Below, one piece after another: positions 1 to 64,000 of a stretch of 64,000 nucleotides of DNA. Position 1 is the stretch's first letter; each line of letters begins with the position of its first letter. Under the pieces are notes generated by a model that was not told the DNA's origin, did no database searches, and was given only the letters and a program-made list of their open reading frames with translations. The stretch spans positions 124,001 to 188,000 of the forward strand of contig JAURZE010000024.1 of assembly GCA_030653545.1 (NCBI GenBank), read 5' to 3'. This stretch comes from Nitrospira sp. (lineage in GTDB: Bacteria; Nitrospirota; Nitrospiria; Nitrospirales; Nitrospiraceae). Position numbers and translations under genes: made by a program.

Positions 1-668
1 ACTTGCTGATCACCTGGAGTCTCTCGCCGGAAGCACAAGCGATCGTCGATAGCCGATTCTTTGGCTTTATCTGGAACAGCGCCCTGTTGGCGGCCGCCGC
101 CGCCACCGTCGGCGTGATCATCGGCCTGCCATTGGCGTATCTGGCAAGCCGACGCCCGACGGCTCTCAATATCGGCTGTCTCCAAGCCGCCTATGCCGGC
201 TATGTACTACCAGGGCCGGTCGCCGCGCTCGCAGTGCTCGTGCTTTGCCTGAAGATCGCCCCGGTGATGTACGGGACAATCCTCTTGTTGGTGATCGCCT
301 ATGTGATCCACTTTCTCCCCGCCGGGCTCCAATCGCTGGAACCGGCCCTGCAACAGATCACGCCGAATCTCGAAGAAGTCGCCCGCACGCTGGGGCTGGG
401 CGTCCGCGACACCTGGCGCCGCGTGACGCTGCCGCTGGTTCGCAACGGGTTTGTCGTCGCCTGGGTGCTCATGTTTCTTCAGACCATGAAAGAACTGCCG
501 GCGACGCTGCTCTTGCGCCCGGTCGGCTTCGATACCTTGGCCATTCGCGTCTGGCTGGAAGCGAGTGAGGAGTATTTCCAATTAGCGGCGCCGGCGGCGC
601 TGCTCATCGTGCTCTTGAGTCTGCCGGCCTTGTTCCTCTTGGTCTCAAAAGACTGGAGGGCCGCGTAA
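1..668 (+). CDS. Iron(III)-type ABC transporter permease (FbpB-like), 5' truncated
   Basis: This is the C-terminal ~221 residues of an inner-membrane permease, cut by the window edge; the frame stays open to the first base. Several hydrophobic helices flank an EAA-type cytoplasmic loop (EEVARTLGLG near residues 122-131) that docks on the ATPase. The stretch MKELPATLLLRP is typical of FbpB/SfuB ferric-iron permeases. It is followed after 23 bases by its ATPase, so the two form an operon, presumably with a periplasmic binding protein outside the window. The iron substrate is inferred from family resemblance and from the iron genes downstream; thiamine or another substrate cannot be strictly excluded. 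Confidence 0.85.
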   Translation, partial: LLITWSLSPEAQAIVDSRFFGFIWNSALLAAAAATVGVIIGLPLAYLASRRPTALNIGCLQAAYAGYVLPGPVAALAVLVLCLKIAPVMYGTILLLVIAYVIHFLPAGLQSLEPALQQITPNLEEVARTLGLGVRDTWRRVTLPLVRNGFVVAWVLMFLQTMKELPATLLLRPVGFDTLAIRVWLEASEEYFQLAAPAALLIVLLSLPALFLLVSKDWRAA

Positions 669-691
669 ATGACAGCACCTCAACCGCAGCG

Positions 692-1804
692 GTGGATTGT
701 ATGCACACTGAAACACATCACGTCGTGAACCAACCGGACCTCTACCAGCCCGCGTCCAATGTGCTGGAGCTGCGCGCCGTGGCCTGCGCCTATGAAACCG
801 GAAGGCCGGCGATCCGCAATATCTCCTTTGCCGCACGCGAGGGAGAAATTCTCTGCCTGTTAGGCCCCTCCGGTTGCGGGAAGACCACGATCCTCCGGGC
901 AATTGCCGGATTCGAACCGGTCCGGTCCGGCGAACTGTTTCTTTCCGGGCGCCTGGTGTCGAATGCGAATCTCACCGTCCCGACCGAAGAGCGGCGTGTC
1001 GGCATGGTCTTCCAGGAATATGCGCTGTTCCCCCATCTGCGCGTGGCGGACAACATCGCCTTCGGGCTCCAACACCTGTCCCGGGGGGACCGGAGGTGCC
1101 AGGTCCAAGAGATGCTCACACTCACCGGCCTGGAAGGATTTGATCGCCGCTATCCGCATGAACTGTCGGGCGGGCAACAGCAGCGCGTCGCGCTCGCCCG
1201 CGCACTCGTGCAGAATCCCGTCGTCCTCCTGCTGGATGAGCCCTTCAGCAATCTGGATCCCGACATGGCCGGCCGGATGCGCCAGGACCTGCATGCGCTG
1301 CTGCGGCGCACCAAGACCACGACCATCCTTGTCACGCACGATCACGAAGAAGCCTTTGCGATGGCCGACCGGATCGCGGTCTTGAACCAGGGCGTATTGG
1401 AACAGATGGATACGCCGGAATTGATCTACCACATGCCGGCCAGTCCCTTCGTAGCAGACTTTGTGGGGCAGGCCGACTTTATCCAGGGCGAAATCCGTGA
1501 CGGGATGATTCACACGGAGCTGGGCGAGTTTCCCAATACGCTTCCCGGCGAGGAAGGCACCGCCGTCGTCGTCATGATCAGACCGGACGATATCCACCTC
1601 TCGCCGGCCAAGGGGGCAGGCGCCCGCATTCAAGCGCGCCAGTTCCGGGGATCTGAAAACCTGTATACCGTCAGCCTTCCCTCGGGACAGATCGTTCACA
1701 GCAGCGAGGGCTCGACCAGTGTGTATCAGGAAGGGACCGCCGTAGAGCTGCAGGTTCTGGCCACGCACACCGTTGTGTTCCCTGCTCCCACTGCGACAAG
1801 CTAG
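692..1804 (+). CDS. ABC transporter ATP-binding protein, Fe3+ type (FbpC-like)
   Basis: This 370-residue cytoplasmic ATPase energises the permease just upstream. It shows Walker A GPSGCGKTT, the signature LSGGQQQRVALARAL, Walker B LLLDEPFSNLD and the switch His in THDHEEA. After about residue 240 a C-terminal TOBE-like regulatory domain follows, as in FbpC and PotA. Start is GTG at 692; an in-frame ATG at 701 is equally possible. Its order behind the permease and ahead of exbB-exbD-tonB supports ferric-iron import from the periplasm. Substrate is inferred, not shown. Confidence 0.88.
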   Translation: MDCMHTETHHVVNQPDLYQPASNVLELRAVACAYETGRPAIRNISFAAREGEILCLLGPSGCGKTTILRAIAGFEPVRSGELFLSGRLVSNANLTVPTEERRVGMVFQEYALFPHLRVADNIAFGLQHLSRGDRRCQVQEMLTLTGLEGFDRRYPHELSGGQQQRVALARALVQNPVVLLLDEPFSNLDPDMAGRMRQDLHALLRRTKTTTILVTHDHEEAFAMADRIAVLNQGVLEQMDTPELIYHMPASPFVADFVGQADFIQGEIRDGMIHTELGEFPNTLPGEEGTAVVVMIRPDDIHLSPAKGAGARIQARQFRGSENLYTVSLPSGQIVHSSEGSTSVYQEGTAVELQVLATHTVVFPAPTATS

Positions 1805-1920
1805 GCACCACAGTGCTCCAGTTGACAGGTCTTTTCACCATCTGGCATTGATGAGGAGCGATCGGGCCTCTGTCCCGGCCGGTCCTGACTCAGAACCAGT
1901 ACTACCGAAGGAGTACGTGC

Positions 1921-2355
1921 ATGGACTCACTGAAACATGTCGTGGACTATGGCATCATCGGACTCTTGCTCGGCCTGAGTCTGTGGTCGGTCGCCGTCGC
2001 CGTTGAGCGCTGGCTCTTCTACCGCAACATCAACGCCGCGCACTACCCCAACGCCCAGGTGTATGAAATTGCCCTGACGAGGCGATTGGTGATCATCGGG
2101 ACGGTGGCGGCCAACGCTCCCTACATCGGACTGCTGGGCACCGTCCTGGGAATCATGCTGACCTTCCACACCATGGGCACGTCCGGCACCATGGCGGTCA
2201 ACACGATCATGATCGGATTGAGCCTCGCCTTGAAAGCGACCGCCGTGGGATTGCTCGTCGCCATTCCCTGTGTAGTCATGAATAACATTCTCCGACGCCG
2301 GGTCGCCGAACTGCTGACCCAGTACAAGGTGGATCATGGATCGTCAGCAAGTTGA
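1921..2355 (+). CDS. exbB: TonB-system proton channel subunit ExbB (MotA/TolQ/ExbB family)
   Basis: This short 144-residue ExbB-type inner-membrane protein harvests the proton motive force for TonB. Three hydrophobic segments are visible (about residues 12-32, 60-85 and 98-122), with the family's GLLGTVLG and ALKATAVGLLVAIP motifs in helices 2 and 3. It is shorter than E. coli ExbB (244) and matches the compact ExbB2 form. The start has AAGGAG a few bases upstream. It overlaps exbD by 20 bases, indicating translational coupling. Confidence 0.9.
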   Translation: MDSLKHVVDYGIIGLLLGLSLWSVAVAVERWLFYRNINAAHYPNAQVYEIALTRRLVIIGTVAANAPYIGLLGTVLGIMLTFHTMGTSGTMAVNTIMIGLSLALKATAVGLLVAIPCVVMNNILRRRVAELLTQYKVDHGSSAS

Positions 2356-2713
2356 TCAAATCAACGTCATCCCGCTCGTGGATGTCATGCTCGTGCTGCT
2401 GGTCATCGTCCTGACCACCGCCACCTTCATCAGCACGGGGCAGATCCCGGTCAATCTGGCCAAAGCGAAGTCGGTCAGCGACCGCAAAGATGTGCCCCTC
2501 GTCATTACGCTCACTTCAGAAGGGCATCTGTTCCTGAACGACAAGGCCATACCGGATGACGGCTTGCCAGCTGCGCTCGGCAACGAATCGCGCGACTCTG
2601 CCGTCGTCGTACGGGCGGACAAGGTAACCATACTCGAACGCTTCGTCGCCCTCGTCGATGAAGTGCGCGGGTTGGGCTTTCAGCAAGTCAGCCTTGAGGT
2701 GATCCGGTTGTGA
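2336..2713 (+). CDS. exbD: TonB-system protein ExbD
   Basis: This 125-residue ExbD/TolR-family protein has one N-terminal membrane helix and a periplasmic domain. The helix starts INVIPLVDVMLVLLVI, and Asp16 is the expected proton-carrying residue (Asp25 in E. coli). It works with ExbB to energise TonB. It is embedded between exbB and tonB; its stop codon overlaps the tonB GTG start. Its C-terminal sequence (VDEVRGLGFQQVSLEV) is the reference for recognising the exbD remnant near 10.37 kb. Confidence 0.92.
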   Translation: MDRQQVDQINVIPLVDVMLVLLVIVLTTATFISTGQIPVNLAKAKSVSDRKDVPLVITLTSEGHLFLNDKAIPDDGLPAALGNESRDSAVVVRADKVTILERFVALVDEVRGLGFQQVSLEVIRL

Positions 2714-3765
2714 CGCATGCCCGGAGTCATGATCGCCTCAGCGCAGGCGGGGCGCACAAGGCCGGATGGCTGGTTTCTGTCTGTCTCCATGGCAGTCTCG
2801 TGCTCGGAGCAATGGTATTACTTCAACAGATGCAACTGGCACTGCTGGAGGAACCATTCGAGTGGAATGTCGCAATGGTTCAACCGACCGCGGCGCCTCA
2901 ATCACCGACGACCGCTAGCGAGTCGCCGCCGGCTCCCCCGACACCAACGCCGTCACAAGTTCTCGCCCAAAGACACCCGGAACCCGCACCCGCTCAGGCC
3001 TTGCCTCCTCCCGTCGCCCCCACCCCAGCGCCGCCTATTGAGACTCACATCCCACCGCCTCGCGCTGTACCGGCTCCGCCCCCCCCGATACAAGCCACCG
3101 CACCCTCGAAACCCGAGCCCACACCTGAGCCAATCCGTGAAGAGCCTCGCCTACAGCCACCCGCTGCCATGAAGTCACCTGAGGCTCCACCGGTAACAGC
3201 CCCGGCCTCCATACCAACGCCCGCACGTTCAGTGGCATCCCCCGAACCATTGTCAGCCTCCCCGCCAACCAGCACAGCATCCAGCGCTCCAGATCCAGCA
3301 CCAGTCCCGCCCGAGCCTGTTCGCACGCAGGGAGAAATCCCACCGCAGCCAATACCGACACCCAGCAGAGCCGCAGATACCTCCACGGCAATCAATCAAC
3401 CTACGACGCCGGCCGCCACGGACGTGGCCGCGCTCACTTCGCCAGATCAGCCCAGCACCGCAAAATCAGATGACGGCTGGCTCGCAACGCTGATGGGGAA
3501 ATGGATTGCCGACCTGGAAAAACACTATCCGGCAACATTACGGTTGGAAGGCGTGCAGGGGAAAGTCGTGCTCGTGGCAATGCTGCATGAGAACGGCACG
3601 CTGACGGATGTGAAGATCGCAAAAAGTTCAGGAAATGCCCTGCTCGATCAAGCAGCCATTGCCGATGTGGAGCAAGGCCCACCGATCAAGCTTTCACGCC
3701 CGCTCGGCCGCCCGCAGCGCCCCATCAAGTTCTCGATCAGTTACGATCTGAAAACGGCTCGGTGA
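2710..3765 (+). CDS. tonB: Energy transducer TonB (copy 1)
   Basis: This 351-residue TonB has an N-terminal membrane anchor (about residues 20-40), a long Pro/Ala-rich periplasm-spanning region (about 55-245) and a C-terminal TonB domain (about 255-350, with VQGKVVLVAMLHENGTL and a terminal ISYDL strand). It transmits ExbBD-derived energy to outer-membrane receptors. Translation starts at GTG 2710 overlapping the exbD stop, which supports the start choice. A paralogue of the same length lies at 10405-11460. The 3' end overlaps the convergent lipoprotein gene by 29 bases. Confidence 0.9.
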   Translation: MTHARSHDRLSAGGAHKAGWLVSVCLHGSLVLGAMVLLQQMQLALLEEPFEWNVAMVQPTAAPQSPTTASESPPAPPTPTPSQVLAQRHPEPAPAQALPPPVAPTPAPPIETHIPPPRAVPAPPPPIQATAPSKPEPTPEPIREEPRLQPPAAMKSPEAPPVTAPASIPTPARSVASPEPLSASPPTSTASSAPDPAPVPPEPVRTQGEIPPQPIPTPSRAADTSTAINQPTTPAATDVAALTSPDQPSTAKSDDGWLATLMGKWIADLEKHYPATLRLEGVQGKVVLVAMLHENGTLTDVKIAKSSGNALLDQAAIADVEQGPPIKLSRPLGRPQRPIKFSISYDLKTAR

Positions 3766-4111
3766 TCTTGGCCGGCTTCGTCGCGCAATCCTGGTCCCGC
3801 CAGTCCCGCAACATCCCCGGCTCATCGAACGTGAGCAGATAGGCCCGGCAATACTCCGCTCTGGCGTACCCGCTATAACCGCTGGTCCCGCTTCCCCGCA
3901 CATAATAAGTCCAGAGCGAACGCCCGTCAGGTTGCCGCTCTTGCTTATGGGGAGCGCCGTAGCGCTTCGCTACTTCCTCCTGCGTGACCTGATTCACCTT
4001 GCTCTGGAAATAGCCCGTTTCAAACTCGCCGCAGGCGCCGCAGAAGACGAGCGCCAGAACCGCACCAAACCGAGTCCATCGCATGACCATATTCGCCCAT
4101 CGTTGAGCCAT
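3737..4111 (-). CDS. Small putative lipoprotein, unknown function
   Basis: This 124-residue protein has an N-terminal hydrophobic stretch ending FCGAC, a plausible but non-canonical lipobox with Cys27. The mature part has a VTQEEVAKRYGAP-x-WTYY pattern loosely like small SmpA/BamE-type outer-membrane lipoproteins. A purine-rich site (GGGAGGGG) precedes the start. It lies downstream of apbE on the same strand, 25 bases away, and converges on tonB. I do not recognise a specific function. A role in cell-envelope assembly or in the flavin system is only inference. Confidence 0.6.
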   Translation of the reverse strand: MAQRWANMVMRWTRFGAVLALVFCGACGEFETGYFQSKVNQVTQEEVAKRYGAPHKQERQPDGRSLWTYYVRGSGTSGYSGYARAEYCRAYLLTFDEPGMLRDWRDQDCATKPAKITEPFSDRN

Positions 4112-4136
4112 TGCCCCCCTCCCGAATGAAACCTTT

Positions 4137-5153
4137 TTATGGATACCCTAGCCGGGATCGAAGTCCCGAGGATACCGTCATGCTTCCTCGATCATCGATG
4201 ATGACGGCTTCGACATCCGGCAGACGCTCGACCAACGCCATTCCACGTTCTGGCCCAAGCACAAAAATTCCTGTATCAAGCCCGTCTGCCACGATCCCTT
4301 CGACGGCAATCACGGTGACGCTCTGGCATTTCCTAGCTGGCTCAAGCGTGTGCGGATCGAGAATGTGATGATACCGGATGCCATCCTGCTCAAAGTACCG
4401 TTCGTAGTCGCCTGCCGTGGAAATAGCCTCGTTCTTGAGATCGATCGTCGCGATGAGCGCGCCTTCCTGCCGCGGATGGCGAATCCCCACGGGGAATCCC
4501 TTCATGCCTGGCAGGTCACCAAAGACCTTAATATCGCCCGACAGTGCCACCACTCCGCCCTGCGCCCCCGCTCTCCTCATCACGTCAACGGCGCGATCGG
4601 CCGCATAACCTTTCCCGATTCCGCCAACGTCAATGCGCATGCCTGGTTTTGGCAGAAGGATCGTGCGGGCCTTTCGATCAACTTGGATTGTGGACCAATC
4701 AACCAGCGGCTCGAGCGCTTGTAACTCGCCCTGGCTTGGAATCTGCTGGCGTTCCGTGACACTCCACGCCTCCACCGCCGGTCCGACCGCAATATTAAAT
4801 CCCCCTTCGGTGAGAGCAGCAATTTCAAGCGAGCGTACAACCAACTCCAGCGTTTCCGGACCGATCGCCACGGGATGGTGCCCCGCGGCCGCATTCACCA
4901 GGGACAATTCACTGGTCGCAATCCATGTACTCAGCATCTGTTCCAGCCGCTTAATCTCATGAAATCCGGCCTCAATTGCAGCTTGGGCGATCTCCCGAGT
5001 CGGCGCGACGGCTGTGATGGAGACCAGCGTCCCCATCTGCATCTGAGTGCGCTTGACCACGACCGGCAGTTCACTGGAGCGAACCGAACCGCACCCTGCA
5101 AGCAGAATGACCGCCAGCACTCCGAACATTCCCGAAAACCACGCGCGCATCAT
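4137..5153 (-). CDS. apbE: FAD:protein FMN transferase ApbE, lipoprotein
   Basis: This 338-residue periplasmic enzyme transfers FMN from FAD onto a Thr in target flavoproteins. The lipobox LLAGC (Cys21) points to membrane anchoring. Family motifs include MGTLVSITA near residue 41, VDVGGIGKGYAADRA mid-protein, LSGDIKVFG and H-HILDP-TLEPA toward the C-terminus. It is divergent from the Fur-box promoter at about 5.24 kb. The likely substrate is the FMN_bind protein at 7599-8285, which has the required SGAT acceptor motif, so the two probably work together outside the cytoplasm. Confidence 0.93.
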   Translation of the reverse strand: MMRAWFSGMFGVLAVILLAGCGSVRSSELPVVVKRTQMQMGTLVSITAVAPTREIAQAAIEAGFHEIKRLEQMLSTWIATSELSLVNAAAGHHPVAIGPETLELVVRSLEIAALTEGGFNIAVGPAVEAWSVTERQQIPSQGELQALEPLVDWSTIQVDRKARTILLPKPGMRIDVGGIGKGYAADRAVDVMRRAGAQGGVVALSGDIKVFGDLPGMKGFPVGIRHPRQEGALIATIDLKNEAISTAGDYERYFEQDGIRYHHILDPHTLEPARKCQSVTVIAVEGIVADGLDTGIFVLGPERGMALVERLPDVEAVIIDDRGSMTVSSGLRSRLGYP

Positions 5154-5235
5154 ACCCCTACCCTTTCAGGTCCTGCCCCCTAGACAGGCGAACAGATCAT
5201 CCGTCCTGCGCCACTATGCGACACAGAAGCCCCTC

Positions 5236-5277
5236 TTGACAATGGAACCTCTGTCAGGATATTAATAATCGTTCTCA
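5236..5277 (+). promoter_or_regulatory. Promoter with Fur-box-like operator (copy 1)
   Basis: TTGACA at 5236-5241 is followed after 18 bases by TATTAA (5260-5265), a good sigma70 promoter. Overlapping its -10 is TAATAATCGTTCTCA (5263-5277), matching 11 of 15 positions of the classic Fur 15-mer TGATAATGATTATCA. Operator over the -10 predicts iron-dependent repression of the Com-like/porin operon. The same arrangement recurs at 9744-9785. Confidence 0.6.
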
Positions 5278-5305
5278 ATTTCATTTACAAGGATCCAGGC
5301 GCGCT

Positions 5306-5485
5306 ATGGTTACCACGCGAATGTCGAAACCAGACACCTGCCACGGCAATGAAACCCGCTGCGAGTGCGGGCAATTGATTGCCAAAGTACGCGGACAGGG
5401 GATCGAGCTGAAATGCAAACGTTGCAAACGCATCGTCGTCATCCCCTTCTCATCCATCGAAGGATGGAGCGCCGTCGCATCATGA
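5306..5485 (+). CDS. Com-like zinc-finger microprotein (copy 1)
   Basis: This 59-residue protein has a Cys cluster C-x-C-x15-C-x2-C (Cys19, 21, 37, 40) and the core GIELKCKRCKR followed by IPFS. This resembles the phage Mu Com family, a small zinc-binding RNA-binding translational activator. AAGGA precedes the ATG by about 10 bases. It is the first gene after the Fur-box promoter and 134 bases ahead of the outer-membrane barrel gene. Two paralogues with identical Cys spacing lie at 10000 and 14864. Function in this host is unknown. Confidence 0.7.
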   Translation: MVTTRMSKPDTCHGNETRCECGQLIAKVRGQGIELKCKRCKRIVVIPFSSIEGWSAVAS

Positions 5486-5619
5486 GTCGATTTATGAAAG
5501 GAGTCTTTCTCAAAACGACAACACTATTCATTCGAGGTTCCATTTTGTTCGCAGCCACCAGACCAGAGACCACCGAGTCCCGAGTCAGACCACAACCCAA
5601 CTCACCGTGGAGGATACCG

Positions 5620-7095
5620 ATGAAGATGCGGTCAATCCTCGGGGCTCTCGTCATCGCCAGTTTGTCGGCTATGCCGGCCTTGGCCGTCGATATGACCCCG
5701 GAGGACATCAAGAAGTTAGTCGATGATGCTGTGAACAAGAAGATGCAAGAGCACGAACGGCACGAAAGTTCGGCCGAACGGAGCATGGAGAAGAAGGACG
5801 GCCAGCCCGGCGCAGTTCAATACCCTGTTGCAACCGGCCCAATGATCGACATTCGAGTCGGACGCAAGGGCGAAGAAAACGTTCCTCTCGGGTTCGGATC
5901 GACCGGGTCAGGAAAACTGATCTATGCGAAGCCGTTCTTGAGCGCACCCAAGGCCACGGTCGGCGGCTATGTCGATGTGATGTACAACAACCTCTCGCGT
6001 CAGAGCCTGGATAATCCCAGCCGTAACAGCTTCGGTCAGCAGCGGATGGTGCCGTTTATTTATGCAGACATCACCGACCACATCAAGTTCGCGACAGAAA
6101 TCGAGATCGAGCGCGGCGGCATTAATGCCCCGCAAACTGGTGCTGGAAACACGTTTGGAGACGGCTCGATGCAGATCGAGTTCGCACAACTCGATTACTT
6201 GATCCATGAGGCCATCAACCTCCGTGCTGGTATCCTGTTGATGCCAGTCGGTAAGTTCAACCTCCTACACGACTCCCCCCTGAACGACCTGGTGGATCGC
6301 CCGATGGTCTCCCGGATTATCATTCCTAGCACCTGGTTTGAAGCCGGTGCCGGTATTTACGGGACTCTATACCCCTCCTCACTGTCGAAGATCGACTACG
6401 AACTCTATGCGGTCAACGGCATGAGCCAGACTGCCGGCGGCATTACCGACCTAGGCGTGCGAAACGCACGAGGCAGCGTCTCCCGGGATCGGGATGACAA
6501 CAAAGCCATCGTCGGCCGTGTGGCCTTCAGCCCGATGCTCGGCATCGAAGTCGCCGGATCCGGCTACCATGGCTCCTACAAGCCGTCAGCCGGAACGGTC
6601 GACTCGGGCACGATCGACATTGTTGCCTTGGACTGGACCCTGCAACGAGGCCCGTTCGAAGTGATCGGAGAATCGGCCTGGACAAGAATCAGCAACAATA
6701 ATGCGACCGGAGTGGCCAGCAGAGGCATCGGACCGGCCGGCATGCAAGGCTACTACATTCAAGGCAACTATCACTTCATGCCGGACTTCCTGAAGACCTG
6801 GGCACCCAGCCACTTCACGGATGCGTCGACATTTACCGCCGTCGTCCGGTGGGAGCGTGTCAACACCGACACGGACGGCCGCACCAAGCAGAATGCGCTG
6901 GGTGGCCAGCGGGAGCTTGAGCGATTGACCCTCGGCCTCAACTTCCGGCCGATCGAAGATACCGTCATCAAGTTCGACTGGCAATTCAACACCCAGAAAG
7001 ATGCGAAGGGTCTCGTCCCCGCAGGCGATCTAGGGACATCGGGCAGCCCGATGAACGGCAACGGCTTCCTGATCCAGGCAGCCACGTACTTCTAA
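5620..7095 (+). CDS. Porin-like outer-membrane beta-barrel protein
   Basis: The 491-residue protein has a signal peptide (about 1-22, ending ALA), a charged helical or coiled-coil N-terminal segment (about 25-65, rich in Lys/Glu/His) and a long beta-rich barrel ending in the aromatic motif ATYF typical for BAM-dependent insertion. It resembles OprO/P-type or DUF3138-like porins in general, but no specificity is visible. The reading frame is open further upstream, but the ATG at 5620 is chosen because GTGGAGG precedes it and a signal peptide follows directly. It sits in the Fur-controlled operon before the flavoprotein genes, so it may pass iron ligands or electrons; that is inference. Confidence 0.75.
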   Translation: MKMRSILGALVIASLSAMPALAVDMTPEDIKKLVDDAVNKKMQEHERHESSAERSMEKKDGQPGAVQYPVATGPMIDIRVGRKGEENVPLGFGSTGSGKLIYAKPFLSAPKATVGGYVDVMYNNLSRQSLDNPSRNSFGQQRMVPFIYADITDHIKFATEIEIERGGINAPQTGAGNTFGDGSMQIEFAQLDYLIHEAINLRAGILLMPVGKFNLLHDSPLNDLVDRPMVSRIIIPSTWFEAGAGIYGTLYPSSLSKIDYELYAVNGMSQTAGGITDLGVRNARGSVSRDRDDNKAIVGRVAFSPMLGIEVAGSGYHGSYKPSAGTVDSGTIDIVALDWTLQRGPFEVIGESAWTRISNNNATGVASRGIGPAGMQGYYIQGNYHFMPDFLKTWAPSHFTDASTFTAVVRWERVNTDTDGRTKQNALGGQRELERLTLGLNFRPIEDTVIKFDWQFNTQKDAKGLVPAGDLGTSGSPMNGNGFLIQAATYF

Positions 7096-7100
7096 AAGGA

Positions 7101-7142
7101 TCTCGAGGGGCCGCCCCAACATGGGACGGTCCCTCATCGAGA
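7101..7142 (+). other. Intercistronic stem-loop
   Basis: TCTCGAGGG and its near complement ending TCGAGA enclose an inner CCGCCCC/GGGACGG stem. No U tract follows, so it is more likely an mRNA-stabilising or attenuating hairpin than a terminator. Confidence 0.4.
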
Positions 7143-7155
7143 AACCAGACCGGAC

Positions 7156-7614
7156 ATGATGATGCAACGACTGTTCACACTACTCCTCCTGCCGACGTTA
7201 TTAACGGCGTGCGCCTCCATGAGCGGCATGCAACAGCGCTTTGCGGTGTGCAGCTATGACCATGCCTGGGAGGCCGCGCTTGAGGCCGTGAAGGATCGGG
7301 CGATCGTCACGAACGATAAAGCGGCCGGCATGATCGTCACCGGCTGGCTCGAAATTCCCATGCCCGGACGGACCTTTGGTGCCCTCCAACGTGAAGTGGG
7401 GGATAGCAAAGATCGGTCCCGCATCACCCTCATCGTCAAGCGACTTGACGATGTCACGAAGATCAGCTTTGCCGAAGAACGGCAGCGATGGGCCTTCCGC
7501 GGCGGCTCGCGCCTCTTCGGCTGGGCCTCCACCGATCCCTCGGCGGAGGTCATGACGGATGTACAAAGCCGCCTGGACACGAAACTAAAGGAGCATGGAT
7601 GTTCTCTCAACTGA
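7156..7614 (+). CDS. Putative lipoprotein of the iron/flavin operon
   Basis: This 152-residue protein begins with a short hydrophobic leader and the lipobox LTAC (Cys19), so it should be lipid-anchored. The mature part contains a YDHAWEAALEAVKD helix and a compact beta-rich region; nothing catalytic is evident. Its 3' end overlaps the FMN-binding gene by 16 bases, implying translational coupling and a shared role. Unknown function; it could be a small partner of the flavoprotein. Confidence 0.7.
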   Translation: MMMQRLFTLLLLPTLLTACASMSGMQQRFAVCSYDHAWEAALEAVKDRAIVTNDKAAGMIVTGWLEIPMPGRTFGALQREVGDSKDRSRITLIVKRLDDVTKISFAEERQRWAFRGGSRLFGWASTDPSAEVMTDVQSRLDTKLKEHGCSLN

Positions 7615-8285
7615 GTGCGTTCCGCACCGTCACCGTCACTGTGTTGCTCATGGCCTCGGCACTCCCCGTTCTGGCCACCGAAAAAGTCTGGGATGCCGAA
7701 CTTCGCCGGTATCTGAAGGACGACGACTTCAAGTATGAGGAATTTATGACGGAAGAGGAGGCCGTGAAAACGATCCTTCCCAAGTCGCAACGCGTACACA
7801 AGGAACTGATCCGCCTGACACCGGACAAGAAAGAGCTCATCGAGCAACGGATCGGCTGGAAATTTCCGGAAGAGTCGTTCGAGTTGTACATCGGTGAAAC
7901 CGGGGACAAGATCGACGGCTATGCCATGATCCACAACACCATCGGCAAATATAAACACATGACCTATATGGTCGGGGTCGATCCCAAGGGCACCTGCACC
8001 GACGTGGAGTTGCTGGTGTTTCGCGACGCCAAAGGGAGCGAAGTCGGAAAGAAGCGGTTCAACTCGCAATACGACGGGAGAACGGTGTCCGACCCGATCC
8101 GGATCAACAAGGACATCATCAATATCAGCGGCGCCACCATGTCCGTTCGCTCCATGAGCGCCGGCGTCAAGCGCGTGCTCGTCCTCGTAGACGAGTTTTA
8201 CTTAAAGCCGGCCGGCTTAGGGAGCGACACGGTCGCATCCCGCAGGTCTGACAAGGGCATCTTTACATCCATTTTCGGCAACTAA
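7599..8285 (+). CDS. FMN-binding domain protein, exported (ApbE substrate)
   Basis: This 228-residue exported protein has a signal peptide (about 1-26, ending VLA) and a C-terminal FMN_bind domain like RnfG/NqrC. The flavinylation motif D-xxxx-SGAT is at residues 172-180, and Thr180 is the predicted covalent FMN site. The start at 7599 is chosen over the longer open frame because AAAGGAG lies upstream and a signal peptide follows. With ApbE nearby and a His-rich membrane protein downstream, it is probably a periplasmic one/two-electron carrier. Substrate (for example Fe3+) is inferred only from the iron context. Confidence 0.85.
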   Translation: MFSQLSAFRTVTVTVLLMASALPVLATEKVWDAELRRYLKDDDFKYEEFMTEEEAVKTILPKSQRVHKELIRLTPDKKELIEQRIGWKFPEESFELYIGETGDKIDGYAMIHNTIGKYKHMTYMVGVDPKGTCTDVELLVFRDAKGSEVGKKRFNSQYDGRTVSDPIRINKDIINISGATMSVRSMSAGVKRVLVLVDEFYLKPAGLGSDTVASRRSDKGIFTSIFGN

Positions 8286-8308
8286 ACGAAGCGGACCGAG
8301 CGTCCCCT

Positions 8309-8827
8309 ATGAAAAACTTTAATCAACGATTCAAGCTCCGGGACTCCGATCGCCATATCAGACTGCTGTATACACAGTTTCTGCTCTTGATGTTGATCGG
8401 GTTTTTATTTTCGTTTTTTTGGGCTCACAGCATGACCAGCTTGTCGCCACAAGGCATTGCAGAACACTATCGGGGATCGGATGCCACCTTCGGCGAGCCG
8501 ATGTCGTTCCGCGAACTGGCGGAGGTCACGCATTTTCACCTCTTCACCATGCCGGTCGTCTTCATGATTCTCGTCCATGTGCTGTATTTGACGAGCGCCA
8601 GCCAGGCCATGAAGATTTGGATGACATGGCTCTCCTTTGCCGGCGTGGGGCTGGATTTACTGTCGCCCTGGCTGATCAGCTACGTGTCGCCCGTCTTCGT
8701 GTTGACTATGTTGACCGGCGATACGCTGATGATGGTGACGTTTTTGATCATGATGTGGATTCCCATGCACGAAATGTGGATTCTCAAGCAGCCCCTCATG
8801 GGAGGGAAACGTCCCGAGGAGACCTAG
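8309..8827 (+). CDS. Four-helix membrane protein, His-rich, electron-transfer candidate
   Basis: This 172-residue protein has predicted membrane helices at about 20-40, 75-97, 103-125 and 128-152. Histidines at 40, 53, 75, 77, 90 and 154 lie at or near helix ends, a pattern compatible with b-type heme ligation, though no known heme family is recognised. It follows the FMN_bind gene by 23 bases. A reasonable model is that it passes electrons from the quinone pool to the flavoprotein outside the membrane; this is inference. Confidence 0.65.
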   Translation: MKNFNQRFKLRDSDRHIRLLYTQFLLLMLIGFLFSFFWAHSMTSLSPQGIAEHYRGSDATFGEPMSFRELAEVTHFHLFTMPVVFMILVHVLYLTSASQAMKIWMTWLSFAGVGLDLLSPWLISYVSPVFVLTMLTGDTLMMVTFLIMMWIPMHEMWILKQPLMGGKRPEET

Positions 8828-8859
8828 CGGTAAGCAGCGCGGTCCTGACAATCTAGAAC

Positions 8860-8916
8860 GGCCAGAGGTTTTTCACCCAGAGCCCAAGATCACGAGCGTG
8901 GTCTTGGGCTTTGTGT
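8860..8916 (+). promoter_or_regulatory. Hairpin leader element E1
   Basis: GGCCAGAGG starts the element; 21 bases after its first base begins a hairpin AGCCCAAG...CTTGGGCT (13-bp stem, loop GAGC, 8881-8910) followed by TTTGTGTTT. The 51 bases 8860-8910 are identical to 15064-15114 (element E4). It sits 27 bases before the HD-GYP start and could act as an attenuator or protein-binding site. Confidence 0.6.
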
Positions 8917-8936
8917 TTAGTGAGAAAGGAGACACT

Positions 8937-9701
8937 ATGCGTATCGAGAGTCCCGACCGAATTCACCCCGGCATCCTCGCCATTCAGCGAGAGCTGGACA
9001 AAATTGACCGCCTCCGCCTGCCCATCGCATCCTGCCGGGATGTTGAACGCATCCTGATACGCCAGGTGACGAAGGAGCTTGATCGTGCACTCCCCTGGCA
9101 GGCAGGCCACGGACGGCGTACCGCAAGGATCGCCAGAGCAATCGGACGGGAGATCGATCTGCCATCGGCCGACCTGCATCACCTCACCCTGGCGGCCTAT
9201 CTGCACGACATCGGGCTTCTGATGCTGCCGCCCAGCCTCATGGACAGCGCCGCCCCCCTCGAACCGGACACCTATGTGGCCGTCCAAAATCACTGCCGAA
9301 TCGGCGCGGCGCTCTTAGAACCCTATGCGTTCCTGCAGGAAGCGGCGATTCTTGTCGCGCATCACCATGAACGCTGGGACGGCACCGGCTACCCTTACGG
9401 TATCAGAGGGCCCTTTATCCCGCTTGGCGCAAGAATTCTCTCGGTTGCCGACGCGTACGACGCCATCCGAGTTCCCGAAGCCAGCGACAAGGCCCTGCGC
9501 GACCTCATCGCCTCACGCATTCTACGCGTAGCCGCCGGCACACAATTCGATCCGACCATCGTCGCGGCGCTGACACGTTGCCTCGAGCATCGGAAGTTCG
9601 ACAATGACGGCAGCGGAGTGGGAGCCATGACATCCCACTTCACAGGCGGGGGCCCTCAGTCCTCCTGGGGCCCCCCGCCCTATTTGTCTCCGAAACGATA
9701 A
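8937..9701 (+). CDS. HD-GYP domain phosphodiesterase (copy 1), C-terminally extended
   Basis: This 254-residue protein is probably a cyclic-di-GMP phosphodiesterase. It has the HD-GYP metal ligands H58, HD at 90-91, H119, H143-H144 and the signature HHERWDGTGYP (143-153). AAAGGAG precedes the ATG. Its paralogue at 15141 ends 26 residues earlier. Here a 45-base in-frame loss between CGGAGT repeats removes the stop, so the last ~26 residues read through the terminator hairpin sequence (9645-9680). There is no receiver or sensor domain, so input is unknown. Confidence 0.87.
   Translation: MRIESPDRIHPGILAIQRELDKIDRLRLPIASCRDVERILIRQVTKELDRALPWQAGHGRRTARIARAIGREIDLPSADLHHLTLAAYLHDIGLLMLPPSLMDSAAPLEPDTYVAVQNHCRIGAALLEPYAFLQEAAILVAHHHERWDGTGYPYGIRGPFIPLGARILSVADAYDAIRVPEASDKALRDLIASRILRVAAGTQFDPTIVAALTRCLEHRKFDNDGSGVGAMTSHFTGGGPQSSWGPPPYLSPKR
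9645..9680 (+). terminator. GC-rich hairpin inside the 3' end of HD-GYP copy 1
   Basis: GGCGGGGGCCC and GGGGCCCCCCGCC form a strong stem around TCAGTCCTCCT. The same hairpin is at 15894-15929 where it lies after the stop codon. In this copy the coding frame runs across it. The U tract is weak. Confidence 0.5.
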
Positions 9702-9743
9702 GGGAGCAGCCTCAAAGAAATTTCACCTTGGGCCAAAGAAGCC

Positions 9744-9785
9744 TTGACAAAATAACATCAGCTTCTGTATTGATAATGATTATCG
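9744..9785 (+). promoter_or_regulatory. Promoter with strong Fur box (copy 2)
   Basis: TTGACA (9744-9749) and TATTGA (9768-9773, 18-base spacer) form a promoter. Overlapping the -10 is TGATAATGATTATCG (9771-9785), 14 of 15 identical to the Fur consensus. This predicts iron repression of the second TonB/receptor operon. Confidence 0.8.
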
Positions 9786-9826
9786 GTTTTATAAATGAGC
9801 TCGGCGCACCAGCGCTATCGCTTATA

Positions 9827-9888
9827 GGCCAAAGCACTTGATGCTAGAGCCCACCGTCGCTGTCCAGCGGCCGTGGGCTTTTTGTTTT
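9827..9888 (+). promoter_or_regulatory. Hairpin leader element E2
   Basis: GGCCAAAG at 9827 is followed, 21 bases on, by a hairpin AGCCCAC...GTGGGCT (14-bp stem with one mismatch, loop GTCC, 9848-9879) and a T-rich tail TTTTTGTTTT. An upstream mini-hairpin AGCA-TGCT fits between. It would be the first structure in the Fur-controlled transcript and looks terminator-competent. Confidence 0.6.
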
Positions 9889-9926
9889 CTACGCAACACC
9901 GTAAGCGAGTCCGCTCATTACATCGG

Positions 9927-9986
9927 GGCCAGAGGAACGTGATTCCGGAGCCCATGCGTAACGCAAGTTGCGTATGGGCTTTGTTG
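9927..9986 (+). promoter_or_regulatory. Hairpin leader element E3
   Basis: GGCCAGAGG at 9927 lies exactly 100 bases after E2. A mini-hairpin GGAA-TTCC follows, then, 22 bases from the start, a hairpin AGCCCATG...TATGGGCT (14-bp stem with two G-U pairs, GCAA tetraloop, 9949-9980) and TTGTTGT. It ends 14 bases before the second Com-like gene. Confidence 0.6.
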
Positions 9987-9999
9987 TAACAGGAGACCC

Positions 10000-10191
10000 A
10001 TGAAAATCCGTGAACCTCGCATGCGTGGCAGTGAGCATTCTGTCGATATTGCCACCGACATCCGTTGCGCCTGCAGCAACATGATCGGTCGGCTGACACA
10101 GCGAGGCATCGAAGTGAAATGTCGTCGTTGCAAACGAATCCATGTGATTCCACTGTCAGTCCTCGACAAGTTCCACCACGAGTCAAAGTGA
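10000..10191 (+). CDS. Com-like zinc-finger microprotein (copy 2)
   Basis: This 63-residue protein carries the same C-x-C-x15-C-x2-C cluster with core GIEVKCRRCKR and IPLS. AGGAG five bases before the ATG supports the start. It is the first gene behind the Fur-box promoter and the tandem leader elements E2/E3 and precedes the exbD remnant and tonB copy 2. It is related to phage Mu Com, a small RNA-binding activator, but its role here is not known. Confidence 0.7.
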   Translation: MKIREPRMRGSEHSVDIATDIRCACSNMIGRLTQRGIEVKCRRCKRIHVIPLSVLDKFHHESK

Positions 10192-10336
10192 CTGACGGCC
10201 AAGTGCAACCAGCCGTAGCAACGAACATAGCGGGAACATTGCGTGCGGAAACAATCGCTGACGAAGAGCAACCACACTAGGTTTAGAAGCACGACTAGAA
10301 CCTGCGGCTGTAATGCTGTGAAATCGTAACCATGCG

Positions 10337-10408
10337 ATCAAGCAAGTCGTTGACGCCGTTCGAAGCCTGGCATTCGGCCAAGTCAGTCTAGAGGTAGCGA
10401 AATCATGA
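10337..10408 (+). pseudogene. exbD remnant (C-terminal 23 codons)
   Basis: Translated in this frame the segment gives VVDAVRSLAFGQVSLEVAKS plus stop, aligning with the ExbD C-terminus encoded at about 2650-2713 (VDEVRGLGFQQVSLEV). Upstream the frame is broken; a GTAACCAT match to the intact gene is the last recognisable base identity. The stop overlaps the tonB copy 2 start as ATGA, just as intact exbD overlaps tonB copy 1. This indicates that a full exbB-exbD-tonB unit was deleted down to tonB. Confidence 0.75.
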
Positions 10409-11460
10409 CCGCGCAAATCCTGGATCCGCCAGATCACATTCGCCTTCAATGGCACGGCTGGTCCTATTCGCTCATCATGCACGCAGTTATAGCTGTAGGG
10501 GCGATGGCTTTCCTTTCCTCCATTGATGCGACGCTCCCTTCCGAGCAGTTTTCCTGGAACGTGGCGATGGTTGAACCACCGAAACCCCAACCGCAATTTG
10601 AAACACTCACTGACGCCAGGTCTGCGCCCGCACCGACGCCGCCGAAACAGCAAGTCGTTAAATCCCCCCCCCCTCAGCCGACGGTTGAGCGGATCCAACC
10701 GATTCAGCAAATGGTCTCACAAAAGATCATGCAGCGGCAGATCCCCCAAACCGTCCAAACCACGAGTCCCGTCAGGACCGTGAACCAAACAGCCTCCACT
10801 ATCGTATCCCAACCAGTCCAGCACAACGCCACCAGCAAAACCATTACCTCGACCACGGAACGGGAAACGGTCTTCCACGAAGAACCGGCCGTGACCACAA
10901 TCGCAGCGCTCCAACAAATAGGGACCCCGGTCCACGCAGATGGCCTCGTCACCCACCAAACTGAAGAACCTGTCATACAGGATGGGGCCATTGAAGCCGG
11001 CAGTGAAGCGGTCGCACGGTCACAGCCAATTGTAAGCCAATCGGCAGTGGAGGCTATTGCCGAATCCCCGACAATCCGCCAGACCAGCGAGTCTGCTGCC
11101 TCGACACCGCAGGCCTCTATCGAACAACAGGTTGCGCACGTCCCTCAAGCCAGAGCACTGCCGACGACGAGAACTGATTATGGGTGGTTGATGAAGGCTT
11201 TGCTGGGGCGCATCAATGACCTCAAGAAATATCCTGTGGTCGCCCGCGTCAATCATTGGGAAGGGCTGGTGGTTCTGAAAGCTGTGATCGCAGAGGACGG
11301 CAATGTCGTGTCGATTGATATCCACGAAAGCTCAGGCCGCGTCATTCTCGACAACGATGCCATCGAAACCTTGCGCAAGGCCGCTCCAATCAAATTGGAA
11401 CATCCACTGGGAAAACCGCAAGTGGCGATTCTGATGCCGATCAGTTATTCGCTCCGCTAG
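10405..11460 (+). CDS. tonB: Energy transducer TonB (copy 2)
   Basis: This 351-residue TonB paralogue has an N-terminal anchor (about 17-36), a conserved FSWNVAMVEPP segment also seen in copy 1, a long linker rich in Pro, Gln, Thr and Ser, and a C-terminal TonB domain (about 250-350) ending PISYSLR. It starts at ATG 10405 overlapping the exbD remnant stop. With no intact local exbBD, it must borrow the ExbBD encoded at 1.9-2.7 kb or elsewhere. It probably serves the FecA-type receptor downstream in the same transcript. Confidence 0.9.
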   Translation: MTAQILDPPDHIRLQWHGWSYSLIMHAVIAVGAMAFLSSIDATLPSEQFSWNVAMVEPPKPQPQFETLTDARSAPAPTPPKQQVVKSPPPQPTVERIQPIQQMVSQKIMQRQIPQTVQTTSPVRTVNQTASTIVSQPVQHNATSKTITSTTERETVFHEEPAVTTIAALQQIGTPVHADGLVTHQTEEPVIQDGAIEAGSEAVARSQPIVSQSAVEAIAESPTIRQTSESAASTPQASIEQQVAHVPQARALPTTRTDYGWLMKALLGRINDLKKYPVVARVNHWEGLVVLKAVIAEDGNVVSIDIHESSGRVILDNDAIETLRKAAPIKLEHPLGKPQVAILMPISYSLR

Positions 11461-11476
11461 ACAAGATTGGCGAAGA

Positions 11477-11852
11477 ATGGAGAGCACTGTGAACACTTCT
11501 AACTTATACCATCCTAGAAGCCGCCAGCCTGCCGCATTTCTCGGGCTATTAACTGCCTTTGATTGGCTACCTCGTGCAGCTCAGCCCCATGAGAACATGG
11601 CGCGGAAAATTGAATTCTCGTCGCTTACCGAACAGGCAAAGGTGCAATGGGCCCGAGCCGCAACAGTTTCGCTGGCAGGAGCGATCCAAAGCGCGCTGCT
11701 CAGTCGCCAGTCAGGCGATTCAGGCAACATTTGAGTCACTCAAGGTACATCTTCTCTATGAAATCGCAATCGTGACAGAAGAAGGGAACGTTGTGGAAGC
11801 ATTCAATAATTCCCAGTCCGGAACAGTCATCGAAGCAGGAGGAAACAAGTGA
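11477..11852 (+). pseudogene. PepSY-domain periplasmic protein gene with frameshift
   Basis: Two overlapping frames together spell a PepSY domain: ATVSLAGAIQSAL in the first frame (to 11734) and LLYEIAIVTEEGNVVEAF...GTVIEAG in the second (ending 11852). A single-base shift near 11715-11735 joins them. PepSY domains are small periplasmic modules often found with iron-uptake systems. The stop overlaps the GTG start of the next gene, as expected for a once-coupled operon member. A sequencing error or programmed frameshift would be alternatives to a pseudogene. Confidence 0.5.
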
Positions 11853-12301
11853 CACACTCATTACCGACTCGAGCTCTTTGTTTATCCGTCATCACCGCAG
11901 CCTTTCTGTTCGTTCCACTGTTAACCCAGGCGTTAGCGCAACAGAAAGCTGACAAGGTCTTCTCGGCAGTCGTCACGGATGCCCAAGGGATTGACACCGA
12001 CGTAAGGAACATCCTCTTCTATTGGGAAGAGAAAGTCAGCGAGACAGCCTTCGTCCCGCATGAGCTACGGCATGTCCCTGTGAAACGAGGTACTGCGACC
12101 GTCAACGTGAAATTCGATACCATCAAGCAAATCGAGATCAAGCCAGGGGCAAATAACAGCCTGGCCAGCCTGACGATCAGCCTGGCCAATGGAAAAAGCG
12201 CCGAATTCGGACTCGCTATCGATGGGAAATTTAAGGGAGAGTCTGATTTCGGCGAAGTTGAATTACCCGCAACCGGGCTCAAGAAAATCGTATTCAAGTA
12301 A
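11849..12301 (+). CDS. Exported protein of unknown function in TonB operon
   Basis: This 150-residue protein has a signal peptide (about 1-30, ending ALA) and a mature region that looks like a small beta-sandwich with alternating hydrophobic strands (TATVNVKFDTIKQIEI, ASLTISLANGKSAEF). It starts at GTG overlapping the PepSY stop by GTGA. No catalytic motif is seen. Position between tonB and the receptor suggests a periplasmic accessory of iron-chelate import. Confidence 0.65.
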   Translation: MTHSLPTRALCLSVITAAFLFVPLLTQALAQQKADKVFSAVVTDAQGIDTDVRNILFYWEEKVSETAFVPHELRHVPVKRGTATVNVKFDTIKQIEIKPGANNSLASLTISLANGKSAEFGLAIDGKFKGESDFGEVELPATGLKKIVFK

Positions 12302-12428
12302 TGGCGTACGCGAATAAAGATAGTTACCGGCCGTTTCCACTCAGAGGCCCACAGGCTCAGCTCTTCTGCTGCCTTCGCGCCCGATCTTTTAACTCTTCAC
12401 TCACATAATTTACCCAACGGAGGCCGCA
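12302..12428 (+). other. Receptor gene leader without recognised signal
   Basis: No Fur box, promoter pair or hairpin was found in these 127 bases before the FecA-like gene. The receptor therefore probably depends on readthrough from the 9.75 kb promoter, though a cryptic promoter cannot be excluded. Confidence 0.4.
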
Positions 12429-14768
12429 ATGAGCCCTTGTTTCTTCGCATTGAAACTGAGAACGGTATTCAAAATCGACAGACTACTACTACTACTGCTC
12501 GCGCTGCTTCTCACTGGCTGGCAGCCGGCGAATGCAGAGGAAATCGTCGACGTCCCCTCGCCAGTCACTACGACGACGGCAAAAGAACTTGAAGATAAAC
12601 CGATCAAGGCTCCCTTGACCGAAGTGATCGGGACAGCAGCAGACGCCCTGGACCATATTCCCGGTTCCGGCCGCGTCGTGACGCAGGAATCGATTCAGCG
12701 CAACCAGCGGCTTACGGTCAACGAGGCACTGCGCGAAGTTCCCGGCGTCAACGTCCGCGACGAAGACGGATTTGGCCTTCGACCGAATATCGGCATTCGC
12801 GGACTTAACCCAACGAGAAGCACAAAAGTCCATATCATGGAAGACGGCGTGCCTATTATGCTGCTGCCGTACGGAGACCCGTCATCCTATTACTTTCCCC
12901 CGTTGCAGCGCTTCGACCGGATAGAAGTGTTGAAGGGCAGCGGCCAGCTGCTCTATGGTCCGCAAAGCATCGGCGGCGTCATCAACATGATCACGCGAAT
13001 GCCGCCGGCAACTCCCGAAGGGCATTTTCAGCTGATGGGAGGCAATCTCTCCTATCTCAGCTCGCATTTCGACTACGGAGGGATGTGGGGAAAGAGCGGG
13101 TATATGCTGGATGTCAATCACTATCAGGGCACCACGCCGCGTTTTTTCAATCAGAGGGCCAAAGTAGACGACATCACGTTTAAGACCGTTCAGGAGTTGA
13201 GCGACCGCACAACCATTCTGGCCAAATTCAATTACTACCGCGAAGATTCCACGATCGGTTACCAAGGATTGACCGAGAGTCAGTACGCCACCGATGCGCA
13301 TCGGAACGACTTCAACAACGACGTTATGGATTTTCGCCGGATCGGCTTCCATGTCGCGGTTAACCATATGTTCAACGCAAGCCTCACCTCGACCACCAAT
13401 TTCTTCGGCCACTATATCGATCGGGTATGGGGCCGCCAAATGATCGACTCCGACGGAGTCGCTGGCTCAGCTTGTACAGTTAGCGCCACCGGTGGCGTCG
13501 GTGGGGGCTGCCAAACAGGCAACGGCCTCGCAGCCGGAGTGACGCAAGCGATTCCAGCCAATGGCCGTTTTATCAATGATCGCAAGTACTGGGTGTACGG
13601 AGTGGAACCCCGGTTTCATCTGACCCATGGCCTGTTCGGCATTCGGTCCGAAGCCGACTTCGGCACGAGATACATGAATGAACGGTCACAGCGAACCCAG
13701 TTCCTGAATGCGCTATCCGGGGTTGGCACAACCTGCGCGAATGCCGGAGGCGGACAAACAGGATGTCTTGGAGAGAATACGACCCGTCAAACCAACGCTT
13801 TCGCCTTATTTTTTCAAAATCGTTTCTTCATAACCGATAACTTCACCATTACACCGGGCTTCCGCGTCGAGCACGTAAACTACGACCAAGTCGACAATCG
13901 GGCCAATAGCGGATCAGGAGCCTTCTCGAAGACCCATATTACCGAAGTGCTCCCTGGGATCGGCGCCACTTATACGCCAATCAAGAACTACACGTTCTTC
14001 GCGGGAGTTCATCGGGGGTTTGCGCCGCCGCAGATTTCCGACGCCATTCAGTCCAACGTCGTCGTCGACCTGGATGCCGAGTTGAGCTGGAACTACGAAA
14101 TCGGCATCCGCGGCAATCCGATTCCATGGGCTTGGTTTGAAATGACCGGCTTCCGCATGGACTTTGAAAATCAGATCGTCAATCAGTCCGTCGCCGGCGG
14201 AACCGGTGCGACCAACACGAACGCCGGGCGGACGGCCCACATGGGCGTCGAGTTCGGCACGAAGCTCGATCTGCTCGATGCTATCAAAGGGCAAGATCCC
14301 AATGAAGATATCACGATTGATATCAACTACACCTGGCTGGGCCAAGCGGAGTTCCGCGGCACCCGCAACAGCTCCATCACAGGAGCGGCGCTGCTGGCGG
14401 GCGAGGCCGCTGCCTTCAACACTAACGGGAATCGCCTTCCCTATGCTCCGAGAAATACAGTAACCGCCGGGATCGGCTATGCCAATCGCAATTGGGGATT
14501 CGATGGGCGAGTAGAGACCCAATGCATCAGCGATATGTTCGGAGATGACCGCAATACCTATATTCCAACCCCCAATGGCCAACGCGGTATCGTCAAGGGA
14601 TGGTGCGTGGTCAATGCGGCGGTCAATCAGTATGTCAAGCCGATCAAAACGACGTTCTTCCTGGTCGGTAAGAACTTGTTCGATCAGACGTTTATCGTCG
14701 ATCGGACGCGCGGTATTTATCCCGGCCTCCCCTTGCTCGTGCAGGGCGGTGCGCGCTGGACATTCTAA
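12429..14768 (+). CDS. TonB-dependent receptor, FecA (ferric citrate)-like
   Basis: This 779-residue outer-membrane receptor has a signal peptide (about 1-36, ending ANA), a possible TonB box EIVDVP (about 38-43), a plug domain (about 65-195, with PGVNVRDEDGFG, IGIRGLNPTRS, IMEDGVPI and a GPQSIGGVINMITR end) and a 22-strand-type barrel closing in RWTF. The plug closely resembles Fe(3+)-dicitrate receptors. The short N-terminus lacks the FecA signalling domain, so no FecIR-type regulation is expected. Regulation more likely comes from the upstream Fur box through the shared transcript. Confidence 0.9.
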   Translation: MSPCFFALKLRTVFKIDRLLLLLLALLLTGWQPANAEEIVDVPSPVTTTTAKELEDKPIKAPLTEVIGTAADALDHIPGSGRVVTQESIQRNQRLTVNEALREVPGVNVRDEDGFGLRPNIGIRGLNPTRSTKVHIMEDGVPIMLLPYGDPSSYYFPPLQRFDRIEVLKGSGQLLYGPQSIGGVINMITRMPPATPEGHFQLMGGNLSYLSSHFDYGGMWGKSGYMLDVNHYQGTTPRFFNQRAKVDDITFKTVQELSDRTTILAKFNYYREDSTIGYQGLTESQYATDAHRNDFNNDVMDFRRIGFHVAVNHMFNASLTSTTNFFGHYIDRVWGRQMIDSDGVAGSACTVSATGGVGGGCQTGNGLAAGVTQAIPANGRFINDRKYWVYGVEPRFHLTHGLFGIRSEADFGTRYMNERSQRTQFLNALSGVGTTCANAGGGQTGCLGENTTRQTNAFALFFQNRFFITDNFTITPGFRVEHVNYDQVDNRANSGSGAFSKTHITEVLPGIGATYTPIKNYTFFAGVHRGFAPPQISDAIQSNVVVDLDAELSWNYEIGIRGNPIPWAWFEMTGFRMDFENQIVNQSVAGGTGATNTNAGRTAHMGVEFGTKLDLLDAIKGQDPNEDITIDINYTWLGQAEFRGTRNSSITGAALLAGEAAAFNTNGNRLPYAPRNTVTAGIGYANRNWGFDGRVETQCISDMFGDDRNTYIPTPNGQRGIVKGWCVVNAAVNQYVKPIKTTFFLVGKNLFDQTFIVDRTRGIYPGLPLLVQGGARWTF

Positions 14769-14782
14769 TCATCGGCGATACG

Positions 14783-14807
14783 GGACGGGCCGCCTTGCGG
14801 CCCGTCC
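14783..14807 (+). other. Stem-loop downstream of receptor gene
   Basis: GGACGGGCCGC and GCGGCCCGTCC form a perfect 11-bp stem with loop CTT. There is no U tract, so transcription may continue into the third Com-like gene; it may protect the receptor mRNA 3' end. Confidence 0.5.
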
Positions 14808-14863
14808 GACCCGATAGAGGGACCCATGTGAATCGACAACATAATCAAGAACTCGAGGAAACT

Positions 14864-15043
14864 ATGAGCAACGGCGCCGCCGATCCATGCCACCAAGACA
14901 GCGAGTGTCGTTGCCTCTGCGGAGCGCTCATGGCGCGCCTCACACTCGAAGGAATCGAGTTGAAGTGCAAACGTTGCCGGCGACTCCTGACCATTCCTTT
15001 CTCCCGTATCAACGGGTGGGCATTGCAGCAGCATCGCAACTGA
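14864..15043 (+). CDS. Com-like zinc-finger microprotein (copy 3)
   Basis: This 59-residue protein carries C-x-C-x15-C-x2-C with core GIELKCKRCRR, IPFS and a following GW as in copy 1. Start ATG 14864 has GAGGAA upstream and gives the same length as copy 1; GTG 14828 (after GAGGG) is an alternative. It lies between the receptor gene and leader element E4. It is probably an RNA- or DNA-binding zinc knuckle by analogy to Mu Com. Confidence 0.7.
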   Translation: MSNGAADPCHQDSECRCLCGALMARLTLEGIELKCKRCRRLLTIPFSRINGWALQQHRN

Positions 15044-15063
15044 TTTCTGTCGACAGTAAAGGC

Positions 15064-15121
15064 GGCCAGAGGTTTTTCACCCAGAGCCCAAGATCACGAG
15101 CGTGGTCTTGGGCTCTGTGGT
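15064..15121 (+). promoter_or_regulatory. Hairpin leader element E4
   Basis: Bases 15064-15114 are identical to E1 (8860-8910): GGCCAGAGG, then a 13-bp hairpin AGCCCAAG...CTTGGGCT with GAGC loop. The downstream bases CTGTGGTTTTTGAG differ from E1. It sits 26 bases before the second HD-GYP start. Confidence 0.6.
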
Positions 15122-15140
15122 TTTTGAGAAAGGAGTAGCT

Positions 15141-15827
15141 ATGCGCGTCGAGAGTCTCAATCAGATTCACCCCGGCGTCCTCGCCATTCAACGGGAACTG
15201 GACAAAATCGACCGCCTCCGCCTGCCCATAACATCACGCCGGGATGTCGAACGCATCCTGGTGCGCCAGGTGACGAAGGGGCTTGATCGCGCACTCCCCT
15301 GGCAGGCGGGTCACGGACGGCGTACCGCGACGATCGCCCTGGCCGTCGCACGGGAGATCGGCCTGTCCTCTGACGACCTGCATCACCTCACGCTTGCGGC
15401 CTATCTGCATGACGTCGGACTCCTGATGCTGCCGCCCGGCCTGATGGACAGCACGGCATTCCTCGAACCGGACACCTACGTGGCCGTCCAAAATCACTGC
15501 CGGATCGGCGCGGCGCTCTTAGAACCCTATGCGTTTCTGCAAGAGGCGGCAATTCTCGTCGCGTATCACCATGAACGTTGGGACGGCACCGGCTATCCCT
15601 ATGGCATCAGAGGGCCCTTTATCCCGCTAGGCGCAAGAATTCTCTCGGTCGCCGACGCGTTCGACGCCATCCAAGTTCCCGAGGCCACCGACAGTCCCCT
15701 GCGCGATCTCATTGCCTCGCGCATTCTGCGCGTAGCGGCCGGTACCCAATTCGATCCGACCATCGTAGAGGCGTTAACGAGGAGCCTCGACCATCGGAAG
15801 ACCGACGGCGACTGCAGCGGAGTATGA
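15141..15827 (+). CDS. HD-GYP domain phosphodiesterase (copy 2)
   Basis: This 228-residue paralogue of the protein at 8937 is highly similar over its length. It has all HD-GYP metal ligands: GHGRRT, LHDVG, NHCRIG, HHERWDGTGYP. AAAGGAG precedes the ATG. It ends at TGA 15825, followed by the GC-rich hairpin shared with copy 1. It is likely a cyclic-di-GMP phosphodiesterase. The pair brackets the second TonB operon, apparently through a block duplication that included the leader element. Confidence 0.88.
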   Translation: MRVESLNQIHPGVLAIQRELDKIDRLRLPITSRRDVERILVRQVTKGLDRALPWQAGHGRRTATIALAVAREIGLSSDDLHHLTLAAYLHDVGLLMLPPGLMDSTAFLEPDTYVAVQNHCRIGAALLEPYAFLQEAAILVAYHHERWDGTGYPYGIRGPFIPLGARILSVADAFDAIQVPEATDSPLRDLIASRILRVAAGTQFDPTIVEALTRSLDHRKTDGDCSGV

Positions 15828-15893
15828 TCAAGGACCAGCCGGCGCCCTCCACGCGCCGGTATCGGAGTGGGAGCCATGACCTCCCACTTCACG

Positions 15894-15929
15894 GGCGGGG
15901 GCCCTCAGTCCTCCTGGGGCCCCCCGCCC
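15894..15929 (+). terminator. GC-rich hairpin between HD-GYP copy 2 and bacterioferritin
   Basis: This is the same strong stem as at 9645-9680. It lies between two convergent genes and could terminate both. The tail CATTCTATT is only moderately T-rich. Confidence 0.55.
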
Positions 15930-15939
15930 ATTCTATTGG

Positions 15940-16416
15940 CTACGACTTGATCTGCTCGGCAAGATAGGCAGGAAGCCCGACTTGGGCGATTGTGGCGAGT
16001 TGTCGCTCAAAGTAATCCACATGCTCTTCTGAATCTACCACCATCTCTTCCAGCTTTTGCCGGGTGGTAAAGTCACTGACCTTGGCGGCATGGACGATCG
16101 CCTTCCGCAGCATCTCCACATCTTCCTGTTCGAACGCCAGATTGGTCTCAAATAAATCTTTGACCGATCGCCCGCCCTTCACCGTTTCCAACGATCCGAC
16201 ATCCGGCTGGCCGCCCAGATACAATATGTGACGGACCAGCTGCCCGGAATGGGTCACTTCTTCCGTATACAAATGCTGGAACTTGTCAGCCAGTCGCTCA
16301 TAGCCCCAATGGCGACACAGTTCCGCATGGAGCAGATATTGATGCACGGCAGTCAGTTCGGCGGTGAGGATCTTCCCGAGTTGTTCCAGAATCCCGTCTT
16401 TCGCTTTCATCAGCAC
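15940..16416 (-). CDS. bfr: Bacterioferritin subunit lacking the heme Met
   Basis: This 156-residue subunit (counted from the MKAKDG start; the frame also offers two earlier codons) belongs to the iron-storage bacterioferritin family. In E. coli Bfr numbering the ferroxidase ligands E18, E51, H54, E94 and H130 are present. E127 is Ser, although E128 is adjacent. The heme-ligating Met52 is Val. It lies 35 bases downstream of a second bfr gene on the same strand. Together they suggest a hetero-oligomer in which this subunit carries most of the di-iron site. Confidence 0.9.
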   Translation of the reverse strand: MLMKAKDGILEQLGKILTAELTAVHQYLLHAELCRHWGYERLADKFQHLYTEEVTHSGQLVRHILYLGGQPDVGSLETVKGGRSVKDLFETNLAFEQEDVEMLRKAIVHAAKVSDFTTRQKLEEMVVDSEEHVDYFERQLATIAQVGLPAYLAEQIKS

Positions 16417-16451
16417 GCATCCTTTCCTGACCTGTACGACTCGTCTCCGGG

Positions 16452-16928
16452 TTAGCTGTCTTTCTTGATCTGCTCCGCGAGATAGTTTTCCAGCCCGACT
16501 TGCTTGATGGTTTCCATCTGGGTTTCAATCCAGTCAATATGGGCATCGACGTCCTTCGCCATCTCTTCCAACATATGGCGAGTCGTAAAATCGGTCACCT
16601 TCACGCAATGCACGACGCCCTCATTCAATAACGCCAACATTTCCTGCTCGGCCTTCAGATCCAGCTTGAGCTGTTCCGAGACCGTCTCGCCGACATGCAC
16701 GGTATTCATGCGCTGCACATTCGGCACGCCTTCGAGATAGAGGATGTGCCCGATGAGCTCATCGGCATCCTTCATTTCATCGATGCTGCGCTCGCGCACC
16801 TTATGCTGCAACCGTTCGAAGCCCCAGTTTTCGCACATCTTGGCATGCACAAAATACTGATTGATGGCTGTCAGATCAGCCGTCAGCACCTTATTGAGAA
16901 TATTGATGACGCCCTCTTTTGCTTTCAT
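16452..16928 (-). CDS. bfr: Bacterioferritin subunit with heme Met, degenerate ferroxidase
   Basis: This 158-residue bacterioferritin keeps Met52 in SIDEMKDAD, the residue that ligates heme between subunits, and E51, E94 and H130. E18 is Asp, H54 is Asp and E127 is Val, so its own di-iron centre looks impaired. It is the first gene of a two-gene bfr operon. The complementary losses with the neighbouring subunit support a mixed 24-mer for iron storage beside the uptake island. A GATAATGA half-site about 80 bases upstream could be a weak Fur contact. Confidence 0.9.
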   Translation of the reverse strand: MKAKEGVINILNKVLTADLTAINQYFVHAKMCENWGFERLQHKVRERSIDEMKDADELIGHILYLEGVPNVQRMNTVHVGETVSEQLKLDLKAEQEMLALLNEGVVHCVKVTDFTTRHMLEEMAKDVDAHIDWIETQMETIKQVGLENYLAEQIKKDS

Positions 16929-17149
16929 AGTTTGTTCCCCCTTTCACAGTTTGGGTAGGCCCGCAGATCAGGGGCTCAGAGTTATCGGATGACGCCACAC
17001 GAAGGTTCATTATCGTCCGCAGCCAAGCGGTCGTCAACCGGAGAGATTCTGACTGGGAGGGGAAGAGCGCCGAACGTGATGAGTCTGCTTCTCAGTTTCG
17101 ATGCAGAGGAGAAGGATTACCTGACGACACGCCCGTACAGCAGCGCGAC

Positions 17150-19489
17150 TTATCCGGCCTCGCGATAGCCGCATTCTTCATTGCGGCACTGCACACTCCG
17201 TCCGGCCTGCTTGCTGACTTTTTCAATCAGGAACGGCGCCTGGCACGTCGGACAGGTCTTATTGATCGGGCGATCCCACAACGCATACTCACACTTCGGA
17301 TAGTTGCTGCATGCGAAGAAGGAACGGCCCTTCTTTGTGCGCTTCTGAACGAGGTCTCCGCCACAGTCCGGCTGCGGACATTTCACGCCAAGCGCGAGAG
17401 GCTTGGTGGTTTTACACTCGGGATAGGCTGAACAGGCTATGAACTTGCCGAACCGCCCGGTCTTCACCACCATGGCACTCCCGCACTTGTCACACTTCTG
17501 ATCGGTCGTCAGTTCGATCTTCGGCACGATCTTGATCGTGCCATCTTCGAGCTTCTGAAAATTCTGCGTGTTCTTGCAGGGCGGATCCGCCTTATAGGCC
17601 GGGCATGCCAGGAACTTTCCATTCCGGCCCCACTTAATCTCCATCATCTTTCCGCATTTTTCACAGGGCACATCCGTGGGCGGCTCTACGATATCCTTCG
17701 GACCGGGAATCGTCTTCGCCCGTTCGAGCTCCTTGGTGAATGGCGTATAGAAATCGCGCACCGCCGTGACCCAGGGCTTCGTTCCCCCTTCCACCTCGTC
17801 AAGCTGCTCCTCAAGATGCGACGTAAAGTCCACATTGATCAGCTCGGGGAACCCCTTCATCAAGTAATCGTGAACGGTCTTACCGGTTTCCGTCGGCACC
17901 AGCCGACCCTCGGTCTTCTCGACATATTTGCGGTCTTGAATCGTGGAAATGATGGCCGCATAGGTCGAGGGACGGCCGATGCCTTTTTCTTCCAGCTCCT
18001 TGATCAACAGGGCTTCATTGTACCGGGGAGGCGGCTGAGTGAAGTGCTGCTTTGACGTCAGTCCGATCGCCGATTCTCCATCCTGCTGAACCAACCGCAG
18101 CTGTTCCCCTTCGGACAGAGCCGGCAGCTGGCGATCATTGTCATCGTCCGTTTCCTGATCGGCTTTCGGCTTTTCAGTCGGGAGCTCCTTATCGACGCCC
18201 TCCATATAGACAATCGTGTGGCCGGGGAACTTCACGACCGTGCCGGTGGAACGGAATCCATACTTCACCGGCGTCCCCACCGGGGTCGAATCGATCCGCG
18301 TCACGTCGAGGACAGCCGGCACCATTTGTGACGCGATGAATCGATTCCAGATCAACTTATAGAGGTTGTACTGATCCTGGTCGAGATACTGGCGAATCGA
18401 ATCCGGATCGCGAGCCGCCGAGGTAGGCCTGACAGCTTCGTGCGCTTCCTGAGCAGCCTTCTGGGTTTTATAGATGTTCGGCGTCGCCGGAAGATACTCT
18501 GATCCAAATCTTGCCTGGATGACTTCCCGCGCCTCGGTCATCGCCTCATTGGAAATGCGCGGCGAGTCGGTTCTCATATAGGTGATCAGACCGGTGGCCC
18601 CTTCAGCCCCAATCTCCATACCCTCGTAGAGCTGCTGCGCAAGGGTCATGGTTTTCTTGGGCGAGAAATGCAGCTTCCGGGAGGCTTCCTGCTGGAGACG
18701 GCTGGTGATGAACGGCGCAACCGGGTTCCGCTTTTTCTCCCGGCGCTCGATGGACTCAACAACAAACGTCTTCCCTTGAATGTGTTCGACCACGCGCGCG
18801 GCTTGTTCACCATTCTCGATCGAAGCGGCTTCACCATTGATGCTATGGAGCTTGGCTTCGAATGAGGGCGGATTGGCGCCGGACAACAACGCAATGATCG
18901 ACCAGTACTCTTCAGTCCTGAAGGCCTCCCGCTCCGCTTCGCGTTCGCAAATCAACCGCATGGCGACCGACTGCACGCGCCCCATACTAAGCCCGCGCCG
19001 GACCTTGGTCCACAAGAGCTGACTGCCTTGATACCCGACGATGCGATCCAGGATACGGCGGGCCTGCTGAGCGTTGACCAGATTCATGTCGATTTCACCG
19101 GGCGATTCAAGCGCGCGCTTGACGGCCGTCTTGGTGATCTCGTTGAACAAGACGCGAAAGATCTTTCCGCCTTGTTTCTTTTTGGACTTGCCGAGCAACT
19201 CCTGCTCCAGATGCCAGGCAATCGCCTCCCCTTCACGATCAGGGTCGGGCGCCAGGAAAATTTTGTCGGCTTCTTCGGCTTTCTTTTTGATATCGGCAAG
19301 AACTTTTGCCTTGCCCTTGATGGTCACATACTGCGGTTCGAAATCGTGTTCGAGGTCAACGCCCAACTTACTCGTCGGGAGATCTTTGATATGGCCGACC
19401 GAGGCCATCACGGTATACCCGCGGCCTAGATATTTCGTAATCGTCCTCGCCTTGGTCGGCGACTCGACGATGATTAACGTTTTTGCCAT
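17150..19489 (-). CDS. topA: DNA topoisomerase I
   Basis: This 779-residue type IA topoisomerase relaxes negative supercoils. It has an N-terminal Toprim domain (LIIVESPTKARTI; DPDREGEAIAWH), the active-site Tyr in YMRTDS (about residue 310) and at least four C-terminal Cys4 zinc ribbons (for example CEKCGKM...CPAY and CDKCGSA...CSAYPEC). Length and layout match bacterial TopA. It lies just downstream of dprA, the common dprA-topA pairing. Confidence 0.97.
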   Translation of the reverse strand: MAKTLIIVESPTKARTITKYLGRGYTVMASVGHIKDLPTSKLGVDLEHDFEPQYVTIKGKAKVLADIKKKAEEADKIFLAPDPDREGEAIAWHLEQELLGKSKKKQGGKIFRVLFNEITKTAVKRALESPGEIDMNLVNAQQARRILDRIVGYQGSQLLWTKVRRGLSMGRVQSVAMRLICEREAEREAFRTEEYWSIIALLSGANPPSFEAKLHSINGEAASIENGEQAARVVEHIQGKTFVVESIERREKKRNPVAPFITSRLQQEASRKLHFSPKKTMTLAQQLYEGMEIGAEGATGLITYMRTDSPRISNEAMTEAREVIQARFGSEYLPATPNIYKTQKAAQEAHEAVRPTSAARDPDSIRQYLDQDQYNLYKLIWNRFIASQMVPAVLDVTRIDSTPVGTPVKYGFRSTGTVVKFPGHTIVYMEGVDKELPTEKPKADQETDDDNDRQLPALSEGEQLRLVQQDGESAIGLTSKQHFTQPPPRYNEALLIKELEEKGIGRPSTYAAIISTIQDRKYVEKTEGRLVPTETGKTVHDYLMKGFPELINVDFTSHLEEQLDEVEGGTKPWVTAVRDFYTPFTKELERAKTIPGPKDIVEPPTDVPCEKCGKMMEIKWGRNGKFLACPAYKADPPCKNTQNFQKLEDGTIKIVPKIELTTDQKCDKCGSAMVVKTGRFGKFIACSAYPECKTTKPLALGVKCPQPDCGGDLVQKRTKKGRSFFACSNYPKCEYALWDRPINKTCPTCQAPFLIEKVSKQAGRSVQCRNEECGYREAG

Positions 19490-19574
19490 GAGAGCTCCAT
19501 CTTCAGATCACACTACTTCCCATCACGTACCAAACTTTTCACCATCCTGCAACAGGAATACACTCGCCCACAGG

Positions 19575-20693
19575 TTAGCGGCGCAGGTATTGCGGACCGG
19601 GTAGCTGTCGCACATAACCGCGAAGCTCCAGCGCCAGCATCGTCGCGGTGACCTGCGCGGCACTGAGTCCGGTCCGTTCAATCACGGCATCAACCGATTG
19701 CGCCTCGTGAGAAAGCACCTCATAGATACGCCTTTCGTCCGGTCCTAATTCTCCAAGCGCCGACGAGGCCGTCTCCCCAATCATCATACGGACACGAAGT
19801 GCAGGCTCAACTTGCGGCAGCAACTCTCCTATCATATCCGCCGCGCACTCGACCAATCTGGCGCCCTCCTTGATCAGTCCATTCGACCCGCGGCACCGTG
19901 CTTCCTTGACAGACCCCGGAAGGGCAAACACATCGCGCCCCTGCTCCAGCGCCAACTTGGCGGTAATGAGCGATCCGCTGTTCATCGCTGCCTCTGCCAC
20001 GAGCACCCCGACCGATAGACCGCTGATAATCCGATTCCGTCTCGGAAAATGATGACTCTGCGGCGGCGAGCCTACCGGGAGTTCCGCCAATACCGCCCCC
20101 TGCGTCTCAATCTGCCTGCGCAATTGATCATGTTCCGGTGGATACGTTTGATCCACCCCGCAGCCAAGGACGGCAATCGTGCGGCCCTTCCCCGCCAACG
20201 CGCCGCGATGGGCCGCAGCATCGATTCCCCGCGCCATCCCGCTGACAATGGTCCAGCCGCCTCTAGCTAACTCCTGGGCAATCTCTTCCGTTATGGCCTT
20301 CCCCGCGGTGGTCGCAGACCGCCCTCCGACAATTGCCAGAGCCATCCCATCTTGTTCATGGAGCGCGCCCGTGTAATACAGCAATGGTGGAGGATCAGAA
20401 ATCGCCTTCAGCCGCTTCGGGTATAAGGAATCGGTCAGCGTAATGACCTGGATACGGAGCCGTTCGACCATCTTCACCTGACGATCGATGAGCTGACGGA
20501 CCTTGAGATCCGGTCCTCGCCTGATCGCCTCAGCGAGCTCGGCACTGCACCCGACACGTTTCAGATCCTCTACAGGGGAGGCCAGCACACCTGCCGGAGT
20601 CCCGAACGCGTACACTAATTTGAGAACGGTTCGATCACCGACTCCGTCGATCGACTGGAGAAGCAGCCAGGATGTGAGCTGAATGGAATCCAT
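19575..20693 (-). CDS. dprA: DNA-processing protein DprA
   Basis: This 372-residue DprA/Smf protein binds incoming single-stranded DNA and loads RecA during transformation. A helix-hairpin-helix-like N-terminus precedes the Rossmann fold with AIVGGRSATTAGK, SGMARGIDAAAHRGAL, LGCGVDQTYPPEH and FPRRNRIISGLS. A C-terminal winged-helix (DprA_WH, about 305-365) follows. Start ATG 20693 is preferred over an upstream in-frame codon because it gives the standard N-terminus. It lies upstream of topA on the same strand. Confidence 0.95.
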   Translation of the reverse strand: MDSIQLTSWLLLQSIDGVGDRTVLKLVYAFGTPAGVLASPVEDLKRVGCSAELAEAIRRGPDLKVRQLIDRQVKMVERLRIQVITLTDSLYPKRLKAISDPPPLLYYTGALHEQDGMALAIVGGRSATTAGKAITEEIAQELARGGWTIVSGMARGIDAAAHRGALAGKGRTIAVLGCGVDQTYPPEHDQLRRQIETQGAVLAELPVGSPPQSHHFPRRNRIISGLSVGVLVAEAAMNSGSLITAKLALEQGRDVFALPGSVKEARCRGSNGLIKEGARLVECAADMIGELLPQVEPALRVRMMIGETASSALGELGPDERRIYEVLSHEAQSVDAVIERTGLSAAQVTATMLALELRGYVRQLPGPQYLRR

Positions 20694-20812
20694 GCGACAG
20701 GCCTGCGCGGGAGAGCTTGCGTGAGGCTGAATGCACGTGCGTGGCACGGACGCGCACGCCCCTGCCCCCACGACCGGACTAGGACTACATATTGCTCAGG
20801 CCGCTGCCCTGC

Positions 20813-22327
20813 CTACAAAGCGACGAGGTCATACTGTTCAAGATGCAGCTGACTGTCCGGGGTGATGATGATCTTCGCCGAACATTCCCGCTCCAGCATC
20901 TCGAGGCCTTGACGCTCTTCATCTTGGAGCAACCCCACAACAGTGGGATGAGCCCCGATGACGATCCGCTGACTTTCCCCCGATTCGCCGATCTTCCGAA
21001 TCTCCCGAAAAATCTCGTAGGCGACCGTCGTCGGAGACTTGGTATAGCCGCGACCTTCGCAGTAGTGACAGGGCTCGGACAAAGACCGAAGAAGATCTTC
21101 GCGGACACGTTCACGGGAAATCTCAATCAGCCCAAGATCCGAAATTCTGGAGATCCTGGTTCGCGCTTTGTCCGACGCCATAGCATCCACCAGCGCGTGA
21201 TAGACCTTGTCCCGGTTCTTTTCCCGTTCCATGTCGATAAAGTCGACGATGATAATGCCGCCGATCCCGCGCAGCTTCATCTGATAGGCCACTTCTTTGG
21301 CGGCCTCCAGATTATTGCGAAGAATCGTCTCTTCCTGATCGCGCTTGCCGACAAACCGCCCCGTATTAACGTCGATGACCGTCATGGCCTCGGTATGATC
21401 GATCACCAAGTGCCCCCCGGATTTCAGCCACACCCTCCGGCTCGTCGCGCGGGTGATCTCTTGCTCGATGCCCAGATGATCGAAGAGGCTTTCATCCTTG
21501 TCATAGAAATGAATGCGGGAGGTTTGCTCCGGAGAAAACCGCTGCACGAAGTCTCGAACGGCATCATACTCCTGACGTGAATCGATCCACAGGCGATCCA
21601 CTTTCCGCCCGAACAAATCGCGCACCACGCGAAAACTGAGGCTCAAATCCGTATGCAACAACGCCGGCGCACCCAGCTTTTCTCGATTGGTCAGGATGTC
21701 TTGCCACAGCACGTGCAAAAAGTCGACGTCGGACTTCAGTTCTTCCTCTTTGACGCCTTCACTTACCGTGCGCACGATGTAGCCGCACCCTGGGCGGCGG
21801 ACCCGGCGCATGATGTCTTTCAATCGGGCACGTTCCTCGTCCTTCGCGATCCGACGAGAGACCCCGATGTGCTCAACATTCGGCATGAAGACCAGATACC
21901 GGCCGGGGAGCGAGACATAGGTGGTCACTCGCGGCCCCTTCGTCCCGATCGGGCCTTTCGAGATCTGGACCATCAACTCCTGCCCCTCGCTCAGCAACTG
22001 CTCGATGGGCTTGGCGCTCTGGCGCTTCGGCCTGAGCATATCCGCGTCTTTATCATCATCGTCGTCGGTGGCATCCACCAGGGTGTCACCCGGCTCGGCC
22101 TCTTCCGAGAGATCGGATACGTGCATGAACGCGGCTTTTTCCAAGCCGATATCTACGAATGCCGCTTGCATGCCCGGCAGCACCTTCGCGACCTTCCCCT
22201 TGTACACGTTCCCGACGAAATCCTTATGTTTGGCCCGATCCCCGAATAAATCAGTGACCACGCCACCATCCAACACCGCCACGCGGGTTTCTTCCCGCGC
22301 GACCGAAATCGCAATCTCAATTCCCAT
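20813..22327 (-). CDS. rng: Ribonuclease G (RNase E/G family)
   Basis: This 504-residue endoribonuclease is involved in rRNA 5' processing and mRNA decay. An S1 domain occupies about 35-125 (GNVYKGKVAKVLPGMQAAFVDIG) with an Asp/Glu-rich insert (about 80-95). The catalytic DNase I-like domain has VIDVNTGRF and IIIVDFIDM, and the zinc-link CHYCEGRGY lies near residue 430. It lacks the RNase E C-terminal scaffold. It is downstream of rodA with a 164-base gap that shows nothing recognisable. Confidence 0.95.
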   Translation of the reverse strand: MGIEIAISVAREETRVAVLDGGVVTDLFGDRAKHKDFVGNVYKGKVAKVLPGMQAAFVDIGLEKAAFMHVSDLSEEAEPGDTLVDATDDDDDKDADMLRPKRQSAKPIEQLLSEGQELMVQISKGPIGTKGPRVTTYVSLPGRYLVFMPNVEHIGVSRRIAKDEERARLKDIMRRVRRPGCGYIVRTVSEGVKEEELKSDVDFLHVLWQDILTNREKLGAPALLHTDLSLSFRVVRDLFGRKVDRLWIDSRQEYDAVRDFVQRFSPEQTSRIHFYDKDESLFDHLGIEQEITRATSRRVWLKSGGHLVIDHTEAMTVIDVNTGRFVGKRDQEETILRNNLEAAKEVAYQMKLRGIGGIIIVDFIDMEREKNRDKVYHALVDAMASDKARTRISRISDLGLIEISRERVREDLLRSLSEPCHYCEGRGYTKSPTTVAYEIFREIRKIGESGESQRIVIGAHPTVVGLLQDEERQGLEMLERECSAKIIITPDSQLHLEQYDLVAL

Positions 22328-22491
22328 AACTACTCCTTTAGTCTGCGAGCCCTAGAGTAGCGAGATGGGCGACAGACGCAGGCATGATGCCCAGGTCCGC
22401 CACATCCACCATCCACGCCACATTCCAGCGACTCAATCCCACGCCTCAGAACACTCCACTCATTCACATTGCTTAACACCCGTATCCCTGC

Positions 22492-23613
22492 TCAATAGAA
22501 CAAACTCAGCCGTCTCCGTTTGACGTTCAGCAACAATCCCAACGACGCCATGGTCATCACCGTCGCGCTGCCTCCGTAGCTCATCAAGGGCAGCGGAATT
22601 CCGACGATCGGGAACATCCCGGCTGTCATCCCGATATTCACCACGACGCAAAAACACAACATGGCGACAATACCGGCGGCGAGCAACGCGCCCAATTGAT
22701 CTTTCGCTTTCGAGGCGATCTCCAGAGAGAGCCAGATCAGTGCAACAAACAGCACCAACAACAGCAACACTCCCAGAAATCCCCATTCTTCCGCATAGAC
22801 GGCAAACACAAAGTCTGTATGGCCTTCCGGGAGGAACTTCAGCTGGCTTTGCGTCCCTCCGTAGAGTCCTTTTCCCATCAGCTCCCCGGATCCGATCGCA
22901 ATTCTGGACTGCAGGGCATGATAGCCCTTCCCTCCCGGATCGTACTCCGGGTCAACGAAGGCCATAATGCGCTGTCGCTGATAATCATGCAAGGACCCCC
23001 AGACCCCTTCCCAGGCAAAGGGGAACAACATGACCACAAGAAGAAGGATCACTCCCAGCGCCTTCGACCGCACGCCGACCATCAAAAGCATGGCCGCATA
23101 GACGGCCACGAAACTCAGTCCGCTCCCCAAATCAGGCTGTTTGAGGATCAACACCAGACCGGGAAACATCAGCATCCCCGGCATGATCACTCGTTGCAAC
23201 CACCCGACCCGAGGGGTCTTCGAATAGTAGTGCGCCAGGACAAGGATCAACACCAGCTTGGCAAATTCCGACGGCTGAAAACTGAACGGGCCGAGCGCAA
23301 TCCAGCGTTGCGCCCCCTTGCTCGTTCGCCCCTCAAGCAGCACAAAGGCCAGCATGAGCAGCACGACTCCGTAGAGCGGATAGGCCATCCGTGCAATGCG
23401 GTGATAGTCCGACACCAGCATGAACACGAAGGCCGCGCTACCCATGAGAATCCAGGCGATCTGCTTGATGTAATAGGGTGCGAGGCCGGTCTGCTGGCTA
23501 TGGGTGACGCTGTGAATCGACAGGACGCCGATCCCAAGGATGGCCAGCACCAAGGCCAGAAAGCGATAGTCGAAACTATCGAGGCCGCGGTTGTCGGTTA
23601 GACGATCAATCAT
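22492..23613 (-). CDS. rodA: Rod-shape SEDS glycosyltransferase RodA
   Basis: This 373-residue polytopic SEDS protein polymerises peptidoglycan glycan strands with PBP2 during elongation. It shows about ten hydrophobic segments and family motifs such as PSEFAKL, KQPDLGSGL, GSGELMGKGLYGGTQ and the C-terminal GIPLPLMSYGGSA. It is the last gene of mreB-mreC-mreD-mrdA-rodA, 43 bases after mrdA. Confidence 0.96.
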   Translation of the reverse strand: MIDRLTDNRGLDSFDYRFLALVLAILGIGVLSIHSVTHSQQTGLAPYYIKQIAWILMGSAAFVFMLVSDYHRIARMAYPLYGVVLLMLAFVLLEGRTSKGAQRWIALGPFSFQPSEFAKLVLILVLAHYYSKTPRVGWLQRVIMPGMLMFPGLVLILKQPDLGSGLSFVAVYAAMLLMVGVRSKALGVILLLVVMLFPFAWEGVWGSLHDYQRQRIMAFVDPEYDPGGKGYHALQSRIAIGSGELMGKGLYGGTQSQLKFLPEGHTDFVFAVYAEEWGFLGVLLLLVLFVALIWLSLEIASKAKDQLGALLAAGIVAMLCFCVVVNIGMTAGMFPIVGIPLPLMSYGGSATVMTMASLGLLLNVKRRRLSLFY

Positions 23614-23656
23614 AACAATTCACACGTCACACGCAGCATGCGTACCTTCGCCTGCA

Positions 23657-25495
23657 CTACGATTGCGGGGCAACCGCCGGCTCTTGAGCGCGCAGCTTCA
23701 TATAGGTCTCAATCACTTCTTTGGCCAGCGGCGCCGCCGCCGACCCGCCATGCCCCATATGTTCCGCCAGCACCGCCACGGCAATCTTCGGAGCATCGAC
23801 CGGCGCAAATGCCACGAACCAGGCATGATCTCGAAACTTCTTGGGAATGTCTTTCTCCGCCTTCTTCTCTTTCCCCAAGGCCGCGACTTGTGCCGTCCCG
23901 GTTTTGCCTCCAATCGTCACGATCGAAGACTTTGCACGCGTCGCCGTCCCTTCCGTCACAACGGCCGCCAATGCCTCTTTAATGATCCGGAAGGTTTCCG
24001 GTTTCGCATGCGCTTTCCCTCGGGCCACCGCCGGCATTTCCTGGAAATTTCCGGTGGTGCGATCCATGATGGCCTGCACCAGACGCGGGCGATAACTCAC
24101 GCCGTCGTTGGCCACGGTGCCGATCATGCTGGCCATCTGCAAGGGCGTCACCGTGACATACCCCTGTCCGATCGCGGCTGAAATCGTTTCACCCGGCAAC
24201 CAGGCTTCTTTCTTCACTTTCAGTTTCCAGGCCGTGGACGGGATCGACCCCACTCGCTCCGACGGCAATTCAATGCCGGTTTCATGGCCAAGGCCGAAGT
24301 CCTTGGCATACTCCGCCATGGTGTCGATCCCCATCCGTTGCCCGATCGTGTAAAAATACACGTCGCAGGACTGGATAAGCGCCTTGTGAAGATCGACATA
24401 CCCGTGGCCAGTCGCTTTCCAATCGTGGTAGATGCGTTTGCCGAATTGGTACCCGCCCGTGCAGAGCACGGAACTCGACGGCGACATGGTATTGGATTCC
24501 AGGGCCGCAACGGCCATCGGGACCTTGAACGTGGATCCGGGAGGATACTGCCCTTGCGACGCCCGGTTGTTGAGCGGGCGTCTCTCATCCTGGACGATCT
24601 CAACCCACTGTTTTGGCGTAAGCTCGCGCGACATAATATTCGGATCGAAGCCCGGTCGACTGGCCATGGCCAACACGTCCCCGGTGGTGGGATCCAAGGC
24701 GACAATCGCACCGGATTCTTCTCCCAGCAGGTCCTCCGCCACTTTCTGTAACTTAATATCAATCGTGAGATAGAGATCGTTGCCGGCGAGGGGCTTATCC
24801 ACCTGCACCGTCCGCTTCTCATGTCCCAACGCATCCACTTCGACGCTTTTTTGTCCTGCCTGGCCGCGCACATGCCGATCAAACGATTTTTCGACGCCAT
24901 ACTGCCCGACAACGCTACCCTGATGGAGATCCGCAAATTCCGGCTTCTCGAGTTGTTCAGGGGAAATTTCCCCGACATACCCGAGGAGATGGGCTGCGGC
25001 CATGCCGCCGGGATAGTTTCGTTGCGACTCCACCTGAATCATCACACCTGGGAGATCGAGGCGATGGGATTCGATTACGGTGGCGTCACGCAAGGTCAAC
25101 CGGTCTTTGATTTTCTTCGGCAGCATCTTGCTGCCTCGCACGGCCAACTTTTTTCGGATCATGACCGGGTCAAGTCCCAGCAAGTCCGCCAGCTTCTGGA
25201 CCAACCCCTCCCGATCCTTCACATCCTCGAGCGTGACATAGAGACTGAAGCTCGGAACGTTATTCGCCAACAGCACCCCATGTCGATCATAGATCAACCC
25301 TCTGGCCGGTTCCAGCAGCACCGATCGGGTGCGATTATTCTCCGAGAGATCGCGGTAGTACGGTCCTTCACGAATCTGCAGATGCCATAACCGCACCGCC
25401 AGGAGCCCGACGACCAGGAGCAGCCCGACACGCAGCAACATAAGCCGCCGCTGCAATTCTCCAAGCTCAGACTCATGAGTACTACTGGTTGCCAC
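23657..25495 (-). CDS. mrdA: Penicillin-binding protein 2 (MrdA)
   Basis: This 612-residue monofunctional class B transpeptidase cross-links peptidoglycan during elongation. One membrane helix (about 20-40) precedes the PBP dimerisation domain and the transpeptidase domain with STFK (active Ser), SCD and KTGTAQ motifs. It is eight bases after mreD and directly before rodA, its SEDS partner. Confidence 0.96.
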   Translation of the reverse strand: MATSSTHESELGELQRRLMLLRVGLLLVVGLLAVRLWHLQIREGPYYRDLSENNRTRSVLLEPARGLIYDRHGVLLANNVPSFSLYVTLEDVKDREGLVQKLADLLGLDPVMIRKKLAVRGSKMLPKKIKDRLTLRDATVIESHRLDLPGVMIQVESQRNYPGGMAAAHLLGYVGEISPEQLEKPEFADLHQGSVVGQYGVEKSFDRHVRGQAGQKSVEVDALGHEKRTVQVDKPLAGNDLYLTIDIKLQKVAEDLLGEESGAIVALDPTTGDVLAMASRPGFDPNIMSRELTPKQWVEIVQDERRPLNNRASQGQYPPGSTFKVPMAVAALESNTMSPSSSVLCTGGYQFGKRIYHDWKATGHGYVDLHKALIQSCDVYFYTIGQRMGIDTMAEYAKDFGLGHETGIELPSERVGSIPSTAWKLKVKKEAWLPGETISAAIGQGYVTVTPLQMASMIGTVANDGVSYRPRLVQAIMDRTTGNFQEMPAVARGKAHAKPETFRIIKEALAAVVTEGTATRAKSSIVTIGGKTGTAQVAALGKEKKAEKDIPKKFRDHAWFVAFAPVDAPKIAVAVLAEHMGHGGSAAAPLAKEVIETYMKLRAQEPAVAPQS

Positions 25496-25503
25496 GGTAA
25501 CTC

Positions 25504-26004
25504 CTAGAACTCTCGCCCCTCTGCCAGCCGGTCAAGATTCAATCGGCTCCAGATCAGCCAATAACACAGTCCTCCGACCACCGCATCGAAGCAGGCTTGC
25601 GGCATGAGGATCGTCCGAATCATCCACCAGATATCTTGCTGATCGTTCGGTTTAAGCGACCAGATGGTCATCAGACTCGAAAGGGTTGACGCGACAACAA
25701 GGCCGCTGACCAACACCAACGGGGTAACCTGGGCTACCTGGCGGCCGGCCAGTCCGGCAAGAAATCCCACGCTGCCCTTCGCCACCATGCTTGCCGCAAG
25801 GTCAGTAGCGGAAAACAAACTCATGGCCCATCCTACGAACAGCCCGACAATCAACCCCTCCAATTCACCTGACAGGAGGCCGATAAGACAAACCACCACC
25901 AGCCCAAGATCAGGTTTGACTCCCCACACACTGACATACGGAAGCACTGTGGTATGCACCGCCACCAGGGCAGCCACGGCACAGGCATACGCGACAATCT
26001 TCAC
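25504..26004 (-). CDS. mreD: Rod-shape-determining protein MreD
   Basis: This 166-residue membrane protein of the elongasome has five or six hydrophobic segments typical of MreD (LVVVCLIGLLSGELEGLIVGLFVGW). It starts overlapping the mreC stop by four bases (ATGA). Sequence is weakly conserved in the family; identity rests mainly on topology and the mreC-mrdA context. Confidence 0.88.
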   Translation of the reverse strand: MKIVAYACAVAALVAVHTTVLPYVSVWGVKPDLGLVVVCLIGLLSGELEGLIVGLFVGWAMSLFSATDLAASMVAKGSVGFLAGLAGRQVAQVTPLVLVSGLVVASTLSSLMTIWSLKPNDQQDIWWMIRTILMPQACFDAVVGGLCYWLIWSRLNLDRLAEGREF

Positions 26005-26879
26005 GGTTTGGCTTTCGGAAGAGGCCCGTCGCTCTTTCCGTCCTCGCCAGGAATATAGGGAGACTGAATGACCAGGACTTCTTCGACTCGATTCACATCG
26101 ACTTCAGGACGCAATTCAGCGGATTGAAACAAGGCGCCTTCCTCTTTACTGATGGTAGTAATGGTGCCGATGGCGAGTCCACGCGGAAATCCCCCGACCA
26201 ACCCAGATGTCACCACGCGATCGCCGGCACGAACATTCGAGAGCAAGGGAATATATTTGAGCCGAGCCAGGCCCGGGGTCGTTCCCTCGACAATCCCTTC
26301 ATCTCGTGTTCGCTGAATCAATCCGGCAATGGCGTTATTGGGATCGGATACCAAGAGCACCACCGCGGTCGCCATCGTCGTTTTGACCACTCGTCCGACG
26401 ACGCCAGCAGACGTCACCACACCCATATCCGCTTGTATCCCGTCAGCGCTTCCCTTATTCAGAAGAATGGTCCGATACCAATTCCCCGTATCACGGCCGA
26501 TGACCTGCGCCGCGATCATTGTCGGAAGAGCCTGCGCCTTGAATTCAAGCAAGGCCGTCAACCGGTCCGTCGCCGACGCGGCCTCCCGCAGCTGACTATT
26601 TTGCCCCTGCAACAGCTCAAGCTCTTTCCGCAATTGCCGATTCTCGTCTTCCACGTCCTGCAAGGCCACGTAATGGCTCCAGGTCTCCCCGATGCCGCCT
26701 TGCACCGAGGCGACGAGACGGATCGGCCAACTGAGCACCCATCCGACCGGTCCGCCGATTTCCTGAAACAGAGTCTGAAGCTGATGAGGCAGCAGGAAGA
26801 AGCCGAGGAGCACGGAGAGAAACACCCCGAGGGCAAGACGCCGGGCGCCGTATGATGAGCGAAAGTTGGCCATCCGCAT
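26001..26879 (-). CDS. mreC: Rod-shape-determining protein MreC
   Basis: This 292-residue bitopic protein scaffolds MreB to PBP2 in the periplasm. An N-terminal membrane helix (about 14-34), a coiled coil (about 70-105) and the beta-rich MreC domain (VIGRDTGNWYRTILLNKGSADGI, VVTSAGVVGRVV, RAGDRVVTSGLGG-like) are visible. It is 15 bases after mreB and overlaps mreD. Confidence 0.95.
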   Translation of the reverse strand: MRMANFRSSYGARRLALGVFLSVLLGFFLLPHQLQTLFQEIGGPVGWVLSWPIRLVASVQGGIGETWSHYVALQDVEDENRQLRKELELLQGQNSQLREAASATDRLTALLEFKAQALPTMIAAQVIGRDTGNWYRTILLNKGSADGIQADMGVVTSAGVVGRVVKTTMATAVVLLVSDPNNAIAGLIQRTRDEGIVEGTTPGLARLKYIPLLSNVRAGDRVVTSGLVGGFPRGLAIGTITTISKEEGALFQSAELRPEVDVNRVEEVLVIQSPYIPGEDGKSDGPLPKAKP

Positions 26880-26894
26880 GGGGAGGAGGGAACC

Positions 26895-27959
<1,065 letters not shown>

Positions 27960-28005
27960 TCATGAACTCGCTATCCGCTATGCGAGTCCCTCGCTATTCA
28001 TAAAT

Positions 28006-28464
28006 TTAGTCAGGCACCGCCAACTGTCCTGCATCCAGTACCTGGGTACGCGCCACCTCGTCCCCGAGGCGCCGCCCATGCTCATTTCCTACAATCAAGA
28101 CACTCTCAAAGGCCAAGACTGCCACAGACCCGATCCATCCGACATACGGCACCGCAAACAACAGCTGGGCGACGCCGCATGGCAAATTCCGAATAATCGA
28201 TTCTCGAAATCCGGCCGTCTCCCGCACATCGAGACGCATGGTCTGCAATCCGACCAGCCGCTTCCCGATACTTCTTCCACCCGCAAATCCGTCCGCAATC
28301 AGAATGTAGGCCAATCCGGAAAGAAACCCGACTGGCGGCGCAACTTCATCAGCGGCCACGACAATGAACAAATCGATGAGCTTCGCAATAAACCGATTGA
28401 GTACGTACGCCTTGGGATAGACCGCTCCTTCGATGAGCTTCGCAACTGGCCCTACCCCTATCAA
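28006..28464 (-). CDS. RDD family membrane protein
   Basis: This 152-residue protein has an RDD domain: RFIAKLIDLFIVV near residue 25, GRSIGKRLVGL near residue 82 and two to three hydrophobic helices. RDD proteins are small inner-membrane proteins, some linked to ion exchange; no function can be assigned here. The start is TTG at 28464, supported by GAAGGAG five bases upstream and by lack of any ATG/GTG near the N-terminus. Confidence 0.75.
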   Translation of the reverse strand: MIGVGPVAKLIEGAVYPKAYVLNRFIAKLIDLFIVVAADEVAPPVGFLSGLAYILIADGFAGGRSIGKRLVGLQTMRLDVRETAGFRESIIRNLPCGVAQLLFAVPYVGWIGSVAVLAFESVLIVGNEHGRRLGDEVARTQVLDAGQLAVPD

Positions 28465-28489
28465 GGAATCTCCTTCAAATTAATGGCAA

Positions 28490-28518
28490 AGTATAACAAA
28501 ATCAAACAACTTGCACAA
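28490..28518 (-). promoter_or_regulatory. Promoter upstream of RDD gene
   Basis: On the minus strand TTGTGC (28513-28518), a 17-base spacer and TATACT (28490-28495) form a sigma70-like promoter in an AT-rich stretch, about 25 bases before the TTG start codon. Confidence 0.5.
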
Positions 28519-28757
28519 ACAAACAGCATTCTTTCCTCATACTTGTGCGAATTTTTCTTCGAACCGACCCTGGCAGGCGCCAATAGGGATAATACGTGGC
28601 CGGATACGGAGACTGCTTCGTCCATTGATCTACTCCGTGTCCTCGCGAACCTATCGTCCTTCGCCAGACCGTTCACGGTCGATGGCCGCCCATGATCTTG
28701 CCTTCAGCCCCAGCGCCAAGTACAATCCGGAACCATTTTGCGACTGAGAGGATTTGC

Positions 28758-29456
28758 ATGATCAAGGTAATGCGGGACGCATCGCACAATCATCCCTGGC
28801 TGTTGAAATCAATCATGGGCATCCTGGCCATCGCCTTTGTGATTACCATGGGCTGGTGGGGATTCGGGGACCAGCCGGGAAACACCGTCGCCACCGTCGG
28901 CGATTTGGCCGTCACGCGCGATGAGTTTCGGCGCGCCTACGAGAACATGTACCGCTTCTACAAAGAAAAAGTGCCGGGAGAGTTCAAGGACGAAACGATC
29001 AAGCAATTTGTGATCGAACAACTCGTCGACAACCGCCTCTGGCTGATGGCCGCGAAAGACATGGGTATCACCGTCTCCGACGGAGACCTGCGCGAAATGA
29101 TCGTGCAAGTCCCGGAATTTCAAAAAAACGGGGCATTCGATCCGGAGCTCTACCAGCGACTCCTGGCCGCGAACCATCTCACCCCCAAAGTCTTTGAAGA
29201 GGCGCAGGCCAAAGAAATCCTCGGCAATAAGGCGAGGATGTTTGTCCGGGATGCCGTCGCCTTAACGCCGTCGGAGATCTCCGAAGGACAGGCCCTGATG
29301 ACCAGGCAGCCGGACGCTGACCCCACGAAAGCCACCGCCGCAAAGGATCGCGTGCTGGAAGATATGCTCTTCCAAAAGCAGCAGCGCGCGCTGGTAGCGT
29401 TTCAGGAGTCGCTCAAAGGCAAAATCCCCGTTAAGGTTCATCGGGAACTGCTGTAA
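28758..29456 (+). CDS. SurA-N/PpiD-N-like periplasmic chaperone without PPIase domain
   Basis: The 232-residue protein has an N-terminal membrane helix (about 16-36) and a periplasmic alpha-helical SurA_N_3 type domain (about 45-180) with TVATVGDLAVTRDEFRRAYENM and EQLVDNRLWLMAA. It is similar to the N-terminal part of PpiD but has no parvulin PPIase domain, so a holdase-type chaperone role is likely. ATG 28758 is preferred because GAGAGGATTTGC lies before it. It is divergent from the RDD gene. Confidence 0.75.
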   Translation: MIKVMRDASHNHPWLLKSIMGILAIAFVITMGWWGFGDQPGNTVATVGDLAVTRDEFRRAYENMYRFYKEKVPGEFKDETIKQFVIEQLVDNRLWLMAAKDMGITVSDGDLREMIVQVPEFQKNGAFDPELYQRLLAANHLTPKVFEEAQAKEILGNKARMFVRDAVALTPSEISEGQALMTRQPDADPTKATAAKDRVLEDMLFQKQQRALVAFQESLKGKIPVKVHRELL

Positions 29457-29502
29457 CACTGATCGCGCAGAGAGCGCTGGCCGCTGGCTTCGCCCCCTCT
29501 GC

Positions 29503-30522
29503 TTAGAGGATCAGCATCGCATCGCCATAGCTATAAAAGCGATAGCGCTGTTCCACCGCTTCAGCATAGGCTTTCCGCATCATCTCCACGCCGGCTAGCG
29601 CAGAGACCAGCATCAGAAGCGTCGTGCGAGGGAGGTGAAAATTCGTCATGAGAGCATCAACCGCATTGAAGTGAAATCCCGGCGAGATAAACAGCCGGCT
29701 CTCCCCGGCTGTCGGCTGAAGCCCTCCGGCCTGCTGCGCAGCCGATTCGAGCGCACGGACCACGGTGGTCCCGACCGCAACGACTCGTCCTCCGGCTCGT
29801 TTCGTCCTGAGGATTGCCGCTACCGTCCGCTCACTCACTTCAAACCATTCCTCTCCCATTTGATGTTCCTCAATTCGCTCGACGACTACCGGCTTAAAGG
29901 TCCCAGGTCCTACATGCAACGTCACCGCTGATGTCTCAACACCCCGTTCCCGCAAGCGAACCATAAGCTCCGGCGTGAAGTGCAGACCGGCCGTCGGAGC
30001 CGCGATCGCCCCCTCTCGATCCGCAAAACAGGTTTGATACCAGACCTGATCCTCCGGCTGCGCCGAACGCTTGATATAGGGGGGAAGCGGCATACACCCG
30101 TGAGCCCGCAGGAAGTCGACAACCGGAACCGGGCTCACAACCTTGATTTTCGTGCCATGCTCATCCCGCTGTACGACCGTCGCACGAGCATCCCCCTCAA
30201 ACAGGATCGTCTGGCCCACGCGAAAATGACCTTTGAGCATCACCTCCCAGACCGCATCGCCGAGGTCTTTGACGAACAGCACATCCACAACCGTGCCTGT
30301 CGGCTGTTTACGTCCGGACAGACGAGCGGCCAAGACCTTCGTGTCGTTCACCACAAGCAGATCCCCGGGCGCCAACAACTCCGGAAGATCGGCCACATGC
30401 CGATTCGACAAGGCTCCTGTCCGTGGGTCGAGACACAGCAAGCGCGCTGCATGGCGAGGCAGTACCGGCTCGGAGGCGATCAGTGCGGGATCGAACGGAA
30501 AATCGAATTCAGAGAGATTCAT
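29503..30522 (-). CDS. queA: tRNA preQ1-ribosyltransferase-isomerase QueA
   Basis: This 339-residue enzyme transfers and isomerises the ribosyl group of SAM onto preQ1-tRNA, giving epoxyqueuosine. Motifs are LLVVNDTKVLAARL, EVMLKGHFRVGQ, APTAGLHFTPEL, VTLHVGPGTFKPV and NFHLPRTTLLMLVSAL. It starts immediately after the SpoIID-like gene stop. It is the last gene of the long leuA-led operon. Confidence 0.97.
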   Translation of the reverse strand: MNLSEFDFPFDPALIASEPVLPRHAARLLCLDPRTGALSNRHVADLPELLAPGDLLVVNDTKVLAARLSGRKQPTGTVVDVLFVKDLGDAVWEVMLKGHFRVGQTILFEGDARATVVQRDEHGTKIKVVSPVPVVDFLRAHGCMPLPPYIKRSAQPEDQVWYQTCFADREGAIAAPTAGLHFTPELMVRLRERGVETSAVTLHVGPGTFKPVVVERIEEHQMGEEWFEVSERTVAAILRTKRAGGRVVAVGTTVVRALESAAQQAGGLQPTAGESRLFISPGFHFNAVDALMTNFHLPRTTLLMLVSALAGVEMMRKAYAEAVEQRYRFYSYGDAMLIL

Positions 30523-31749
30523 CTAGGAACTCGGAACCGGGGGCATTTTCGTCAATGCCACATTCTGCAACTCAGTGCCGGGATAGTAGTACCGTAGGAT
30601 CGAGGAGAAGGAATACCCGAGCTCCGCTAGCTCCTTCGCACCCCACTGACAGAGCCCTACGGCATGCCCGGCGCCGTATCCTGCCAACACAATGTCCTGC
30701 CCCATAGACTCGATCGTGAACTGCGTACTCGGCACAACGGTATATCCAACCGCCTTCCGAAGATCCTCACCACGCAAGATAAGTTCGCCCTTGGAATGCA
30801 GGATGCGCAGCTTAGAAACCCGCCCGGCACGACTGAAGCCCACCGGCGTCATCGTGGCGATCGTCCCCACCGAAAATCCCTGATGCCTCAGATTACGCTC
30901 CAGCGTGGTCACTCTGAAGGACGCCTTCCACTGGTAGTACGGAGACGCCACATCGAAAGGACATTCCACGCCTTTCAGATACGGCAGATCCTTCGACCAG
31001 ACCACCATCGCATCCTCGGTGATTCCTGCCGCAGTCGAAGAAAACGCGGCATAGATCGGCGCGCCATCATGGGTCACCACCAGGCCACGGGTCGATTCCA
31101 CCGCTTCCTGTACACGCGCGTCCACTCCCTGCCGTCCTCGATAGACCTGATCCTGAATACTCGCCGCCACATCATAGTCACGCGACGCGCTCAGCATATG
31201 CTGATACAGCGCGTAAGTTCGCGCCGCCACGGCCTGCACTTTGAGCATTTCGCGGTGCCAGGTCGAATTGACTTCAGCAGGCACCACCCCTTTCACATAC
31301 TCCTCAAGATCCACCTGATTGATCACGAGCAGGCCTTTCCCGCGCCGGACGACATGCACCAGTCCGCTCACATGGAGAGCGCCCCGCTCATCGGCAGGAT
31401 GCAGCACAGCGCCATGGCTCCCACCGGGCACACGTGGCAACCAGAGCTTTAGGTCATGCTCGCCCGCACGCAGCGTAAACTGCTCCCCCGCCACCCGCGT
31501 CCCGTTGACGAGGAGCGCCGCCCCGCGCAACTCGATATGCAGAGCCGTATTGTACGAATGCGACCGACTCTGTCCGTCGGTGAGCCACACCGCACTTTCG
31601 GCGCGCACCTCGAGTCGGTGGACATCGGACGCCAGTAAGACCCGAATGGACTCAGCCGCTTGAACCGGCGCGCTGAGGGTGAAGACCGCCCCGCACACCG
31701 CCCAGAGACCTGCCAACCGACCAAGATGTCCTATCGTCTGAATAGCCAT
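30523..31749 (-). CDS. SpoIID/LytB domain protein, exported
   Basis: This 408-residue protein has a signal peptide (about 1-32) and a SpoIID domain (about 140-400). The domain has VDLEEYVKGVVPAEV with the probable catalytic Glu, AVAARTYALY and the C-terminal GYGAGHAVGLCQWGAKELA. SpoIID proteins are peptidoglycan lytic transglycosylases or amidase enhancers; in this non-spore-forming context it is likely a wall-remodelling enzyme. It overlaps the DUF2905 gene by 19 bases. Confidence 0.88.
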   Translation of the reverse strand: MAIQTIGHLGRLAGLWAVCGAVFTLSAPVQAAESIRVLLASDVHRLEVRAESAVWLTDGQSRSHSYNTALHIELRGAALLVNGTRVAGEQFTLRAGEHDLKLWLPRVPGGSHGAVLHPADERGALHVSGLVHVVRRGKGLLVINQVDLEEYVKGVVPAEVNSTWHREMLKVQAVAARTYALYQHMLSASRDYDVAASIQDQVYRGRQGVDARVQEAVESTRGLVVTHDGAPIYAAFSSTAAGITEDAMVVWSKDLPYLKGVECPFDVASPYYQWKASFRVTTLERNLRHQGFSVGTIATMTPVGFSRAGRVSKLRILHSKGELILRGEDLRKAVGYTVVPSTQFTIESMGQDIVLAGYGAGHAVGLCQWGAKELAELGYSFSSILRYYYPGTELQNVALTKMPPVPSS

Positions 31750-31985
31750 GATAAAAGATAGAATAGCAGACTTAGTCCGATACTAATCACCAGACTAGTC
31801 CCAAGGGGAACATAAAAGGAGAAATGATCGCGCTGAATTGAAATGTCGCCCGGCAGTTTCCCGACCCACCCAAACCATCCACTCAACCCCGGAATCCGGT
31901 CGCTCAGGACGAACAGCAGTCCCACCACGACCAATCCGCACCCGGCTGCAATCAGGAGCTTCCCGAAGGCGCCCCATTCGCCCAT
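31731..31985 (-). CDS. DUF2905 family small membrane protein
   Basis: This 84-residue protein has two hydrophobic helices (about 8-28 and 60-82) flanking the family loop GWFGWVGKLPGDISI. Function unknown. The start at 31985 overlaps the asd stop (ATGA). It is commonly found near queA or ruvAB; here it is between asd and a SpoIID-like gene. Confidence 0.8.
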   Translation of the reverse strand: MGEWGAFGKLLIAAGCGLVVVGLLFVLSDRIPGLSGWFGWVGKLPGDISIQRDHFSFYVPLGTSLVISIGLSLLFYLLSWLFRR

Positions 31986-33007
31986 CAGTCCCGCACCAGA
32001 CACTCGGCGATTTGAACGGCGTTCAACGCGGCGCCCTTTCGAAGATTGTCGGATACGACCCACAGATTGAGTCCGTTCGTCACCGAGGCATCTTCGCGGA
32101 TGCGGCCGACGTAGACGTCGTCTTTCCCCGTCGCGTCCAATGGCATGGGATAGAGTTTCTTCAACGGGTCGTCGTAGACCAGCACCCCCGGCATCGCCGC
32201 CAGCGCCGCGCGAGCCTCATTGGGAGTCAACGGCTTCTCCAACTCCACATTGATGGACTCGGAATGGCAGCGCAACACCGGTACCCGCACCGTGGTGGAC
32301 GTCACCCGCATCTTGGGTGCATCCAGAATCTTTCTCGTCTCTCTGACAATCTTGATTTCTTCGGAGCACTCACCGCCCTCGGAAAATGACCCGATATGCG
32401 GCAATAGATTGAAGGCAATCTGATAGGGATAAACTTCGGCCTTCACCTCGCGAAAGGCCATCAGCGCCCTCGTCTGGTCCAGCAACTCGTCCATCGCCGC
32501 GGCGCCGGTCCCTGACACCGACTGGAAGGTCGTTACCACCACTCGCTTCACCCCAACCGCATCATGCAGCGGCTTGAGCGCCATGACCAACGGAGTCGTT
32601 GTGCAATTGGGAATGGACACGATCCCCCGGGGAAGCGATCGCAACGCCGAGGCATTCACTTCCGGCACCACCAGCGGCACTTGCGGATCCATCCGAAAGA
32701 CCCCACTGTCGTCGATAACCACGACCCCAGCCGCACCCAGGCGAGGGCCATACTCCTTACTGATGGCATCCGTCGCGGAGATGAAGGCGAAATCAACGCC
32801 GGCAAAAGACGAGGACTCGGTCAATTCTTCAACCGTCCACTCCTTGCCCTGACAGGTCATCACTTCGCCGGCGGAGCGCTTCGACGCAAACAGCCGGAGT
32901 GCAGCCAGCGGGAAGTTTCGCTCTTCGAGAATTTCCAGACTCTCCTTGCCGACCGCGCCGGTCGCGCCAAGAATGGCCACAGTGTAGGCGGACTTTTTCT
33001 TAAGCAT
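31985..33007 (-). CDS. asd: Aspartate-semialdehyde dehydrogenase
   Basis: This 340-residue enzyme makes aspartate semialdehyde from aspartyl phosphate for Lys, Met, Thr and Ile. An NADP-binding start VAILGATGAVG and active-site Cys in SIPNCTTTP are visible. The start at 33007 puts the Rossmann motif at residue 10, better than an upstream codon. It lies downstream of leuB and an NHL-repeat gene. Confidence 0.95.
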   Translation of the reverse strand: MLKKKSAYTVAILGATGAVGKESLEILEERNFPLAALRLFASKRSAGEVMTCQGKEWTVEELTESSSFAGVDFAFISATDAISKEYGPRLGAAGVVVIDDSGVFRMDPQVPLVVPEVNASALRSLPRGIVSIPNCTTTPLVMALKPLHDAVGVKRVVVTTFQSVSGTGAAAMDELLDQTRALMAFREVKAEVYPYQIAFNLLPHIGSFSEGGECSEEIKIVRETRKILDAPKMRVTSTTVRVPVLRCHSESINVELEKPLTPNEARAALAAMPGVLVYDDPLKKLYPMPLDATGKDDVYVGRIREDASVTNGLNLWVVSDNLRKGAALNAVQIAECLVRD

Positions 33008-33017
33008 GTGACGAATC

Positions 33018-34220
33018 CTATTCCAGCGAGAGGGCACGAATACGGTGATTAAAGGTGTCGGCGATCAAGAGTGTCCGCTCGCCATCCGCGACAATACCGA
33101 AGGGATAGCACAACCCTGCGTCCAATGCCGATCCGCCGTCACCGACAGACGAGGCAGACCCGGTACCGGCCATGCGCGTCAAGTGACCCGTGGTGCGGTC
33201 CCATCGACGGATCAGGTGGCTGTCAGAATCAGTCAGAAATAGATTGCCTTCTCGATCCAGCGCAATCCCTGAGGGCCGGGAGACACTTGGAGACGGTGGA
33301 TCATCGGGCGACTGATAGCGATAACTTCCTCCATCACCGACCGCCGTCGCAATCATACCGGTGACAAGATCGACGGATCGGATGCGACTATTGAACGTAT
33401 CGGCAATATAGAGCGTCCCCGCCGCGACCGCTAACCCGCTGGGCCCGGCAAGGCTCGATTCCACCGCCGGTTTACCGTCTCCATCGTATGCCGCCGATCC
33501 CATTCCTGCGACCGTACGGATCATCCCGGTCTTCAGGTCGACGGCCCGCACTCGGTTATTACTCTGATCGGCAATATATAACTGCCCCTGCGCGTCGACC
33601 GCCAAGGCGGCCGGTTCGTTCAGGGCCGCACGATCAGCCGGCCCGCCGTCGCCGGAAAACCGTGCCTGCCCGGTGCCGGCCATCGTCGTGATGATCCCGG
33701 TCTGGGCATCCACGCGGCGAACTCGATGGTTCATCATATCGGCGATGTACAGATGGCCCTGCGCATCAATGGCGACCGCTGTGGGGAAATTAAGCAGCGC
33801 TTCCGTGGCGGGTCCGCCGTCTCCGCCGTACCGTTTCGGGGCCGCGGCTCCGACGAGATAGCGCACTGTCCCACTCAGATCCGTCTGTTGAGTAAACTGC
33901 TCCGTCGTCTTGTGGCTCGTCTCGGCTAAGGGGTCAATGTCTTCCTCAGGGACCAGATCGCCACCACCCAAGGGAGGAGTCGACGCGACTGCTTCAGGTG
34001 CGCAGCCGACCACAGTGGAAATCAGGCCAGTGACGCAATCCACTCGCCTCACGACGTGGTTTTCAGAATCTGCAACAAAGAGATTTCCCTGGCGATCGAT
34101 CGCCAGGCCCTTCGGCTCATTCAGGCACGCCTGCGAGGCCGGCCCGCCGTCACCGCTGAACCCGGGCTCGCCAGTGCCAGCCCGCGTCGCAAGAGTCCAG
34201 GATGTGAACAAGGTTGCCAT
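33018..34220 (-). CDS. NHL-repeat beta-propeller protein
   Basis: This 400-residue protein is made of about six NHL repeats with the units LNEPAALAVDAQGQLYIADQSNNRVR, DLKTGMI and AGTGxxxxxGDGGPA recurring every ~55 residues. No signal peptide is seen, so it may be cytoplasmic, though NHL proteins are often exported. NHL propellers bind ligands or proteins; no specific role is recognised. It sits between leuB and asd in the same operon. Confidence 0.82.
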   Translation of the reverse strand: MATLFTSWTLATRAGTGEPGFSGDGGPASQACLNEPKGLAIDRQGNLFVADSENHVVRRVDCVTGLISTVVGCAPEAVASTPPLGGGDLVPEEDIDPLAETSHKTTEQFTQQTDLSGTVRYLVGAAAPKRYGGDGGPATEALLNFPTAVAIDAQGHLYIADMMNHRVRRVDAQTGIITTMAGTGQARFSGDGGPADRAALNEPAALAVDAQGQLYIADQSNNRVRAVDLKTGMIRTVAGMGSAAYDGDGKPAVESSLAGPSGLAVAAGTLYIADTFNSRIRSVDLVTGMIATAVGDGGSYRYQSPDDPPSPSVSRPSGIALDREGNLFLTDSDSHLIRRWDRTTGHLTRMAGTGSASSVGDGGSALDAGLCYPFGIVADGERTLLIADTFNHRIRALSLE

Positions 34221-34234
34221 GCGAGAGTCCCGCC

Positions 34235-35308
34235 TCAGTTTAAATTGCGAAGAATGGCGTCGCCCATCTCGGTCGTGCCGACGACTCTGGTTCCCGGGCT
34301 CTGAATGTCCTTGGTGCGGTACCCCATATCGAGAGTCTTGACGATGGCCTGCTCGATTGCTTCGGCTTCTTTCTCGAGCTTGAACGCGTAGGACAACATC
34401 ATGCCCACAGAGGCAATCGTCGCAATGGGATTCGCGATGTTCTTTCCCGCGATATCGGGCGCGCTACCATGGATCGGCTCGAACAATCCGACCTTGGCGC
34501 CGATACTGGCCGACGGCAGCATGCCGATCGATCCGGTCAGCATGGCCGCTTCGTCACTCAGAATATCTCCGAAGATATTGTTGCACACCATGACATCGAA
34601 CTGGCGCGGATTACGGACCAATTGCATCGCGGCATTGTCGACATAGATGTGATGCAATTCGACGTCCGGATAACTCTTCTGCACCTCGATCATCACCCGG
34701 CGCCACAACTCGGACGATTCCAGCACATTCGCCTTGTCGACCGACGTGACCTTCTTCCGCCGCTTGCGCGCCGCTTCGAAGGCCACCTTGCCGATCCGGC
34801 GAATCTCTTCGGTCGTGTAGACTTCCGTGTTCACTCCGCGCTCTTCCCCGTTCGGCAGCTTTTCAATCCCCTTCGGTTTCCCGAAATAGATGCCGCCGGT
34901 CAGCTCTCGCACGACGAGAATATCGATCCCCTCGATCACCTCGCGCTTCAACGTCGAGGCGTCAAGCAGATTGGGGTACACCTTGGCGGGACGTAAATTG
35001 GCATACAACCCTAAGGCCTCGCGGATAGCGAGCAGCGCCCGCTCAGGACGAAGGCTGTACTCCAACCCTTCCCATTTGGGCCCCCCAACGGCTCCCAGCA
35101 ATACCGCGTCGCTTTGCTTGGCCAAGGCCAAGGTTTCGTGCGGCAGCGGCACACCCACTTTGTCGATCGCTTGTCCGCCGATGTCGGCCGAGGTGAATTC
35201 AAACGAGTGTTGATACTTCTCTCCGATAGCCTGTAACACCTTGACCGCTTCGGGAACAATCTCACGCCCGACTCCATCACCCGCTAAGACTGCAATCTTC
35301 GCTTTCAC
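34235..35308 (-). CDS. leuB: 3-isopropylmalate dehydrogenase
   Basis: This 357-residue enzyme oxidatively decarboxylates 3-isopropylmalate in leucine synthesis. It has [18 protein letters not shown], the catalytic-region motif [23 protein letters not shown], the Asp cluster in [21 protein letters not shown] and [13 protein letters not shown]. It is third after leuA and a cupin gene. Confidence 0.97.
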
Positions 35309-35344
35309 GTCACGCCACTCCTTCCTGCGAACAGACTGGACTCT

Positions 35345-35707
35345 CTACTCCTCGACCTGCTCATCCTCACTCCGCCAGGCCGGATCAACCAGACACAAAA
35401 ATTCTATTTCCGTCGTACCAATGTTTTCCAGCGACTGATTCCCCCCGGGCGGCACGTACACGATGGATCCGCGTTCGACGAGCTCGGTCTCACTCCCGAT
35501 ACTGAAGCGGCCCTGCCCGGCGATAAAGTAGTACACCTCTGACGAAGCCAGCTTGTGCCGCTTAGACCGGCAGCCGGGAGCCAATCGGCCATGCGCAAGA
35601 CTGTAACCCAGCTGCACCGGCTGCTTGGCCGGATGCAACAGTTCGCGAAGAACCGTGTGGTCTCCGGCAAGAAATTCAGGGCATTCCAAGAGAGTGCGCT
35701 TGAGCAT
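35345..35707 (-). CDS. Cupin-domain protein
   Basis: This 120-residue single-cupin protein has the metal-site pattern SLAHGRLAPG-x-RHKL-x-EVYYFI and a second motif VYVPPGGNQSLENIG. The second motif has Asn/Gln where many cupins have His, so metal binding may be altered. The start at 35707 is preferred because it gives a standard N-terminus. Lying between leuA and leuB, it could be a small isomerase or sensor; function unknown. Confidence 0.75.
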   Translation of the reverse strand: MLKRTLLECPEFLAGDHTVLRELLHPAKQPVQLGYSLAHGRLAPGCRSKRHKLASSEVYYFIAGQGRFSIGSETELVERGSIVYVPPGGNQSLENIGTTEIEFLCLVDPAWRSEDEQVEE

Positions 35708-35791
35708 GGGAGACCGCCCCAACCTGTCCGCAACGAGGCCAACCGCCACTTGCAGACACCAGGGGCCGTCACTCTAGCGTGGCGGGAACGA

Positions 35792-37339
35792 TCAAATCAA
35801 GCGGACTTTCTGCTCCCCCTCCGCCTGCTTCGAGGCCATATACGCGAGTCGATTCAACGCATTGAGGTAGGCCCGGGCCGCGGCCATGATGATATCTGTA
35901 TCCGCCCCATGACCCGAGACCGTGCGGCCGTCTTCCTCCACGCGCACGGAGACTTCTCCCTGCGCATCTGTCCCGCCGGTAATGGCGTTGACGCCGAACA
36001 TCAACAGTTTACTCTTCGTCTTTGTGATGGCCGCAATCGTCCGATAGACCGCATCGACCGGCCCGTCGCCGGTGCCTGATTCCTTGATCACTTGTCCGTC
36101 AATGTTCAATTCCACCGTCGCTGTCGGTACGAGATTCGTGCCGCTTTCGACATGGAACGACTTCAACACAATCCGCTCGGTCATCTTGGCCAACTCTTCC
36201 GACACGATCACTTCTAAATCTTCTTCGAAAATTTCCTTCTTTTGATCGGCCAGCTTCTTGAAACGTTCAAAAGCATGGTTGAGCTCTTCCTCGCTGAGCT
36301 TGTACCCCAAATCATCCAATCGCTGCCGGAATGCATGACGCCCGGACAACTTGCCCATGACCATCTTGCTCTCGATCAACCCGATCGATTCCGGCCGCAT
36401 GATTTCGTAGGTCGTCTTATCCTTCAACAGCCCGTCCTGGTGAATCCCGGACGTGTGAGCGAACGCATTCGCACCGACGATGGCCTTGTTCGGCTGCACG
36501 ACCATGCCGGTAATCTTACTCACCAACCGGCTCGTCTTGGCAATCTCCTCCGTCCGGATGCCGGTATCGGCCTGATAAAAGTCCTTCCGGGTCCGGAGCC
36601 CCATGACGATTTCTTCAAGCGACGTGTTGCCGGCCCGTTCGCCGATCCCGTTGATCGTGCACTCCACTTGGCCCGCGCCATTGACGATCGCCGCTAAACT
36701 ATTCGCCACAGCGACACCCAAGTCGTTGTGGCAGTGGACTGAAATCACGGCCTGCTTGGCATTCGGCACTTTGTCGAAAATCCCTTTGATCAACGCGCCG
36801 AACTCTTGCGGCACGGCATAGCCCACCGTATCGGGAATATTGATCGTTCCCGCCCCGGCGGCAATCACCGCTTCAATGACCTCATAGACGTAGGATTGGT
36901 CCGAGCGGCTCGCATCCATGAGGGAGAACTCCACGTCCGGCATATAGCTCCGCGCGCGCTGCACCATCTCGACCGCGCGCTTCCTGGCCTCTTCCCGCGT
37001 CATCCTGAACTGATGCTTCAAATGGATGTCGGACGTCGAGAGGAACGTATGAATCCTGGCCTTCGGCGCTCCTTTGAGCGCCTCCCAGGCTCGATCGATG
37101 TCCTCCGGACGAGCCCGCGCCAGACTGCAGACCGTCGGTCCCTCAACCTCCAACGCAATCCGGCGAACCGCCTCAAAATCTCCAGGCGAACTGTAGGCAA
37201 AACCGGCTTCGATGATATCGACCCCGAGCCGCGCCAGCTGCTTCGCCACCATGACTTTCTCTTCCACATTCATGCTGGCGCCGGGCGACTGTTCGCCGTC
37301 GCGCAACGTCGTATCGAAAATGCGAATCATCCGTTCCAT
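35792..37339 (-). CDS. leuA: 2-isopropylmalate synthase
   Basis: This 515-residue enzyme condenses acetyl-CoA with 2-oxoisovalerate, the committed step of leucine synthesis. A DRE-TIM barrel opens with [31 protein letters not shown], the NGIGERAGN motif and a C-terminal LeuA allosteric domain (about 390-510) follow. A leucine T-box leader lies upstream at about 37.54-37.79 kb and a MITE-like repeat between it and the start codon. It heads the leuA-cupin-leuB-NHL-asd-DUF2905-spoIID-queA operon. Confidence 0.97.
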
Positions 37340-37365
37340 GGTTTCTCCTCCCTCACGCTTCCATC

Positions 37366-37533
37366 AGGATGCTCAAACAGCCCCCCCGTTCTCACCCATT
37401 CAGCCCCGGCACGACGAGACACACCGCTCTGCGGGCAAGGCCGCAGAGAGGGCGATCCTCAAGGCGTACGGCAGCAGTACGTCGAAGGGGTCGAACGACC
37501 AAGAACACTGCAGGGGAGCTTTTTCAGCAGCCT
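37366..37533 (-). repeat. MITE-like repeat, copy A, in leuA 5' UTR
   Basis: On the minus strand it runs from AGGCTGCTGAAAAAGC to GCTGTTTGAGCATCCT. The ends form imperfect terminal inverted repeats. Its interior (GTTCTTGGTCGTTCGACCCC, CGTAC...GTACGCCT, CTGCGGCCTTGC) aligns with the element at 59710-59831. It is about 168 bp with no coding capacity. It lies between the T-box terminator and the leuA start. Confidence 0.55.
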
Positions 37534-37540
37534 CAAATAG

Positions 37541-37795
37541 AAAAAGCCTTCGCCCCCCCATTACGGTCAGGGACGAAGGCTTCGCGCGCTTCGTGGTACC
37601 ACCCTGGTTCGGCAACGAATGACATATGGTCATCCATCACCCTTCATTAGCCCCTTACGGGGGCGAAGCGGAATCCATTACTCGAGGTTCACGGATTCGG
37701 CTCAGAGGCGAGTTCGGCGACACACAGACCGGCTTGCACCACCCGCCGGCTCTCTCAAATCTGTGCGGCTCGCGTACTACTCCTCGTCGTCGCCT
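37541..37795 (-). promoter_or_regulatory. Leucine T-box leader of leuA
   Basis: On the minus strand a Stem I-like segment begins right after the pssA stop. It includes GAGAGAGCC-GGTGCAAGCCGG and a specifier loop GAACTCGCC with CTC (37710-37712), a Leu codon. Further on is the T-box sequence AGGGTGGTACCACG (37592-37605), then a terminator stem GAAGCCTTCG...CGAAGGCTTTTT (37541-37583). Uncharged tRNA-Leu should switch the antiterminator on, inducing leuA and downstream genes under leucine starvation. Confidence 0.85.
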
Positions 37796-38598
37796 TACGA
37801 TTTGGGTTCTATCACAGGCTGGTCAGACTTGGAAAGAGGTTTCTTCCCAACGGCTTTCGCCATCAACCAGAACAATCGTTCGGTCGGTCCCATCAACGCA
37901 TAGCCCGAAAATACCACAAACAGCATCACCTCAGGCCAGGCCGCAATCATCATGAGCGCAAGAATGCCCCACACTAGATAGGTAATCTGCTGGCGGCCTT
38001 TGAACTTCATATCCTTGAAGCTGCGATACTTCACGGTACTAACCATGAGGAAGGAAAGAGCGAGCGTGATGACCAACACCAACACCGGCTTCACTTCCGT
38101 CCCCATCCGGACAATATGATGGTCGAGAATCACCAGCGACGCGACCACTCCGGCAGCCGCGGGAATCGCCAACCCGGTGAAGTACTTGCTGTCAGCCAGC
38201 GCGACCGTTGAATTGAAACGCGCAAGCCGGACCGCCCCCATCGCGACATAGGCGAACATCACGGCGACACCAAACATACCTTGTCCGCTCAGCGCCCAGG
38301 AGTAGATCAGGAGACCCGGGGCGACACCGAACGACACCACATCGGACAGGGAGTCATACTCCAATCCGAAATGGCTCGTGCTGTTCGTCAGTCGGGCCGA
38401 CTTTCCATCCAACACATCGAAAATCATTGCGACCAAAATGGCAATCGCTGCGGCCATATAGTTGGCATTGAAGACAGACAGGATGGCATAGACACCGCAA
38501 AACAGGTTCCCCGTCGTGAAGAGATTGGGAATCAGATGCATCGCCTGACGTTTCCGCGCTTCCTTCCCCAACGATTGTCGCAAGCCGTTTCCCTTCAT
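37795..38598 (-). CDS. pssA: CDP-diacylglycerol-serine O-phosphatidyltransferase
   Basis: This 267-residue integral membrane enzyme makes phosphatidylserine from CDP-DAG. It carries the CDP-alcohol phosphotransferase signature D-x2-DG-x2-AR in FDVLDGKSARLTNSTSHFGLEYDSLSD (broken here as FDVLDGKSAR ... GLEYDSLSDVV). Multiple helices follow. It overlaps psd by four bases, forming the PE synthesis pair. The T-box begins immediately after its stop. Confidence 0.93.
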   Translation of the reverse strand: MKGNGLRQSLGKEARKRQAMHLIPNLFTTGNLFCGVYAILSVFNANYMAAAIAILVAMIFDVLDGKSARLTNSTSHFGLEYDSLSDVVSFGVAPGLLIYSWALSGQGMFGVAVMFAYVAMGAVRLARFNSTVALADSKYFTGLAIPAAAGVVASLVILDHHIVRMGTEVKPVLVLVITLALSFLMVSTVKYRSFKDMKFKGRQQITYLVWGILALMMIAAWPEVMLFVVFSGYALMGPTERLFWLMAKAVGKKPLSKSDQPVIEPKS

Positions 38599-39245
38599 CG
38601 TAGGTCTCCCAAGATGGTTGCTCCGCCTTTCACACGATCTCCAACGGCCACTCTGAGTTTCGTACCGATGGGAAGAAATGTGTCCATCCGCGAACCAAAT
38701 CGGATCAAACCAAACCGCTCTCCGAGCTTTGCCCGATCTTTAGGGGAGACCCAGCAGACAATGCGCCGGGCAATGAGCCCCGCCACTTGCACGCACAAGA
38801 CCTTTGCACCGCTGGCCGCTTGAATCATCAGCGCATTTTGCTCATTCTTGATCGTCGCCTCCGGCTTACTGGCGACCAAAAAGAGCCCCGGCTGGTACTG
38901 CACATCTTCAATGACCCCTTCGCAGGGAATCCGGTTGATGTGAACGTCGAACACATTCAGAAAGATCGTGACCCGGAGGCTGCGGTCCTTGAGATAGCGA
39001 GGCTCGAACTCTTCTTCGATGGCAATGATTTTCCCGTCGCCGGGCGCCACGATCAGTCCAGGGCCTTCCGGAATCACCCGCGCGGGGTTGCGGAAAAACC
39101 ACGCCACGAACAGTGTCAGACCAGCCGCCACCGCGGCAACCGGCGTCCAACCCATCCATCCAGCACAGAGTGTAACGCCCGCTGCCGCACCGATGAAGGG
39201 AAACCCCTCTTTGGCAAACGGGACACCGACGGCACGATCAGCCAC
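38595..39245 (-). CDS. psd: Phosphatidylserine decarboxylase proenzyme
   Basis: This 216-residue enzyme converts PS to PE. It is the short Psd type, with the VAPGDGKIIAIEE motif and the C-terminal self-cleavage site in RFGSRMD, where Ser becomes the pyruvoyl group. The N-terminus has one or two hydrophobic stretches. It lies between ilvC and pssA on the minus strand. Confidence 0.93.
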   Translation of the reverse strand: MADRAVGVPFAKEGFPFIGAAAGVTLCAGWMGWTPVAAVAAGLTLFVAWFFRNPARVIPEGPGLIVAPGDGKIIAIEEEFEPRYLKDRSLRVTIFLNVFDVHINRIPCEGVIEDVQYQPGLFLVASKPEATIKNEQNALMIQAASGAKVLCVQVAGLIARRIVCWVSPKDRAKLGERFGLIRFGSRMDTFLPIGTKLRVAVGDRVKGGATILGDLR

Positions 39246-39259
39246 AGGGCTCGCCCCTT

Positions 39260-40848
<1,589 letters not shown>

Positions 40849-40859
40849 ATTCGAATGCC

Positions 40860-42635
40860 TTAGGCGGTCAGGACGGTATCGGTACCATCCGGCGTCACTT
40901 TGGATGTGCTCGCCTGTTTATTTTTCAACTCCGGCGGATCTTCCAAGATCATCTCGTGGTTACACCCTCCGGCCGGAATCATCGGATACACGTTTTCAAA
41001 ACGATAGGTCGGCACATCCACAATCACCGGCCCGTCCACCGCGATGGCTTCCCTAAGCACCGCGTCGAGATCGCCCACCTTGTTCGCGCGCAACCCGACG
41101 GCCCCATAGGCTTCCGCCAACTTCACAAAGTCCGGAGTATTCTCGAGGTCGCTGGAGGCATAGCGGCCCTGGTAGAACAAATCCTGCCACTGCCGGACCA
41201 TGCCATGGAACCGGTTATTCAGGACGATGATCTTCACAGGAAGCTTGCTTACCACCGCCGTGGCCATCTCCTGCATATTCATCTGAATGCTGCCGTCCCC
41301 CGCAATGCACAGCACCAACCGACCGGGAAACGCCGCCTGCGCGCCCATCGCCGCGGGAAACCCAAAGCCCATGGTCCCCAGCCCACCGGACGTCAACCAG
41401 CGATTCGGCTTGGCCAGCTTGAAATATTGGGCGGCCCACATCTGATGTTGGCCCACATCGGTTGAAACGATCGGGTCCCGGTCCTTCGTCAGTTCATACA
41501 ACCGCTTCACCACATGCTGGGGCTTGATCGGTCCGTCCGCATCCTGCTGATACGACAACGGATGAGCGGATTCCCACTCACGAATTTGCTTCCACCAGGG
41601 CTTTCGTAATTCCTTCTGTTCCCCGTTGACCGACGCGCGGAGAATCTGATTCAGCTCCCGCAGAACGGTCTTGCAATCCCCGACGATCGGAATATCGACG
41701 TTGATGTTCTTTCTGATCGATGTCGGATCGATATCGACATGAATGACCTTGGCATGAGGACAGAACTCCGAGACCTTTCCCGTCACGCGGTCATCAAAGC
41801 GCGCCCCGATTGCAATCACAAGATCAGAATAGTGCATGGCCATGTTGGCCTGATAGGTGCCGTGCATACCCAGCATCCCCAAGGAGAGCTGGTGTTCTCC
41901 CGGAAATGCCCCGAGCCCCATGAGGGTCATATCGACCGGGATTTGCGTCAGTTCCGCCAGCTCGATCAATTCGGCCGAGGCGCCTGAAAACACGACGCCG
42001 CCACCGACATAGAGAATCGGCTTCTTGGCCTTCATGATGGCTTCGGCCGCTTGCTTGATCTGCCACTTGTTGCCGTCGTACGTCGGGTTATACCCCCGAA
42101 TTGAGACGGAGGTGGGGTAGACAAATTCGGCTGTGGCCATCGACACGTCTTTGGGAATATCGACAAGGACGGGACCCGGGCGGCCTGTCGTCGCGATATA
42201 AAACGCCTCTTTAATGGTCATCGCGAGATCGTTGACGTCCTTCACGAGGAAGTTGTACTTCGTGCAAGGGCGGCTCAATCCAATATTGTCGGCCTCTTGA
42301 AACGCATCGTTGCCGATCAGGCTCGTGGGCACCTGGCCGCTGAAACAGACCAACGGAACGGAGTCCATGTAGGCATCAGCCAAGGCGGTAATGACGTTGG
42401 TCATGCCGGGACCGGACGTCACCAAGCACACGCCTGCTTTCCCCGTCGCTTTGGCATAGCCTTCGGCCATGTGGCCGGCACCCTGTTCATGCCGCGTCAA
42501 GATGACGTCTATGTCTTTCTGCTGATGGAGCATATCGAATATCTTGAGGACCACGCCACCGGGAAGCGCGAAGATCGTTTTGACCCCCTCCCGCTTGAGA
42601 CTCTCGATCAATATCTCAGACCCGTTGAGCTTCAT
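40860..42635 (-). CDS. ilvB: Acetolactate synthase large subunit
   Basis: This 591-residue thiamine-diphosphate enzyme forms acetolactate or acetohydroxybutyrate. Visible are the catalytic-Glu region RHEQGAGHMAEGYA, TSGPGMTNVITALADAY, the FAD-binding middle domain and the TPP motif GDGSIQMNMQEMATAV...NN. A short C-terminal extension follows EDPPEL. It leads the ilvB-N-C-psd-pssA transcript from the promoter near 42.78 kb. Confidence 0.97.
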   Translation of the reverse strand: MKLNGSEILIESLKREGVKTIFALPGGVVLKIFDMLHQQKDIDVILTRHEQGAGHMAEGYAKATGKAGVCLVTSGPGMTNVITALADAYMDSVPLVCFSGQVPTSLIGNDAFQEADNIGLSRPCTKYNFLVKDVNDLAMTIKEAFYIATTGRPGPVLVDIPKDVSMATAEFVYPTSVSIRGYNPTYDGNKWQIKQAAEAIMKAKKPILYVGGGVVFSGASAELIELAELTQIPVDMTLMGLGAFPGEHQLSLGMLGMHGTYQANMAMHYSDLVIAIGARFDDRVTGKVSEFCPHAKVIHVDIDPTSIRKNINVDIPIVGDCKTVLRELNQILRASVNGEQKELRKPWWKQIREWESAHPLSYQQDADGPIKPQHVVKRLYELTKDRDPIVSTDVGQHQMWAAQYFKLAKPNRWLTSGGLGTMGFGFPAAMGAQAAFPGRLVLCIAGDGSIQMNMQEMATAVVSKLPVKIIVLNNRFHGMVRQWQDLFYQGRYASSDLENTPDFVKLAEAYGAVGLRANKVGDLDAVLREAIAVDGPVIVDVPTYRFENVYPMIPAGGCNHEMILEDPPELKNKQASTSKVTPDGTDTVLTA

Positions 42636-42765
42636 ATCGTTTCCCTCCCCCGGATGCCCGGAGTACTGTTTTCAAGAACGTGCAGCCCTTCACGAAATGG
42701 CCATCCTAGAACCTCTGGCCAATCCACACGGAAATTTGTGCAATATCAATAGGAAAGAATGCGAG

Positions 42766-42794
42766 ATCCTAACACCACGCTAGATGAGGGTCAA
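42766..42794 (-). promoter_or_regulatory. Promoter of ilvB operon
   Basis: On the minus strand TTGACC (42789-42794), a 17-base spacer and TAGGAT (42766-42771) give a plausible sigma70 promoter about 130 bases before ilvB. No attenuator or T-box is recognised in its leader, unlike leuA. Confidence 0.5.
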
Positions 42795-42867
42795 GAGCCG
42801 CCGGGGCCATCTTCCTCATCAGCACAGCCGAGGGGGAACAATTGACGCACCGCCTAACACGAAAAAA

Positions 42868-43302
42868 GCGCGAGCGAGGAAACCTATAAGCCGGATTCTG
42901 TCCCGCATGAACCGGAGTTCATGCCTGGGTGATCATTTCTCTGGGATTCGAGTTACCCCGAACCTCGAGCGACCTACCCGAAGACCTCGACCGGGCCAGT
43001 CGTTGCGCCGCGCCCTTGCGAGCACCGCACGTGTCTTCCTATTTGGCCTTGCACCGGGCGACGCTTACCGTGCCAGCGATGTCACCATCCCTGCGGTGGG
43101 CTCTTACCCCGCCGTTTCACCCTTACCTGATCCGTAGCGACGAGATGGGATCCCGTCGCCTTGGCCATCGGCGGTTTGTTTTCTGTGGTGCAGGTGTCGG
43201 ATTACTCCGCCTGGGAATTACCCAGCGCCCCGCCCATGGAGTCCGGACTTTCCTCCCGGCACACAAGGTGCCGAGCGATCACCCAGTCCCCTCTCTCGCG
43301 CA
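42868..43302 (-). ncRNA. rnpB: RNase P RNA (type A)
   Basis: This is the catalytic RNA that matures tRNA 5' ends. On the minus strand it contains the conserved GAGGAAAGTCCGGACTCC near the 5' end and ACAGAATCCGGCTTATAGG near the 3' end. The two ends pair as P1 (GCGCGAG with CTCGCGC). Ends are estimated from P1; a run of T (42861-42867) follows and probably terminates it. Confidence 0.93.
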
Positions 43303-43307
43303 CTTAC

Positions 43308-43336
43308 ACTATAGGGCTGGAATCCCAGGCTTTCAA
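43308..43336 (-). promoter_or_regulatory. Promoter of rnpB
   Basis: On the minus strand TTGAAA (43331-43336), a 17-base spacer and TATAGT (43308-43313) lie seven bases before the inferred RNase P RNA 5' end. Spacing and hexamers are near-ideal for a strong stable-RNA promoter. Confidence 0.7.
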
Positions 43337-43361
43337 GGGCAGCGTCTCAACAAACTGCCCG

Positions 43362-44225
43362 CTATGGGGCCACGGGTAAGAGCATTGGAGGAACCGGCTG
43401 TCTCGTCTGGTAGATGGCCATAGCTTCCGGCATCCATTGCTTCAACTGTTCGATGCGTGTCTCGTGACCGGGATGGGTTGACATGAACTCGGCGGGGCCA
43501 CCGCCTCCTGATAACTGCGCCATCCGCTCCCACAAACCTACCGACTCGCGCGGATCATACCCTGCATCCGCCGCCAGGAGAATGCCGATATAGTCGGCCT
43601 CAGACTCGTGCTTCCGGCTAAACGGAAGCAATACTCCAACCTGGGCGCCGACACCAAGCGCTGCCATCGCCGCTTGCGACATCAACCCACCGCCGCCGCT
43701 GGCGCCGGCTGCTGCTCCCGCTACCTGCAGGGCGGCGTTCGTCAATTGCCCCTGACTCATTCGCTCCGCCCCATGGCGCGCCAGAGCATGAACGACTTCA
43801 TGGCCCATCACCGCGGCGAGACCGGCCTCCGTCTTGGCAACGGAAAAGATCCCCGTATAGACCGCCATCTTTCCACCCGGCAACGCAAATGCATTCAGCG
43901 TTTTGTCGTCCTTAATCACGGTCACTTCCCACTGAAACTGCTGTGCCATCTCTCCGTACTTCGACCGTTTGGCTGCTTCAATAATCCGCGCGGCAACGCG
44001 CTTCACCGGCTCGATCTCACGCGGGTCCTGGGACTGCCGCATCTTCGGATCACTCTTCACCTGGCTATAGGCCTGCGCGCCCATTTGATTTTCCTGCTCA
44101 ACTGACGTCATGAGCAACTGCGAGCGACCCGTATAGGGATTGGTTTCGCATCCGCCCGTCCCCATCAACACGCTCAGCAGTATTCCAGCTGCCAGGAGTC
44201 GGCTAACCCGCATTCTGTGGCTCAT
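43362..44225 (-). CDS. M48 family metalloprotease, lipoprotein
   Basis: This 287-residue zinc protease has a lipobox-like TGGC after a hydrophobic leader (about 8-25) and the catalytic motif GHEVVHALARHG, with a downstream Glu in HESEADYIG. It is similar to LoiP/YcaL/BepA-like periplasmic proteases that degrade misfolded outer-membrane proteins. The start at 44225 has GGAGACAAG upstream and is preferred to one seven codons earlier. It lies next to rnpB. Confidence 0.88.
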   Translation of the reverse strand: MSHRMRVSRLLAAGILLSVLMGTGGCETNPYTGRSQLLMTSVEQENQMGAQAYSQVKSDPKMRQSQDPREIEPVKRVAARIIEAAKRSKYGEMAQQFQWEVTVIKDDKTLNAFALPGGKMAVYTGIFSVAKTEAGLAAVMGHEVVHALARHGAERMSQGQLTNAALQVAGAAAGASGGGGLMSQAAMAALGVGAQVGVLLPFSRKHESEADYIGILLAADAGYDPRESVGLWERMAQLSGGGGPAEFMSTHPGHETRIEQLKQWMPEAMAIYQTRQPVPPMLLPVAP

Positions 44226-44343
44226 CGGCTTGTCTCCATACATCACATCGCGTATCGATTCTCTCTGACGACTGAATTGACCATCTCTGTTTCAATTCGT
44301 TAGATTACCTCGCCCTAGATATTTTTTCTACCTGGAGCAAAGA

Positions 44344-45000
44344 GTGACCGCTACCCATCCATCGGTCGAGCGCATCGGCATCGACGAATCAGGGAAAGGC
44401 GACTACTTCGGCCCGCTCGTCATCGCCGCCGTCTTTGTGGACGCCGTCACCCAAGGCGAGCTTGCCCTCATGCAGGTTCGGGACAGCAAGAAGATCTCGG
44501 ACGGTCGGATTCTCGACATGGCGCCGGATATCAAAACCATCTGTCCCTACAGCATCGTCGCCATTGGCCCGCAGAAATACAATGAACTGTACGCGAAGAT
44601 TAAGAACTTGAATCGCTTGCTGGCCTGGGGCCACGCCCGTGTCCTGGAAAATCTGCTCAACAAGGTGTCGTGCGGTCGAGCGATTGCGGATCAGTTCGGA
44701 GATGAGCGGCTGATTCTGAGCGCGCTCCAAGCCAAGGGCCGCACGATCGTGCTGGAACAGCGGCCAAAAGCCGAGTCCGACATAGCCGTCGCCGCCGCGT
44801 CGATCCTCGCGCGCGCAGAGTTTTTGATTCGACTCAAACGATTATCCGAAGAGGTAGGGACGACACTTCCGAAGGGAGCATCAGCCACCGTGGAACTGGC
44901 CGCCAGAATGGTGATGAAGAAACATGGACAGGAGCGGCTTGGAGCCGTCGCGAAGCTGCACTTCAAAACTACCCAGGCCGTACTGGCAGGACTTGCTTAG
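44344..45000 (+). CDS. rnhC: Ribonuclease HIII-like, lacking N-terminal domain
   Basis: This 218-residue RNase H cleaves RNA in RNA-DNA hybrids. It opens with IGIDESGKGDYFGPLVIAAV, the DEAGRG-equivalent of type HIII. Further conserved acidic and basic residues appear in DSKKISD and in ESDIAVAAASILARAEF. Typical RNase HIII is about 300 residues with a TBP-like N-terminal substrate domain, which is absent here. Start is GTG with GGAGCAAAGA upstream. Its 3' end overlaps the convergent zinc-ribbon gene by four bases. Confidence 0.85.
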   Translation: MTATHPSVERIGIDESGKGDYFGPLVIAAVFVDAVTQGELALMQVRDSKKISDGRILDMAPDIKTICPYSIVAIGPQKYNELYAKIKNLNRLLAWGHARVLENLLNKVSCGRAIADQFGDERLILSALQAKGRTIVLEQRPKAESDIAVAAASILARAEFLIRLKRLSEEVGTTLPKGASATVELAARMVMKKHGQERLGAVAKLHFKTTQAVLAGLA

Positions 45001-45773
45001 ACCGACTCCCCGACTTCCAGGTCGTTCTTCCTGGCGACACTCAGGGCTGAAGCGGATTCGGTCGGGATCTCGCCTTCCCAATAGAGCATCCGGCGGCAGT
45101 AGGGGCATACGTGGAGATCGTCGGATCGTCTGACTTGCGCGATCAACTGCGGCGGGATCTGGAGCCGGCATCCGGCGCACATCCCTTCACGCACGGCAGC
45201 AATCGCCCCGTCTTTCCGGGACAGCTTGATGTGCGTATAGCGCGCAAGTAGATTGGGGTCGATCTGTTTCGCCGCCGCGCGCTGTTCAGCCTCCAGCTGC
45301 GCCAACTCCGTGGCGAGCTCCTTGTCCGTCGCATCGAGGGCTTGTTTTTCCTTGGCGAACACGGCCTGTGCCGCATTCACTTTCCCCTGCAGCTCTTTGA
45401 TCGTCCCTTGCAGCTGGTCGATCTTGTCCATTGAGACCAAGATCTTTTCTTCGAACTCTCCACGTTTTTTGTTCGCCAATTCAATTTCGAACAGGTGCGC
45501 TTGATACTCTTTGTTCGTTTTCAAACTCGCGGCGTGCGACTTCATTTTCTCGGTCTGCGCTTCGTGCATTTCAAGGTCTTTTTCGTGCGTACGCCGCTCT
45601 TTCACCAGCGCGTCAACCCCCGTCTTCGCGTCGGTCAGCAACTGCGTATCCTCGCGAAGCGGCGCTTCGGCGATATTCAGCCGCTCAGGGATTTTCCGAC
45701 GCTGTTCAGTAATCTCCAGAATGCGGAGATCCAGTTTTTGCAGGGCGAGCAGGGGGGACAGTTTCTGGCTCAA
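44997..45773 (-). CDS. Coiled-coil protein with C-terminal C4 zinc ribbon
   Basis: This 258-residue protein has a long coiled coil (about 20-190, heptad-rich with EKDLEMHEAQTEKMKS-type segments) and a zinc ribbon CAGC...CPYC near residues 210-235. It resembles the widespread zinc-ribbon/DUF164-type proteins thought to act in RNA or envelope processes. The start is TTG at 45773, chosen because TAAGGAG lies five bases upstream. It lies downstream of the CAU tRNA and rpoD. Confidence 0.8.
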   Translation of the reverse strand: MSQKLSPLLALQKLDLRILEITEQRRKIPERLNIAEAPLREDTQLLTDAKTGVDALVKERRTHEKDLEMHEAQTEKMKSHAASLKTNKEYQAHLFEIELANKKRGEFEEKILVSMDKIDQLQGTIKELQGKVNAAQAVFAKEKQALDATDKELATELAQLEAEQRAAAKQIDPNLLARYTHIKLSRKDGAIAAVREGMCAGCRLQIPPQLIAQVRRSDDLHVCPYCRRMLYWEGEIPTESASALSVARKNDLEVGESV

Positions 45774-45835
45774 CGGACTCCTTAACACGACATTCGTAGT
45801 GAGACGACTCGGGGCGCAACGGGCCACGCCAGATG

Positions 45836-45912
45836 TGGTGGGCCCACTAGGACTTGAACCTAGGACCAGCTGATTATGAGTCAGCCGCTCTAACCACCTG
45901 AGCTATGGGCCC
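45836..45912 (-). tRNA. tRNA with CAU anticodon (Ile2 or elongator Met)
   Basis: The minus strand folds as a cloverleaf: acceptor GGGCCCA/TGGGCCC, D arm with AGCTCAGGTGG, anticodon stem-loop GACTCATAATC with CAT, T arm GGTTCAAGTCC, then encoded ACCA. The sequence looks closer to E. coli tRNA-Ile2 (lysidine-type) than to tRNA-Met, but the anticodon alone cannot decide. Acceptor and T stems are fully paired. Confidence 0.9.
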
Positions 45913-46018
45913 GATCGGGTGAACCGGTGATTCACGCTCTCTCTGCTCACCCGACACAGGTCGGATGATTCTAGGCCGCGTCTCCCATGGAGTCAAATGG
46001 CCCACGGACGGCCTGGTG

Positions 46019-47848
46019 TTACACGCTTTCGACAAAGCTTCGCAGCTTTTTGCTCCGGCTTGGATGCCGCAACTTGCGCAGTGCCTTGGCCTCGATTTGC
46101 CGGATACGCTCACGAGTCACTTCAAAATCCTGCCCGACTTCTTCCAGCGTGTGGTCGGTGGCTTCGCCGATCCCAAACCGCTTGCGCAAGACTTTTTCTT
46201 CGCGCGGGGTCAATGTTTCCAGCGCACTGTTGATCTGGCGCTGCAAATCGTACCGGATCGCGGCTTCCAGCGGGGAGACCGCCTTCTTGTCCTCGATAAA
46301 GTCCCCCAGATGGCTGTCTTCTTCTTCCCCGATCGGCGTCTCCAGAGAAATCGGCTCGCGCGCGATCTTGAGAATCTTCCGGACCTTGTCGAGGGGCAAG
46401 TCCATCCGCTCGGCGATTTCCTCCGGCAACGGCTCACGGCCCAGCTTCTGGACGAGATGCCGGGAAGTCCGGATCAATTTATTGATCGTTTCGATCATGT
46501 GCACGGGAATGCGGATCGTACGGGCCTGATCCGCAATCGCCCTGGTAATCGCCTGCCGGATCCACCAGGTCGCATAGGTACTGAACTTGTAGCCACGCTG
46601 ATACTCAAACTTATCCACCGCCTTCATTAACCCGATATTGCCTTCCTGGATGAGATCCAGAAACTGCAATCCTCGGTTCGTATACTTCTTGGCAATGCTC
46701 ACCACAAGGCGCAGATTGGCCTCAACCAGCTCCGCCTTCCCGCGTTTGACCTTGTCCTCGGCGACATCCAGATGCTTCACCGCATCTTTGATTTCTTCTG
46801 CCGGAACCAAGGCCTCTTCCGTTTCCAGCTGCCTGATCCGTGCCTTCGCCGCCTGATAGATTTTCTTGATGTCCGAGAGGGTCTCCTCGGACACTCCGGC
46901 CTTTCGCCTGACGGCCAGAAAATCCGGCCTCGTCCGGCACATTTTCCTCAGCTGCTCGGCACCGGCCTCGCCGCCGATTCCAATGCGCCGCTGACAGCTC
47001 GCCACTTCCCGCTCGGCCATCCGGAACTGCACGGCCAGATCGCGCACACGCTGGACCATGCGATCCTTCAGGACGCCGTGCAAATTCACCGACTCGATCT
47101 TGTCGACGACCTGCTGCCGGGCCAGATCGAACTGCTTCTTGTATTGCTTTTGCTTCGCCGGATCACTCCCGAGAGACTTTTCTTTCTCGACGAGGGCCTT
47201 CAGCGACAATGAGACTTTCCGGACCGTGTTCAACGCCTCCAGCGTCTTCACGCGCAGCTCTTCATAGTCCCGCTCGATCGGCTGCTGCTCCTCTTCGAGC
47301 TCCTCCTCGGTTTCTTTTACCGGGACGATCTCGCGCACATCGATCTTTCCATCCTTGAGCTGATCGCGCAGGGCCAGCACAAACTCGATCGTCATGGGCA
47401 ATCCGTAGATCACCGACGCCACTTCCTTCTTTCCTTCTTCGATCCGCTTGGCGATCTCGATTTCCCCTTCGCGGCTCAGCAAGGCGACGCTGCCCATTTC
47501 CTTCAAATACAGACGAACGGGATCGTCGGTGCGGCTCAAGGCTCCGGGCGTGAGATCGATCGGTTTTTCGTTTTCTTCCTCGGCTTCCGCCTCGGTCTCG
47601 GTCTCCGCTTCCTCCGTATCGTCGGCGGCCTCGCCCCGCTCCGTCCGCTTCTGTGTCCGCTCGCCATCCGGCGCATCCACAATCTCAATGTCCAATTCGC
47701 CGAACATCGTCATGATGCTGCCGAACTGGTCGGAGGACACCACCTCCGCCGGCAGGGTGTTATTCAACTCATCGTAGGTCAGGAATCCTTTTTCCTTCCC
47801 GATCGTAATGAGTTTCTTCACCTCGCCGAGCAACTCTTGCTTCGCCAT
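46019..47848 (-). CDS. rpoD: RNA polymerase primary sigma factor
   Basis: This 609-residue sigma70 has region 1.1 (about 1-75), an acidic stretch (about 75-100), region 2 with [14 protein letters not shown], region 3 and region 4.2 with [27 protein letters not shown]. It directs housekeeping transcription. It lies two bases after dnaG, keeping part of the classic macromolecular-synthesis operon. Confidence 0.98.
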
Positions 47849-47850
47849 AA

Positions 47851-49674
47851 CTACTCCTTCACCAATGAGACTGTGCCGGCGACTGGCGTGCCGGCTTTCC
47901 GCATTTGCAATTCATTCACTTGCAGATTGATCGACTGCACGTCTTCCCAACGTCCTTCACGTTCAGCCCCTTTGAGGCGTGAGATGAGCTCGCGCATGGC
48001 CGCCTCGGAACGTTTCCGGTCCAGCTGATCCAAGCAGCCCTTGATATGCTCCGAGAGATCGTCGAAATGATCGTCCCGCAGCGAGAATTCGGTGGCCAAC
48101 GTCCCACAATCTGGATCGTCCATCGCCGCATCAAGGAACGCTCGCACTTCAACGCGTCCATCCGCTCCCAAATGCTCCAACGCACAGGCCACGAGCTTCT
48201 GGCAGGCCGGGATTGAAAAGAGCTCGGGCTTCAACCGGCGAATATCCGCCGGAGACAATTTCCCCTGCAACAGCAAAAAGGCGAGATCCCGCTCCTCGGG
48301 AACGCCCTTGAAAGCCGGGACGGGTTTCGGTGACGGGGCCGGCACCCCGGCGGTCTTCCGCTGCTCAGCTATTAATGCCGGATACCGTTCAATCAAGCGC
48401 TGCTGATTGATCCCCAGACGCTCCGCAACCACTCGCAGCCGTTCTTCCCGTTCGATCGGATGTTCGCTCTTCTGAAGGATGCGTAAGATTTCATCCACAC
48501 TGCGGATCCGGCCTTCGAGCGATCCGGACTCGGCCTCTTTCACGCTATGCTCCAACGCATAGTCTAACAGGCTCGGAGCCGCCGCCTCGAGTTGCGCAAA
48601 CGCCTCTGCTCCGGCTTTCCGAACGTACGTGTCAGGGTCGTCTCCGTCCGGCAATGTCACGACCTTGACCCCGAGACCGCTGTTCACAAACAAATCCAAT
48701 CCTCGCAGCGCCGCTCGCACACCGGCGGCATCCGGATCGAACAGCAATACGACATTCGTCGCAAACCGCCGGAGGGCTTGAATGTGCTCCGCCGTCAGCG
48801 CCGTGCCGAGCGTGGCTACGGTATGGGTGATCCCGGCCTGATGCAACGCAATCGCATCGAAATAGCCTTCCACCACGATCACGGTCTTCGTTCGAGCGAT
48901 CGACTCGCGCGCCTGGTCGAAGGCAAACAGCGTCTGGCCCTTCTTGAATAACGGTGTATCAGGAGAATTCAAATACTTGGGCGTGCCGTCTCCGAGCGTC
49001 CTTCCGCCGAATCCCACCACACGCTTGCGCAAATCGACGATCGGGAACATGACGCGAGCCCGAAATCGATCATAGAAACCCGTGGCCCCTTTCCCCGCCT
49101 GCTCCCGCGCAATGGTCAACCCGGCCGCCGCCAAATCGCCGGACGTAAACCCTTGATGCGTCAACGCCTTGATCAACCCTTCCCATTCCCCCAATGCCAC
49201 ACCGATGGCAAATCGCGTAATCGTGGCCGGTTCGATGCCCCGCTCGGCGAGATAGGCTCGTGCGGGCTCCCCGGCTTTTGCATCCTGTAGATTCTTGTGA
49301 AACCACGAAGACGCGGCCTGGTTCACTTGCTCGATACGCCCGAACTGAGCAGCCTGCGGATTGACCTCGGCCGACTCCTGAACCTCAATCCCGACCTTTC
49401 GACCGAGATCACGCACGACTTCAGGGAAACTGGCTCCCGTAATTCGCGTCAAAAACGAAAATACATTGCCGCCGGCCCCACAGCCGAAACAATGAAAAAT
49501 CTGCCGTGAGGGACTCACCGTAAACGACGGACTTTTTTCCTGATGGAACGGGCACAACCCCTTGAGATTCTGTCCTGCTCTAGTGAGCGAGACATGATGG
49601 CCGACGATATCCGCGATATCGATCCGGTCACGAATCTGATTGATGATGTCGTCAGAAATCAGGCCTCGGCCCAC
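47851..49674 (-). CDS. dnaG: DNA primase
   Basis: This 607-residue primase makes RNA primers at the replication fork. An N-terminal CHC2 zinc finger ([19 protein letters not shown]) precedes the Toprim-type catalytic core with [12 protein letters not shown] and LLFDPDAAG, and a C-terminal helicase-binding domain (about 440-600). It is directly upstream of rpoD on the same strand. Confidence 0.97.
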
Positions 49675-49797
49675 GAGAGTCCTGGCTCCTTTGCACCCGT
49701 CATGGTCGACCGACGAGCTAGCCTGTAAATGATCGGAAAATTTGACTGGTCAGGGTATCAGACCGCTTGAAACCCTGTCAATTATGAGGGAGACCGC

Positions 49798-50142
49798 CTA
49801 GCCTGGAGGCCAGCCGAGGTGACGACCGCCAAGTACATGAAAATGCAGGTGCAAAACGGTTTGCCCTCCGTCCCGCCCTGTATTGGCCACAATTCGATAA
49901 CCCGGTTCGGCAAGGCCCTTGTCTGTGGCAACCTGTCGACAAGTCAAGAGCAAGCGGCCAAGCAACGCTTGATCTTCCTCGCCGAAATCCTGAACGGCTG
50001 CGACATGCCGCTTTGGAATGACCAAGGTGTGAACGGGTGCCTGAGGGCTGACATCATCGAACGCCAATGTATGCTCGTCCTGATACACCACTTTTGCGGG
50101 AATGCTGCCATCGACGATACGGCAAAAAATACAGGTACTCAC
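49798..50142 (-). CDS. HIT family nucleotide-binding protein
   Basis: This 114-residue histidine-triad protein of the HinT type has CIFCRIVDGSIP at the N-terminus and the triad HLHFHVLGG. Hydrolase activity on purine phosphoramidates is known for the family. The gene sits 14 bases after hisIE at the end of the histidine operon. Confidence 0.93.
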   Translation of the reverse strand: MSTCIFCRIVDGSIPAKVVYQDEHTLAFDDVSPQAPVHTLVIPKRHVAAVQDFGEEDQALLGRLLLTCRQVATDKGLAEPGYRIVANTGRDGGQTVLHLHFHVLGGRHLGWPPG

Positions 50143-50156
50143 CGTGCCCTCCCTGG

Positions 50157-50828
50157 CTATTGTTCCGTCCTGAGGCCGGACTTCCCAAACCGCTTCGCTA
50201 ACTCTTGATAGATCACGGACAGAGGAATGTCATGGTAGCCTAAGACCATGAGCGTATGAAAAAACAGATCGGCGATCTCGTACACGATTTCCTCTTTCTT
50301 TCCGCCCTTCGACGCCAGCAGCACTTCGCCGGCTTCTTCTGCCACTTTCTTGAGGATCTTGTCGTGCCCCCCCTCAAATAACTTTGTCGTATACGACCCC
50401 GGCTGGGGATTGGCCCGCCGCGTCTCGATCGTCCGCAGCACCGCCTCAAGAATGCCGCCTGCAGCCTCATCGGTTTTACCGGGGCCCACCCCACCCGACT
50501 CATCCAGCGGCGTGAAAAAACAGGCCCGTTCTCCGGTGTGACAAGTCGGTCCAACCGGTTGCGCCTTCACGAGAATGGTATCGCGATCACAATCCACATA
50601 GAGGGTTTTCACATGGAGTTTGTGCCCCGATGTTTCCCCCTTCTCCCAGAGCTTCTGGCGCGACCGGCTCCAGAAGTGAACCGTCTTGGTGGCGACGGTT
50701 TGATTCAACGCGTCCTGGTTCATATACCCGACCATCAGGACCGTTCCGTCCAGCCAGTCCTGCACAACGGCTGGAATCAGCCCCTGCGCATCAAACTTGA
50801 AAGCCTGTGCCCCGTCGCCTTGTCCCAT
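50157..50828 (-). CDS. hisI: Bifunctional HisI/HisE (PR-AMP cyclohydrolase/PR-ATP pyrophosphatase)
   Basis: This 223-residue fusion performs two steps of histidine synthesis. The HisI part (about 1-115) has VLMVGYMNQDAL, FWSRSR and the metal-site Cys residues in GPTCHTGERACFF. The HisE part (about 125-215) has the VAEEAGEVLLASKGG helix region. Start at 50828 is preferred over a longer frame because it sits four bases after hisF and gives a normal length. Confidence 0.95.
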   Translation of the reverse strand: MGQGDGAQAFKFDAQGLIPAVVQDWLDGTVLMVGYMNQDALNQTVATKTVHFWSRSRQKLWEKGETSGHKLHVKTLYVDCDRDTILVKAQPVGPTCHTGERACFFTPLDESGGVGPGKTDEAAGGILEAVLRTIETRRANPQPGSYTTKLFEGGHDKILKKVAEEAGEVLLASKGGKKEEIVYEIADLFFHTLMVLGYHDIPLSVIYQELAKRFGKSGLRTEQ

Positions 50829-50832
50829 GATG

Positions 50833-51615
50833 TCACGCAACCGGTACGGCGTGATCAAGCCGCACCGGCACGCCTTTCTCACGTAAATATTCTTTGGCCT
50901 GCGGAATCGTATACGTCCGGAAATGAAAAATCGAGGCCGCCAGCACCGCATCGGCCTTCCCCTTCGTAAATCCGTCATAGAGATGCTCGAGCGTGCCGAC
51001 TCCGCCTGACGCGATCACCGGAATCGAGGCGGCTTCTGACACCGCCGCCGTCAGCCCTAAATCATAGCCGCTTTGCTGGCCGTCTTGATCCATGCTCGTC
51101 AGCAAGATCTCTCCCGCCCCGTAGGTTTCCATCCACTTCGCCCACTCCACCGCATCGAGCCCGGTGGCTTTTCGCCCGCCATGCGTAAAGACTTCCCATC
51201 GACCGGGCGTGATACCGCGCTTCGCATCGATCGCGACGACGATACACTGAGTCCCGAATTTCTGCGCCGCCTCCCGCACAAATTCCGGCCGTTGAACCGC
51301 CGCCGTATTGATACTCACCTTATCGGCACCGGCATTGAGCAAGGCGCGGATGTCATCGAGCGTCCGAACCCCGCCGCCGACAGTCACGGGCATGAACACG
51401 CGCGCGGCGGTTTGTTCGACCACGTCGATAATCGTCTTTCGATTTTCATGCGACGCGGTGATATCGAGAAAACACAGCTCGTCCGCCCCTTCGCGATCAT
51501 AGACCGCCGCCACTTCTACCGGATCGCCCGCATCGCGAAGATTGACGAAGCTGACGCCCTTCACCACCCGGCCATCTTTGACATCAAGGCAAGGAATGAT
51601 ACGTTTCGTCAGCAT
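50833..51615 (-). CDS. hisF: Imidazole glycerol phosphate synthase cyclase subunit
   Basis: This 260-residue TIM barrel makes IGP and AICAR with HisH-supplied ammonia. It shows [19 protein letters not shown] with the catalytic Asp, [18 protein letters not shown] and [12 protein letters not shown]. It overlaps hisA by seven bases. Confidence 0.97.
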
Positions 51616-52337
51616 CGTGCGCTCAAAGCCGCAACCGCTGCGGCATAATCCAACTTCCCGTCATACAGCGCCTTCCCCACGATCGCGCCCTCGATGCGAG
51701 GGCCGAGCGCATGAACGGTTTGCAGATCCTCTACACGCGTGATGCCACCCGAGGCAATGACGGGGAAGGCTGAATGTCCGACCACCTCTTGCAACGCCGG
51801 TATATTGGGCCCGCTCAGCATGCCATCGCGGGAAATGTCGGTATAGATCACCGCGCTGATCGCGAGCCCGGCCAGGTCTTTAAGCAAATCGATGGCCTTT
51901 GTTTCCGATACGGCCGTCCACCCCTTCACCGCCACCTTGCCGTCACGCGCGTCGAGCCCGAGCAAAATGCGCTGAGGAAACTCTTTGCAGGCCTGTTCAA
52001 GAAACTTGCGATCGGTGAGGGCCGCGGTCCCGAGCACCACGCGCGAGACCCCGGCATTGAGATAACGCCGCACGGTCTCGATCGTGCGAATGCCGCCGCC
52101 GACCTGCACCTTCACACTCACTGTCTTCATCACCGCTTCGATCTGCGGAAGATTCCTGGGCTCCCCGTCGACCGCGCCGTTCAGATCGACGACATGAATG
52201 AGGCCTGCCCCGACTTGCTGCCACTTTCGAGCCACCGCCGGGACATCCTCCGAATACACCGTCTCTGCGGCCATATCGCCCTGGCGCAACCGCACACAAC
52301 GCCCGTCTTTTAAATCGATGGCTGGAATCACAAGCAC
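51609..52337 (-). CDS. hisA: ProFAR isomerase (HisA)
   Basis: This 242-residue TIM barrel isomerises ProFAR to PRFAR. Features are [47 protein letters not shown] with the catalytic Asp and [11 protein letters not shown]. It lies one base after the embedded lipoprotein gene and overlaps hisF. Confidence 0.97.
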
Positions 52338-52338
52338 G

Positions 52339-53085
52339 TTACTTCTCTCCCCCTGCTCCGAATGGAAATTCTTTCAACACTTCATCCACACCGTACTCCG
52401 CCAGTTCGTCCGCTGTGACGAAGGCCCAGCGATGAATGAACCCCATGAAGTCTTCGGTCATCGGGCGCTGGCGCTCATAGTAGTTGCCGACCCACAACAC
52501 CTGCCCATCCGCTGCCACCACTTTGACCTCAAACCCGACAGATGCTGGAGGGTTTGCCCCGATCCGACTGCCCACTCGCTCCTGATAGACCGACACCTGC
52601 CCGATCAGGGCGGCATCCTGCTTCAGCTTCTTGGCCACGGCCGCGGCGGTCATTTCTGGCGTAGTCTTCAGCGGATCTCCGCCAAGCGAGGCCGCGGCTT
52701 TCCCCGTATCACCGGGTGACGAGACGACGACACCGGTACGATGCCGAAGCCGGGACCAAAAGAGCTGCGTTACCTTCTCTGCCGCAGCAGCCGGGACGAT
52801 GACCGTCTGCCGGGGAGGAGGTTCCACGTTTGACGGTACCCCGACCGAAATATCCGACCGGCGAACGCTTTGCGGCGCCGACATGAACGGATCCCCCTGA
52901 TTACGGACCTGCGGCGTGGCGATCGCCGTGAACGGGACGAAGGCCATGGTCTTCACCTGATACCTCGGCAACTCATTCGACGCCTTCGTGGTGACCTTCG
53001 AACCGCTACACCCCGCCACTGCCAAGACACTGCCAACCAGGCACACCAAGCCTATCCTCCAAACATGTGACGTCACGGCGCTCAC
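52339..53085 (-). CDS. Lipoprotein of unknown function inside the his operon
   Basis: This 248-residue protein has a signal peptide ending in lipobox AVAGC (Cys26). The mature part shows ASNELPRYQVKTMAFVPF and an alpha/beta region with AAVAKKLKQDAALIGQVSVYQ, reminiscent of outer-membrane lipoproteins that report a target sub-path, but not clearly a known family. It overlaps hisH by four bases and is one base from hisA, so it is co-translated with histidine genes. Its link to histidine synthesis is unexplained. Confidence 0.75.
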   Translation of the reverse strand: MSAVTSHVWRIGLVCLVGSVLAVAGCSGSKVTTKASNELPRYQVKTMAFVPFTAIATPQVRNQGDPFMSAPQSVRRSDISVGVPSNVEPPPRQTVIVPAAAAEKVTQLFWSRLRHRTGVVVSSPGDTGKAAASLGGDPLKTTPEMTAAAVAKKLKQDAALIGQVSVYQERVGSRIGANPPASVGFEVKVVAADGQVLWVGNYYERQRPMTEDFMGFIHRWAFVTADELAEYGVDEVLKEFPFGAGGEK

Positions 53086-53690
53086 GTCCAGGCCCCGAAA
53101 TTCTTGATCAGTTGCAGGCCAACCGTTTGACTCTTCTCAGGGTGAAATTGGCAGGCCACAACATTGTCCTTCCAAACGCTCGAGACAAAAGGAATCCCAT
53201 AGGTCGTTGTCGTCGCCGCAATTTGTTTCTCGACCGGATCGACGAAATACGAATGAACAAAATACCAGTTCGCGCCGTTCGGGATCCCGGCAAAAACCGG
53301 GCAGGCACGCTGCATATTCACCTGGTTCCATCCCATATGAGGAACTTTCAACGCGGGATCAGCGGGAAACCTGCGCACCTTGCCTGGAATAATGTCCAGG
53401 CCCTTATGCATGCCGAACTCTTCACTTTCCGTGAACAGCAGTTGAAGCCCCAGACAAATGCCCAGAAACGGCTTACCCGACTGAATCGCCATGCGAACGG
53501 CATCAACCAGCCCATACTGTTCGAGGTTTGCCATGCAATCGCCGAACGCCCCGACTCCGGGTAACACGACATGACTGGCGCTCTTGATCACGCCCACATC
53601 GCGTGTCACGACCGCATGATGGCCGACGGCCTCAAACGCCTTGTGGACACTCCGCAAATTGCCCATGCCGTAGTCGATGATTGCGATCAT
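53082..53690 (-). CDS. hisH: Imidazole glycerol phosphate synthase glutaminase subunit
   Basis: This 202-residue class I glutamine amidotransferase supplies ammonia to HisF. The nucleophile Cys is in LGICLGLQLLF, and the His/Glu pair is in CQFHPEKS. Start ATG 53690 gives the typical MIAIIDYGMGNL N-terminus. It is separated from hisB by a strong terminator, so it needs its own promoter. Confidence 0.97.
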   Translation of the reverse strand: MIAIIDYGMGNLRSVHKAFEAVGHHAVVTRDVGVIKSASHVVLPGVGAFGDCMANLEQYGLVDAVRMAIQSGKPFLGICLGLQLLFTESEEFGMHKGLDIIPGKVRRFPADPALKVPHMGWNQVNMQRACPVFAGIPNGANWYFVHSYFVDPVEKQIAATTTTYGIPFVSSVWKDNVVACQFHPEKSQTVGLQLIKNFGAWT

Positions 53691-53762
53691 GAATCTGTCC
53701 AATTCCAGGAAAGGCGTAACAATACCGCAACCGGCTGCAACCTGCCACTCTTGTCTCTGGAA

Positions 53763-53796
53763 ATAAAAAAGGGGCAGGCTCTACACAGCCTGCCCC
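53763..53796 (-). terminator. Rho-independent terminator after hisB
   Basis: On the minus strand GGGGCAGGCT-GTGTAG-AGCCTGCCCC forms a perfect 10-bp stem followed by TTTTTTATTT. It ends the prmC/murA/hisG-D-B transcript and splits the histidine genes into two transcripts. Confidence 0.88.
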
Positions 53797-53829
53797 CTCA
53801 CAACATTTCGCCTACCGTTCCGCGCGAAC

Positions 53830-54438
53830 TTACAGCATCCCCTTGGTCGACAGGACTTTCCCCGCGAGACGTTCTTCCGGCATGGTCGCTTGATCAAGGG
53901 CTTTGGCCAGGCCTTTGAAAATAGCTTCCATGATGTGATGCGGATTGCGGCCATACATGAGGTTCACGTGCAGATTCAATCCGCCATGCGTCACGAAGGC
54001 CTGGAAAAAATCCTCGAATAAACCCAAGTCGAACGCCTTGATCTTCCGATCCGGCAAGGCCACGTTATAGACGAGATACGGCCGTCCGCTGAGATCCACG
54101 GTGATCTGGGCAAGCGTTTCATCCAGCGGCGCCGAGGCAAACCCGAATCGTTTGATCCCCGCCTTCTCGCCCAGCGCTTGATGCAACGCCTTCCCCATCA
54201 CGATTCCGACGTCCTCAACCGTGTGGTGTTCATCGATATCGATGTCACCTTTGGCTTTGACCGTCAGGTCAAAGAAGCCGTGCTTAGCCAGCAGCTCCAG
54301 CATGTGATCGAAGAAGCGGATGCCGGTGTCGATCTTGCCTTGCCCGCGGCCGTCGATCGTCCACTCGACGGAAATATCGGTTTCTTTGGTGGCGCGATGA
54401 ATCGAGGCCTGCCGCGATGCCGATCCGCGCTTCTTCAT
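53830..54438 (-). CDS. hisB: Imidazoleglycerol-phosphate dehydratase
   Basis: This 202-residue manganese enzyme dehydrates IGP. It is the monofunctional form with HHTVEDVGI and HEEA-like motifs ([37 protein letters not shown]). The start overlaps hisD by four bases. Confidence 0.97.
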
Positions 54439-55718
54439 GAGAACCTGCTTTCAGCCGACTTGGCATGCGCATCGAATCCTTCGATATGCGCGAGACGCAC
54501 CAGATGATCTTTCACCTTCCTCAACTCCTCTTTCGTGTAATGCACGATATTGCTGGTCTTCACATAATCATGGACGGACAAGGCGGAGAAAAACCGCGCG
54601 GACCCACCGGTCGGCAACACGTGATTCGGCCCGGCAATGTAATCCGCGACAGACGGCGGGGTATACCGGCCTAGAAACAAGGCCCCCGCGTGGCGGACTT
54701 TCTCCAGATAGTCGAAGGGATTGTCCACTGAGAGGGTCAGGTGCTCGGCGGCGATTTCGTTCGCCAGGTCGATGGCTTCATCCATTGTCGTCACGACAAA
54801 GGCCACCGCGTGCCGCGCGATCGACTTCGAAGCGATCTTTTCCCGCTGTAGCCCCTTCAACTGGCTGTCGATCAGTTTGGACACGTCTTTGGCCAGTCGC
54901 TCGGAATTCGTCACCAGAAAGACTTGCGCATCTTCATCATGCTCGGCTTCGCAGAGGAGATCTGCGGCGACATGAGCCGGCTCCGCATCGGCGTCGGCAA
55001 CTACCAGCAACTCGCTGGGGCCGGCGATCATGTCGATACCGACCGTTCCGTAGAGCAAGCGCTTCGCCGTCGCCACATAAATATTTCCGGGACCGACAAT
55101 TTTGTCGACCTTCGCGATCGTCTTGGTGCCGTAGGCAAGTGCGGCGACCGCCTGCACGCCGCCGACACGATAGATCTCCGTCACTCCGGCGATATCAGCG
55201 GCCACCAGCAAATAGGGATTGATGGGGCCCTTCTGCGGCGGCGTGACCATCACGATCCGCTCGACGCCGGCCACCTTGGCGGGAATGGCACACATCAGCA
55301 CCGACGAGGGATACACCGCTTTGCCACCGGGCACATAGACTCCCACCGCATCCACCGGCGTCACGACTTGTCCTAATGTCGCGGTCTCATCCTGATACAT
55401 CCAGGTCTTCGTGCGTTGGCGCTCGTGAAACGCGGTGACCCGCTGCGCGGCAAACCGGAGGGCATCGCCTTCGTCTTTACGGATATGGTGATAGGCTTCT
55501 TTGATTTCCTCAGGAGACACTCTCAGCGCCTCGGCCTTGAGCGCGACACGATCAAACTGCTTCGTGTAGCGCAAGACCGCACGATCGCCGCCGCGTTGGA
55601 CTGCCTGGAGGATCGTCCGGACGGTCTTTTCGACCGCATTGCTCTGAACCGCCCCGCGCAAGGCGACCTTCTTCACCGTCGCGGCAAACGACCGATCAGC
55701 CTGCGTGAGAATTTTCAT
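54435..55718 (-). CDS. hisD: Histidinol dehydrogenase
   Basis: This 427-residue zinc enzyme oxidises histidinol to histidine. Signature segments are [31 protein letters not shown], and [13 protein letters not shown] near the C-terminus. It overlaps both hisG and hisB by ATGA junctions. Confidence 0.97.
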
Positions 55719-56419
55719 GCGCGATCCTTCGCTGATGTGGAAGCTCGTTTCAATCCTGTATTGCCCCGTGGCCTCGATGGTGGTTTCTGAGAATCCGCCA
55801 CGGCCTTCCGCAACCGGCGAATCATATCCATCAGTGGTGCATGTTTGAGCTTGAGACTTGCCCGGTTCGCGATGAAGCGTGCGGTCGACTGGGCAATCAG
55901 GTCCACTTCGACTAGATCGTGCGCCTTGAGCGTACTGCCGGTCTCGACGAGGTCGACGATCCGATCCGCCAGTCCCACAACCGGCGCTAACTCAATTGAG
56001 CCGTACAGCTTGATGATCTCGACCGGGACCCCGCGCTGGTTGAAAAAGCGCTCGGTGATCCTGGGATATTTTGTCGCGACGCGCACCTTGGATGACAGCC
56101 GATCGCACGCAACCTCGGCCCGGAGCGCAGCGACCGAGATTCTACACGCTCCAAACAACAAATCCAATGGCTCATAGACGTCGCTGTCCTGCTCCATCAG
56201 CACGTCTTTCCCGACGATTCCGGCGTCGGCACCCCCGTATTCCACATAGGTGGGCACGTCGCTCGGCCGCACAATCAAGAAGGTGGTGTCGATCTCAGGA
56301 CAAGGAAAGATCAACCGCCGGCTCTCCCCCACTAACCCGGCACTGTCATAGCCGGCCCGGCGGAACAGTTCCAGCGTCGGTTCGATTAACTTCCCCTTTG
56401 AGAGCGCAATCGTCAGCAT
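55715..56419 (-). CDS. hisG: ATP phosphoribosyltransferase, short form
   Basis: This 234-residue HisG starts histidine synthesis. It lacks the C-terminal regulatory domain, so it is the short form that normally requires HisZ; no hisZ is in this window. Features are ALSKGKL, GADAGIVGKDVL and VDLVETGSTLKAHDL. A charged tail of about 25 residues extends the usual ~210-residue length. It overlaps hisD by four bases. Confidence 0.93.
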   Translation of the reverse strand: MLTIALSKGKLIEPTLELFRRAGYDSAGLVGESRRLIFPCPEIDTTFLIVRPSDVPTYVEYGGADAGIVGKDVLMEQDSDVYEPLDLLFGACRISVAALRAEVACDRLSSKVRVATKYPRITERFFNQRGVPVEIIKLYGSIELAPVVGLADRIVDLVETGSTLKAHDLVEVDLIAQSTARFIANRASLKLKHAPLMDMIRRLRKAVADSQKPPSRPRGNTGLKRASTSAKDRA

Positions 56420-56427
56420 AGATCCCT

Positions 56428-57702
56428 CTAACGGACTCCTGTGGCGGGGGTTTTCTTTCGGCGCTCAATGTTCGCCCCAACCGCCCGCAGTTTTTCTTCA
56501 ATACGTTCATAGCCGCGATCGAGGTGATACACCCGCTGTACTTCCGTCGCACCCTCGGCGGCCAAGCCGGCCAGAATGAGCCCCGCGCTGGCACGAAGGT
56601 CCGAAGCCATGACCGGCGCTCCTGTCAGCGTGGGACGTCCCGTGACGATCAAGCGATTACCTTCGACCCGAATATCCGCTCCCATCCGTCGCAGCTCTTC
56701 CACATGCATGAAACGGCTTTCAAACACCGTCTCCGTCACCACGCTCGTGCCTTCCGTAATCGCCATCAGCGCGACCATCTGCGCCTGCATATCCGTCGGG
56801 AACCCGGGAAACGGTAAGGTCCGGACATCCGTCCCCTTGAGCCGTCCATTCCGCCTGATTCGCACCGTCTGGGCCTCGACCTGAATGTCCGCACCCGCTT
56901 CCCGCAACTTCATCAAGACCGCTTCAAGATGAACGGGACGACAATGGGTAATCGTGACATCTCCATCCGTGATCGCCCCGGCTACGAGGTGCGTGCCGGC
57001 CTCGATGCGATCCGGGATCACCTCATGATCCGCACCGTGCAATTCCCGCACACCTTCAATCGTGAGCATATCCGTGCCGGCCCCTGCGATACGGGCGCCG
57101 CGCTTGTTCAGAAACTCGGCAAGGTCGACGATTTCCGGCTCTTTCGCCGCGTTTTCGATGACGCTGGTCCCCTCGGCGAGGGAGGCGGCCATCATCAGGT
57201 TTTCCGTACCGGTCACCGTCGTGGTATCGCAATAGATCCGCGCACCCTTCAGCCGCTTCGCCCTCGCGGTGATATACCCATGCTCGATCGAAATGTCAGC
57301 TCCTAATTTTGCCAACCCGGCCAAATGGAGGTTCACCGGTCGGGAACCGATTGCACAGCCGCCCGGCAACGAAACCTTCGCTTCCCCCCAGCGAGCGAGC
57401 AAGGGTCCCAATACCAACACTGAGGCACGCATGGTTTTCACCAGGTCATACGGCGCCTCTGTAGAATGAATCACGTCAGCTTTAATGACGGCACGGTTGG
57501 CCTCATGGGAGACCTGAGCCCCCAGAATGCCGAGGAGTTTCCCCATCGTCAGCACATCGACCACCCGGGGGACATTCGTGATGACACATTCACCGCCACC
57601 TAAGATGGTCGAGGCCAGAATGGGAAGGGCCGAGTTCTTCGCCCCGCTGATCCGGACTTCTCCGCGCAACCGATTTCCACCCGTAATGACAATCTCATCC
57701 AT
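56428..57702 (-). CDS. murA: UDP-GlcNAc 1-carboxyvinyltransferase
   Basis: This 424-residue enzyme transfers enolpyruvate to UDP-GlcNAc in the first step of peptidoglycan synthesis. The active-site Cys is in [26 protein letters not shown] opens the protein. Start 57702 is preferred because upstream codons give no family-like sequence. It lies eight bases before hisG. Confidence 0.97.
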
Positions 57703-57716
57703 CGACGTTGTGCTTC

Positions 57717-58607
57717 CTATTCCACCCGCTGAGTCATGACCACCCGTTCGATCCCTGCCGCATCTTCGATAATCCGAAGCCCCCCATACCCGCCGATCTC
57801 CGCTACTAACCGCCGAACCGTCGAGGCTTGCCCCGCCCCCATTTCCATGACGAGCCACCCGCCTGGAACGAGAAATTCCCGGGACTCGCGCAGCAACCGT
57901 TCGTGAAATTCCGTTCCCTGCACTCCCCCGACCAATGCCATGCGCGGCTCAAATACCCGGACTTCCGGCTCCAGGCCAGTCCAATCGGATTCGGAAATGT
58001 AGGGTGGGTTTGAGACAATGACGTCGATCGTGTCAGCCGCCTGCCGAGCGTGAAGTGACGACAGCAGATCCCCTTCGAGCCATTCAATCCGATCACGCAC
58101 CCCATGTCTAATCGCGTTGGCCTGCGCCACCGCCAGCGCCTCCGGAGATCGGTCAATTGCAATGACGCGCTGCCCCTTCAGTCGAGCGGCCAATGTGATC
58201 GACAGGCAACCGGAACCCGTTCCCACATCAACAATGGTGGCATCGGGAAGAGATCGGACATGGTCCATAACGTGATAAATTAGCAATTCCGTCTCTGGAC
58301 GGGGAATCAGCACGGCGGGGCTGACAGCGAATTCGAGTCCGCAAAACTCTTGCGTCCCAAGCAGATATTGGAGTGGTTCACGGGCCACACGCCGTGCGAC
58401 CAGGGACTCAATACAGGCCCAGACATCGGGAGAGACCAACCGGTCCACCTGACTCACCAACTGGTGACTTCGTACCGCAAGCGCATGCTCCAAGAGCCAC
58501 CTCGCCTCCTGCGCCCCGTTGCTCACCCCGGCCTGGACCAAGGACTGCCGAGCCCACGCAACGAGGGCACCTACCGTCTTCAGCTCTGGCATGACAAGGG
58601 CCGCCAT
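57717..58607 (-). CDS. prmC: Peptide chain release factor glutamine methyltransferase
   Basis: This 296-residue SAM-dependent methylase modifies the GGQ glutamine of release factors. It has [15 protein letters not shown] for SAM binding and the NPPY motif in [11 protein letters not shown]. It lies six bases after prfA, its substrate gene. Confidence 0.96.
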
Positions 58608-58613
58608 AGTCCC

Positions 58614-59693
58614 CTACACGTTGGCTGTGTCGATCTGCTGCTGTTGCGCTTTCAACGCCTGGACAAATTCATCCAGATCGCCTTCCATCACCAATTCAAG
58701 CTTGTGCAACGTCATGCCAACCCGATGGTCGGTGACGCGATTCTGCGGGAAGTTGTAGGTGCGAATCTTCTCGCTCCGCTCGCCGGTCCCGACCTGGGAT
58801 TTTCTGTTCTGGGCGATCTCTGCGTCGTGCTTTTCCCGCTCCGCCTCAACAATTCTCGCGCGCAAGGTCCGCATGGCTTTCGTGCGATTCTTCAGTTGCG
58901 ACCGTTCGTCCTGACAACTGACCACCACCCCGGTGGGGATATGGGTAATGCGCACCGCGGACTTGGTCGTATTGACGCTCTGCCCGCCGGCGCCGGAGGA
59001 GCAGAAGGTATCGATTCGGAGATCTCCCGGATCGATCTTGACGTCGATTTCGTCGACTTCCGGCATGACCGCCACCGTCACGGTGGACGTATGGATCCGG
59101 CCGGCCGCTTCCGTCACCGGCACACGCTGCACGCGGTGCACGCCGGCTTCGTACTTAAAATGACTATAGGCCCCCTTGCCCTCGATCAATGCCGTGATGT
59201 TCTTATACCCGCCTATGCCGGTTTCGGTGGCCTCGACGGTATCAACCTTGAACCCTTTCTGCTCCGCATATTTGCTGTAGAGGCGAAAGAGCTCTCCGGC
59301 GAATAGCGCGGCTTCATCGCCGCCGGTCCCGGCCCGAATTTCCAACAACAGACTCTTCTCATCCCGCGGATCTTTGGGAATCAAGAACTCTTTAACCTGC
59401 TCTTCCATGGTCGCTTGCTGCCGCTGCAACTCCGCCGTTTCGTCAGCGGCCATCTCATGCATCTCACGACCGGCTGAGGGATCGGCGAGAATATGCGCCG
59501 CCTCTTCAAGCTGTCGGACGTTCCCGCGGTAGCTCTCAAACAACTGCGCCGCCGGCTCAAGATCTACCCGCTCCTTGCTCAGTTTGTGGAGTTGGCCCGG
59601 CTGACTGACGACCGAGGGGTCCATGAGCTGATCGGTCAACTCTTGGAATCGCGATGCCACGGATTCCCATTTTTTGAGTAGGGCGGCTTCCAT
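58614..59693 (-). CDS. prfA: Peptide chain release factor 1
   Basis: This 359-residue factor terminates translation at UAA and UAG. It has the GGQ motif in SSGAGGQSVNTTKSAV, RIHTSTVTVAVMPE and the PVT codon-recognition motif in RVPVTEAAG. ATG at 59693 gives the normal RF1 length; a repeat element lies just upstream. Confidence 0.97.
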   Translation of the reverse strand: MEAALLKKWESVASRFQELTDQLMDPSVVSQPGQLHKLSKERVDLEPAAQLFESYRGNVRQLEEAAHILADPSAGREMHEMAADETAELQRQQATMEEQVKEFLIPKDPRDEKSLLLEIRAGTGGDEAALFAGELFRLYSKYAEQKGFKVDTVEATETGIGGYKNITALIEGKGAYSHFKYEAGVHRVQRVPVTEAAGRIHTSTVTVAVMPEVDEIDVKIDPGDLRIDTFCSSGAGGQSVNTTKSAVRITHIPTGVVVSCQDERSQLKNRTKAMRTLRARIVEAEREKHDAEIAQNRKSQVGTGERSEKIRTYNFPQNRVTDHRVGMTLHKLELVMEGDLDEFVQALKAQQQQIDTANV

Positions 59694-59709
59694 CGTTCTC
59701 GTTCCTAGC

Positions 59710-59831
59710 AGGATACTGAAAAAGTCCGCCAGCGGCGTTCTCGCTTCGTTCAGACCCCTCAACGTACCCCAGAGGGTACGCCTCGGTACTTCACTCGCTG
59801 CGGCCTTGCCGGACGGCCTTTTGAGCATCCT
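59710..59831 (+). repeat. MITE-like repeat, copy B, between prfA and rpmE
   Basis: The element begins AGGATACTGAAAAAG and ends CTTTTGAGCATCCT, imperfect terminal inverted repeats. The interior has a CGTACCC-CAGA-GGGTACG palindrome and TGCGGCCTTGC. It aligns with copy A at 37366-37533. No transposase or coding region is inside; it lies 17 bases upstream of the prfA start. Confidence 0.55.
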
Positions 59832-59846
59832 AACGTTCGATCAGGC

Positions 59847-59890
59847 CAAAAAACAAAGAGACCCTGCTCCAAGGCGAAGCAGGGTCTCTT
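59847..59890 (-). terminator. Rho-independent terminator after rpmE
   Basis: On the minus strand AAGAGACCCTGCT and AGCAGGGTCTCTT form a 13-bp stem followed by TGTTTTTT. It ends the rpmE transcript before the repeat element and prfA. Confidence 0.88.
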
Positions 59891-59908
59891 CTATGACACG
59901 TAGAGTGG

Positions 59909-60115
59909 CTACTTGTCCTTCTTCGCGTACTTCTTCTTAAACCGTTCGACCCGTCCTTCGGTATCGATAATTTTTTGCGTGCCGGTAAAAAACGGATGAC
60001 AGGCACCGCAAATATCGACGCTAATTTCCCCGATGGTCGTGCGCGTCTTGAATGAGTTACCACAAGCGCAATGAACCGTGGCTTCCCGATACATTGGATG
60101 AATACCCTTTTGCAT
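59909..60115 (-). CDS. rpmE: 50S ribosomal protein L31
   Basis: This 68-residue protein is the zinc-binding (Cys-containing) L31 type, with CACG near residue 17 and CGAC near residue 37. It is part of the large subunit. It lies 97 bases downstream of rho and has its own terminator. Confidence 0.97.
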
Positions 60116-60212
60116 GACCTACGACTCCTTGCCAAACATTCGTTCAGGTTCCTGGCCCCACGCCAGGAGCGGTACACTCTATCCGAACCACAGGGGTAGA
60201 AACAAGCGTCTC

Positions 60213-61484
60213 CTACCGATTCATGGATTGCAGGAATTCCTGATTGGTTTTGGTCCCGCCTATTTTGTCCATCAGGAACTCCATCGCTTCCATCGTTCCC
60301 AACGGGCTCAGGACCTTCCGCAAGATCCACATCTTATTGAGCCGATCCTTATCCACCAACAACTCTTCTTTTCTGGTTCCGGACTTGCTGATATCGATCG
60401 CCGGGAAGAGACGCTTGTCGGCCAAGCGACGATCCAGATGGACTTCCATATTGCCGGTTCCTTTGAACTCTTCGAAGATCACGTCATCCATGCGGCTGCC
60501 GGTATCGACCAGCGCAGAGGCCATGATCGTCAAGCTCCCGCCGTGCTCGATGTTGCGGGCGGCACCGAAGAAGCGCTTGGGCCGCTGCAGCGCGTTGGAA
60601 TCGAGACCGCCGGAGAGGACCTTGCCGCTGGGCGGAGCGATGGTATTATACGCACGTGCGAGACGCGTAATGCTATCCAACAGAATCACGACGTCCTTCT
60701 TGTGCTCGACCAATCGTTTAGCCTTCTCCAGCACCATTTCAGCGACTTGCGCATGGCGCTGTGCCGGCTCATCGAACGTCGAACTGATGACTTCGGCCTT
60801 GACCTGCCGCTGCCAGTCGGTGACTTCTTCCGGCCGCTCGTCGATCAACAACACGATCAGCGTCACTTCTTTGTGATTCTTCAGGATGGCCCGCGCAAGG
60901 GCTTGCAGCAACATCGTCTTACCGGTGCGGGGAGCGGCCACGATCAGTCCGCGCTGACCCTTCCCGATTGGCGTGGTTAAGTCCATCACGCGCGTGCAAT
61001 ATTCTTCGCGGTCAAATTCGAGATTGAGTCGTTCTTCGGGATAGAGGGGCGTCAGGTTGTCAAAGAGGATCTTATCCCGCGAGACTTCCGGGTCTTCGTA
61101 GTTGACCTTCTCGACTTTGAGCAGCGCAAAGTACCGCTCGCTCTCCTTGGGAGGCCTGATCTGCCCTGAGACGGTGTCACCGGTACGCAAATTAAACCGG
61201 CGAATTTGCGACGGCGAAATATAGATATCGTCGGGCCCTGGGAGATAGTTGGAGTCGGGAGCGCGCAAAAATCCAAATCCGTCCGGAAGGGTTTCCAGAA
61301 CGCCTTCTCCATAGACGACGCCGTTCTTTTCGGTCTGGCCTTGAAGAATGGCGAAGATAAGCTCCTGTTTCCGCAGATTGGCCGATCCTTCGATCTTGAG
61401 GTCACGCGCCACCTCGTTCAGATCGGCGATGGATTTCTGCTTCAACTCCGCCAAATACATGACCTCTCCCTTAGCAGCTTGCAT
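60213..61484 (-). CDS. rho: Transcription termination factor Rho
   Basis: This 423-residue hexameric RNA helicase terminates transcription. An N-terminal Rho_N helix domain (about 10-50), a cold-shock RNA-binding domain (about 55-125, [22 protein letters not shown]) and an ATPase domain with [13 protein letters not shown] (Walker A) and [14 protein letters not shown] are clear. An ATG eight codons later is an alternative start. Confidence 0.98.
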
Positions 61485-61962
61485 AGCGCTCCTATCGAGC
61501 CATCGGCTCTGTTGTCATGAACAAGAACTCACTAGATTGATTGACCATTCGTGGGAACAGATGTGTGTTTGTGTTTGAATCAGCGATATCGTAGTTTTGA
61601 GAGGACGATTCGTACGGTGCCTTGGCTACGCACGTTTCATGGTTATGAAGATGCTGCCCCGAGTCTCCGAAACATCTGAGAAATTGACCGTGATCAATGG
61701 ATATTAGTGGCGTTCGCCTTCTACTTCAATGCTGACCAACTCAGTGTGGTTTCGATTCGAGAAAGATTCCGGAGGTTGAAATTACGTGGAGAGCGATTCG
61801 CATCAAATGTGAATGCTACAGCGGATGATACGCATGGCTCCATCCATTGTCAACAGAACAAAACATTTTTCTCCATTCTCCGGCCGTCTCTACGTAAAGC
61901 GCCCGCTCCCATTGAATCGGGAAAAGGGCTGTGATACACAGCCTCAAGGAGTACCGACGACT
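61485..61962. other. Divergent intergenic region rho/DUF2203
   Basis: These 478 bases have no convincing gene. They are more AT-rich than neighbours and must contain the rho promoter and leader on one strand and the DUF2203 promoter on the other. No clear -35/-10 pair, hairpin or riboswitch was found by eye. Confidence 0.5.
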
Positions 61963-62376
61963 ATGGCTGAAGATCGAGATGAAGACAGTCCGGGACGAGT
62001 CTTTACGCTATTTGAAGCGAATCAACTCATTCCGCAGCTCCAAACCCACCTGGAGACCGTCAAGCAATTCAAGTCTGTCCTCGTCCGAACGCGCGATGAG
62101 GTCCGTAAGGCCTCAGAACAAGCGCTCTATGGAGGCGGAACGTCTGTGGGAACCCAATACGTGATCAGCCTGCAAACGATTAGTTCCAATCTTCACGCCA
62201 TCCATGAATTGGGTGTCCACGTGAAAGATATCGATCTAGGCCTGTGCGACTTTCCTCACGCCCGTGACGGACGAATCGTGTATCTCTGCTGGAAGCTTGG
62301 AGAAACCGAAGTCCGTTGGTGGCATGAAGTGACGCATGGATACAAAGACCGATGCCCCCTTGAAGGCCCTGCCTAA
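61963..62376 (+). CDS. DUF2203 family protein
   Basis: This 137-residue cytoplasmic protein matches DUF2203: TLFEANQLIPQLQTHLETVKQF at the start, GTQYVISLQTISSNLHAIHELGVHVKDIDLGLCDFPH in the middle and CWKLGETEVRWWHE near the end (each cited in part). Function unknown. ATG 61963 is preceded by AAGGAG 12 bases upstream, slightly far. It is followed 55 bases on by a YciI gene. Confidence 0.8.
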   Translation: MAEDRDEDSPGRVFTLFEANQLIPQLQTHLETVKQFKSVLVRTRDEVRKASEQALYGGGTSVGTQYVISLQTISSNLHAIHELGVHVKDIDLGLCDFPHARDGRIVYLCWKLGETEVRWWHEVTHGYKDRCPLEGPA

Positions 62377-62431
62377 ATCCCGTTCATAACGAAATTAGTG
62401 AGCCAGACCTGCTCGCGAGGAAAGATCTACA

Positions 62432-62704
62432 ATGAAATTTGTAATTCTTGGTTACGACGGCCCTGAAGGAGAAGCGAAACGGAAAATCCATCGCCCAGCC
62501 CACCTCGCCAATCTTGAACCATTAGCGCAACAAGGCCGCGTCATTCTTGCCGGTCCCCTCACAGACAAAGCCGGCAGTTTGATGGTGCTGGAGTTCGAGT
62601 CGCAGGCTGAGGCCGAGCACTTCGCCAACCAGGATCCCTATATGGTGAACGGCGTCTTTGAGCGGGTTGAAGTTCACCCGTTCATGCAGGTATTACCCAA
62701 ATAA
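62432..62704 (+). CDS. YciI-like protein
   Basis: This 90-residue ferredoxin-fold protein matches the YCII family: FVILGYDGPEG, RPAHLANLEPLAQQGRVILAGPL and FANQDPYMVNGVFERVEVHPF. The conserved His-Asp pair (RPAHLANL; NQDPY) suggests a small enzyme or binding protein. Exact role unknown. Confidence 0.85.
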   Translation: MKFVILGYDGPEGEAKRKIHRPAHLANLEPLAQQGRVILAGPLTDKAGSLMVLEFESQAEAEHFANQDPYMVNGVFERVEVHPFMQVLPK

Positions 62705-62790
62705 GTTGAGCACTTCTGCACTTCACAATATTTCATCTCACCATTCCTTGGCCCAACTAAGATTCAAGCGCTAGCCCTACCTTGGGTGCA

Positions 62791-62819
62791 TTGTCCGTCC
62801 AGACATCGCGCGGTATAGT
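62791..62819 (+). promoter_or_regulatory. Promoter for possible leaderless TPR gene
   Basis: TTGTCC (62791-62796), a 17-base spacer and TATAGT (62814-62819) form a promoter. The ATG of the next gene begins seven bases after the -10, where transcription would start, and no ribosome binding site precedes it. Confidence 0.5.
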
Positions 62820-62825
62820 TATACT

Positions 62826-64000
62826 ATGAATCGCTCGATTTTGCTGCCGCTCACACGTCTCACCATGTCGCTATCCATACTCTTTCTCGTTGCTCCTGGC
62901 GCCACCGCAACCGAAACCACGGTCGTGGCCGAAGGGCAATATGTCATGGCCGACGGCGATACGTTGGCTATGGCGGAAGACAAAGTTCTGCAACGCGCCC
63001 AACGCAAAGCCGTTGAGGAGGCCGGAATTTATCTCGAATCAACTTTCCACGATTACGAATCGGTTCGGAACGGGAAACGCACGCAAATCAGCTCCCTTGA
63101 AATTCGAACGCTCGCTGCGGCCATTACCAAAACGGACGTGCTGGAATCCCGGCGCAGCTTTGAGCATGATCGACCGGTTTTCACCATTCGCATTCGAGCC
63201 GTTGTGAATTTAGACCAGCTCCAAGAGGCTGTTCGCCGATGGCGGTCCGAAGAGCAATTAGCCGCACATTTCCGACAATTACAAAAGGAAAATGCCGAGC
63301 TCAAAGCGCAACTCCGCGAGACACAGGCGCCGCCCTCAGGTGTGCGCACGCTCGTCATCGAGCCACCAGGACGCACAGGCCCGCAGGGACAGGCGCGCCA
63401 CCTCCTAGAGACTGCCCTCCACTCACACAACCTTCGCCAGAAAATCGACCTGACATCACAAGCCACAACCCTGGATCCTCAGTTCGTAGATCCGTTGATT
63501 GTCAGGGGACAGACCTATCTAAAGATGGCTTCTCTGGCTTTTTCCAACAAATCTCGCCCGAGTGAATATTCGGAGTCTATCGACTGTGCTCGAATGGATT
63601 TTGACCGCGCCCTCATTTTGGACGCAAGAAATCCGTGGGCACTCCTCGGACAAGGAGATGTGAATACGTGGCTGAATCAGCCGGAAGAGGCCGAAAGGGC
63701 TTACTCGCAGGCCTTGGAAATCGATCCGTTTTTCGACATCGCCCGCCAGAGGCTCATTCGCGTTACCACCACTCAGGCCCGCAAACTGGTATCTGCCAAA
63801 CAATGGGGGCCCGCGATGACGACCCTCAATCGGACCCTCAACTTATCGGTCTCTGAAAGCTGGATCCCTTCTCAAAAAGAGGCCTACCTCCTCCGAGGCG
63901 AACTCCATCAAAAGATGAATCAGCCTGCGCAAGCTATTGATGATTTGAGCGTCGTCATCGGCATAGACCCTACGCACCTCCAGGCGCTCTTCATGCGTGG
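62826..64000 (+). CDS. Exported TPR protein, 3' truncated
   Basis: The frame stays open for 391 codons to the window end. It has a signal peptide (about 1-29, ending ATA), an N-terminal beta/alpha region (about 30-125) with VLQRAQRKAVEEAGIYLES like flagellar assembly or LPP20-type domains, a short coiled coil (about 145-165) and tetratricopeptide repeats from about residue 220. The protein is probably periplasmic and scaffolding; function unknown. Confidence 0.8.
   Translation, partial: MNRSILLPLTRLTMSLSILFLVAPGATATETTVVAEGQYVMADGDTLAMAEDKVLQRAQRKAVEEAGIYLESTFHDYESVRNGKRTQISSLEIRTLAAAITKTDVLESRRSFEHDRPVFTIRIRAVVNLDQLQEAVRRWRSEEQLAAHFRQLQKENAELKAQLRETQAPPSGVRTLVIEPPGRTGPQGQARHLLETALHSHNLRQKIDLTSQATTLDPQFVDPLIVRGQTYLKMASLAFSNKSRPSEYSESIDCARMDFDRALILDARNPWALLGQGDVNTWLNQPEEAERAYSQALEIDPFFDIARQRLIRVTTTQARKLVSAKQWGPAMTTLNRTLNLSVSESWIPSQKEAYLLRGELHQKMNQPAQAIDDLSVVIGIDPTHLQALFMR

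Follow-up and report, generated by a model that had tools for sequence, protein, structure and literature searches.

RAT antiterminators, which are bound by proteins of the BglG/LicT type, consist of a short hairpin with internal loops that overlaps the 5′ arm of a terminator. A second point of reference is Com of phage Mu (Zn_ribbon_Com, PF10122), a small Cys4 zinc ribbon that activates the translation of mom by remodelling a hairpin in its mRNA (PMC6483171). SELEX and probing of the Com protein from H. sputorum define a target of CC(N)2-3GAG in a six-residue loop with a C-G closing pair (PMC6483171). For a third group of zinc ribbons, Cys_rich_KTR (PF14205) from Firmicutes phages and plasmids, no description of a function was found in the open-access literature searched, from which most subscription journals are missing.

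The elements described here, found in a window of 64,000 nucleotides from a Nitrospira sp. genome, share features with each of these systems. They are predicted to work similarly to a RAT, as a hairpin that overlaps a terminator and is stabilized by an RNA-binding protein. In contrast to RATs, of which they are not members, their RNA sequence differs, and a zinc ribbon, not a CAT-PRD protein, is the candidate partner; the 25 most frequent Pfam families in the proteins encoded downstream do not include a CAT-PRD domain. As in the Mu system, a small Cys4 zinc ribbon of the Com family, with RC..C and C.RC.R aligned, is encoded next to a hairpin carrying CC...GAG, most exactly in the hairpin classes B and C described below. 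Mu Com, however, controls the translation of one gene, whereas the Nitrospirota system is chromosomal and is associated with several target operons and the iron regulon, and its class A elements possess two half-sites around a stem, P1, and an attached terminator. The ends of Cys_rich_KTR genes overlap a similarly patterned element with a terminator after it, but these proteins contain two CxxC pairs in place of the CxC and CxxC of the Com-like proteins, and the phage genes behind them encode HNH nucleases and terminases, not iron proteins. Fur-box-like promoters and typical target genes are shared with Fur-regulated iron operons, to which the element is proposed to add a further layer of control, exerted on the RNA after the promoter.

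Elements and genes of the window

The features discussed are the following (R1 is the covariance model introduced below).

5306..5486, + strand: Com-like zinc-ribbon gene 1 (RCECG...KCKRC); profile match G000:C24:129306-129476, sequence and alignment with Mu Com
5561..5586, + strand: class B element GACCAGAGACC-ACC-GAGTCCCGAGTC, lying after Com-like gene 1 and before the porin start; six-base loop closed by C-G, no terminator; position conserved elsewhere
8854..8917, + strand: E1 (class A), flanked by a membrane-protein gene (8309-8827) and HD-domain gene 1; U-tract weak and interrupted; R1 68.3 bits and sequence
8937..9701, + strand: HD-domain (HD_5) gene 1, 3′ of E1; Pfam HD_5, E value 1.9e-33
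9744..9784, + strand: promoter-like TTGACA (9744-9749, −35 assigned by eye) and Fur-box-like TGTATTGATAATGATTATC (9766-9784, 15/19 to the Fur consensus), 5′ of E2 and E3
9821..9886, + strand: E2 (class A), the 5′ member of two tandem elements in a Com-like gene's leader, 3′ of the Fur-box-like promoter; R1 52.9 bits and the Fur-like box
9921..9987, + strand: E3 (class A), the 3′ member of this tandem, 12 nt 5′ of the Com-like start codon; R1 58.3 bits
10000..10191, + strand: Com-like zinc-ribbon gene 2, 3′ of E2 and E3; profile search and hhalign to phage Com
10405..11460, + strand: TonB gene downstream of the E2-E3-com unit; Pfam TonB_C, E value 3.9e-12
12429..14768, + strand: TonB-dependent receptor, nearest to FecA/siderophore receptors
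14864..15043, + strand: Com-like zinc-ribbon gene 3, directly 5′ of E4; profile search
15058..15121, + strand: E4, class A element between Com-like gene 3 and HD-domain gene 2; stem sequence that of E1; R1 66.2 bits
15141..15827, + strand: HD-domain (HD_5) gene 2, 3′ of E4, paralogue of gene 1; Pfam HD_5, E value 1.1e-29

The earlier note on this DNA had located GGCCARAG, followed by AGCCC, at 8860, 9827, 9927 and 15064 of the + strand with offsets of 21, 21, 22 and 21, and these values are exact. Dinucleotide-shuffled windows contain a mean of 0.13 matches to this pattern, and none of 100 shuffles reaches four. The long hairpins of E1 to E4 fold as claimed, with z scores of −2.7 to −5.9 against shuffles. 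A spacer hairpin, described for three copies, is present in all four once the closing G is taken from GGCCARAG. The long stems were said to differ in sequence while keeping their structure; the structure is kept, but the stems of E1 and E4 are identical, owing to a leader common to the two paralogous HD-domain genes, so that the four elements amount to three independent sequences. The U-tract of E4 is interrupted like that of E1, and E1, E3 and E4 end 12-19 nt 5′ of a start codon. The genome itself (3.9 Mb) holds no further class A copies beyond E1 to E4. Among the named records, Nitrospira defluvii NOB1 and Nitrospira sp. CR1.3 align to the window over several kilobases, which places the host in or near Nitrospira.

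A Fur-box-like sequence is visible by eye just 5′ of Com-like gene 1. Between this gene and E1, positions 5620-8827 are occupied by a conserved porin-lipoprotein-FMN_bind-membrane protein cluster, possibly a ferric-reductase-like unit, and the conserved arrangement from com through this cluster and the element to the HD gene recurs with a length of ∼3.35 kb. Near the ends of the HD genes, identical strong hairpins GGGGGCCC-TCAGTCCTCCTG-GGGCCCCC are found at 9648-9675 and 15897-15924 (+ strand), with the anti-Shine-Dalgarno-like loop CCUCC; in other Nitrospirales, hairpins that share the TCCTCCTG loop but have different stems follow class A elements (L089, L090, L093, L095, L121, L123, L125 and L134). 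Elsewhere in the window of this Nitrospirota genome, a T-box leader (RF00230, 94.7 bits) at 37566-37799 on the − strand directly precedes leuA, a 2-isopropylmalate synthase-like open reading frame at 35792-37339.

A regulatory RNA family of the Nitrospirales

The element is a previously unlisted regulatory RNA family spread across the Nitrospirales. A comparison with 4,227 covariance models of Rfam gives nothing at the gathering score, and up to an E value of 5 the element region is without a match, the sole hit being a chance snoRNA match elsewhere. No description of such an element was found in the open-access literature searched, which excludes most subscription journals. The earlier note had staked its reading of a structured cis-regulatory RNA on covariation and on further copies upstream of genes in related genomes, and both are found. 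A simple pattern search of genomes from the same genus yielded many real copies, 36 of which were aligned to build the covariance model R1. In this alignment, 94.3% of the cells are paired and 11 of 19 pairs have changed on both sides; the covariation score of 0.44 exceeds that of shuffles (0.18) and of slid controls (maximum 0.11). The inner pairs of P1, which played no part in the selection of elements, vary between UA, AU and CG.

Over the collected loci, R1 gives 91 matches of at least 47 bits, with the next at 33.7 bits, leaving a clear gap. Matches occur in 98 of 296 genomes of the phylum, nearly all Nitrospirales included, with 1 to 7 copies per genome and mostly 5′ of iron genes; the homologues from Nitrospirota number ∼130. 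Beyond the class, R1 gives weak matches that were left out of the membership. G063, G113 and G258, from far outside the Nitrospirales, show weak matches with no Com-like gene detected and were not counted. Transposon or REP-like repeats were rejected as an origin, given the single orientation 5′ of genes, the few copies and the absence of a visible transposase, and so was a leader peptide, as the reading frames crossing the element did not look conserved by eye within Nitrospira.

The conserved sequence of class A consists of two blocks of 8-9 nt with an unpaired core of ∼10 bases. Block 1 is (GA)GGCCARAG, more exactly G-G-C-C-A/C-R-A/C-G, and block 2, CCRGAGCCC, is contained in the 5′ arm of the terminator, 7-12 nt away in nearly all copies. 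The blocks are joined by P1, a hairpin of 3-5 bp with compensatory changes; a length of 3 bp or more is seen in 113 of 129 copies, compared to ∼22% of shuffles. The stem that follows is an intrinsic terminator, with 6.9-7.5 T within the 9 nt after it. Two further pairings were set aside: an antiterminator formed by GGCC and the GGCU in the 3′ arm of the terminator, which looked compensatory at L094:6345, disagrees with other variants and fits less well than pairing of block 1 with block 2, and a hairpin P0 upstream of GGCC is clear in ExbB-type leaders and not conserved in sequence or position elsewhere.

The RNA is predicted to fold into two mutually exclusive structures, the arrangement typical of the RAT type. 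When the RNA ends before the 3′ arm of the terminator, 124 of 130 sequences are predicted to pair the blocks around P1, and the outer block-block pairs persist in 55% of predicted folds when the middle is shuffled. At full length, the terminator is predicted in 127 of 130, hiding the second block, one of the two half-sites, in 117. The median predicted energies of −6.5 kcal/mol for the antiterminator form versus −30.7 kcal/mol for the terminator form imply that the former needs a stabilizer. Since the outer pairs are nearly invariant within class A, the block-block pairing is almost without covariation there; it is supported by the changes to GAC:GUC in class B and to GGAC:GUCC in class C.

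The genes 3′ of the elements encode HD_5 proteins, ECF sigma factor, FecR and TonB receptor operons and ExbB/ExbD/TonB, besides small zinc-ribbon proteins, AraC regulators and, as judged by eye, Bfd-like and NRPS-like proteins. Some Bfd-like genes behind class A elements (L036, L039, L042, L046 and L047) are followed by a run of tiny zinc-ribbon or Cys-rich open reading frames (CQKCGG...CVNCGW; MKLVLCGCGKLHLTCG). Fur-box-like sites of at least 14/19 occur within ∼150 nt upstream of 29% of the elements, compared to 1% of random segments. A rough classification of 129 copies places 35 behind a Fur-like promoter, at a median of ∼100 nt upstream of the gene, 60 between cistrons, 8 in both groups and 26 in neither.

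Com-like and Cys_rich_KTR zinc ribbons beside the RNA

The three Com-like proteins of the window share RC.C...C.RC.R with Mu Com. Pfam and NCBIfam alone give these proteins no name, single-sequence Pfam matches being weak, and the assignment therefore needs a profile comparison, in which the Com-like profile matches phage Com with an hhalign probability of 96.8% and an E value of 2.9e-10. Among the 296 genomes of the phylum, Com-like genes are present in 105 and the element in 98; both occur in 92, the element only in 6, Com only in 13 and neither in 185, counts that are uncorrected for phylogeny. Within the order, the corresponding numbers are 85, 3, 4 and 7 (Fisher p 2e-6, likewise uncorrected). 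Counting same-strand elements only, 28 of 150 Com-like genes have one at a distance of up to 400 nt and 109 at up to 6 kb. The earlier note had named iron, heme, c-di-GMP and the Com-like proteins as candidate partners of the RNA; the Com-like proteins have the strongest support, whereas the three ligands find none here.

In genomes with Com but without class A, related hairpins are often found behind com. Class B, GACCAGAGACC-NNN-GAGTCCCGAGTC, is a conserved feature of the region that separates com from the porin gene; it has a GAC/GUC stem, a C-G closing pair and the six-base loop C-NNN-GA. Class C, GGACC-N-GAGTCC, lies just 5′ of the ribosome-binding site of the next gene. Both classes lack a terminator and are close upstream of that site. 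A hairpin of class A, B or C follows within 300 nt of 48 of 66 Com-like genes, with backgrounds of 3.3, 0.6 and 0.08%, respectively. The SELEX motif CC(N)2-3GAG with its C-G closing pair is present in class B and in several class C hairpins. E1 to E4, in class A, contain CC(N)1GAG twice around the variable stem P1, a pair of half-sites that resembles the bipartite SELEX motif but is not identical to it. On its own, GACCNNNGAGTC is no rarity in the window, with 2 occurrences for an expectation of 0.6, and its weight as evidence comes from its position and conservation. Both blocks and P1 (GGCCAGAGGACATGAGTCCAGAGCCCG) also occur with no terminator hairpin behind them, ∼40 nt after Com-like genes of the third type (L038, L040, L045 and L081).

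The association extends beyond the phylum. A scan of GTDB contigs by DNA pattern only (GGCCAGAG, 8-14 nt, CAGAGCCCA) gave 118 loci, most of them rejected as chance matches without a hairpin. Hairpin-bearing loci outside the Nitrospirota are L222, L175, L176 and L201, assigned to Clostridia or to bacteria, and L180 (Chloroflexota); all five carry a Cys4 zinc-ribbon gene that overlaps the element or ends just 5′ of it. The zinc ribbons of the first four are Cys_rich_KTR proteins (E values of 1e-8 to 1e-10), with HNH endonuclease and terminase genes behind them. In the clostridial phage versions (L222 and L175), the 3′ strand of P1 itself lies within the terminator arm; sharing this sequence, P1 and the terminator are mutually exclusive by construction. 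The KTR genes of Lactiplantibacillus plantarum and Monoglobus end in frames (KEPDAKTQSR and KEPDAQTQSR) that consist of element-like sequence, followed by a terminator.

L295:436-624: KTR element-like tail, L. plantarum pMD5057
L296:586-774: KTR element-like tail, Monoglobus

As such a tail is encoded by element-like sequence, the protein conservation of the family may partly be a conservation of RNA. The matches listed in the KTR search include Staphylococcus and Vibrio plasmids. It is conceivable, at somewhat less than even odds, that Com, the Com-like proteins and Cys_rich_KTR belong to a single widespread family of antiterminators that bind RNA, and that every one of them has a bipartite antiterminator-terminator RNA next to it. 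In Firmicutes phages and plasmids, this RNA would be hidden in the 3′ end of the regulator gene, the conserved KTR tail being partly an RNA signal, and would gate late or mobile genes; the Nitrospirota would have taken the system over for their iron-starvation regulon.

Proposed attenuation and alternative readings

The position of the element beside Com-like genes suggests that the protein decides whether transcription continues into the iron genes. The preferred reading, with a probability of roughly 0.6, is that of a protein-responsive transcription attenuator, in which a Com-like protein binds the RNA and antiterminates iron-starvation operons; the earlier note's protein-binding attenuator would thus be right in kind. 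Computation shows the RNA family with P1, the terminator and their covariation, the gene context and the link to Com/KTR genes; the binding of the Com-like protein, read-through as its direction and the iron logic are inferred. The nascent leader would first form block 1 (GGCCARAG), P1 and block 2 (CCRGAGCCC). The blocks would pair by GGC:GCC, with purine-rich internal loops flanking P1, giving a RAT-like antiterminator, and the Com-like Cys4 zinc ribbon encoded in the same regulon would bind and stabilize this form. Without the protein, block 2 would serve as 5′ arm of the terminator, which is much more stable, and transcription would stop 5′ of the gene. When iron is scarce, the promoters would be freed from Fur, the Com-like protein would build up and read-through into the iron-acquisition operons would follow. 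E2 and E3, lying 5′ of com gene 2, would provide autoregulation, and E1 and E4 would set the read-through into the HD genes.

The main rival is that the Com-like protein binds the element but promotes termination as negative feedback, or alters translation or mRNA stability as Mu Com does for mom. This is unlikely for the system as a whole, although translational action of the Mu type may hold for classes B and C, which lack a terminator and are near the ribosome-binding site of the next gene; since Mu Com acts on translation, by hairpin remodelling, the mechanism may be translational in part. E1, E3 and E4, with their ends 12-19 nt before a start codon, would also suit such control. Class A, however, keeps a strong terminator whose 5′ arm holds the block that would have to be single-stranded for Com, and about one-third of the elements are a long way 5′ of the gene, a position less natural for the control of translation.

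A small riboswitch or metal-sensing RNA for iron, heme or another ligand, with the proximity of Com reflecting a shared iron regulon only, is improbable. Nearly all Nitrospira copies are in iron-related operons, as this reading expects, but an aptamer would usually be larger than the conserved unpaired core, KTR/Com and phage HNH-terminase genes of Clostridia, which have no iron link, are accompanied by the same element, and the Com motif is matched by the hairpins behind Com genes; a metabolite riboswitch is not supported. About equally improbable are RyhB-like small RNAs, Fur-driven short transcripts that end at the hairpin and act in trans via GGCCARAG. Many copies do consist of a Fur-like promoter, ∼100 nt and then a terminator, but the intercistronic copies, about half of the total (60 of 129), have no obvious promoter of their own, the downstream gene has the same orientation as the element and the GGCCARAG block pairs internally. 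Least probable of all is that the hairpins are ordinary intrinsic terminators of upstream genes with an incidental block before them: the hairpin with its U-tract and the copies closely following a gene fit this, but R1 gives high scores to true elements only, the conservation of block 1 and P1 spans the order and extends to other phyla, several copies in divergent intergenic regions (e.g., L039:15803 and L044:4835) have no upstream gene to terminate and thus mark the elements as leaders and not 3′ ends, and the distance of E1, E3 and E4 from the start codon is too short for an intervening promoter.

For the attenuator reading, the target RNA, the candidate protein and the predicted switch are all defined. 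If it is true, an RNA layer would stand behind Fur in the iron control of Nitrospira, which are central nitrite oxidizers. A function would be offered for the widespread and uncharacterized Cys_rich_KTR proteins, and Com, known from one phage gene, would extend to a family of regulators acting at the level of transcription.
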